32,981 bases of DNA from Fodinibius salsisoli. Its GTDB lineage: Bacteria; Bacteroidota; Rhodothermia; Balneolales; Balneolaceae. The notes below the pieces were generated by a model. That model was not told where the DNA came from. It worked only from the letters and a program-made list of their open reading frames with translations, and did no database searches. The stretch is from positions 1 through 32,981 of the forward strand of contig NZ_JAGGJA010000024.1 of the NCBI RefSeq assembly GCF_026229185.1, read 5' to 3'. The position numbers and the translations under genes were made by a program. This document shows, piece after piece, positions 1 to 32,981 of the stretch. Positions within the stretch are counted from its first letter, which is position 1. Each line of letters starts with the position of its first letter.

Positions 1-2
1 GC

Positions 3-161
3 TACTACCGGGAGGGAGCCTCCAATGGCGGCCGGGAGTTTGTGACGGGGGGCGGCTCGCTGCGCTACGGGGCGCTGCAGGTGAATGCGAGCCTGGCGAT
101 CCCGCAGGGGCCCACGGCCACCGACAACATCACCCGCCTCGGACTGCTTATTAGTTTTTAG
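3..161 (+). CDS. C-terminal fragment of a probable outer-membrane beta-barrel protein (partial)
   Basis: An open frame enters from the left edge and stops with TAG, giving 52 residues that end in ...RLGLLISF. The alternating hydrophobic/polar pattern and the terminal phenylalanine resemble the last strands of an outer-membrane beta-barrel; this is inferred from pattern only, and the family cannot be named from so short a piece. The segment is about 70% GC with strongly GC-ending codons, while the following DNA is near 42% GC. It is convergent with the ABC ATPase gene, with about 98 bases between them in which no clear terminator is visible. Confidence 0.45.
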   Translation, partial: YYREGASNGGREFVTGGGSLRYGALQVNASLAIPQGPTATDNITRLGLLISF

Positions 162-259
162 CCGAGGTATGAGACTATCCTAGAGAGGACGAACCTGGTT
201 AAAGGGTAGTCCCCCAAAATCAGGCTTACAGAATATATTTGTTATTGAAGCAGTAATAC

Positions 260-892
260 CTATAGAAATGCTTGGGTTTCAATGGAATAGACTTTTTGGC
301 AAAGATTCAGCTCTTGGTTATTATTTGAAGCTAAGATCAGTAGTTTATTATCACCGGAAAACTGTAATGCTATTTCTTTAACAAGTTGTTCACCTGACTT
401 ATCTAAATTAGAGCCCGGTTCATCAAGTAACAGAATATTGGGCTGATGGAATAGAGCAGCAGCTAAACGCAGCCGTTGGCGTTGTCCGGTAGATATTTTA
501 CCAAAAGGCTGATCAACAACTCCTCCAAGCCCAACCTTTTGCAACCATTCTTCAATGTTACTACCGTAATCCTGTAGCCTAACGTTTGCTAAAAAGGAAA
601 GGTTTTCGAGGCAGCTTAATTCATCATAGAGGTTAATGTAGGGAGCAGCATAGCCCAATCGTTGTTGTATTGCTCCGGATGAAAGTACTTCTGATTGTTC
701 TTTCCATGTTATAGTCCCATTCGTGGGAGGTAGCAGTCCCCCGATGCATTGTAGAAGGGTTGATTTGCCCGAGCCATTGGACCCGGCAATCCCAAGGGGG
801 CCTTGAGAGTGGGTGAGGTCCAAATGCTCAAAAACGGTGTTCGGGCCAAAAGACTTTTTTAAATCTGTGAGCTGTAAAGTAATCATAGCCAA
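260..892 (-). CDS. ABC transporter ATP-binding protein, CcmA-like
   Basis: This is a 210-residue single ATPase domain. Visible motifs are Walker A GSNGSGKST (about residues 37-45), an ABC signature in the divergent form STGQRQR (134-140) and Walker B ILLLDEP (153-159) followed by a D-loop SNLD. The size and style match the CcmA-like ATPases of Bacteroidota-type genomes, related to the heme-exporter ATPase. No permease (ccmB-like) gene follows downstream on this strand before the next, convergent, gene, so its partner must be elsewhere. The H-loop position that normally carries histidine reads ASNNNQEL, with Asn instead. It probably powers export of an unidentified substrate; assignment to cytochrome c maturation is not secure. 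Confidence 0.8.
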   Translation of the reverse strand: MAMITLQLTDLKKSFGPNTVFEHLDLTHSQGPLGIAGSNGSGKSTLLQCIGGLLPPTNGTITWKEQSEVLSSGAIQQRLGYAAPYINLYDELSCLENLSFLANVRLQDYGSNIEEWLQKVGLGGVVDQPFGKISTGQRQRLRLAAALFHQPNILLLDEPGSNLDKSGEQLVKEIALQFSGDNKLLILASNNNQELNLCQKVYSIETQAFL

Positions 893-1198
893 AGGTAAAA
901 AGTGATAAGCAATTGCCCAACGAATTATTAGCGATCATTATAGGAGGCCTTTTGGAAAACTATCACATCTCCGAAAATGATTGGGGTAGGCTTTGTCATT
1001 CTGAACTAAATTCAGGATGATAAGCCCGATTTTCCAAAGGCCTCTTATAACAAGAAAAGTAGAAAATTATTAATCAATCATTTCGTTGTAAGGGTCCACA
1101 CAGTAAATCAATATTTCATAAGGATGGCAGTATTTAACATATTTAAGCGTTCTTTTTGTTGTATTGCCACTTGTTAGACAATATATTTCCCACAAAAA
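893..1198. other. Gene-free stretch between divergent ABC ATPase and acidic-protein genes
   Basis: This 306-base gap must carry promoters for both divergent genes. Its left half holds a long imperfect palindrome (listed separately). Near the right end, TTGTAT (1159-1164) and TATATT (1182-1187) are 17 bases apart and could be a sigma70-type promoter for the gene starting at 1199. That would leave a very short leader, so the assignment is weak. No open frame with recognisable features was seen here. Confidence 0.4.
939..1049. repeat. Long imperfect inverted repeat (MITE- or REPIN-like)
   Basis: The outer arms TATAGGAGGCCTTTTGGAAAA (939-959, given here as its pattern TATA-GGAGGCC-TTTT-GGAAAA) and 1030-1049 are reverse complements apart from one substitution and one extra T. 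Inner arms CATTCTGAA (997-1005) and TTCAGGATG (1011-1019) pair around a 5-base loop, and GGCTT (990-994) matches the complement of AAGCC (1022-1026). The whole 111 bases can fold into one long hairpin. It has no coding capacity. The structure suggests a small non-autonomous mobile or REP-type element; no second copy was found in this window. Confidence 0.6.
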
Positions 1199-2824
1199 AT
1201 GATGAATCAAACTGTTCAGCAGACGACCCAAAAACTAATCGACCTACTGCCGGAAAACGAAGAGCATTACCGGGTAGATGAACTACGATCCTGGGGGATC
1301 CCGCCATTTATTGTACGCCGTATCCAGGTAGAATTGGAGCGGAACCTTGCAGAATCAATGGTTTTGCCAACGACAGATTGGGCTAATTTACAGTCTGTGG
1401 CCGTGCAGAATGCATGGGATCAGTTTGTGCAGGCTATTCGGGATGAAGCCCGTCTGCCAGCCAGTTATGCTAAAGCGGTATTTGAGACAGCGGTTACCGA
1501 TGTGCTGGATATGATGACAGAACCTCGAAAAAATATTCCGGACGTTATTTTCGGTAGTAACGATGAGCTTGATTATGAGACGTTACAAAAACGTGCAAAG
1601 GCCGTAGTCGTTTATCAACATTTTGCGACACTTCTGCAGCGATATATGCAAAAAAAGCAGCTTGAGGTACTGTCCAGAGAGCGTTGCGAAAAGATTATCC
1701 GTAAGGCGGATGAGCGACTGGCTGCTAACTATTCGCCCTTAAATTGGGCACAGATGCTCGATCCTTTGTTTAACCTGTTGGATGATCAAATTGATCCAAC
1801 GCTGCTTCGATTATTTTTTGAGGATAAGGGGCGAGACCAAATTGCGGATATTTTTGATCGTCGGGATGATAAACTCGATCGGGCAGAATTTATCGAAATA
1901 TTGTCTGCTCCGGATTTTACAAATACCGAGTCCGCAGTTCTTGAAGATTCTGACCCTGCTGGGGAAGAACCGGAAAAAGAAGAAGCTCCAGAAGCAGAAA
2001 CTCCGCCCCAATTGGATGAAGTTCAGGAGGTGCCAACCTCCGTAGAGCCAGCTGAGGAACAGCCTCCTGTGGAAAAAGAATTTGAGTTTAAAGAAAAGCA
2101 GCAAGAGGATAAGACAGGTGAAGATGTAGAAGATGATTCTGAGGATTTGTCTCTAAACACCAATTTTTCAGAATGGGAGACGATTCAGGAAACACCCGCC
2201 AACGGCAGCGATGAAAACGATGATTCAATTTCGGCGCTCTTCAGTGATCCGGAAGAACAAGAAGGGTTAGGTACCCTGGAAGGCGCTGATGAATCCCAGG
2301 CCGAAGCAGATGAACAACAAGAAATAGAATCGGATGATCAAGAAGAGGAGTCGGAACCTCTGGCCAAGCCAGAGGAAGAAGAGGATCCCATTTGGATGCG
2401 ATTCATGAGTGAGGAAGAAAAAACGGTCTTGGCAGAAGAAGAGTCAGCAGAGGATTCCCCCATCAGCTTTGGAGAGCAGCTTACCGAAGATAATGCCAAC
2501 GATTTTGATAAACAGGAAGAAGAGCCTATAATTGATTCCACCGAGCATAAGGATGAAGATTTGGGGAAGGAAAAAGAAGTTGAGCGACTTGAGAAGCAGC
2601 TCGCTGATCGGCATGATCATTTTGTAGAGGCTATTTTTGATGGCTCTGAACAAGCCTACGAAGAAGCTCTTCAAAATATTGTTTCATTTGAAAACTGGAG
2701 ACAAGCCAGCAAATACATCCAGAAACAGGTTTTTAGCCGAAATATGGTGGACCTTTATTCTGAGCCAGCTGTGGCATTTACAGATCGGCTGCAGAATTAT
2801 TTTTTAGCAAAAGAAAACAAATGA
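1199..2824 (+). CDS. Acidic low-complexity protein of unknown function
   Basis: I do not recognise this 541-residue protein. It has three parts: an apparently helical N-terminal region (about 1-235), a long Glu/Asp/Gln-rich linker (about 235-455) that looks disordered, and a short helical C-terminal region (about 455-541). No signal peptide, membrane segment or catalytic motif is visible. ATG-ATG occurs at the start, so the first or second methionine may be used. The stop is 13 bases before the carboxylase beta gene, which suggests a two-gene operon and perhaps a structural or scaffolding role beside the carboxylase; that is inference. The acidic linker could also simply reflect adaptation to salt. 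Confidence 0.75.
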
Positions 2825-2837
2825 AAGAAATAACTTA

Positions 2838-4388
2838 ATGGCTTCAAAGGAGAAGGTAGAACGGTTACGAAAAAAACGCGAAGATGCTAAAAAGGGTGGG
2901 GGAGAAGATCGTATTCAAAGGCAGCATGAAAAGGGTAAATTGACTGCCCGTGAACGTCTTGATCTGTTACTGGATGATGGGACGTTTGAGGAAATTGATC
3001 CCTTCGTTACGCACCGTAGTCAAAAATTCGGGCTCGATGAAAGGAAAATAGCCGGTGATGGTGTGGTAACTGGTTTTGGGAAAATTCATGGCCGCCCCAT
3101 TTATGTCTTCAGCCAGGATTTTACCGTTTTTGGAGGCTCTCTATCGGAGACCCATGCCGAAAAGATCTGTAAGATTATGGATATGGCCATGAAAAATGGG
3201 GTGCCCGTCATTGGACTTAATGACTCAGGTGGCGCTCGAATACAGGAAGGAGTTTCATCATTGGGAGGTTATGCAGAGGTTTTTTGGCGAAATAGCATGG
3301 CCTCGGGTGTAGTACCCCAACTATCTGCAGTCATGGGTCCGTGTGCAGGTGGGGCCGTTTACAGTCCCGCGTTAACGGACTTTGTTTTTATGGTTAAGAA
3401 CACCAGCTATATGTTTGTAACGGGCCCGGATGTAGTGAAGACCGTGACCCACGAAGAGGTAACCTCAGAAGAGCTTGGAGGCGCCAGTGCTCATGGCACA
3501 AAGTCCGGGGTGGCTCACTTTGCTGAGGAAAATGATGCTTTGTGTCTCCGTGAAATGCGTAAACTGTTAACCTATATTCCACAAAACTGTGAAGAAAAGC
3601 CTCCCCGGGAAGAGCCCAAGGCCCCCGACACAAGCAAGGCTCAAAAACTGGATGGTTTAGTGCCCGACAATCCCAATAAACCCTATGATATCAAAGAGGT
3701 AATCGGTGGTATCGTGGATAAGGGTTCTTTTCTGGAAGTTCATGAGTACTATGCAGATAACATTGTTGTTGGGTTTGCGCGTATCGATGGACGAAGCGTT
3801 GGGATTGTCGCCAATCAACCCCTTTCTTTAGCCGGAGTCTTAGATATTGATGCTTCGCTGAAAGGAGCCCGGTTTGTTCGTTTCTGTGATGCTTTTAATA
3901 TTCCATTGGTTACCTTTGAGGATGTCCCTGGATTTCTGCCGGGTACCGACCAGGAGTGGGGTGGAATTATCAAGCACGGGGCCAAGTTATTGTATGCGTT
4001 TTGTGAGGCGACCGTGCCTAAAATGACCGTCATCACCCGCAAGGCCTACGGTGGCGCTTATGATGTGATGAACTCCAAACATATCCGTGCAGATTACAAC
4101 GTCGCTTGGCCCACAGCAGAGATTGCCGTTATGGGTCCAAAGGGAGCCGTTGAAATTATCTTCCGTAAAGAGATTGCCGAAGCGGATGATCCGGAAGCCA
4201 AAGAACAGGAACTAATCGACTATTATAAAGAAGAATTTGCCCATCCCTATAAGGCTGCGGAACGCGGATTTATTGATAATGTTATTATGCCGGGCGAAAC
4301 GCGTGAAAAACTCATTAATGCCCTCGAAATTACCGAAAATAAAGTAGACCAAATTCCTCAGAAAAAACATGATAACCTTCCCTTATAG
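2838..4388 (+). CDS. pccB: Acyl-CoA (probably propionyl-CoA) carboxylase, carboxyltransferase beta subunit
   Basis: This 516-residue protein has both crotonase-like carboxyltransferase halves. Visible motifs are [11 protein letters not shown] and [13 protein letters not shown] in the first half, and [30 protein letters not shown] and [18 protein letters not shown] in the second. It transfers the carboxyl group from biotin to acyl-CoA in the cytoplasm, usually for propionyl-CoA to methylmalonyl-CoA conversion. The RADYN segment keeps an Asp where characterised PccB proteins favour propionyl-CoA and AccB-type proteins do not, so propionyl-CoA is the better guess. The biotin carboxylase/carrier alpha subunit is not in the window. 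It starts 13 bases after the acidic-protein gene and is probably cotranscribed with it. Confidence 0.93.
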
Positions 4389-4391
4389 AAG

Positions 4392-4434
4392 GTTAGAAGT
4401 TAGAAATCGGACGTTGGAAATTAGATTTAACTTC
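4392..4434. repeat. Degenerate TTAGAA-type repeat with a weak inverted repeat
   Basis: The gap between the convergent pccB and cobA genes holds near-repeats of GTTAGAA/GTTGGAAATTAGA. GAAGTTA (4396-4402) is the exact complement of TAACTTC (4428-4434) across a 25-base loop. It may act as a weak terminator for one or both genes, but there is no clean T-tract, so the role is uncertain. Confidence 0.35.
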
Positions 4435-4462
4435 CAGCATCCATCCTCGTTGATCTTGTGCC

Positions 4463-5236
4463 TTATTCCATAACCGCTTCAGTAGTCCCGGATTTTCGAC
4501 TTACCCACGTTGCATACTCCGGATGCAGTTGTACCACATCACCGATCAGGATTAATGCCGGATTGGTGAGGTTCTTCTTCTCCACCTCATTTGTGATGCT
4601 TGCAATGGTGCCCAAGGCAATTTTTTCTTCCGGCAGTGATCCCCGTTGAATGACAGCTATGGGCGTGGTGCTCCTGCCGTAGCGCTTAAAAATATTAACA
4701 ATTTTAGGCAAATTCCTCATTCCCATTAAAATGGCAATGGTGGCAGTTGTTTGGGCAGCCAGCTCAATATCCTCCGAAACCCCGCCATTTCTCGTTACTC
4801 CTGTTGTAACCCAAAAGCTTTCATTGATTCCCCGCTTCGTAAGAGGGATGGTCTGTAGCTCACCAATAGAGGTACAACTTGAAATGCCGGGTATGACTTC
4901 TACGGGTATATCATGAGCTCGGGCATGGGTTAGTTCTTCATGCCCACGACCAAAGACAAAGGGATCTCCCCCTTTCAGGCGAACAATATAGTTGCCTTCG
5001 CGCGCTTTTTGTACGATAAGATCGTTGATAGATTGCTGACTATTCTGACAGGACCCTGCCTTTTTACCCACATATATTTTTTCGGCATCAGCCGGAGCAT
5101 AATCGAGTAGGTCTGGGTGGGAAAGAGTATCATATAATACCACTTCAGCTTTCTCTAAGGCTTTAACTCCTTTTACGATAATAAGATCTGGGTCGCCAGG
5201 TCCTGCTCCTAATAAAATTAGATAACAATTTTCCAT
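4463..5236 (-). CDS. cobA: Uroporphyrinogen-III C-methyltransferase (SUMT)
   Basis: This 257-residue tetrapyrrole methylase transfers two methyl groups from SAM to uroporphyrinogen III, giving precorrin-2, the precursor of siroheme. Motifs visible are LLGAGPGDPDL near the N-terminus, VRLKGGDPFVFGRGHEEL in the middle and ATIAILMGMRNLP further on. It is a single-function SUMT, unlike E. coli CysG, so NAD-dependent dehydrogenase and ferrochelatase steps need other genes not present here. It is divergent from nirB, whose product needs siroheme, and shares the 246-base gap with it. This context favours a siroheme role over cobalamin. Confidence 0.93.
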   Translation of the reverse strand: MENCYLILLGAGPGDPDLIIVKGVKALEKAEVVLYDTLSHPDLLDYAPADAEKIYVGKKAGSCQNSQQSINDLIVQKAREGNYIVRLKGGDPFVFGRGHEELTHARAHDIPVEVIPGISSCTSIGELQTIPLTKRGINESFWVTTGVTRNGGVSEDIELAAQTTATIAILMGMRNLPKIVNIFKRYGRSTTPIAVIQRGSLPEEKIALGTIASITNEVEKKNLTNPALILIGDVVQLHPEYATWVSRKSGTTEAVME

Positions 5237-5309
5237 TTGTTAAAACTATTTATTCTTCTTGTAATTTTGGCACACCTATACAATGATTAACATCTTTTAA
5301 AATTTTTTG

Positions 5310-5338
5310 TTGACAAAACTCCACAAGTGTTTTATTCT
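5310..5338 (+). promoter_or_regulatory. Candidate sigma70-type promoter of the nirB operon
   Basis: TTGACA (5310-5315) is followed after 17 bases by TATTCT (5333-5338), a perfect -35 and a 4-of-6 match to the -10 box. Transcription would start near 5345 and leave a leader of about 138 bases before nirB. The leader is AT-rich, and just before the start codon it has a small hairpin AAAAGA-ATCC-TCTTTT (5458-5473). No Fnr, NtcA or sigma54-type site was recognised in the gap. Confidence 0.35.
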
Positions 5339-5482
5339 TAAAGGCGAAAAGTTATTTATGCATAAATTAATTATGATTATTAAAAAATAAAACTTAAATA
5401 ATTCATAAAAAATTCGCTGTTTTAAGAGCTTATTTGTAAAGCGCAGTTAAAATATTGAAAAGAATCCTCTTTTGGTCGGATT

Positions 5483-8011
5483 ATGAATAGTCGTAAACAA
5501 ACACATATCGTCGTCGTTGGAAATGGAATGGTCGGTTATAAGTTTTGTGAAAAACTGATCGATAAAGAAGAAACTCAAAATTTCAAGGTTACTGTTTTTG
5601 GAGAAGAGCCTCGACCAGCCTATGATCGGGTTCAGTTGAGTTCCTACTTTGCGGATGCTGATGAGAAAGATTTGCAGCTGGCTCCACCCGAATGGTATGC
5701 CGAGCAGGGCATTGAACTGTTTACTGGCGAGTTAATTGTCGACCTGGATCGGGAAAATAAAACCATCACTTCTCAAAAAGGCCGTACCGTTTCCTATGAT
5801 AAGCTTGTGCTGGCAACGGGATCGAGTGCTTTTGTTCCGCCTATAGATGGTGTGGAAAAAGATGGCGTCTTTGTATATCGGACGATAGAAGATCTGGAGG
5901 CCATTACAAGCTATGCCTCAGGTGCTCGAAAAGCGGCTGTTATCGGTGGTGGTTTGTTGGGCCTTGAAGCGGCTAAGTCAGCAATGGATCTTGGGCTGGA
6001 AACAAGTGTGATCGAATTTGCAACTCGACTGATGCCGAAACAGCTTGATGATATTGGTGCACAAGCGCTTAAGGCAGCACTCGAAGAGCTGGATCTGGAG
6101 ATATTATTAAATAAAAATACGACGCAGATCGGCGGAAATAGCGTACCCGAATACCTCAACTTTGCAGATGGAGATCGCCTGGATGCTGACATGGTGATTG
6201 TCTCTGCGGGTATTCGTCCCCGGGATGAATTAGCCAAGAAAACTGACTTAGGTGTTGGAGAGCGAGGGGGCATCATTGTTAATGATCGTATGGAGACCAA
6301 CGATCCGGATATTTATGCCATTGGCGAGTCGGCCCTGCACAAGGGGATGATCTATGGATTAGTGGCCCCGGGCTATGAGATGGCTGATGTGCTGGTTGAG
6401 AATCTGACCGGAGGAGATGCCGCATTTACTGAATTTGATATGTCTACCAAGCTTAAGCTGGTTGGCGTCGATGTAGCCAGCTTTGGTGATGCCTTTGGAG
6501 AAACCGAAGAGAACAGCAAAAAGGTCATCATCGACAATAAGGCGAAAGGGGTGTATAAGCGCATTAATGTATCTGAAGATGGCGATCGCCTGTTGGGTGG
6601 TATGCTTGTGGGCGATGCAGATGACTACAATATGTTGCTTCAGATTGCCCAGAATGGTTTTTCACTTCCCCCGGATCCGGTGGATCTCATTATTGGAGAT
6701 CGAGATGAAGAATCCGGGGCCGGACAAAAGGTGTATGACTTCCCGGATGATTCCATTATTTGTTCGTGCGAGAGTGTAACCAAAGGGGATATCTGTTTGG
6801 TTATTGAGGATGAAGGCAAGGAAGATATTGACAGTATTAAAAAATGCACGAAAGCCGGGACGGGCTGCAGTGGTTGTGTGCCGATGCTGGATGACCTGCT
6901 TACTCAGTCGATGGAAGCCCGCGGAAAAGAAGTCCGCAAGGTCATATGCGAGCATTTCGACTATACCCGCCAAGAGCTATTTGATATTATCAAAGTAAGA
7001 GAACTGCATACCTTTGATGAGCTGTTGGATGAGGTAGGCAAGGGCCATGGATGCGAAAAATGTAAGCCTGCAGTGGCCTCATTATTGGCAAGCGCCTTCA
7101 ATGAACATGTACTTGAAGATCGGGACACCATCCAGGATACCAATGATCGCTTTTTGGCTAATATTCAGCGTGGTGGAACTTATTCTGTAATACCGCGTGT
7201 GCCCGGCGGAGAAATTACGCCCGATAAGTTAATTACTATCGGCGAAGTGGCTAAGAAATACGGATTGTATACCAAGGTTACCGGTGGACAGCGTATCAAT
7301 ATGATGGGTGCGCGTGTGGATCAGTTGCCCGATATCTGGGAAGAACTGATTGAGGCAGGTTTCGAAAGCGGGCACGCTTACGGAAAGGCTCTGCGAACCG
7401 TTAAAAGTTGTGTGGGATCCGTATGGTGTCGTTACGGTCTGCACGAATCCGTTTCTTTTGCCATTGAAATTGAGGAACGATATCGCGGGCTGCGAGCCCC
7501 TCATAAACTAAAGGGGGGAGTATCCGGATGTGTGAGAGAATGTGCTGAAGCCCAGGCCAAAGATTTCGGTATTATCGCTACCGAAGAGGGGTGGAATCTG
7601 TATGTATGCGGTAATGGCGGGACCAATCCACAGCACGCCAAATTGCTGGCCACCGATCTCGATGAAAAAACATTAGTAAAGTATTTAGATCGTTTCCTGA
7701 TGTTTTATATCAAAACGGCCGAACACCTAAACCGGACTTCTACGTGGCTGAATAAAATGGAAGGCGGACTCGATTATCTGAAAAAAGTGGTTGTTGAAGA
7801 TTCTCTGGGTATCGGTGAAGAGCTCGAACAAGAGATGCAGCAGCTGATCAACGTCTATGCCTGTGAGTGGAAAGAAGTAGTGAATAATCCCGAACTGAGA
7901 AAACGCTTCCAACACTTTGTCAACTCCGAAGACGTCGATCCAAGCGTTAAGTTTAAGGATTATCGCAAGCAGTCTGTGCCTGCGGCTCAAGGTTGGAAAG
8001 ATGAAGGATAG
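5483..8011 (+). CDS. nirB: Assimilatory nitrite reductase [NAD(P)H], large subunit
   Basis: The 842-residue protein reduces nitrite to ammonium in the cytoplasm using NAD(P)H. Domains in order are an FAD/NAD(P)H reductase (about 1-400, with VVVGNGMVG and AVIGGGLLGLEAA), a BFD-like [2Fe-2S] domain (Cys 427, 429, 462, 465), a second BFD-like segment (Cys 489, 524, 527), the ferredoxin-like half domain (about 560-640) and the siroheme/[4Fe-4S] domain with SCVGSVWC (Cys 643, 649) and CVREC (Cys 683, 687). All four siroheme-cluster cysteines are present, so it should be active. It heads a nine-gene same-strand run, with nirD 96 bases downstream. Length is typical of NirB/NasD. Confidence 0.97.
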   Translation: MNSRKQTHIVVVGNGMVGYKFCEKLIDKEETQNFKVTVFGEEPRPAYDRVQLSSYFADADEKDLQLAPPEWYAEQGIELFTGELIVDLDRENKTITSQKGRTVSYDKLVLATGSSAFVPPIDGVEKDGVFVYRTIEDLEAITSYASGARKAAVIGGGLLGLEAAKSAMDLGLETSVIEFATRLMPKQLDDIGAQALKAALEELDLEILLNKNTTQIGGNSVPEYLNFADGDRLDADMVIVSAGIRPRDELAKKTDLGVGERGGIIVNDRMETNDPDIYAIGESALHKGMIYGLVAPGYEMADVLVENLTGGDAAFTEFDMSTKLKLVGVDVASFGDAFGETEENSKKVIIDNKAKGVYKRINVSEDGDRLLGGMLVGDADDYNMLLQIAQNGFSLPPDPVDLIIGDRDEESGAGQKVYDFPDDSIICSCESVTKGDICLVIEDEGKEDIDSIKKCTKAGTGCSGCVPMLDDLLTQSMEARGKEVRKVICEHFDYTRQELFDIIKVRELHTFDELLDEVGKGHGCEKCKPAVASLLASAFNEHVLEDRDTIQDTNDRFLANIQRGGTYSVIPRVPGGEITPDKLITIGEVAKKYGLYTKVTGGQRINMMGARVDQLPDIWEELIEAGFESGHAYGKALRTVKSCVGSVWCRYGLHESVSFAIEIEERYRGLRAPHKLKGGVSGCVRECAEAQAKDFGIIATEEGWNLYVCGNGGTNPQHAKLLATDLDEKTLVKYLDRFLMFYIKTAEHLNRTSTWLNKMEGGLDYLKKVVVEDSLGIGEELEQEMQQLINVYACEWKEVVNNPELRKRFQHFVNSEDVDPSVKFKDYRKQSVPAAQGWKDEG

Positions 8012-8107
8012 TCGAACCCAAATATCTTTATAGATCCCTGATTTTGATTCTTAGTCCCTATTTACATCCAAATCACAATTTTTAAAGTAGTTTTTCGAAG
8101 GAATCCC

Positions 8108-8455
8108 ATGGAAGCAGAACAAGAAGTAAAAAACTGGTTTAAAGCTGCTAAAGTAGAAGATTTTCCCAAAAATGGAGGAGCTTGTATCAAATACAAGGAT
8201 AAACAGATTGCTGTATTCAACTTTACGCGGCGCAACGAATGGTTTGCTTGCCAGAATATGTGTCCACATAAAAAAGAGATGGCTCTTGCCAGAGGGATGA
8301 TAGGAGAATCCCAGGGAGAGCCTAAGGTAGCCTGTCCTTTCCATAAAAAAGCCTTTTCGCTTCAAACGGGCGAAAATATTGATGGAGAAGACTATGAGGT
8401 GGTAACCTATCCCGTTAAAATCGAAGGGGGTTATGTGTACGTCGGACTTTCATAA
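8108..8455 (+). CDS. nirD: Nitrite reductase small subunit, Rieske-type
   Basis: This 115-residue partner of NirB has a Rieske-like fold. It retains both Rieske ligand pairs: CPH (Cys52, His54) and CPFH (Cys76, His79). E. coli NirD lacks them; this form is like NasE-type small subunits and probably binds a [2Fe-2S] cluster. It lies directly downstream of nirB in the same orientation. The ATG start at 8108 is preceded by GAAGGAATCCC, an acceptable ribosome-binding region. The gap that follows, to the moaC-moaB gene, carries a palindromic repeat. Confidence 0.93.
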   Translation: MEAEQEVKNWFKAAKVEDFPKNGGACIKYKDKQIAVFNFTRRNEWFACQNMCPHKKEMALARGMIGESQGEPKVACPFHKKAFSLQTGENIDGEDYEVVTYPVKIEGGYVYVGLS

Positions 8456-8502
8456 AATAAACTCCAAAGGATCAATCCTCCCTGCTTTCTATATCAGATC
8501 AG

Positions 8503-8525
8503 GCTGTGTCAAGCGTCCACGCTTG
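8503..8525. repeat. Solo copy of the CAAGCGTCCACGCTTG palindrome family
   Basis: The 16-base near-perfect palindrome CAAGCGTCCACGCTTG (8510-8525) sits between nirD and the moaC-moaB gene. The flanking GCTGTGT is also shared, in inverted orientation, with the copy at 18311-18333; the 23 bases differ only in the last base. It could fold as a hairpin inside the nir operon transcript and influence mRNA processing, but its family pattern suggests a dispersed REP-like element. Confidence 0.7.
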
Positions 8526-8605
8526 GAATAGCCATTCAGGGAAATTGAAAAAACGGTGTTTGAAATAATTCAGATACAAGTTTGAAAAGTTAATAACAAA
8601 GAACC

Positions 8606-9559
8606 ATGAGAGATATATCTGGTAAATCAACCTCGCTCCGAACAGCAAAAGCAATGGCCCTGGTGCAATGTAGTGAGCAGGCACTGGAAAAAGTTAAAAC
8701 TGATAACCTGCCCAAGGGAAATATGCTTGATGTGGGCCGTGCTTCCGGATTTTTAGGGGCCAAGAATACCCACATGCTAATTCCGCACTGCCATCCGGTT
8801 TCTATAGATGCGCTCGATATCAGTTATGAATTAATCGAGCCCGAACATAGCATTGAGGAGGTCGAAGGATTAAACGTGGATTATGGTATTGCCATCATTG
8901 CAGAAGGTAAATCCATTGATCGTACCGGGATAGAAATGGAGATTCTGACGGCCGTTTCTGTCACGGCGTTAACTATTTATGACCTGCTAAAACCCCTTGG
9001 CGACGAAGTGGAAATAAGTAATACAAAGTTGCTGAACAAAACGGGAGGTAAAAGCAACATGCGGGCCATGGTGGGTAGAGAAAACAAGTCGGCCGTATTG
9101 ATCTGTTCAGATTCGGTTGCGGCAGGAAGAAAAGATGACCGGGCCGGCCCCATTATTCAGCATTTGTTGGAAGAGCAGGGTGGAAGTATTGTGGATTTTA
9201 AAGTGCTACCGGATACACCCGAAGCAGTTCAGGCTCAGCTCAAAGAGTGGGCCGGCCGGAATATCCCGTTCATATTTACCGTGGGAGGAACCGGGCTCGG
9301 AGCTACAGATACTGTTTGTGAAGCAGTACAAGAAGTTATTGAGCGAGAGACGCCAGGGGTAATTGATGCCATGGAGCTACATGGTTTGCAGCGAACCCCC
9401 CTTGCCATGATGTCGCGCCTGACGGCAGGGATATACAAAAAATCCCTCATTGTGACCCTGCCGGGCAGTTCAGATGGACTTCGCCAAAGCCTGGAAGGCA
9501 TTCTTCCGGGGGTATTCTATGCGAAGAAAATGCTAAGAGCTGCACGAGTCAAAAGCTAA
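8606..9559 (+). CDS. moaCB: Bifunctional molybdenum cofactor biosynthesis protein MoaC-MoaB
   Basis: The 317-residue protein fuses two cofactor enzymes. Residues 1-152 are cyclic pyranopterin monophosphate synthase (MoaC), with GFLGAKNTHMLIPHCHP (48-64) and TGIEMEILTAVSVTALTIYD (107-126) holding the conserved His, Glu, Met and Asp. Residues about 155-317 are a MoaB/MogA-type domain that adenylylates molybdopterin, with TVGGTGLGATD and LPGSSDGL. MoaC acts right after MoaA (encoded at 24210-25220), and the MoaB/MogA domain acts just before MoeA (20644-21852). Placement inside the nitrate operon ties cofactor supply to the nitrate reductase. The N-terminus aligns with MoaC from its conserved MxDxSxK segment, so the start looks right. 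Confidence 0.95.
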   Translation: MRDISGKSTSLRTAKAMALVQCSEQALEKVKTDNLPKGNMLDVGRASGFLGAKNTHMLIPHCHPVSIDALDISYELIEPEHSIEEVEGLNVDYGIAIIAEGKSIDRTGIEMEILTAVSVTALTIYDLLKPLGDEVEISNTKLLNKTGGKSNMRAMVGRENKSAVLICSDSVAAGRKDDRAGPIIQHLLEEQGGSIVDFKVLPDTPEAVQAQLKEWAGRNIPFIFTVGGTGLGATDTVCEAVQEVIERETPGVIDAMELHGLQRTPLAMMSRLTAGIYKKSLIVTLPGSSDGLRQSLEGILPGVFYAKKMLRAARVKS

Positions 9560-9601
9560 TGTTGCTATTTCCCCATTATTCTCAACTTTATTTCTCTGGT
9601 T

Positions 9602-10906
9602 ATGATCGTTAGATACCATTTTGACAAAGCCTTATTATTGTTTCTGGGATGGTTGCTGTTTCCGGCAATATCCGTGTTCGGCCAATTTACGCTGGAAGGG
9701 GAAGTACGCCCCAGAACCGAACTCCGCCACGGATACAAAACACTTCCATCCAGTGATGATGAGGCTGCTTTATTTACGGAGCAGCGATCCAGAATTAACC
9801 TTGGGTATAACAAGGAGGACTACGATATCGGATTGACTGTACAGGATGTCCGGATATGGGGGAATCAAAACCAATTGAATAAGTCGGATGGGTTGTTTTC
9901 GATTCACGAGGCCTGGGGGCAAATACATTTTAGTCCCATAGTCTCCCTAAAAGCTGGACGCCAAGAATTGGTATATGACGACCAGCGTATTTTGGGAAGT
10001 GTGGGGTGGACGGCCCAGGGGCGTAGCCACGATGCATTGTTATTGAAGATTAGCAAAAAGAATTGGGCTTTACACACCGGCTGGGCCTACAATCAGGATA
10101 ATAATCCTCCGGAGCCCGCCAAATTGTTTGGTAGCTATTATGCTGGAGTACAAAATTATAAAACGCTGCAGTACACTTGGTTTAATCATCAGTCAAAGGC
10201 AGCGAACATTTCATTGTTAGCTCTGAATAATGGTGTTCAGTTACCAGACTCATCCACTAATTTTACCCAGACCGTTGGAGTAACCGGTAACTATAGTCTC
10301 GAAAATATAAATCTAAGTGGTTCACTGTACTATCAAACTGGCAGAGACCCGGCCAATATGGAAGTAGAGGCATGGCTGGCATCTTTGAACGCTACCTATA
10401 GTGGGTTTGAAAAACTGAAACTGACTGTTGGGGGAGATTATCTATCCGGTTCAAAAGTGGATGATGAGAAGAATCGGTCATTTAATCCCCTCTACGGCAC
10501 CCATCATAAGTTTTATGGGTTCATGGATTATTTCTATGTGGGCAATGGCCACAGTCAGTCGGTAGGTACTAATACTAATGCGGCTGGGCTTGTTGATTTA
10601 TACCTCAAGGCTTCAATGCAGTTTACTGATGCTTCGTCTTTGTTGCTGCACGCCCACGAATTTTTTGCACCTGTTGAAATCAGGAATCCAATAGATTTGT
10701 CTTCGGAGTTAAATTCCCGCCTTGGCACCGAAATAGATGTGGTTTTCAGCCATGCCATAACGGATGAAGTTTCTTTTAAAGCCGGTTATGCTCAGATGTT
10801 TGGGACCTCTTCGCTGAGCGCCTTAAAGGGAGGGAATCAAGATGAGTGGGCCAGCTGGGCCTGGCTGATGATTTCTTTTAATCCGGTCTTTTTTACCACA
10901 AAGTAA
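9602..10906 (+). CDS. Outer-membrane beta-barrel porin, alginate-export-like family
   Basis: The 434-residue protein begins with a signal peptide (hydrophobic LLLFLGWLLFPAISVFG, likely cut before QFTLEGEV). The mature part has alternating polar/hydrophobic strands throughout and the N-terminal pattern VRPRTELR, typical of the alginate_export barrel family. It sits between the cofactor gene and the nitrate transporter gene (39 bases downstream). The name of the family comes from its founding member; here a role as an outer-membrane channel for nitrate, nitrite or another anion is more likely, by context. The start could be an inner methionine, but none lies closer to the signal peptide. Confidence 0.8.
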   Translation: MIVRYHFDKALLLFLGWLLFPAISVFGQFTLEGEVRPRTELRHGYKTLPSSDDEAALFTEQRSRINLGYNKEDYDIGLTVQDVRIWGNQNQLNKSDGLFSIHEAWGQIHFSPIVSLKAGRQELVYDDQRILGSVGWTAQGRSHDALLLKISKKNWALHTGWAYNQDNNPPEPAKLFGSYYAGVQNYKTLQYTWFNHQSKAANISLLALNNGVQLPDSSTNFTQTVGVTGNYSLENINLSGSLYYQTGRDPANMEVEAWLASLNATYSGFEKLKLTVGGDYLSGSKVDDEKNRSFNPLYGTHHKFYGFMDYFYVGNGHSQSVGTNTNAAGLVDLYLKASMQFTDASSLLLHAHEFFAPVEIRNPIDLSSELNSRLGTEIDVVFSHAITDEVSFKAGYAQMFGTSSLSALKGGNQDEWASWAWLMISFNPVFFTTK

Positions 10907-10945
10907 CCTTGATAGATACCTAACAGATCACAAAAACCTAATCCC

Positions 10946-12304
10946 ATGTCAACACAAAAAACGAATAAAGCTACGAAAATAAATCTGTTTAGTTTTGCGG
11001 CGCCGCATATGCGAACGTTTCATCTGAGCTGGATCTCATTTTTCCTCTGCTTTTTTGGATGGTTCGGCATTGCACCATTGATGGCGGTTGTTCGTGAAGA
11101 ACTGAACCTTACGCAATCTCAAATTGGCAATACCATTATTGCTTCAGTAGCTATTACCGTGATTGCACGTATAGTCATCGGACGATTTTGTGATAAGTAC
11201 GGCCCACGGTTAACGTATAGTACCCTTTTAATACTCGGATCGATTCCCGTCATTAGTATCGGTCTCAGTGACAGCTATGAGTCTTTCCTGATTCTCCGGC
11301 TGGTAATTGGGGTTATCGGGGCTTCCTTTGTTATCACCCAGTATCATACCTCCGTTATGTTTGCGGATAATGTGGTGGGAACAGCCAATGCAACGACGGC
11401 AGGATGGGGGAACATGGGTGGCGGGGCGACCCAGGTGATTATGCCGATGATCTTTTCAGGATTCGTTTTCCTGGGGCTTGAGGAATCTTCGGCCTGGAGA
11501 TGGGCTATGGCCGTCCCCGGTGTGGCAATGATTGTGTTGGGAATACTCTACTACAAATATACGACTGACACCCCCGAAGGTAATTTTTCTGATTTAAAGG
11601 CCGATTCAATGGCCGAGCTTGAAGGTGATAACGAGGAAGAGTCTGAGGTATCAATGCTTGAGGTGATGAAGGACTACCGTGTTTGGAGTTTGTTTATCAT
11701 TTATGGTGCCAGTTTTGGTATTGAGCTTACCATCAACAACATTGCCGCGATTTATTATTACGACTACTTTTCGCTGGATTTAAAAACGGCAGGCCTTATT
11801 GCCGGACTCTTCGGCTTGATGAATATTTTTGCCCGTTCAGTCGGTGGCTTCCTGGGAGACAAGTGCGGTATCAAATTTGGCCTGCGGGGGCGTGTGGTAT
11901 TCCTTTTTATCATGCTCTTCCTGGAAGGGATCGCGCTGATGGTATTCTCAAGTATGTCGGTCCTTCCATTAGCCATTGGTACGATGATCCTGTTCAGTCT
12001 GTGTGTACAGATGGCGGAGGGGGCAACCTATTCCGTTGTTCCATTTATCAATAGAAAAGCAATTGGTGCAGTATCCGGTATTGTGGGAGCGGGTGGAAAT
12101 GCCGGTGCTGTTATGGCTGGATTTTTATTCAAATACGAGTCCATACCCTACCCGCAAGCTCTTTTTATCATTGGTATTGTGGTTACCATTGTATCATTTG
12201 TTGCCTTTACCATACGGTTTTCAACCGCTGATGAGAAAGAGGCAGAAGAAGAGCTGGAAGAAGCCCTCGCCGAACCAGAGCTTGAGCCCGTATTAGCTGA
12301 TTAA
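10946..12304 (+). CDS. narK: Nitrate/nitrite transporter, MFS family (NarK/NasA)
   Basis: This 452-residue inner-membrane protein has about 12 hydrophobic segments. The nitrate signatures are both present: GWGNMGGGATQ (153-163) and AIGAVSGIVGAGGNAG (371-386). Arginines that bind nitrate in characterised NarK proteins are seen in TM2 (ARIVIGR, Arg75) and TM8 (FARSVGG, Arg296). The TM6-TM7 loop (about 205-245) is unusually acidic, and so is the C-terminal tail, which has no known domain. It imports nitrate for the adjacent reductase and might also export nitrite. It lies between the porin and nitrate reductase genes. Confidence 0.95.
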   Translation: MSTQKTNKATKINLFSFAAPHMRTFHLSWISFFLCFFGWFGIAPLMAVVREELNLTQSQIGNTIIASVAITVIARIVIGRFCDKYGPRLTYSTLLILGSIPVISIGLSDSYESFLILRLVIGVIGASFVITQYHTSVMFADNVVGTANATTAGWGNMGGGATQVIMPMIFSGFVFLGLEESSAWRWAMAVPGVAMIVLGILYYKYTTDTPEGNFSDLKADSMAELEGDNEEESEVSMLEVMKDYRVWSLFIIYGASFGIELTINNIAAIYYYDYFSLDLKTAGLIAGLFGLMNIFARSVGGFLGDKCGIKFGLRGRVVFLFIMLFLEGIALMVFSSMSVLPLAIGTMILFSLCVQMAEGATYSVVPFINRKAIGAVSGIVGAGGNAGAVMAGFLFKYESIPYPQALFIIGIVVTIVSFVAFTIRFSTADEKEAEEELEEALAEPELEPVLAD

Positions 12305-12361
12305 GAAGGCAGCACTGATATTCATTATAGCCAGAAAAAATATGGAATTTAAATTTGTTTC

Positions 12362-12470
12362 AATCCTCCTGGCCTCCTTCTCCAAGGAGGAACTCTTTAC
12401 TCTTGATATCAATCGAGATGTAAATATGAAAGTTAAAATCCCTCTTGGAGAAGAGGGATACAGGGAGATT
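12362..12470. repeat. Inverted pair of self-complementary hairpins upstream of nitrate reductase
   Basis: Two arms of about 34 bases (12362-12394 and 12437-12470) are inverted, imperfect copies of one another, separated by 42 bases. Each arm is a perfect small hairpin: CCTCCTT-CTCC-AAGGAGG (12373-12390) and CCCTCTT-GGAG-AAGAGGG (12440-12457). The tetraloops CTCC and GGAG are complementary, so the two could form a kissing pair or a single long stem. It resembles a REPIN/MITE insertion. Its position between narK and the reductase gene means it is in their joint transcript, if one exists, where it could attenuate or stabilise mRNA. Confidence 0.65.
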
Positions 12471-12506
12471 GACAAGAGGTAGCTAAAGAATTGTAAAACA
12501 CCAAAT

Positions 12507-15500
12507 ATGCAAAACGCACGGACCCAAAAATTTAAATCTACTTGTTCCTACTGTGGAGTAGGTTGCGGAGTCATCGTTGAAAAAAATGCCAAGGGGCAAA
12601 TTAAGGTGACCGGGGATGAGTCGCATCCCTCCAACAAAGGTATGCTCTGTTCTAAAGGAATGAATCTGCATTATACCGTTGCGGATCAGTCAGACCGGTT
12701 GCTCTATCCGGAGATGCGGTGGGCACGCAACCAGCCCCGCCGACGCGTGGATTGGGATACGGCTCTAGAACGGGCATCCGCTGTATTTGGGACATTTATC
12801 GACAAACACGGTCCTGATTCGGTCGGCTTTTATGTCTCTGGGCAGTGCCTTACTGAGGAGTATTACACCGTCAATAAACTTGCCAAAGGGTTTGTTGGGA
12901 CCAATAATATTGATACCAATTCTCGGTTATGCATGAGCTCCGCAGTAGCGGGTTATAAGAAAACACTGGGCGAAGATTCGGTACCGATCAGTTATGAAGA
13001 TATCGAGTTGGCCAACTGTTTCTTCATCGCGGGTGCCAATCCCGCCTGGTGTCATCCCATTATATTTCGTCGTATCGAAGCTCATAAAGAAAAGCATCCC
13101 GATGTAAAGGTGATTGTTGCAGATCCTCGTAAAACTCAATCATGCTCAATTGCTGATTTGCACCTGCAGCTAAACCCGGGGACCGATACGACCTTATTTC
13201 AGGCTATCGCCCGTTGCCTGATTGAAGATGGCCGTATTGATGAATCATTTGTCGAGGATCATACGGATGGGTTCGACGAGCTGAAGATGCAGGTTATGGC
13301 GCAACCGTTGCGAGAAGCAGCTAAAATTTGTGGCCTAAAAGTGCAGGAAATTAAGCAAGCAGCCCGTTGGATTGGTGATGCCAACGGCTATATTTCAATG
13401 TGGGCAATGGGCCTTAACCAAAGTGTGGATGGCACAGAGAAAAATTTGGCGCTCATTAACCTTTCTCTCATTACCGGGCAGATTGGCAAGCCCGGTGCCG
13501 GGCCTTTTTCACTGACGGGGCAGCCGAATGCTATGGGCGGTCGGGAAGTGGGAGGAATGGCCAGCCTGCTTTCGGCTCATCGGGATTTAAGCAATCCCGC
13601 ACATCGCCGGGAAGTCGCCGACCGTTGGGGGGTATCTTCGGTCCCTGCTGAGCCGGGTTATACCGCTACCGAAATGTTTGATGCCCTTCGAAGTGGGGCT
13701 ATGAAAGCAATTTGGATTATTTGTACCAATCCGGTCGTCAGTATGCCGCATTCCGCTATCGTTGAAGAAGCCCTGGAGGAAGCACGGTTTGTAGTAGTAC
13801 AGGATATCTCTCAAAATTCAGAGACAACCGATTATGCCGATCTCTTATTGCCGGCAGCGGGCTACCTGGAGAAGGAGGGGACGATGACCAACTCCGAACG
13901 GCGCATCAGTTATCTGAATAAAGTCGTAGATCCACCGGGCGAAGCACTGCCCGATGCCGAAATATTGTGTCGTTTTGCGCGAAAAATGGGTTATAGCGGA
14001 TTTGATTTTGAAGATGCCGCCGCCATTTTTTCTGAGCATTGTAAGCTAACCGAGGGTACAAATATTGATATCAGCGGATTAAGCTATGAGTATCTGAAAC
14101 AAAACGGCACAGTTCAGTGGCCATTCCTAAATGAATCTGAAGAAGGAACACGGAGGTTATTTACCGACCATCAATTTTATACACCCAATGGGCGTGCTCA
14201 AATTCATACCCGCGGGGAGAAAAGACCAGAAAGGCCAGGCGAAGATCATCCATTTGTGTTAACAACCGGACGTATTCGTGATCAATGGCATACGATGACC
14301 CGGACGGGTAAAGTCAGTCGTCTCAACCAGCATATTGAGCAACCCTATGTCGAGATTCATCCCAAAGATGCCAAAGAATATGGTATTAGAGATGGAGAGG
14401 TTGTGCAGGTATCTAACGATCGTGGAGAGGTGCGTTTGAACGCTTCTTTTTCTGATGGTATCAAACGAGGAATGTTGTTTATCCCGATGCACTGGGGAAA
14501 GGTATTGCAGAAAGATTATCCGCGGGCCAATAATTTAACGAGTGATCGTATCGATCCGGTGTCGAAAGAGCCCGACTTCAAATATTCGTCGGTAGCCATA
14601 ACTAAATTCAAAAAGGAGGAGGAGAAAATTCTTGTTGTGGGGGCCGGGGCTGCTGCGTTCCAGTTTATAAACAGCTATCGGCAGCATAATATGGAGGATG
14701 AAATCCAGGTCTTCTCCAAAGAGTATGAGTGGTTTTACAACCGTGTGCTGTTGCCGGATTATATAAGCGGCGAGCTTGATTGGAAGAAACTTAAGAAGAT
14801 GCAGTCAGGTAAATTGGTTGAGCTGGATATCCTGATGCATGAAGGTATTAGTGTGGACCAAGTACAGCCAGATGAGCAGTATGTCACGGATTCTAATGGC
14901 GAACAGCATAGGTATGATAAGTTGGTTCTCGCTACTGGAAGCCGGGCCAATTTTCCACGTGGTATTCCACAGCTACCGGGGGTGTTTACGATCCGTAACC
15001 GAACCGATGCGGATGAGCTTATGGAGTACACAAACCGTGAGGGGCATGTGATTATCGTAGGGGGAGGCTTACTTGGCCTCGAGATGGCAGCCTCGCTCCG
15101 ACAGGTCGATGTTGAGGTTACGCTGGTGCATCGCAATCCCCGGTTAATGGAGCGGCAGCTCGATCAAATGGCCAGTGAGCTGCTCTATGAGCATATACAT
15201 GATTGTGGTATTCGCGTGATCTTCAATGATGAAATTGAGCACCTCTCAGAGCAGGAAGAGGACATCCGGGCAGGTTTAAAAAGCGGCAAGTTTTTGACGG
15301 CTAAAGCAGTGGTCTATGCCATCGGCACGCGCCCCAATATTGGTTTGGCAAAAGAGGCTGGGTTGGATTGTAAACGCGGAGTTATCGTCAACGACCACCT
15401 GCAAGCCAGTGATCCAAATATCTATGCTATTGGTGAGATCGCAGAACATAATGGATCAATGAATGGCATTACAGCTGCTGCCGAGCAACAGGCAGATATC

Positions 15501-16013
15501 GTGGCCTCATATATAGCTGGGGATTTGTCCAGCCATTATACGGGATCGATATCAATGAATATTCTCAAATTTCCGGATCTCGAACTTTGTTCATTGGGCA
15601 TCACGGAAGTGCCGGATGATGACGCAAGCTATGAAGAAATTGTGCTGGTGGATAAGGGGCAGCGATTTTATAAAAAATGTATTGTCCATAACGATCGACT
15701 GGTCGGTGCCATTTTAATGGGAGATAAAACAGAATTTAATGACTACCGTCGGCTGATAGAGCAACAGATGGAGCTATCTGATAAGCGCAAAGAGCTCTTG
15801 CGTTCGGGCCAGAGTTTGCCGCCCATGAAAGGCGAACTGGTCTGCTCTTGCAATAATGTTGGCGATGGTAATATCCGGGAAGTAATCCGCGAAGGGTGTA
15901 GTAATTTCAAGGAGCTCTGCCAACTGACGGGAGCAGGAACGGGCTGCGGAAGCTGTAAGCCCGAAGTGAAAGCAATTATGGAAGAAATGGCTGTTGCAGC
16001 TGGTAATGGGTAA
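12507..16013 (+). CDS. Assimilatory nitrate reductase fused to NAD(P)H/FAD reductase and BFD domain
   Basis: The 1168-residue protein should reduce nitrate to nitrite with electrons taken directly from NAD(P)H. The N-terminal part (about 1-690) is a molybdopterin oxidoreductase of the NasA/NasC/NapA type: [4Fe-4S] ligands Cys13, 16, 20 and 48, and a likely Mo ligand Cys142 in NSRLCMSSAV. Next is a NirB-like FAD/NAD(P)H module (about 707-1100; VVGAGAAA at 710-717, VGGGLLGLE at 851-859, YAIGE). The C-terminus is a BFD-like [2Fe-2S] domain (Cys1113, 1115, 1147, 1150). In Bacillus the reductase subunit (NasB) is a separate protein. No signal peptide is seen, so it is cytoplasmic. The open frame is continuous, with no sign of frameshift. 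Confidence 0.95.
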   Translation: MQNARTQKFKSTCSYCGVGCGVIVEKNAKGQIKVTGDESHPSNKGMLCSKGMNLHYTVADQSDRLLYPEMRWARNQPRRRVDWDTALERASAVFGTFIDKHGPDSVGFYVSGQCLTEEYYTVNKLAKGFVGTNNIDTNSRLCMSSAVAGYKKTLGEDSVPISYEDIELANCFFIAGANPAWCHPIIFRRIEAHKEKHPDVKVIVADPRKTQSCSIADLHLQLNPGTDTTLFQAIARCLIEDGRIDESFVEDHTDGFDELKMQVMAQPLREAAKICGLKVQEIKQAARWIGDANGYISMWAMGLNQSVDGTEKNLALINLSLITGQIGKPGAGPFSLTGQPNAMGGREVGGMASLLSAHRDLSNPAHRREVADRWGVSSVPAEPGYTATEMFDALRSGAMKAIWIICTNPVVSMPHSAIVEEALEEARFVVVQDISQNSETTDYADLLLPAAGYLEKEGTMTNSERRISYLNKVVDPPGEALPDAEILCRFARKMGYSGFDFEDAAAIFSEHCKLTEGTNIDISGLSYEYLKQNGTVQWPFLNESEEGTRRLFTDHQFYTPNGRAQIHTRGEKRPERPGEDHPFVLTTGRIRDQWHTMTRTGKVSRLNQHIEQPYVEIHPKDAKEYGIRDGEVVQVSNDRGEVRLNASFSDGIKRGMLFIPMHWGKVLQKDYPRANNLTSDRIDPVSKEPDFKYSSVAITKFKKEEEKILVVGAGAAAFQFINSYRQHNMEDEIQVFSKEYEWFYNRVLLPDYISGELDWKKLKKMQSGKLVELDILMHEGISVDQVQPDEQYVTDSNGEQHRYDKLVLATGSRANFPRGIPQLPGVFTIRNRTDADELMEYTNREGHVIIVGGGLLGLEMAASLRQVDVEVTLVHRNPRLMERQLDQMASELLYEHIHDCGIRVIFNDEIEHLSEQEEDIRAGLKSGKFLTAKAVVYAIGTRPNIGLAKEAGLDCKRGVIVNDHLQASDPNIYAIGEIAEHNGSMNGITAAAEQQADIVASYIAGDLSSHYTGSISMNILKFPDLELCSLGITEVPDDDASYEEIVLVDKGQRFYKKCIVHNDRLVGAILMGDKTEFNDYRRLIEQQMELSDKRKELLRSGQSLPPMKGELVCSCNNVGDGNIREVIREGCSNFKELCQLTGAGTGCGSCKPEVKAIMEEMAVAAGNG

Positions 16014-16020
16014 AAGCGTA

Positions 16021-16031
16021 AGGAGACAATG
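16021..16031 (+). promoter_or_regulatory. Strong Shine-Dalgarno site deciding the start at 16029
   Basis: AGGAG (16021-16025; AAGGAG with the preceding A) lies three bases before the ATG at 16029, within 16 bases of the nitrate reductase stop codon. Few genes in this window have so clear a site; it supports translational coupling of the rubredoxin-tailed protein to the reductase. Confidence 0.6.
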
Positions 16032-17483
16032 AAGAAAAAAGACTTAATACGTGCATTTATCCCGGGAGGGGTGTTAACGCCACGAGATTTACGGAAGATC
16101 ATTGACATTGCCAGAGCTTTGGGGAATAAGGTTGTGCATTTTGGCTCACGGCAGGATATTATGTTTCCGGGCGATGATGTGGATCAGAAGAAGCTGGATA
16201 AGGCGTTTGGGTCTATACGGACCAACTATGAATGGAGTGGTCAAAAATATCAAAATATAGTAACCTCCTATGTCGCTGTTGATATTATGCCCAGCAGACC
16301 CTGGGTGACGACCGGTACCTATTATAATGTGCTTGAGTTTTTTGATTATCGTCCCCGGCTAAAAGTAAATATCACCGATCCCGAACAAAGTTTGGTTCCA
16401 TTGTTTAACGGACAGCTTAACTTTGTGGCCTCCGAGCATGAAGACTACTGGTACCTTTTTATAAAATTTGATACCTCGGATGAGCTACAGCGGTGGCCGG
16501 TACTTGTGTATAGCCAGGATGTGGGTAAGGTTGCTGCCGCTCTTGACTCCTTTTATTTTAGAAACGGACAGGAGGTGAAAATGTCGATAGATGCCTTATT
16601 CCAGAAGATAAATATGGCATTAGACACCAATAATCGAACGATTGACAATAATTTGGATTCCCATACTGAGCCATTTCCCTATTATGAGGGGTTCAATAAA
16701 ATGGGGAATAATAAATATTGGCTGGGTTTATATTGGCGTAACAACCGATATACCATTTCCTTCCTCGAGAAGATTTGTGATTTGTGTGATCAAACCAACT
16801 GTGGGCGAATTATTATCACCCCATGGAAGTCATTTATCGTTAAAGGTATTTCAGAAGAGGATCGACCCAAATGGGAGATCCTGTGCGGGAATAATGGCAT
16901 CAATTTGCGACATTCTTCGCTTGAACTCAATTGGCATTTGCCGGTACTGGATGAGAAAGCACTGAAGCTAAAAAACTACCTGGTGGATGTCTTTGATCAG
17001 CACGATATTAGTACCTATGGGCTGACTTTTTCTATTAAAGAACTGCCTGCCAACCTGTTTACTTCCATTGCTATTCTCTCGCAGCCCAGCCTACGCCTGT
17101 TTGGTAAGTATAGCCTTATCAAACGATATAATATCTTCTACAGCAAAAATTTCGATCCCAATGAAGAAGAGTATATTCCTTTTGCGATGTATGTAACCAA
17201 AAGGGAGTTGCCCAGGGTACTTATGAAACTTAGCCAGATATTTTATGCCGAAATGAGTAAGGAGTCTGAAGATCGAGTCTGGCAGGATGGGGAAACGGAG
17301 AAGGAGACACATCGTGTGTATCAGTGTCCCCACTGCCTGACCGTTTACGATGAACGGTATGGTGATCAGCAGATGGGCATAGCCAGTGGAACTTCATTTA
17401 CGGCACTTCCGGATTCTTATGAATGTCCCATGTGCGAGGCCCCCAAAGCTGAGTTTGAAGCCAAAGAGATGTTATTAAATTAG
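16029..17483 (+). CDS. Sulfite/nitrite-reductase-fold protein lacking siroheme cysteines, with C-terminal rubredoxin domain
   Basis: The 484-residue protein resembles the full NirA/SiR architecture: a first ferredoxin-like half domain (about 5-60; IPGGVLTPRDLRKIIDIA, GSRQDIMF), a siroheme-type domain (about 75-200), a second half domain (about 228-275; YWLGLYWRNNRY) and another siroheme-type domain (about 280-410). The CX5C and CX3C motifs that hold siroheme and [4Fe-4S] are absent. The only cysteines before the tail are C250, C253, C258 and C286. Residues about 429-479 form a rubredoxin domain (CPHC at 433-436, CPMC at 466-469). It follows the nitrate reductase by 15 bases. A role as electron carrier or maturation partner of nitrate or nitrite reductase is inference; nitrite reduction by itself seems unlikely. 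Confidence 0.85.
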   Translation: MKKKDLIRAFIPGGVLTPRDLRKIIDIARALGNKVVHFGSRQDIMFPGDDVDQKKLDKAFGSIRTNYEWSGQKYQNIVTSYVAVDIMPSRPWVTTGTYYNVLEFFDYRPRLKVNITDPEQSLVPLFNGQLNFVASEHEDYWYLFIKFDTSDELQRWPVLVYSQDVGKVAAALDSFYFRNGQEVKMSIDALFQKINMALDTNNRTIDNNLDSHTEPFPYYEGFNKMGNNKYWLGLYWRNNRYTISFLEKICDLCDQTNCGRIIITPWKSFIVKGISEEDRPKWEILCGNNGINLRHSSLELNWHLPVLDEKALKLKNYLVDVFDQHDISTYGLTFSIKELPANLFTSIAILSQPSLRLFGKYSLIKRYNIFYSKNFDPNEEEYIPFAMYVTKRELPRVLMKLSQIFYAEMSKESEDRVWQDGETEKETHRVYQCPHCLTVYDERYGDQQMGIASGTSFTALPDSYECPMCEAPKAEFEAKEMLLN

Positions 17484-17531
17484 CATCAATTTTTGTCCCA
17501 TATAAGAAAAAATCAATAATCAAGACATGAC

Positions 17532-17774
17532 ATGAACCTAACATTAATACTTTTTGGAATTACCAAAGAAATTATAGGCGAGCATCGGTTGTCATACCAG
17601 ATTCCTTCTTCTATGGATGTGAAGGGGCTTAAGCAGTCGCTGCAGGAGGATTATCCAGAGCTGGGCCGATTGGCTTCCCTGGCTATTGCGGTTAATGGTT
17701 GTTATGCCAAAGATGATCACCCCATAAAAAAGAGTGATGAAATTGTGTTGATACCACCGGTAAGCGGAGGGTGA
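17532..17774 (+). CDS. moaD: Molybdopterin synthase sulfur carrier subunit MoaD
   Basis: This 80-residue ubiquitin-fold protein ends in the diagnostic PPVSGG. The terminal glycine is activated and thiocarboxylated so MoaD can pass sulfur to cyclic pyranopterin monophosphate with MoaE. It also has the AVNGCY segment common in the family. The activating enzyme MoeB is not encoded in the window. moaE begins 63 bases downstream. Confidence 0.93.
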   Translation: MNLTLILFGITKEIIGEHRLSYQIPSSMDVKGLKQSLQEDYPELGRLASLAIAVNGCYAKDDHPIKKSDEIVLIPPVSGG

Positions 17775-17837
17775 CTTCGTTAATAGTTATTGGTTCGTAG
17801 GATTGATGACTAATAGTCTGCTTTACAAAAACCTCTG

Positions 17838-18278
17838 ATGACCAGTGATAATATAACCAAACGATGTATGATTAAACTGACAGACCAACCAATTGAGGTA
17901 CAAGAAGCTATTAATCAGGCTTCATCGGATAGTGCTGGAGCTATAGCTACTTTTATAGGAACGGTAAGGAATTTGACTGATGGCAAACGGGTGGAAAAGC
18001 TGGACTTTGAATCCTATGAAAAAATGGCGTTAACGGAACTTCAAAACATCCTTGACCAAGCAAAAGAACAGTGGCCTATTCAAAAAGCAGCCGTTGTACA
18101 CCGCACGGGAGAGCTCGCTATTTCAGATATTGCCGTGTGCATTGCCGTCTCCTCGCCACATCGCGCCGAAGCATTTGAAGCCTGCAGGTTCATCATAGAT
18201 ACCCTCAAGAAAACAGTGCCTATCTGGAAAAAGGAATTCTTTGAAGATGATGAAGTATGGATCTCCGCCTATCCGTAA
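17838..18278 (+). CDS. moaE: Molybdopterin synthase catalytic subunit MoaE
   Basis: The protein is 146 residues as drawn, or 136 if the ATG at 17868 (MIKLTDQPI...) is used. The later start lines up better with known MoaE N-termini. Motifs are ATFIGTVRN, FESYEKMA, VVHRTGEL, VSSPHRAEAFEACRFIID and the active-site lysine stretch LKKTVPIWKKEFF. It forms the heterotetramer with MoaD that makes molybdopterin. It is the last gene of the plus-strand nitrate run; a paired palindromic repeat separates it from the convergent hemD-like gene. Confidence 0.95.
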   Translation: MTSDNITKRCMIKLTDQPIEVQEAINQASSDSAGAIATFIGTVRNLTDGKRVEKLDFESYEKMALTELQNILDQAKEQWPIQKAAVVHRTGELAISDIAVCIAVSSPHRAEAFEACRFIIDTLKKTVPIWKKEFFEDDEVWISAYP

Positions 18279-18303
18279 TAGGAAATTAGTTTTCAATTCT
18301 TGA

Positions 18304-18437
18304 AATGTGTTAAGCGTGGACGCTTGACACAGCTTTGGAGGGAGGTTCCTAAAACATCAGTTCTATAGATAGTATTATTTAAATATTTGCGATTTTATCA
18401 ATTTTATAGCTATCCCAAGCGTCCACGCTTGAGATTT
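18304..18437. repeat. Paired inverted palindromes (REPIN-like), may also terminate transcription
   Basis: Two copies of the AAGCGTGGACGCTT palindrome face each other: 18311-18326 and 18416-18431. Their flanks also match in inverted order (TGAAATGTGTTAAGCG on the left; CGCTTGAGATTTGAA on the right). The left copy plus its ACACAGC tail equals the complement of the solo copy at 8503-8525, except one base. The arrangement of singlet and inverted doublet copies is that of REP/REPIN elements, which are mobilised by RAYT transposases encoded elsewhere. Between the convergent moaE and hemD genes it may double as a bidirectional terminator. Confidence 0.7.
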
Positions 18438-18443
18438 GAAAAC

Positions 18444-19286
18444 TTACCCATTTACATAAGCCGGGGCTTGCTCTGCCACTTCATTGATAAAAATAGCAAG
18501 TTTCGGACGAGAAGGCTCAAAGTCCACAGCGATGCCATGGCTTTCTAACCCACCTGTGCAGACGGGCCCAATAGAAGCGATGAATACATCCTGCAATGCG
18601 TCGCGGAAGTCTTCTTTCGAAGCAACCATATCTGCTACTTGCATAACATGATGAACTTGGGTTTTGCTGGTAAAGAGGGCGACATCCACCTCTTTATCCA
18701 AAATAGATTGGATGCCTTTTTTAAGAGGTTCCAGGTCATCTGGCAGCATCCAGCGGTAAATGGGCGTCTGGATAAGTTCCGCTCCTCGTTTTCGAAGTTC
18801 ACTGTTTAGCTTTTCATTGGCTTCTCCATATTCCTGAATTGCCAGCTTCTTGCCCTCCAGATTAGCGGTTCGCTCATCCTCGTCTAGTGTGGTAAGGATT
18901 TCTTTCCAGGTATTGGGTTCCGGTACTTTAATGTCGATGGGGATATCGAGCCCGCGCAACACTTTGGAAGGCTTGGGCCCCCGGGCAACGATCATGATGT
19001 TGGAAAGTTGTTCAAATATTTGATCAAAATCGTATTTTGTTTTCAAGGTCTTGATCATCATATCAGTGCCTACCCCTGTTGTACAGAGTAAAATATCGAT
19101 TTCGCCATCAAAGAGCTTCTCGGCAAAACTAAAAACGGCTGAATGATCATCTAGTGGCACCTCTTGCATAGAAGGAGCACTAATCGTTTTTGCTCCTTTT
19201 CGTTGTAAAAGCTGGGCTGTAGAGTCAGCCATTCTGCTTTCAAAAGCCAGTGCAGTTATTTGATCGAGTGATTTTGTAGTAGCCAT
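18444..19286 (-). CDS. hemD: Uroporphyrinogen-III synthase-like protein
   Basis: The 280-residue protein has the two-lobed HemD layout: an N-terminal lobe with ALAFESRMAD and LLCTTGVGTDMM, and a C-terminal lobe with LAIQEYGEANEKL, VALFTSKTQVHHVMQVAD and IASIGPVCTGGLESHGI. The family closes hydroxymethylbilane into uroporphyrinogen III, the substrate of the SUMT at 4463-5236. HemD sequences are poorly conserved, and nitrate clusters of other bacteria carry similar proteins, so a siroheme-dedicated copy is likely; a regulatory role cannot be excluded. It lies 80 bases downstream of the mobA-like gene on the same strand and is convergent with moaE. Confidence 0.8.
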   Translation of the reverse strand: MATTKSLDQITALAFESRMADSTAQLLQRKGAKTISAPSMQEVPLDDHSAVFSFAEKLFDGEIDILLCTTGVGTDMMIKTLKTKYDFDQIFEQLSNIMIVARGPKPSKVLRGLDIPIDIKVPEPNTWKEILTTLDEDERTANLEGKKLAIQEYGEANEKLNSELRKRGAELIQTPIYRWMLPDDLEPLKKGIQSILDKEVDVALFTSKTQVHHVMQVADMVASKEDFRDALQDVFIASIGPVCTGGLESHGIAVDFEPSRPKLAIFINEVAEQAPAYVNG

Positions 19287-19366
19287 AACAATGTAATTTT
19301 TTTATTTCTTGATGACTATATAAGCATCAGTGATCAGTATATAAAATGAAAATTCATGCTGTTTCA

Positions 19367-20503
19367 TCAAGTGGAAATTAAGTCCAGAGCTTCTTCATAT
19401 TCTTGAGGGGTGTTGGCGTTCATGAGTTCCTGCGGGTCTGGAGATTCAAGAAGTTCAACATCAGAATTGATTAACGTTTTACGAGGGCAGGAATAGCCCA
19501 TCCCCAAGAACTGTAACAGCACTTGATAGCTTTTGGGTTCCCAAATAGTAATCAATGGCTCTGGAAAACCGCTTTCTTTATTCTTAAAAGCAGTTGCAAT
19601 TTTAGCAGGATTTCGTTGGTTGACAAGTTTCTGTAAGGTGTGGGAAGAAAGCAACGGAAGATCACAAGCAAGGGTTAACCAGGCAGTATTTGGATATTCA
19701 CGAAAAGCCGAAAGCAGGGCACCAAGCGGACCCATATTTAAAAAGGAATCTGTAATTACGTTTAGGTTGTTCGTTAATTTTTCGGTTTGTTCCTGTCGGC
19801 AGGAAAGGAAGACCTCATCACAAAATGGGGTAAGCAAGTCATACAGGTGCAATCGCTGAGGTTTCCCATGGTAGTTAAGTTCAGTCTTGTCGGTGTGCAT
19901 CCTGGTGCTCTTTCCACCGGCTAAGACGAGTCCGTATAAAGGTGGTATTGTGCCATCAATCAGTTCCTGGCAGGTGTTAGCAATCTTGGTCATCTCGTGT
20001 ATCCTGAAAACCGGGAGGTGGTCAAGATTGGGAATTCGTTTTGATACCTTCTGTGGGATATCGGTTACTCCTTCTTGTAGTATAATCATCTTGACATCAT
20101 CCAAAGACTCCGGATCTACGGGCTTTTGAGGATCAATAATGAGGAGCTGGTCCCGGGCTTCAAAATGGTTGCCGTTTAGCAGAATGAGATCTTGTTCATT
20201 GAACAGTGGTTTAAGCTGATAGCTATTGAGCGATCTGTGAAAGGTAAATTGTTGAGCGGTAGCCTGCTTGAGATAGCTCAACTCTAAGCCCGACGGTTGT
20301 ACCGATTCGGAGGAGCCGTGTTCGGCATCCACATAGCTGATTCGGTATTGGTTGGACAAAGCTGAGCTAATGTGGCGAGCCAGTCTTCGAATTGAAGAGC
20401 AGGTAGAGCCTGTAATGGCAAGTTCATTCCGGCCAAAATGCTGCAAGTCAGGCTTTGATAATGAGATATGCTTCTGGTGCGACGTCTTGGTTTGAGCAGA
20501 CAT
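19367..20503 (-). CDS. mobA: Molybdenum cofactor guanylyltransferase (MobA) with degenerate MobB-like N-terminal domain
   Basis: In this 378-residue protein, residues about 187-378 are a MobA-type nucleotidyltransferase that adds GMP to Mo-molybdopterin: LVLAGGKSTRMHTDK (192-206), MGPLGALLSAF and LACDLPLL. His203 replaces the usual Gly in RMGxDK. Residues 1-185 follow the order of MobB features (AITGSTCSS where a P-loop should be, QATAQQFTFHR, DLILLNGNHFEA), but the P-loop has lost its Lys, so GTP binding there is doubtful. The bis-MGD product is what the NasC/NapA-type nitrate reductase needs. The gene is divergent from moeA across about 140 bases and upstream of hemD on the same strand. Confidence 0.85.
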   Translation of the reverse strand: MSAQTKTSHQKHISLSKPDLQHFGRNELAITGSTCSSIRRLARHISSALSNQYRISYVDAEHGSSESVQPSGLELSYLKQATAQQFTFHRSLNSYQLKPLFNEQDLILLNGNHFEARDQLLIIDPQKPVDPESLDDVKMIILQEGVTDIPQKVSKRIPNLDHLPVFRIHEMTKIANTCQELIDGTIPPLYGLVLAGGKSTRMHTDKTELNYHGKPQRLHLYDLLTPFCDEVFLSCRQEQTEKLTNNLNVITDSFLNMGPLGALLSAFREYPNTAWLTLACDLPLLSSHTLQKLVNQRNPAKIATAFKNKESGFPEPLITIWEPKSYQVLLQFLGMGYSCPRKTLINSDVELLESPDPQELMNANTPQEYEEALDLIST

Positions 20504-20643
20504 AGGATACCGTTTTGGGAGTGCCCTTAAGGACTGATAATTGAACTTTATGCCAATTTAAACATAGTTAAATTAGGATAATATTGAATATATGAATAAT
20601 TTATTAGCTTTATTAATCTGTTTTGTCAAATAAGTTTTGTTTT

Positions 20644-21852
20644 ATGATAGGAGTGCTAAGAGCTGAGGAAATCATCCGGAAAGCCCGGTTGAAACCAGAA
20701 GTTGAAGAAGTTGCTATTGCTGAGGCAGCGGGGAGGGTTCTGCAGGAAGTGATTAGGTCTGATCGGGATTTGCCGCCCTTCGACCGGGTGATGATGGATG
20801 GTATAGCTATAAGGTACGATCAATGGAAGGAGGGGCAAACAACTTTCCCAGTAGCAGGACTGCAAAAAGCCGGTGATCCTCAACACTCATTGGAAAAGGA
20901 CGATTATTGCCTGGAAGTTATGACCGGAGCTATGTTGCCCCCAAATACAGATACGGTTATTCGATATGAAGATGTCAGTATTAAAACAGTCAAAGGCCGA
21001 GAGGTGGCTGTTATCAATCGGCCTCCTAAAAAGAAAGGCCAAAATATTCATCCTAAAGGAACGAATAGGCCCAAGGGCAAGATATTGGTTGATGAAGGAA
21101 TAGTTTTAAGTCCGGCAGAGATAGCAGTTGCTGCTACGGTTGGTAAGTCGTCCTTAAAAGTTACTCGTCCGCCAAGGGTTGCTATCGTTGCTACTGGGGA
21201 CGAGCTGGTTGACATTCATGAGGAGCCCCTTCCGCATCAGATACGCCGTTCCAATGTGTATGCTGTTTCAGCAGCTGTGCAGGGTTTACATATAGATGCC
21301 CAGCTTTTCCATTTAAGAGACAACAAGGAAGAAATAAGCAGGAGCTTGAAAGAAATACTGGAAGCATTTGAAGTAGTGATCCTTAGCGGGGGCGTCTCGA
21401 AGGGTAAGCTGGATTATATTCCTGAAGTTCTTGCCGAATGCGGAGTAAAAAAACACCTTCATAAGGTGCGTCAACGGCCGGGTAAGCCGCTTTGGTTTGG
21501 CACCTCAGAGCAGGCCGTCGTTTTTGCTTTGCCCGGTAATCCGGTATCCACCTTTATGTGTTATTACCGATATGTGGAGCCATGGTTAAAAAGACAGGTG
21601 GGCATTGAAAACAAGCCGTTGATAGCACAGCTTACGAAGGATTTTACCTTCGAAAAGGAGTTGACCTATTTTTTGCAAGTGCAGGTCCAGAGCGGAAAGG
21701 ATGGCGTCTTGGAAGCAACGCCTGTCAAAGGTAAAGGATCCAGTGATTTTGCCAATCTATGCCGCGGAGACGGATTTTTGGAGCTTCCCGAACAGCAGAG
21801 TCATTTTAAGAAGGGGCAGGCTTATCCGCTGTATTTATACAAGCACCTGTAA
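20644..21852 (+). CDS. moeA: Molybdopterin molybdenumtransferase MoeA
   Basis: Starting at the ATG at 20644 gives 402 residues (MIGVLRAEEI...), which fits MoeA N-termini. A TTG start at 20623 would add seven residues and is less likely. MoeA inserts molybdate into adenylylated molybdopterin. Motifs are PPFDRVMMDGIAI, MTGAMLPPNTDTVI, ATGDELVD, ILSGGVSKGKLDYIPEVL and FALPGNPVSTFMCYYRY. The C-terminal domain is complete. It is convergent with modC, 15 bases away, and divergent from mobA. Lys replaces Val in the usual GGVSVG motif. Confidence 0.95.
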   Translation: MIGVLRAEEIIRKARLKPEVEEVAIAEAAGRVLQEVIRSDRDLPPFDRVMMDGIAIRYDQWKEGQTTFPVAGLQKAGDPQHSLEKDDYCLEVMTGAMLPPNTDTVIRYEDVSIKTVKGREVAVINRPPKKKGQNIHPKGTNRPKGKILVDEGIVLSPAEIAVAATVGKSSLKVTRPPRVAIVATGDELVDIHEEPLPHQIRRSNVYAVSAAVQGLHIDAQLFHLRDNKEEISRSLKEILEAFEVVILSGGVSKGKLDYIPEVLAECGVKKHLHKVRQRPGKPLWFGTSEQAVVFALPGNPVSTFMCYYRYVEPWLKRQVGIENKPLIAQLTKDFTFEKELTYFLQVQVQSGKDGVLEATPVKGKGSSDFANLCRGDGFLELPEQQSHFKKGQAYPLYLYKHL

Positions 21853-21867
21853 CTAATGCTTATTACA

Positions 21868-22737
21868 CTATATGCTCAGGTTGCCTTCTTTTTTGATTTC
21901 TATATTCTTAGCGGAGAGTGTAACCTGATCTCCAACGTCTAAATCTGCATGCTCAAATGGGCAGTAAGGAATGTGTATCAATCCATGGGCAGATCTGGCA
22001 ATGAGTACCTCTTCTTGGGGGAGAATATCAATAATTTTAGCAGCACCGGCTTTAGCTGATGCCCCGCGACTTAAGAGTTGCGATGGGCGACCATCCGCAG
22101 TAATAGTACCATTTTCGAGGATGATAGCCCGATCCGTAAGTTCAATTAACTCTATGGGATTATGCGATACAAGCACGATGGTTCCATCAAATTGGGATGT
22201 GATCCTCTTCAAATCTTTTTGGAGTTGCCCGCGCATTGCAGGATCGAGCGCCGAAAGAGGTTCATCCAGGAGTAGCAAATCAGGGTCACGAATGAGCGCG
22301 CGTCCCAGGGCTACGCGCTGCTTCTGTCCCCCGGAAAGGGTTGCCGGTTTTTGGGAGCTAACCGATGCGATGCCTAACATCTCGATAATGGCACGTAACC
22401 GAGACTGATTTATACGATCCGAAAAAGCAAATTCCAGGTTCTGTTGCACCGTCATGTTGGGAAAGAGGGCATATTCCTGGAAGACAAATCCAATATTGCG
22501 TTTCTGTGGAGGCAGATAGATCCCTTTTTCTGTATCCATCCAGGGTTTGCCATTGATATAAAGTTGGCCGTGATCGGGCTTAATAAGGCCTGCCAATATT
22601 TTAAGGAGTGTGGTTTTGCCGGCGCCAGAGTGCCCCATGATCCCCAGTCTTTCTCCCGGGTTAACTGTCAGCTGGAGGTCTACCGAGGGCGTAGCGCCAT
22701 CCGGGTTTAGCTCTTTATATGCAGATAGCTGTATCAA
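21868..22737 (-). CDS. modC: Molybdate ABC transporter ATP-binding protein ModC
   Basis: The 289-residue ATPase energises molybdate import. It has Walker A GHSGAGKTT (35-43), Q-loop FVFQEYALFPN, signature LSGGQKQRVALGRAL, Walker B LLLLDEPLSALD and an H-loop VSHN. The C-terminal 60 residues form a short Mop/TOBE-like domain, shorter than in E. coli ModC. Its start overlaps the modB stop by four bases (ATGA type), typical of coupled translation. It is the last gene of moaA-modABC. Confidence 0.93.
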   Translation of the reverse strand: MIQLSAYKELNPDGATPSVDLQLTVNPGERLGIMGHSGAGKTTLLKILAGLIKPDHGQLYINGKPWMDTEKGIYLPPQKRNIGFVFQEYALFPNMTVQQNLEFAFSDRINQSRLRAIIEMLGIASVSSQKPATLSGGQKQRVALGRALIRDPDLLLLDEPLSALDPAMRGQLQKDLKRITSQFDGTIVLVSHNPIELIELTDRAIILENGTITADGRPSQLLSRGASAKAGAAKIIDILPQEEVLIARSAHGLIHIPYCPFEHADLDVGDQVTLSAKNIEIKKEGNLSI

Positions 22738-23399
22738 AATAGTTTGGCTTTCTGTTGGTATTGGAAACCATAGATAAAGAGCAGGACAACCATAGAAAAA
22801 AACAGTAGTACCAATGCATAAAGGTCAGCATTAGCGTAGCTCATCTTTTCTACTTCGTTATAAATAGCAATAGAGGCTACACGCGTTTCATCGGGGATGT
22901 TGCCACCGATCATTAATACCATTCCAAATTCACCAATAGTGTGGGCAAAAGCCATTACGGCACCAATAATAACGGAAGGCTTAATGTTGGGCAATAAAAC
23001 ATAGAAGAAGGTCTCGAATTTAGATTTACCCAGCGTAAAGGCCGCTTGTGTTAGGTTTTTAGAGGTGCTCTCAAGCGCCGATAAAATAGGGTTGGCCATA
23101 AAGGGGAAGCTAAAAATAATAGATCCTGCTACTAACCCTTCGAAGCTAAAGGCCAGATTGGTTCCAGGTATGATATTTGCTAATAGGCCCTCCGGTCGAA
23201 AGGCGATGAGTAGATAATATCCCAGTACGGTGGGCGGGAGGACCAAGGGAAGGCTGACCAGAGATTTTAATATCGGCGTGCTTCGATTGCTATAAAAGAA
23301 TATCCCGTAGCAAATAGGTAGGGCGATGATCAGCAGTAATACCGTCGTAACGGCAGCCAGCTGAAGGCTAAGTAAGAAGGGATCCCAAAAAGGAGTCAT
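22734..23399 (-). CDS. modB: Molybdate ABC transporter permease ModB
   Basis: This 221-residue inner-membrane protein has about five hydrophobic segments. The permease EAA-loop region reads TLGKSKFETFFYVLLPNI, and AHTIGEFGMVLMIGGN is the hallmark of molybdate and sulfate permeases. It starts one base after the modA stop codon region and overlaps modC by four bases. Length matches ModB. Confidence 0.95.
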   Translation of the reverse strand: MTPFWDPFLLSLQLAAVTTVLLLIIALPICYGIFFYSNRSTPILKSLVSLPLVLPPTVLGYYLLIAFRPEGLLANIIPGTNLAFSFEGLVAGSIIFSFPFMANPILSALESTSKNLTQAAFTLGKSKFETFFYVLLPNIKPSVIIGAVMAFAHTIGEFGMVLMIGGNIPDETRVASIAIYNEVEKMSYANADLYALVLLFFSMVVLLFIYGFQYQQKAKLF

Positions 23400-23400
23400 G

Positions 23401-24183
23401 TCAACGATCTTTTTTGGGGTTTATATAACCATAATGGCCAAACACTTGCTGTGCGTTTTTGCTGAAAAGGTAACGCAGAAATTTTTGGGCTGCCTCTTCC
23501 GAATGGTCTTGCTTAATAGCGACCGCTCCATGTGGAATGCCTGATATTTCTGAGGCGGCTATTTTATGCCAATACCCCTTTTCACGGAGTTGGGAAGCAC
23601 TGTGGGCTGAAATGGAAGTCAAAGCCATGTCTACAGCTTCTGATGCAATAAACTGGTTGATGCTCCCGATATTTTCGCCATATATCAGTTTGGACTGAAG
23701 TTTTTCGTATAGCTTTTTTTCCTTGAGCCATTTGATTGCGGCTACCCCAAAAGGAGCTAATTCCGGATTGGCAATAGCCAGGCTTCGAACATTTTTGTTG
23801 GCAAGAGCGTAAAGAGCTTGTTCTTCCTCAAAATCTGTTTTACTCCACAGGACCAGAGAGCCCAAGGCAATAATTTGTGTGCTGCCTAATGTTTTTTTCA
23901 AGCGGTGTAGTTTCTCAGGATACGCAATATCAGCTGATACAAACACATCATAGGGCGCTCCATGGATTATTTGGGCCGTCAAGACCCCGGAAGAAGCGGA
24001 GGTGAGAGCAATCTCTGTGTTAAACTTATCTTCAAAATGCCGTGCAATATCTTCCAATGGAAGGGTGAGGCTGCTTGCCACTGCCACGGTTATTTGATCA
24101 TTCCCATCATAATGAGCTGCGTCATCTTGATGCACGGAATGGGGCCATATCAGGAGCGTTATGAATAGTGCTAAACGAAACAT
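23401..24183 (-). CDS. modA: Molybdate-binding periplasmic protein ModA
   Basis: The 260-residue protein has a short signal peptide (MFRLALFITLLIWPHSV). The mature protein contains VAVASSLTLPLEDIARHFE, ASSGVLTAQIIHGAPYDVF and GIPHGAVAI, the ligand-loop pattern of ModA/WtpA. The serine residues in SS and SSG should bind the oxyanion. Context next to modBC and moaA favours molybdate over tungstate or sulfate, though tungstate cannot be excluded from sequence. No lipobox cysteine is seen. Confidence 0.93.
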   Translation of the reverse strand: MFRLALFITLLIWPHSVHQDDAAHYDGNDQITVAVASSLTLPLEDIARHFEDKFNTEIALTSASSGVLTAQIIHGAPYDVFVSADIAYPEKLHRLKKTLGSTQIIALGSLVLWSKTDFEEEQALYALANKNVRSLAIANPELAPFGVAAIKWLKEKKLYEKLQSKLIYGENIGSINQFIASEAVDMALTSISAHSASQLREKGYWHKIAASEISGIPHGAVAIKQDHSEEAAQKFLRYLFSKNAQQVFGHYGYINPKKDR

Positions 24184-24209
24184 AAGTTTAATGTTAAGGG
24201 GAAGGCTGT

Positions 24210-25220
24210 TTATCCACCAATCAGAGCCATGGACTCCTCAATAGGGTTGTGGTTTTGGGTTCTCCTTCTTTCGGCTTCAAAACCATTCTTTGCACGGTTT
24301 TTAAAAGTATGGCGAAATAGCTGGTTGATTTCCTTATCCGTAGCTCCACCACGCATAACTTCTTTGATGTTCAACACGCCATTGTCGTAGAGGCAGGTTT
24401 TTAATGTGCCTTTAGAATCGACCCGGATGCGGTTGCAGCTGCCACAAAATGTTCGGCTAAATGCCGCAATGATTCCAATTTTTCCCCGGTATCCGGGAAT
24501 TTGATAATTGGTGGAAGTAGAATGCGGACCAGCGGGTATTTCCTTAATATTTAGATAACGACTTTTAAGGTGCGATAGAATTTTATCATAGGTCCAGGTC
24601 AGTGCCGGGCCATTTCCTCCGGATCCATTAAAGGGCATCTCTTCTATGTAGCGAACAGAAATCGGATATTTTTTAGTCAGTTCGGCCAGGGGGATGATAT
24701 CTTCGATATTGTGTTCTTCCATCACAACAGTATTGATTTTGAAAGGGATAGCGCTTTCGTTCAGCAGATGGAAGGAGTCCATGACTCGATCAAACTGATC
24801 TCTGCGTGTGATTTTTTTAAAACGATCCGGATCGATAGTATCAAGGCTAAGGTTGATAGAGGTGATCCCCATTTCTTCCAGGCGAGAGATATAGGGCGCC
24901 AAAAGAGTGCCGTTTGTGGTTAAGGCAACTTTTTCCAGCTTGTCATTTTTGCTGATTACTGAAAAGAAGTCGATCAGATTCTTACGAACGAAAGGTTCAC
25001 CACCAGTAATTCTGATTTTAGATATTCCAAGGTTTGTGAGAATAGAGATAAGCCGTTCAAGCTCTTCGTAAGAGAGCAACTCTTTGCGTGGCAGAAAATT
25101 GATCCCCGATGCCGGCATACAATACTTGCATCGCAAATTGCATCGATCGGTCACTGACAGACGAAGATAGGTAATCGGTCGTCCATGATTGTCATATATG
25201 ACGGAGCGATCTGTGTTCAT
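24210..25220 (-). CDS. moaA: GTP 3',8-cyclase MoaA
   Basis: This 336-residue radical-SAM enzyme performs the first step of molybdenum cofactor synthesis with MoaC. The radical-SAM cluster is CNLRCKYC (Cys27, 31, 34), the second cluster is held by FCGSCNRIRVDS and TCLYD (Cys259, 262, 276), and the protein ends in the essential Gly-Gly (ALIGG). ITGGEPFVRKNL and TTNGTLL are also present. It is the first gene of an operon with modABC (26 bases to modA), which links cofactor precursor synthesis with molybdate uptake. Confidence 0.96.
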   Translation of the reverse strand: MNTDRSVIYDNHGRPITYLRLSVTDRCNLRCKYCMPASGINFLPRKELLSYEELERLISILTNLGISKIRITGGEPFVRKNLIDFFSVISKNDKLEKVALTTNGTLLAPYISRLEEMGITSINLSLDTIDPDRFKKITRRDQFDRVMDSFHLLNESAIPFKINTVVMEEHNIEDIIPLAELTKKYPISVRYIEEMPFNGSGGNGPALTWTYDKILSHLKSRYLNIKEIPAGPHSTSTNYQIPGYRGKIGIIAAFSRTFCGSCNRIRVDSKGTLKTCLYDNGVLNIKEVMRGGATDKEINQLFRHTFKNRAKNGFEAERRRTQNHNPIEESMALIGG

Positions 25221-25509
25221 TGAACCTGAAAATTTTATTAATAAGAATGGATATACTACAAATAAATCGGAATAAAATAAATATTTAATCGACTAATATT
25301 TAAATAAAAAAGGATTATTAACTTAAATAATTTAATTAATTAATGATTGAAGCATTCTGAGATCAGGTTCATGTCCGTCGCAACTCCGGGGTAATTGTAT
25401 TTAACATGAAATAGAAAGTATTAGAAGCCGCTCACCTTATTTGCAATAAATTTAGACTGGCTGATGCTATATCCTTACCTTTCGGTTTAATGCTGATCAA
25501 AACTGAATC
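25221..25509. other. AT-rich divergent gap between moaA and rarA
   Basis: This 289-base gap must carry promoters for both directions. The part next to moaA (25221-25345) is very AT-rich. A more GC-rich patch (25350-25435) contains TTCATG (25368-25373) paired with CATGAA (25405-25410) around CCG-rich sequence, so it may fold in RNA. It does not match the molybdenum-cofactor or TPP riboswitch pattern that I can recall. I see no small gene. Confidence 0.35.
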
Positions 25510-26880
25510 ATGGATTTATTTAACGAAGATTCAAATACTACAACAGGTGGGCAGCGTGATTTCGTGAATCCTCATGAACCACTGGCTACCCGTATGCGTC
25601 CCCGTTCGCTGGAGGAATTTGTAGGTCAAAAGCATATTGTAGGAGAAGGTAAGATGCTTCGACGTATGATTGAGTCAGGGGTCATCGGATCGCTTATCTT
25701 TTATGGCCCTCCAAGTTCAGGGAAAACGACATTGGCTCATGTAATTTCGCGAGAGATCAATGCCCAGTTTACGGTACTTAATGCTGTGTTAGATGGTATT
25801 AAGGATTTACGACAAGTGGTTGCCAAAGCTGAAAAGATACAGCAGATGAATGGGCAAAAGACCATTCTTTTTGTGGATGAAATTCATCGCTGGAACAAAG
25901 CGCAACAGGATGCTTTGCTACCACACCTGGAGTCTGGAGTCATAACGTTAATAGGAGCAACTACCGAAAATCCATTTTACAGTTTGGTAAGTCCGCTGCT
26001 ATCTCGATGCCAGCTTTTCGAGCTGTATGATCTCACGAAAGAGCATGTACTGCTGATGATTGACCGGGCGCTTGAAGAAGAGGAACGAGGCCTGGGTAAG
26101 AAAGATGTTGAAGTTACTAAGCCTGCTCAAGATCATCTGGCAGAATTCGCGGCCGGAGATATCCGTAACGCTTTAAATGCGTTGGAAGTAGCAGTGTTGT
26201 CAAGTGATGCTGATGAGAACGGAGTCATCCATATTGACCTGGAGATCGCCAGAGAATGCATCCAGAAACGAAGTGTGCGCTACGATGGTACTGGTGACGA
26301 ACATTATCACTTTGCCTCGGCATTCATTAAGTCGATGCGGGGTTCCGATGTTGATGCTGCACTTTACTGGATGTCGGCTATGCTCGAAGGGGGAGAAGAT
26401 CCCAATTTTCTGTTCCGGAGAATGCTTATCTTGGCCTCAGAAGATGTAGGTATGGCTGACCCACATGCTCTTTCGCTGGTAAATGCGGCGCATGAGGCTT
26501 TTACAAAATGCGGTATGCCCGAGGGTTTATATTTTCTGGCACATGCTTGTATTTATTTATGCTTAGCTCCTAAAAGTAATAGTACCGGAGCTATTTTTTC
26601 GGTACGCAGAGAAGTTCAGCATAGTGGCATTGGCACTGTTCCGCCTCATCTGCGTGATAAGACGGCCAATTCTAAACAATCTCGTTATCTAGGTGTAGAG
26701 AATGCTTCAGATGATTATACCTATCCTCATTCGCATGATCATCATTGGGCTCCACAACAATATTTGCCGGAAGAGGCTGAGGGGTTACAATGGTACGAGC
26801 CAGGGAACATTGGCAGAGAAGGTAAACTATGGAAGAGGCTTCAAAAAATTAAGGAAGCGTATATGAAGGATAAAAAATAA
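25510..26880 (+). CDS. rarA: Replication-associated recombination protein A (RarA/MgsA AAA+ ATPase)
   Basis: The 456-residue AAA+ ATPase acts at stalled replication forks and is related to clamp-loader subunits. The N-terminal PLATRMRPRSLEEFVGQKHI is typical. Walker A is GPPSSGKTT (66-74), Walker B is ILFVDEIHRWNKAQQDAL (119-136) and sensor 1 is IGATTENP. The C-terminal MgsA part includes ALYWMSAMLEGGEDPNFL and ASEDVGMADP. It is a housekeeping gene with no visible link to the nitrate locus, divergent from moaA and convergent with amtB. Confidence 0.96.
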   Translation: MDLFNEDSNTTTGGQRDFVNPHEPLATRMRPRSLEEFVGQKHIVGEGKMLRRMIESGVIGSLIFYGPPSSGKTTLAHVISREINAQFTVLNAVLDGIKDLRQVVAKAEKIQQMNGQKTILFVDEIHRWNKAQQDALLPHLESGVITLIGATTENPFYSLVSPLLSRCQLFELYDLTKEHVLLMIDRALEEEERGLGKKDVEVTKPAQDHLAEFAAGDIRNALNALEVAVLSSDADENGVIHIDLEIARECIQKRSVRYDGTGDEHYHFASAFIKSMRGSDVDAALYWMSAMLEGGEDPNFLFRRMLILASEDVGMADPHALSLVNAAHEAFTKCGMPEGLYFLAHACIYLCLAPKSNSTGAIFSVRREVQHSGIGTVPPHLRDKTANSKQSRYLGVENASDDYTYPHSHDHHWAPQQYLPEEAEGLQWYEPGNIGREGKLWKRLQKIKEAYMKDKK

Positions 26881-26910
26881 GGGCGCTGCCTCTCCACAAC
26901 AACGCCCCTT
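26879..26910. terminator. Probable bidirectional terminator between rarA and amtB
   Basis: GGGCG (26881-26885) pairs with CGCCC (26903-26907). The stem is extended weakly by flanking AA/TT and followed by CTTTAT. The hairpin begins right after the rarA stop codon and lies between convergent genes, so it fits a shared terminator despite the short stem and 17-base loop. Confidence 0.45.
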
Positions 26911-26944
26911 TATCCGCCAACTTCATATGTTAAAAGCTTTATTG

Positions 26945-28378
26945 TTACAGGTCGATTTTGAGCTTTTCCTCTTTTACGAGCGTTAGTTCTTGTTCTATAT
27001 CAAGGTCCATCATGTCCCGCACTTCATCGACACCAAAAAAGTCCGGATAGGCCGTCATACCGTGTTCATTTTGATCGAGTCCATTAAGTTCTTCGACTTC
27101 TGAAACCCGTAATCCATGTGTTACGTTGGTTACTTTGAATACTAAGTAGGCGGTTCCAATAGTCCATAACAACACGGCTGTGATACCCACGGCTTGGATA
27201 AGTAGCTGATAGGCAGAGCCACCAAAGAATAGGCCTTCAAACGAAGATGAGTAGGGTTGCTGTGCAAAAAGGGCTACAGCGAGTGTTCCCCAGATACCTG
27301 CAAATCCATGAACCGGAATAGCGCCCACGGGATCATCTATCTGAATTTTTTCTAAGAAGCGAGTGCCATAAAACATGACTGCACCACCGATAAAGCCAAT
27401 GGCTACGGCCGAAGCAGGAGATACTACTGCGCAGCCGGCCGTGATGGCTACAAGTCCTGCTAAGGCTCCGTTAAGAGTGTAGCCCAAGTCCGGATTTCCT
27501 GTTTTATACCAGGCGATCAGCATGGCGGCAAGGGCCCCACCAACAGCAGAAAGATTAGTCGTGACGGCTATGCGGGCAAAGGAGGGGTCAGCTCCCAGTG
27601 TGCTGCCCGGATTGAAGCCAAACCATCCGAGCCATAAGATAAAAACCCCAAGGGTGCCCAGTGCTACGCTATGGCCCGATATGCGCTTGGCTTTGCCATT
27701 AACGAATCGACCTATTCGCGGACCAAGGATATAAGTACCCATGAGACCTGCCCACGCTCCTACGCCATGTACAACGGTGGATCCTGCAAAATCATAAAAT
27801 CCTAAATCTGCCAGCCATCCACCACCCCAGACCCAATGCCCCACAACGGGATAAATGATAGCAGAAATAAACAGCGTATAGATAAGATAACCGGTAAATT
27901 TTGTTCGCTCTGCCATTGCTCCTGAAACGATCGTAGCAGCAGTAGCAGCAAACATGGCCTGGAAAAACCACTCGGCATACAGCCAGGTGTCAAGGGAGCC
28001 ATCAGCTTGCAAGGCATCGGAAAGAAAGAAATTACTAAAGCCAAATAAGCCCCATACATCTGTGCCGTACATGATGGAAAAGCCAACGGCCCAGAATATA
28101 ATAGTGCCCACGCCGAAGTCCATCATGTTTTTCATCATGATATTGGCGACGTTCTTAGCTCGTGTAAAACCGGTTTCAACCAGGGCAAAACCAGCCTGCA
28201 TGAAAAAAACTAAGAAGCCGGCAATCATAACCCAGAGTAAGTCGATAAATACCTTATCGTTTGCTGCCTGAAGTACCTCGGCAGCCGATGATTTGGAAAT
28301 GTCACTCGCCATAGCAACGGATACTTGCAAAAGAAGAAGTATCCCTGTAGTCAAAATATAGTTAAGATATTTCCTCAT
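26945..28378 (-). CDS. amtB: Ammonium transporter Amt
   Basis: The 477-residue inner-membrane protein has a signal-like N-terminus (MRKYLNYILTTGILLLLQVS) and about 11 transmembrane segments. The twin histidines of the pore are present: His204 in STVVHGVGAWAG and His357 in IPVHGFAGIWG. FALVETGFTRAKNVANI is also typical. The cytoplasmic tail (about 415-477) is long and acidic (VSEVEELNGLDQNEHG). It takes up ammonium, the end product of the nitrate pathway, though the nitrate genes are separated from it by rarA. No glnK/glnB gene is next to it. Confidence 0.96.
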   Translation of the reverse strand: MRKYLNYILTTGILLLLQVSVAMASDISKSSAAEVLQAANDKVFIDLLWVMIAGFLVFFMQAGFALVETGFTRAKNVANIMMKNMMDFGVGTIIFWAVGFSIMYGTDVWGLFGFSNFFLSDALQADGSLDTWLYAEWFFQAMFAATAATIVSGAMAERTKFTGYLIYTLFISAIIYPVVGHWVWGGGWLADLGFYDFAGSTVVHGVGAWAGLMGTYILGPRIGRFVNGKAKRISGHSVALGTLGVFILWLGWFGFNPGSTLGADPSFARIAVTTNLSAVGGALAAMLIAWYKTGNPDLGYTLNGALAGLVAITAGCAVVSPASAVAIGFIGGAVMFYGTRFLEKIQIDDPVGAIPVHGFAGIWGTLAVALFAQQPYSSSFEGLFFGGSAYQLLIQAVGITAVLLWTIGTAYLVFKVTNVTHGLRVSEVEELNGLDQNEHGMTAYPDFFGVDEVRDMMDLDIEQELTLVKEEKLKIDL

Positions 28379-28453
28379 TTAGGCTATATAATTTAAGTGG
28401 TTCCTGTTTTTGAAGGTGTAAATTAAAGCTAATTGACTTCAATAAAAAATTAA

Positions 28454-28481
28454 TTTATATAAATACTGCTTCTTAAGTAAA
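28454..28481 (-). promoter_or_regulatory. Candidate sigma70-type promoter of amtB
   Basis: On the minus strand TTTACT (28476-28481) is followed after 16 bases by TATAAA (28454-28459), giving a leader of about 70 bases to the amtB start. The surrounding sequence is AT-rich, so chance matches are expected. Confidence 0.3.
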
Positions 28482-28524
28482 AATATTTTGCCTAGGGGCG
28501 TTTTGGACTTTTTATTTAAGGTTA

Positions 28525-28541
28525 AGTGAGTAGTATTCACT
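28525..28541. promoter_or_regulatory. Palindromic operator candidate upstream of amtB and the FMN reductase gene
   Basis: AGTGA-GTAGTAT-TCACT is a perfect 5-base inverted repeat with a 7-base centre, in the divergent gap. The arms resemble half sites of Crp/Fnr-family regulators, but the spacing is one base longer than the usual Crp site. It lies upstream of the candidate amtB promoter. Confidence 0.3.
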
Positions 28542-28622
28542 CAGGTAAATATAATTCGCCTGCCAACTTTTGCTATAGAAATGGTATCTTTAATGTTATT
28601 ATACATCCAATAAAATTGTATC

Positions 28623-29189
28623 ATGATTGATATACGTATCATCAGTGGAACCGACCGACCGGGTTCAAATGCCCTCCGCATTTCTGAATACCTCCAGAAG
28701 AAATACAGGCATCAGGGAGTATCAGCAAACATTATAGACCTGCGTAACTTTCCGGTCGAAAAAGTAAGTGGTGGTAAATATGGAGAGCGAATTCCCGCCG
28801 TCGATGAATTTGTGGAACAGGCCATTGCTGCTGATGGTCTCGTTATCGTCTGTCCGGAATATAATGGAGGCTACCCGGGTATCTTGAAACTGTATATCGA
28901 TTACTTTCCGTTTCCTGAAAGTCTAGAAAAGAAGCCGGTGGCTCTGGTGGGTGAGGCAAATGGAGCCTTTGGTGCTTTGAGAGCTGTGGAGCAGCTTCAG
29001 CAGGTTGTTGGCTACCGTAATGCCCATATTTTTCCAGAACGGGTATTTATTCCGCGAGTGAGCGATAATTTTGATGATAAAGAGGGGATTCGGGATGATT
29101 TTCAGCAAGAGTTGCTGGAGTCCCAAATTAAAAACTTTATTTTATTCGTACAGGATTTTAAAAAGAGAGCGGTACTTTCGGACAACTGA
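28623..29189 (+). CDS. NAD(P)H-dependent FMN reductase
   Basis: This 188-residue flavodoxin-fold protein begins with the FMN-phosphate loop ISGTDRPGSNALRIS and contains the conserved CPEYNGGYPGILKLYIDYFP and GANGAFG-like (GEANGAFGALRAVEQL) segments. It probably reduces FMN, quinones or azo compounds using NAD(P)H in the cytoplasm. The physiological substrate cannot be read from sequence. It is divergent from amtB and convergent with the response regulator gene. Confidence 0.88.
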   Translation: MIDIRIISGTDRPGSNALRISEYLQKKYRHQGVSANIIDLRNFPVEKVSGGKYGERIPAVDEFVEQAIAADGLVIVCPEYNGGYPGILKLYIDYFPFPESLEKKPVALVGEANGAFGALRAVEQLQQVVGYRNAHIFPERVFIPRVSDNFDDKEGIRDDFQQELLESQIKNFILFVQDFKKRAVLSDN

Positions 29190-29228
29190 ATCATAGCGTC
29201 TGATCTATCAGTCTAATAATGTACGCTT

Positions 29229-29279
29229 AGAGTCAATAAAGATGCAGGCTTAAATAGAAAAGGTGATGCCTGAGACTCT
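29229..29279. terminator. Possible bidirectional terminator
   Basis: AGAGTC (29229-29234) pairs with GACTCT (29274-29279), and inside it CAGGC (29245-29249) pairs with GCCTG (29268-29272). The asymmetry of the internal loop (10 against 1 base) and absence of a T-tract lower confidence, but its place between convergent genes fits. Confidence 0.3.
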
Positions 29280-29314
29280 CCAAACTGTTGGTTGAAGAGC
29301 GTATATAGCATGGC

Positions 29315-30013
29315 CTAATTCATTTTGAGCATATAACCTACACCGTGCAGCGTTACCAGATATTTGGGGTCATCGGCATGGACTTCAATTTTGGAACGAA
29401 GTTTTGAAATGTGAACGTCCACAGTGCGGGTATTGGTACTGAACTCATAGCGCCACACATTTTCAAGGAGGGCATCTCTTGAAACGGGTTCATTGGCATG
29501 GGCTGCGAGGTAACGAATAAGTTCCACTTCACGGGTTGTTAATTCTACGCCTCCCTTTTCAGGATGTTCGGCCTCGGCATTCTGCAGGTCAATGTAGGTA
29601 TCCCCCAAACTGATTTCATTCATGGGAGTATTGTTGGAGTATTGATCCGACCGTCGCAGACGAGCCTGGATGCGGGCCAACAACTCTTTGACACCAAAGG
29701 GCTTGGTCATGTAGTCATCAGCCCCGATGTTTAGTCCCGTTACTTTATCAATTTCCTGATCTCGTGCCGTAAGCATAATGATCGGAAAAGTATAGTTCAT
29801 TGAACGAACCTTTTTGCAAACATCATAGCCACTCATGCCAGGTAGCATCAGGTCCAGTATCATTAAGTCGGGATTTTCGTTTTTGACGATCTCTACGGCC
29901 TTGTCGCCTTTCTTGGCTACGAACACCTCGTATCCTTCGTTTTCAAGAGTATCTTCGAGGGTAAAGACAAGACTGGGTTCGTCTTCAACGATAACAATTT
30001 TTTTTGCTGACAT
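29315..30013 (-). CDS. Response regulator, OmpR/PhoB family
   Basis: The 232-residue protein has a receiver domain (acidic pair Glu10/Asp11, phosphorylated Asp54 in MILDLMLPG, and a conserved Lys in TKPFG) and a C-terminal winged-helix domain (about 130-232; TTREVELIRYLAAH, RTVDVHISKLRSKI, VGYMLKMN). It is encoded directly after its kinase (four-base gap), so the two form a pair. Its target genes are not visible from the sequence. Confidence 0.95.
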   Translation of the reverse strand: MSAKKIVIVEDEPSLVFTLEDTLENEGYEVFVAKKGDKAVEIVKNENPDLMILDLMLPGMSGYDVCKKVRSMNYTFPIIMLTARDQEIDKVTGLNIGADDYMTKPFGVKELLARIQARLRRSDQYSNNTPMNEISLGDTYIDLQNAEAEHPEKGGVELTTREVELIRYLAAHANEPVSRDALLENVWRYEFSTNTRTVDVHISKLRSKIEVHADDPKYLVTLHGVGYMLKMN

Positions 30014-30017
30014 AGTG

Positions 30018-31709
30018 TTAATTCTGTGTTATAGAAGCAGATGATAATTCTTTGTTTCCATCGGAAGAAAGCTGTTCATGAGCAGAGGGCGGAGGGTCAA
30101 CCAGAATGGGGAATATGACTTTAAAGGTCGATCCCTTTTTTACCTCACTTTCAACAGTAATTTGTCCACCATTGAGCTCCGTTAAGCTTTTCACAATGGA
30201 TAGCCCAAGGCCGTGTCCCTTGGTTTGAGCTGTCATAGCATCTTCACCTCTGTAAAACTTGTCAAAGATATGTGTTTTTACTTGCGGGGACATCCCGATA
30301 CCATGGTCCTCAACGGTAAGCGTGACCTCATTATTATTGGAATCCAGAAATATGCCAATATACTGTTCGTCTCGGCTGTATTTAAGGGCGTTTTCTACCA
30401 GGTTGCCGAGGATGGTTTCAAAGCTATCGATATCAATCATGGTCATTGGTACATCATCAGCGATGGATGTATGCAGGCTAAAACCCTTATTTTCTATATA
30501 GGTTTTATGCTCTGCAATATAGTCGTTAACCAGTGTGTTAAGACTAACCGGTTTGGGCTCAATCAATGACTGGCCAGCATCCGACTTGGCAACGTCGAGG
30601 AGTTTTTCGATCATCTTACGAAGCCGAACGGCCTCATTATAGATATGTGTTCCGTAGCTTTTAAGACGATTTTGGTCTTTAACACGACCATCGGCCAAGT
30701 TTTCACCAGCAGCCTGCATTACAGCTAAGGGGGTTTTTAGCTCGTGAGTGACGTTCGCCAAAAAGCCCGCTTGTCGTTCTGCCAGGGCGCGTTCTTTTTG
30801 GGCAGAGATAAACATAAAGACAAGTGCCCCGAGCAAAAGAAGTACCGCTGCCCCAAGCACGATCAGGTTTTTAAGCAGCGAAGCATTCGATGCTTCTACC
30901 GTGGAAGAGTTTGTAAAGGCGACCTCCAGTTTCCAGTTGTCAAAAAAATCTGGGAATCGCTGTTTGTATTGAATTTGATCGTTACTATAGGCCGCTTTGG
31001 GATGGCTACTCGCAATAATTTCATTGTTGGTCCAGTCCCGCAGCCAAACCTGCATACCGGTCTGTTTCTCAGGGCCAAAGTGTTCAGCCAATTCATTGTG
31101 TAGATAATGTTCCTTCAAATACTCTTGGTTGATTGGCATTGTCAAATATCCCAAAATAGTATGCGCCGAAGGATCAACAAAGGCAATAGTAATGCTGCGG
31201 TTTGTGTCAAAGATAGCTTTATTATTGTACTCATAATCTTTAACGAGCGCTTTCATCTGAGTACGGGCAATACCCATTCCATCACACACTGTATTGGGGT
31301 AGTTTGAATCCCAGACAAACTTTTCCTGTTCGGCTTCATAACGTAAAATAGATTCAAACTGACTACATCTGCCCGAGTTGGAAGGAATAAAGTAGATGTT
31401 GGTAAAAATAGAGTCGTTCGCGGCCTGACGAACTCGTTTGTTGACTTCGTTCGTAAACTGATTGTTTTTCTGAAACTGGGCTTTAAACCGCTCCATGTTT
31501 GTACTGCTCAATCCCCAAAAAGGCTTAAAGAAGCGATAACGTACTTTGTCAGCGAACTCAGCAACCTGCAATTTTTTGGGCTGGCGGTCCGCTTCGATGG
31601 TACTCCGATGCAGTTGATATAAGGAGTATACATTCATGCCGGTAAGGCCCAGAATAGCAATCAGACCGGCCGCTAATAAAATCCAGCGTAAAGAACCGTA
31701 CCGTTTCAT
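30018..31709 (-). CDS. Membrane sensor histidine kinase
   Basis: The 563-residue kinase has TM1 (about 9-30), a large periplasmic sensor region (about 35-280), TM2 (about 280-302), a dimerisation domain with phospho-acceptor His322 in ANVTHELKTPLAVMQ, and a HATPase domain (NLVENALKYS, DHGIGMSP, GHGLGLSIVKSL). The sensor part is of no family I recognise; it holds two cysteines (Cys115, Cys142) that could form a disulfide. The C-terminal 25 residues are a Ser-rich tail. The stimulus is unknown, and nothing links the pair specifically to nitrate except distance of about 13 kb from the cluster. Confidence 0.93.
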   Translation of the reverse strand: MKRYGSLRWILLAAGLIAILGLTGMNVYSLYQLHRSTIEADRQPKKLQVAEFADKVRYRFFKPFWGLSSTNMERFKAQFQKNNQFTNEVNKRVRQAANDSIFTNIYFIPSNSGRCSQFESILRYEAEQEKFVWDSNYPNTVCDGMGIARTQMKALVKDYEYNNKAIFDTNRSITIAFVDPSAHTILGYLTMPINQEYLKEHYLHNELAEHFGPEKQTGMQVWLRDWTNNEIIASSHPKAAYSNDQIQYKQRFPDFFDNWKLEVAFTNSSTVEASNASLLKNLIVLGAAVLLLLGALVFMFISAQKERALAERQAGFLANVTHELKTPLAVMQAAGENLADGRVKDQNRLKSYGTHIYNEAVRLRKMIEKLLDVAKSDAGQSLIEPKPVSLNTLVNDYIAEHKTYIENKGFSLHTSIADDVPMTMIDIDSFETILGNLVENALKYSRDEQYIGIFLDSNNNEVTLTVEDHGIGMSPQVKTHIFDKFYRGEDAMTAQTKGHGLGLSIVKSLTELNGGQITVESEVKKGSTFKVIFPILVDPPPSAHEQLSSDGNKELSSASITQN

Positions 31710-31983
31710 TTTTATAGGTTAATTAAATGTATATCAGCTTAAAATAAGCATCTAAAGATACAAATTTTATGGCATTTAACATTTTTTTGCTTGTTAGCAG
31801 TAAATAATGAAAGTAAGAGGTATGACGGGCTGGATTTTTGAAGTACTCAAAATAGTATTTTGGGAAAGGTTGATGAGTTAACAGATAAAGGGAGGGAGAG
31901 AGAAATATTTTGGATTCTTGAGAGGCTGTCTATAAAATACGTGCCATTGGAACATAAATTTTAAGAATGAATCCATAGGTTGA
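31710..31983. other. AT-rich divergent gap between kinase and amidohydrolase genes
   Basis: This is a 274-base intergenic region without a plausible gene. It must contain promoters for both divergent genes, but I see no convincing consensus pair, repeat or hairpin. Confidence 0.4.
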
Positions 31984-32814
31984 ATGAAAAAGATTGACGC
32001 CCATCAGCATTTTTGGAATTATGATGTAGATAAGCACGGCTGGATTAATGAAGAGATGAAGAAGCTCCGGCGCGATTTTATGCCTCCAGACCTAAAAAAA
32101 TTGTTGGATAATGAAAAGGTGGAGGGATGTGTGGCGGTGCAGGCCGATCAGTCGGAGGAAGAAACCCGTTTTTTACTGGATCTGCAATCCAAATATTCGT
32201 TTATCAAGGGGGTGGTAGGCTGGTTGGATATTGCAGCGGATAGCTTTCCCAAAAAACTGGAGCACTATAGCCGTAATCCGGCTTTAAAAGGGCTGCGGCA
32301 CATTGTACAGGATGAGCCCGATGATCGCTTTCTATTGCGGCCTAATTTCCTGAAGGGGATCCAAATGTTGGATGATTATGGTTTAACCTATGATATTTTA
32401 ATTTATGAGCGGCAGTTGCCGGCCACCATTGAATTTGTGAACCATTTTCCGGGGCAGTCCTTTGTATTAGATCATATTGGAAAGCCCAAAATTAAAGCAA
32501 AGGTTATCGATCCCTGGGAGGAAGGAGCGCGAGAATTGGCCCAACATGACAATATTTATTGCAAGATTTCTGGCTTGGTTACTGAAGCCGACTGGCATAA
32601 TTGGACAGCCGAAGACTTGAAGCCCTACCTCGATATTATTTTTGACGCTTTTGGCCCAGAACGCCTAATGTTTGGATCTGATTGGCCGGTTTGTACATTG
32701 GCTGCTGAATACAGCGAAGTCATTGCCGGCGTCCAGGAATATATTAAAGTATATTCTGAAGAAGAACAGGCCATGGTTATGGGAGGAAATACCCAAAAGT
32801 TCTATGATCTCTGA
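31984..32814 (+). CDS. Amidohydrolase-2 family hydrolase (sugar lactonase-like)
   Basis: The 276-residue TIM-barrel metal hydrolase starts with the metal motif DAHQHFWNY (His7, His9). It continues with GLRHIVQDEPD, VLDHIGKPKI and the C-terminal catalytic FGSDWPVCTLAA, with the expected length for this family. The layout matches the L-fuconolactonase/L-rhamnonolactonase branch, which opens sugar lactones, but the true substrate is not evident. Neighbouring genes of sugar catabolism, if any, would be to the right, beyond the window. Confidence 0.88.
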   Translation: MKKIDAHQHFWNYDVDKHGWINEEMKKLRRDFMPPDLKKLLDNEKVEGCVAVQADQSEEETRFLLDLQSKYSFIKGVVGWLDIAADSFPKKLEHYSRNPALKGLRHIVQDEPDDRFLLRPNFLKGIQMLDDYGLTYDILIYERQLPATIEFVNHFPGQSFVLDHIGKPKIKAKVIDPWEEGARELAQHDNIYCKISGLVTEADWHNWTAEDLKPYLDIIFDAFGPERLMFGSDWPVCTLAAEYSEVIAGVQEYIKVYSEEEQAMVMGGNTQKFYDL

Positions 32815-32981
32815 TCATTTTGTTATAGTTGTAGAAAGCCTTCTCGTAAAAATTAAGGGTCTAGTGAAGCAAACGACTCAAAGAGGATCTTCTCGAAGGA
32901 GCTTCAGCAAGATGTTATATAAATTATTGTTTCGATGATTAAAACGAAATTCCGTTTCTTTCAAATGCAGAAAAAACGTGT
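32815..32981. other. Right edge, no supported gene
   Basis: The last 167 bases hold no supported feature. An ATG at 32935 opens a basic frame (MIKTKFRFFQMQKKR) running off the edge and could be the start of the next gene, but 15 codons are too few to call. Confidence 0.3.

Follow-up and report, generated by a model that had tools for sequence, protein, structure and literature searches.

A predicted siroheme-reductase fold without cluster cysteines, joined to a rubredoxin and genetically linked to nitrate assimilation

Nitrate assimilation is usually described in terms of a transporter, a nitrate reductase, a nitrite reductase and cofactors. The DNA analyzed here (hereafter the window) is a 32,981-nucleotide stretch of contig NZ_JAGGJA010000024.1 from Fodinibius salsisoli, in which a further gene, RBX, lies directly behind that of the nitrate reductase and encodes a protein that resembles siroheme-dependent reductases, lacks the cysteines of their redox center and ends in a rubredoxin. 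What could such a protein contribute to nitrate assimilation? RBX comprises 484 residues from an ATG start (16029..17483, plus strand) and begins 15 bases past the stop codon of the gene for the nitrate reductase; the intergenic stretch (16014..16028, plus strand) contains a Shine-Dalgarno-like AAGGAG resembling a ribosome-binding site. A preliminary description, made from the sequence alone, had placed these bounds and this spacing exactly. The nitrate reductase itself, NASF (12507..16013, plus strand), is a 1168-residue fusion, by Pfam and NCBIfam, of a Mo-bisPGD nitrate reductase, a rubredoxin-reductase-type FAD/NAD module and a BFD [2Fe-2S] domain. On the same strand we find NirB, the large subunit of NADH nitrite reductase (5483..8011, 1119 bits), NirD (8108..8455), a MoaC/MoaB molybdenum cofactor protein (8606..9559), an alginate-export-type outer-membrane protein or porin identified by Pfam (9602..10906), of which a relative is present in 38 of the 83 loci discussed below, and a NarK-family nitrate/nitrite transporter that scored above its cut-off (10946..12304). 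MoaE is the first gene downstream of RBX (17838..18278, plus strand). On the minus strand lies a CobA-like uroporphyrinogen-III C-methyltransferase of siroheme synthesis (4463..5236), with 51% identity to the open reading frame at the annotated place of cobA in Spirosoma.

Above the Pfam cut-offs, RBX contains only the NIR_SIR_ferr and Rubredoxin domains; in particular, Pfam detects no FAD/NAD or BFD domain in its chain. NIR_SIR_ferr is matched twice (E 1e-17; 64 bits for the protein against a cut-off of 24), consistent with the two NirA/SiR half-domain signatures noted earlier, and both places were recovered by the genome search: the first half-domain (16044..16184, plus strand), also supported by alignment, contains R8 and R41-Q42, and the second lies at 16704..16874 (plus strand). 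The complete C-terminal rubredoxin that had been described is likewise present, with a single PF00301 match at residues 431-476 (17319..17456, plus strand; E 1e-16, 60.8 bits against a cut-off of 23) and the cysteine pattern CPHC-29-CPMC, and it is the sole rubredoxin found in the Fodinibius salsisoli genome. The window RBX stays below the cut-off of every NCBIfam model; the CobG model TIGR02435 scores 20.5 bits, under its cut-off of 234.8, and 12 of 31 family members match it at E 0.01. In two annotated loci, from Hymenobacter and Spirosoma, the RefSeq name of the protein is only "rubredoxin". A literature search found no description of RBX or its context, most subscription journals lying outside the text searched, and nothing on a cyanobacterial NarM precedent.

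An AlphaFold2 model of RBX, built with 31 family members, has a pLDDT of 84.2 and a pTM of 0.78, and its top Foldseek matches are NirA of M. tuberculosis (E 1.5e-19) and the sulfite reductase hemoprotein SiRHP (E 9.5e-18). Superposition with VIA-align 2 gave Z 29.3 over 385 aligned residues (rmsd 3.5) for SiRHP, Z 25.7 over 405 residues for the M. tuberculosis NirA, Z 26.7 for spinach nitrite reductase, and Z 9.8 for the tail against rubredoxin. By these scores the entire two-fold body of SiR is predicted for residues 4-421, and not merely two isolated half-domains; the structure prediction that had been proposed as a check thus returned SiR/NirA and no unrelated fold. Sequence searches against the PDB were less telling: neither phmmer with RBX as the query (60 matches listed of 76) nor the 31-member profile (60 listed of 67) yielded an SiR or NirA chain among the listed matches, which were rubredoxins and rubredoxin-bearing chains. 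Comparison of the single RBX sequence with one NirA by hhalign was weak (prob 4.5), and with a profile of five NirA sequences E was 0.0008 yet the prob only 25. The assignment of this predicted fold is carried by the structural match and not by the sequence searches.

In NirA and SiR, the cysteines of a CX5C and a CX3C motif hold the [4Fe-4S]-siroheme center. When RBX is aligned with five intact NirA proteins and with CysI of E. coli, the SiRHP cysteines C434, C440, C479 and C483 correspond to a gap, L304, L332 and I336 respectively, so that no cluster cysteine was recovered. The second loop is represented by residues 332-336 (LTFSI; 17022..17036, plus strand), in which L and I replace the cysteines. 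To place these replacements in the family, we used a set of 89 sequences, namely the window RBX, to which all identities are relative, and 88 RBX sequences from 93 loci (80 species-genome contigs, 3 plasmid loci and 10 whole-genome regions, 5 of the last without RBX); at least one genome, a Gracilimonas (L017 and L129), enters twice. The two motifs occur together in none of the 89, in line with their absence, confirmed here, from the SiR-like part of the window protein. CX3C is never found, and CX5C occurs somewhere in the SiR-like part of 15 sequences; this count equals that of sequences with a cysteine in alignment column 256 beside C250, the agreement being one of totals and not of individually paired sequences. 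At E 0.001 none of 31 members matches PF01077 (NIR_SIR), and the intact NirA controls L125 and L126 do match it. The CysI-like protein of Fodinibius salsisoli itself retains both cysteine motifs. We rejected NirA-like siroheme catalysis as a likely activity of RBX, its cluster cysteines being missing.

The remaining cysteines bear on the metal site of four cysteines that had been suggested earlier. C250 and C253, which form a CxxC (16776..16787, plus strand) within a modeled helix spanning residues 243-256, are the only conserved cysteines outside the rubredoxin (87/89 and 88/89). C258 and C286 are cysteines in just 2 and 4 of the 89 sequences and were rejected as metal ligands. Scattered cysteines are also seen in alignment columns 25 (30 of 89), 262 (23) and 256 (15). 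The anion-binding residues of the SiR fold are kept in part. We take SiRHP R83, R153, K215 and K217, whose residue letters were verified on the E. coli sequence, to be the substrate residues: the R83 equivalent R8 (codon 16050-16052, plus strand) is arginine in 85 of the 89 RBX sequences and the K217 equivalent K112 is K in 63 and R in 22 (85 together), while the R153 position is Q or E in 81 and the K215 position is variable. R41, which aligns with SiRHP R117, is arginine in all 89.

A different motif, RHSSLELNWHLP, sits at the first cysteine loop of RBX, within its best-conserved 15-residue window. This segment, residues 291-305 (INLRHSSLELNWHLP; 16899..16943, plus strand), occupies the place of the SiR/NirA CX5C loop. 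Averaged across the 88 other members of the set, its identity to the window RBX is 85%, more than in any other 15-residue window. Its lead is modest, the next independent windows being 229-243 (80%), 322-336 (79%), whose end falls within the counterpart of the CX3C loop, and 261-275 (78%). At the same time the segment is modeled poorly: block 291-300 has a pLDDT of 65, the lowest of any ten-residue block in residues 1-410 of the RBX model (351-360 has 66), and residues 295-301 fall below 50 in a joined model described below. Conservation of a segment that the fold of the protein does not itself hold in place would be expected at a site for a ligand or a partner. The earlier view of RBX as a repurposed, silent scaffold is well supported as regards siroheme chemistry; "silent" may, however, overstate the case, since no part of RBX is better conserved than the segment that now stands where the first cluster loop was.

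One reading of this pattern makes RBX an enzyme or a sensor whose new active site, comprising R294, H295, E299, N301, W302 and H303 and perhaps C250/C253, would lie in the former SiR cleft, act on a nitrogen species such as nitrite or NO and be fed by the rubredoxin. High conservation combined with poor modeling would suit a ligand-binding loop, and R8, R41 and a basic K112 are retained; moreover, a report on Bradyrhizobium (PMC4724949) describes a nas operon that includes an NO-detoxification pair, and the flavoprotein of this pair is proposed to supply NasC as well. Yet R153 and K215 of the substrate quartet are lost, H303 is Q in 5 of 89 sequences, serine replaces one of C250/C253 in 3 of 89, the lead of the segment over other windows is small, and its conservation would suit a protein-binding site equally well. 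We consider this reading unlikely. Its more specific form, in which RBX is a redox enzyme or nitrite/NO handler, with the siroheme ligands removed, an R-H-S-x-L-E-L-N-W-H site in their stead and the sole rubredoxin as its feed, making it a third component of nitrate assimilation, appears rather improbable.

The distribution of RBX bears on its context. A scan of species genomes recovered at least 559 confirmed RBX stretches, of which the best 80, all of Bacteroidota type judging by their titles, were fetched and inspected together with three plasmids. Homologs scattered with no link to nitrate genes would have spoken against the connection that had been proposed; instead, NASF adjoins RBX directly upstream in 83 of these 83 loci, in two of them cut by the contig end. 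A scripted count admitting gaps below 500 bases took 79 of the 83 loci, the remaining four being two cases of start choice only and the two contig-end cuts. Among these 79 gaps, which rest on mechanically chosen starts, 34 are overlaps of 4 (18 loci) or 1 (16 loci) bases, and the median is 8. Plasmids show the same association: among 72,556 plasmids, tblastn detected RBX in 4 records, all from Bacteroidota; 324 records have a nitrate-reductase match, and the 5 that cover at least 80% of NASF are the same 4 RBX records and one from Arthrobacter at 30% identity. None of four pattern matches in viral contigs encodes an RBX relative. In Aquirufa, a published table (PMC10821818) places Rubredoxin (COG1773) in the three strains with assimilatory nitrate reductase and not in the one without, a pattern that would fit the linkage of RBX to nitrate reductase if this rubredoxin is RBX.

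RBX and NASF are also co-inherited. Among 58 relatives, the two genes are present in the same 5 genomes. In an evenly drawn phylum sample of 394 genomes, full-length RBX was detected in 28, a NASF match of more than 1000 residues in 32 and the C-terminal half of NirB in 27, and the trio of RBX, near full-length NASF and NirB coincides in the same 27 genomes, in all of which RBX lies less than 1 kb from NASF on the same contig and strand. Weaker matches to the RBX profile were seen in 97 further genomes and, among the matches listed, were placed at about residues 361-483, the rubredoxin region. In the 28th genome (G170), neither NASF nor NirB is matched, and the RBX, which lies at the edge of a contig, has no rubredoxin; the whole NirB query gave only weak FAD-module matches there. 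Furthermore, the evolutionary distances of NASF and RBX correlate at 0.924 over 86 pairs, a value reached in 0 of 2000 permutations. Taken with the gene linkage, we regard a dedicated role of RBX in nitrate assimilation as well supported.

These data also bear on whether RBX might simply be a decaying paralog that hitch-hikes in the operon. Its sequence has changed more quickly than that of NASF (median patristic distances of 2.2 and 1.1, respectively), and its rubredoxin has shrunk or been lost in three genomes, as decay would predict. However, R41, Q42, N76, N114, N131, K267 and E299 are invariant in 89 of 89 sequences, the four rubredoxin cysteines are kept in 88, and none of the 28 full-length matches has an in-frame stop. 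Decay is largely refuted by this conservation and is barely credible; RBX looks instead like a siroheme reductase fold that has remained under selection after the loss of its redox center.

The five genomes with NASF and no RBX (5 of 32; G259, G103, G065, G196 and G220) offer a natural comparison. None has a NirB match, and beside NASF they carry an intact-cysteine NirA, a flavodoxin and an FAD/NAD reductase, the latter two identified by Pfam in L125. Their NASF proteins form one clade (support 1.0), so the tie between RBX and NirB rests on about one evolutionary event. NASF itself hardly differs between genomes with and without RBX, with 17 of 413 near-invariant sites differing and no domain change. 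Genes of about 430 residues beside NASF in the RBX-less genomes were considered as rubredoxin-free versions of RBX and rejected, that of L125 being the FAD/NAD reductase, relatives of which were found in the other four RBX-less loci. Genes of about 600 residues beside NASF in RBX loci were similarly rejected as NirA: of six that were read, five resemble sensor kinases and one an outer-membrane receptor, and of 46 such genes listed beside NASF the four with both cysteine motifs are all in RBX-less loci.

The shared occurrence of NASF, RBX and NirB in the same 27 genomes, and the absence of RBX from the five in which NirA replaces NirB, might be read as the trace of a bridge that holds or channels nitrite, in which the remnant SiR anion site would take the nitrite produced by NASF and hand it to NirB. 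The partly retained anion-binding residues would fit such a function, but half of the substrate quartet is gone, the tie to NirB is confounded by phylogeny, and in a stretch of a Methylocystis plasmid nirB and nirD are lined up with genes for a nitrate reductase and a transporter, RBX being absent from the annotation. We find a nitrite bridge very unlikely.

The same comparison touches on a role in assembly, whereby RBX would act as a chaperone on apo-NASF, or on NirB, during insertion of Mo-bisPGD, Fe-S or siroheme, with its rubredoxin sensing iron or redox state. The NarJ/TorD chaperone domain PF02613 is matched in 0 of the 27 trio genomes as against 2 of the 5 RBX-less NASF genomes, and NarJ is reported (PMC6618116) to mature the assimilatory NasC of Paracoccus. 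The start/stop overlaps of NASF and RBX suggest matched synthesis, and a shrunken rubredoxin with four cysteines would be compatible with a structural metal site. Three of the five RBX-less NASF genomes nevertheless also lack PF02613, so that NASF seems to need neither protein; RBX itself has no PF02613 match in a Pfam scan at E 0.1; and NirA, which is also siroheme-dependent, does without RBX in all five. On balance a chaperone function seems improbable.

The rubredoxin bears on a redox function. A single PF00301 match, that of the RBX tail, is found in 25 of the 27 trio genomes, and none in G231, G420, G170 and the five RBX-less NASF genomes. This suggests that, as far as the search shows, rubredoxin is kept in those 25 genomes for RBX alone, and it places their rubredoxin in a definite setting. 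In the trio genomes G231 and G420 the tail has shrunk and still has four cysteines; by locus, L128 and L143 have a shrunken rubredoxin and L127 has none. The electron-carrying core is therefore dispensable in places, and its shrinkage counts against a strict electron-carrier role in G231 and G420. As for a donor, the FAD half of NASF has a fold like those of rubredoxin and ferredoxin reductases, with the rubredoxin reductase 2v3a among its matches, and its Pfam match takes in Rubredoxin_C. Given this reductase type, the neighboring NASF would be a natural source of electrons for the rubredoxin tail. By Pfam, NirB contains an FAD module of this kind as well, and the putative donor in NASF together with this module in NirB favors a redox adaptor or docking partner.

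Hence, our preferred reading, held tentatively, is that RBX is a redox or docking partner of the NADH-dependent assimilatory nitrate reductase (NASF)-NirBD pathway, which leads from nitrate to ammonium in Bacteroidota-type bacteria, and that it derives from a dead siroheme-reductase fold. Under this proposal, a whole NirA/SiR hemoprotein ancestor would have lost its [4Fe-4S]-siroheme center, and the former substrate/siroheme cleft would have become a docking or ligand site with the RHSSLELNWHLP motif. Single electrons would pass between the rubredoxin and the FAD module of NASF, which is of the rubredoxin-reductase type, and RBX could thereby couple or balance electron flow between the NASF and NirBD reductases. 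Such electron transfer is possible, though far from assured, and physical binding, as well as a connection that reaches beyond NASF to NirBD, would have to be part of the scheme. A joined fold of the FAD-BFD half of NASF with RBX, computed from 8 paired rows and with the Mo domain omitted, gave a pTM of 0.50, with both halves well folded and no confident interface. Against the proposal stand the FAD and [2Fe-2S] domains that NASF already carries, the small difference seen in NASF where RBX is absent and the five genomes in which a near full-length NASF occurs without it.

We class RBX as a pseudo-hemoprotein of the SiR superfamily that ends in a rubredoxin and is dedicated to nitrate assimilation, and as a further conserved component of this process in a large bacterial group. 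It shares with NirA and SiRHP (CysI) the complete two-fold SiR fold, as predicted, a GG entry motif and the equivalents of R83 and R117, and differs in lacking the cluster and siroheme cysteines, a PF01077 match and R153, in the other motif at the first cluster loop and in its rubredoxin tail; its identity to SiRHP in the structure alignment is about 16%. The tail is like typical rubredoxins in its cysteine spacing, CxxC-29-CxxC in 84 of the 89 sequences, and in its fold but is fused to an SiR-like domain. In this it recalls the flavorubredoxin NorV, in which a rubredoxin is also attached to a larger domain, and the NorV model PRK05452 is matched by 29 of 31 RBX members; the match, however, covers only residues 419-479 of the window protein (28.3 bits against a cut-off of 711), and the core of RBX is SiR-like and not flavodiiron. 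NorW, the reductase of NorV, in turn resembles the FAD half of NASF. With NirBD the likeness is one of parts, in that FAD/NAD and BFD modules, an SiR fold and a small iron protein may be viewed as split over NASF and RBX as they are over NirB and NirD, whereas RBX lacks the FAD, BFD and siroheme ligands and has two SiR half-domains against one in NirB. Finally, PMC4724949 presents Flp, the flavoprotein partner of NasC in Bradyrhizobium, as a dedicated redox partner encoded beside an assimilatory nitrate reductase; Flp is itself the flavoprotein donor, whereas here the FAD half of NASF would fill that role.

The rubredoxin tail of RBX (window 17319-17456), the 484-residue protein that has a predicted SiR/NirA fold without the cluster cysteines, is the sole rubredoxin that we found in the genome of the window. 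The same was observed in 25 of the 27 genomes, this one included, that combine RBX with NirB and with NASF, the nitrate reductase-FAD-BFD fusion whose gene lies just upstream of RBX in the window. In two RBX proteins, encoded at L143:5993-7441 and L128:8469-9845, the rubredoxin is shrunken, with both CxxC pairs retained and most of the intervening loop gone. At the latter locus (genome G231) the gene order departs from the usual tight spacing, with an ORF of 269 residues sitting between NASF and RBX. One RBX, at L127:267-1553, is devoid of the rubredoxin and is situated at a contig edge, and searches of its genome recovered no match to either NASF or NirB; this copy is perhaps a relic, or the remainder is perhaps absent from the assembly.

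Genes coding for proteins of about 600 residues, which read like putative sensor histidine kinases in their sequences, occur upstream of NASF in L026, L029, L030 and L031, followed by a gene for about 220 residues before the nitrate genes. On the Hymenobacter volaticus plasmid nirB reads as two ORFs (L013:4009-5253 and 5253-6512) and may be frameshifted or split, and a NASF frame (G081:C24:529652-533161) contains one in-frame TAA.

Five genomes from the class of the window possess the NASF fusion and lack RBX (L122-L126), and a search for NirB gave no match in any of the five. The immediate neighbours of NASF in each of these loci include a flavodoxin, an FAD/NAD reductase and a NirA whose cysteines are intact.
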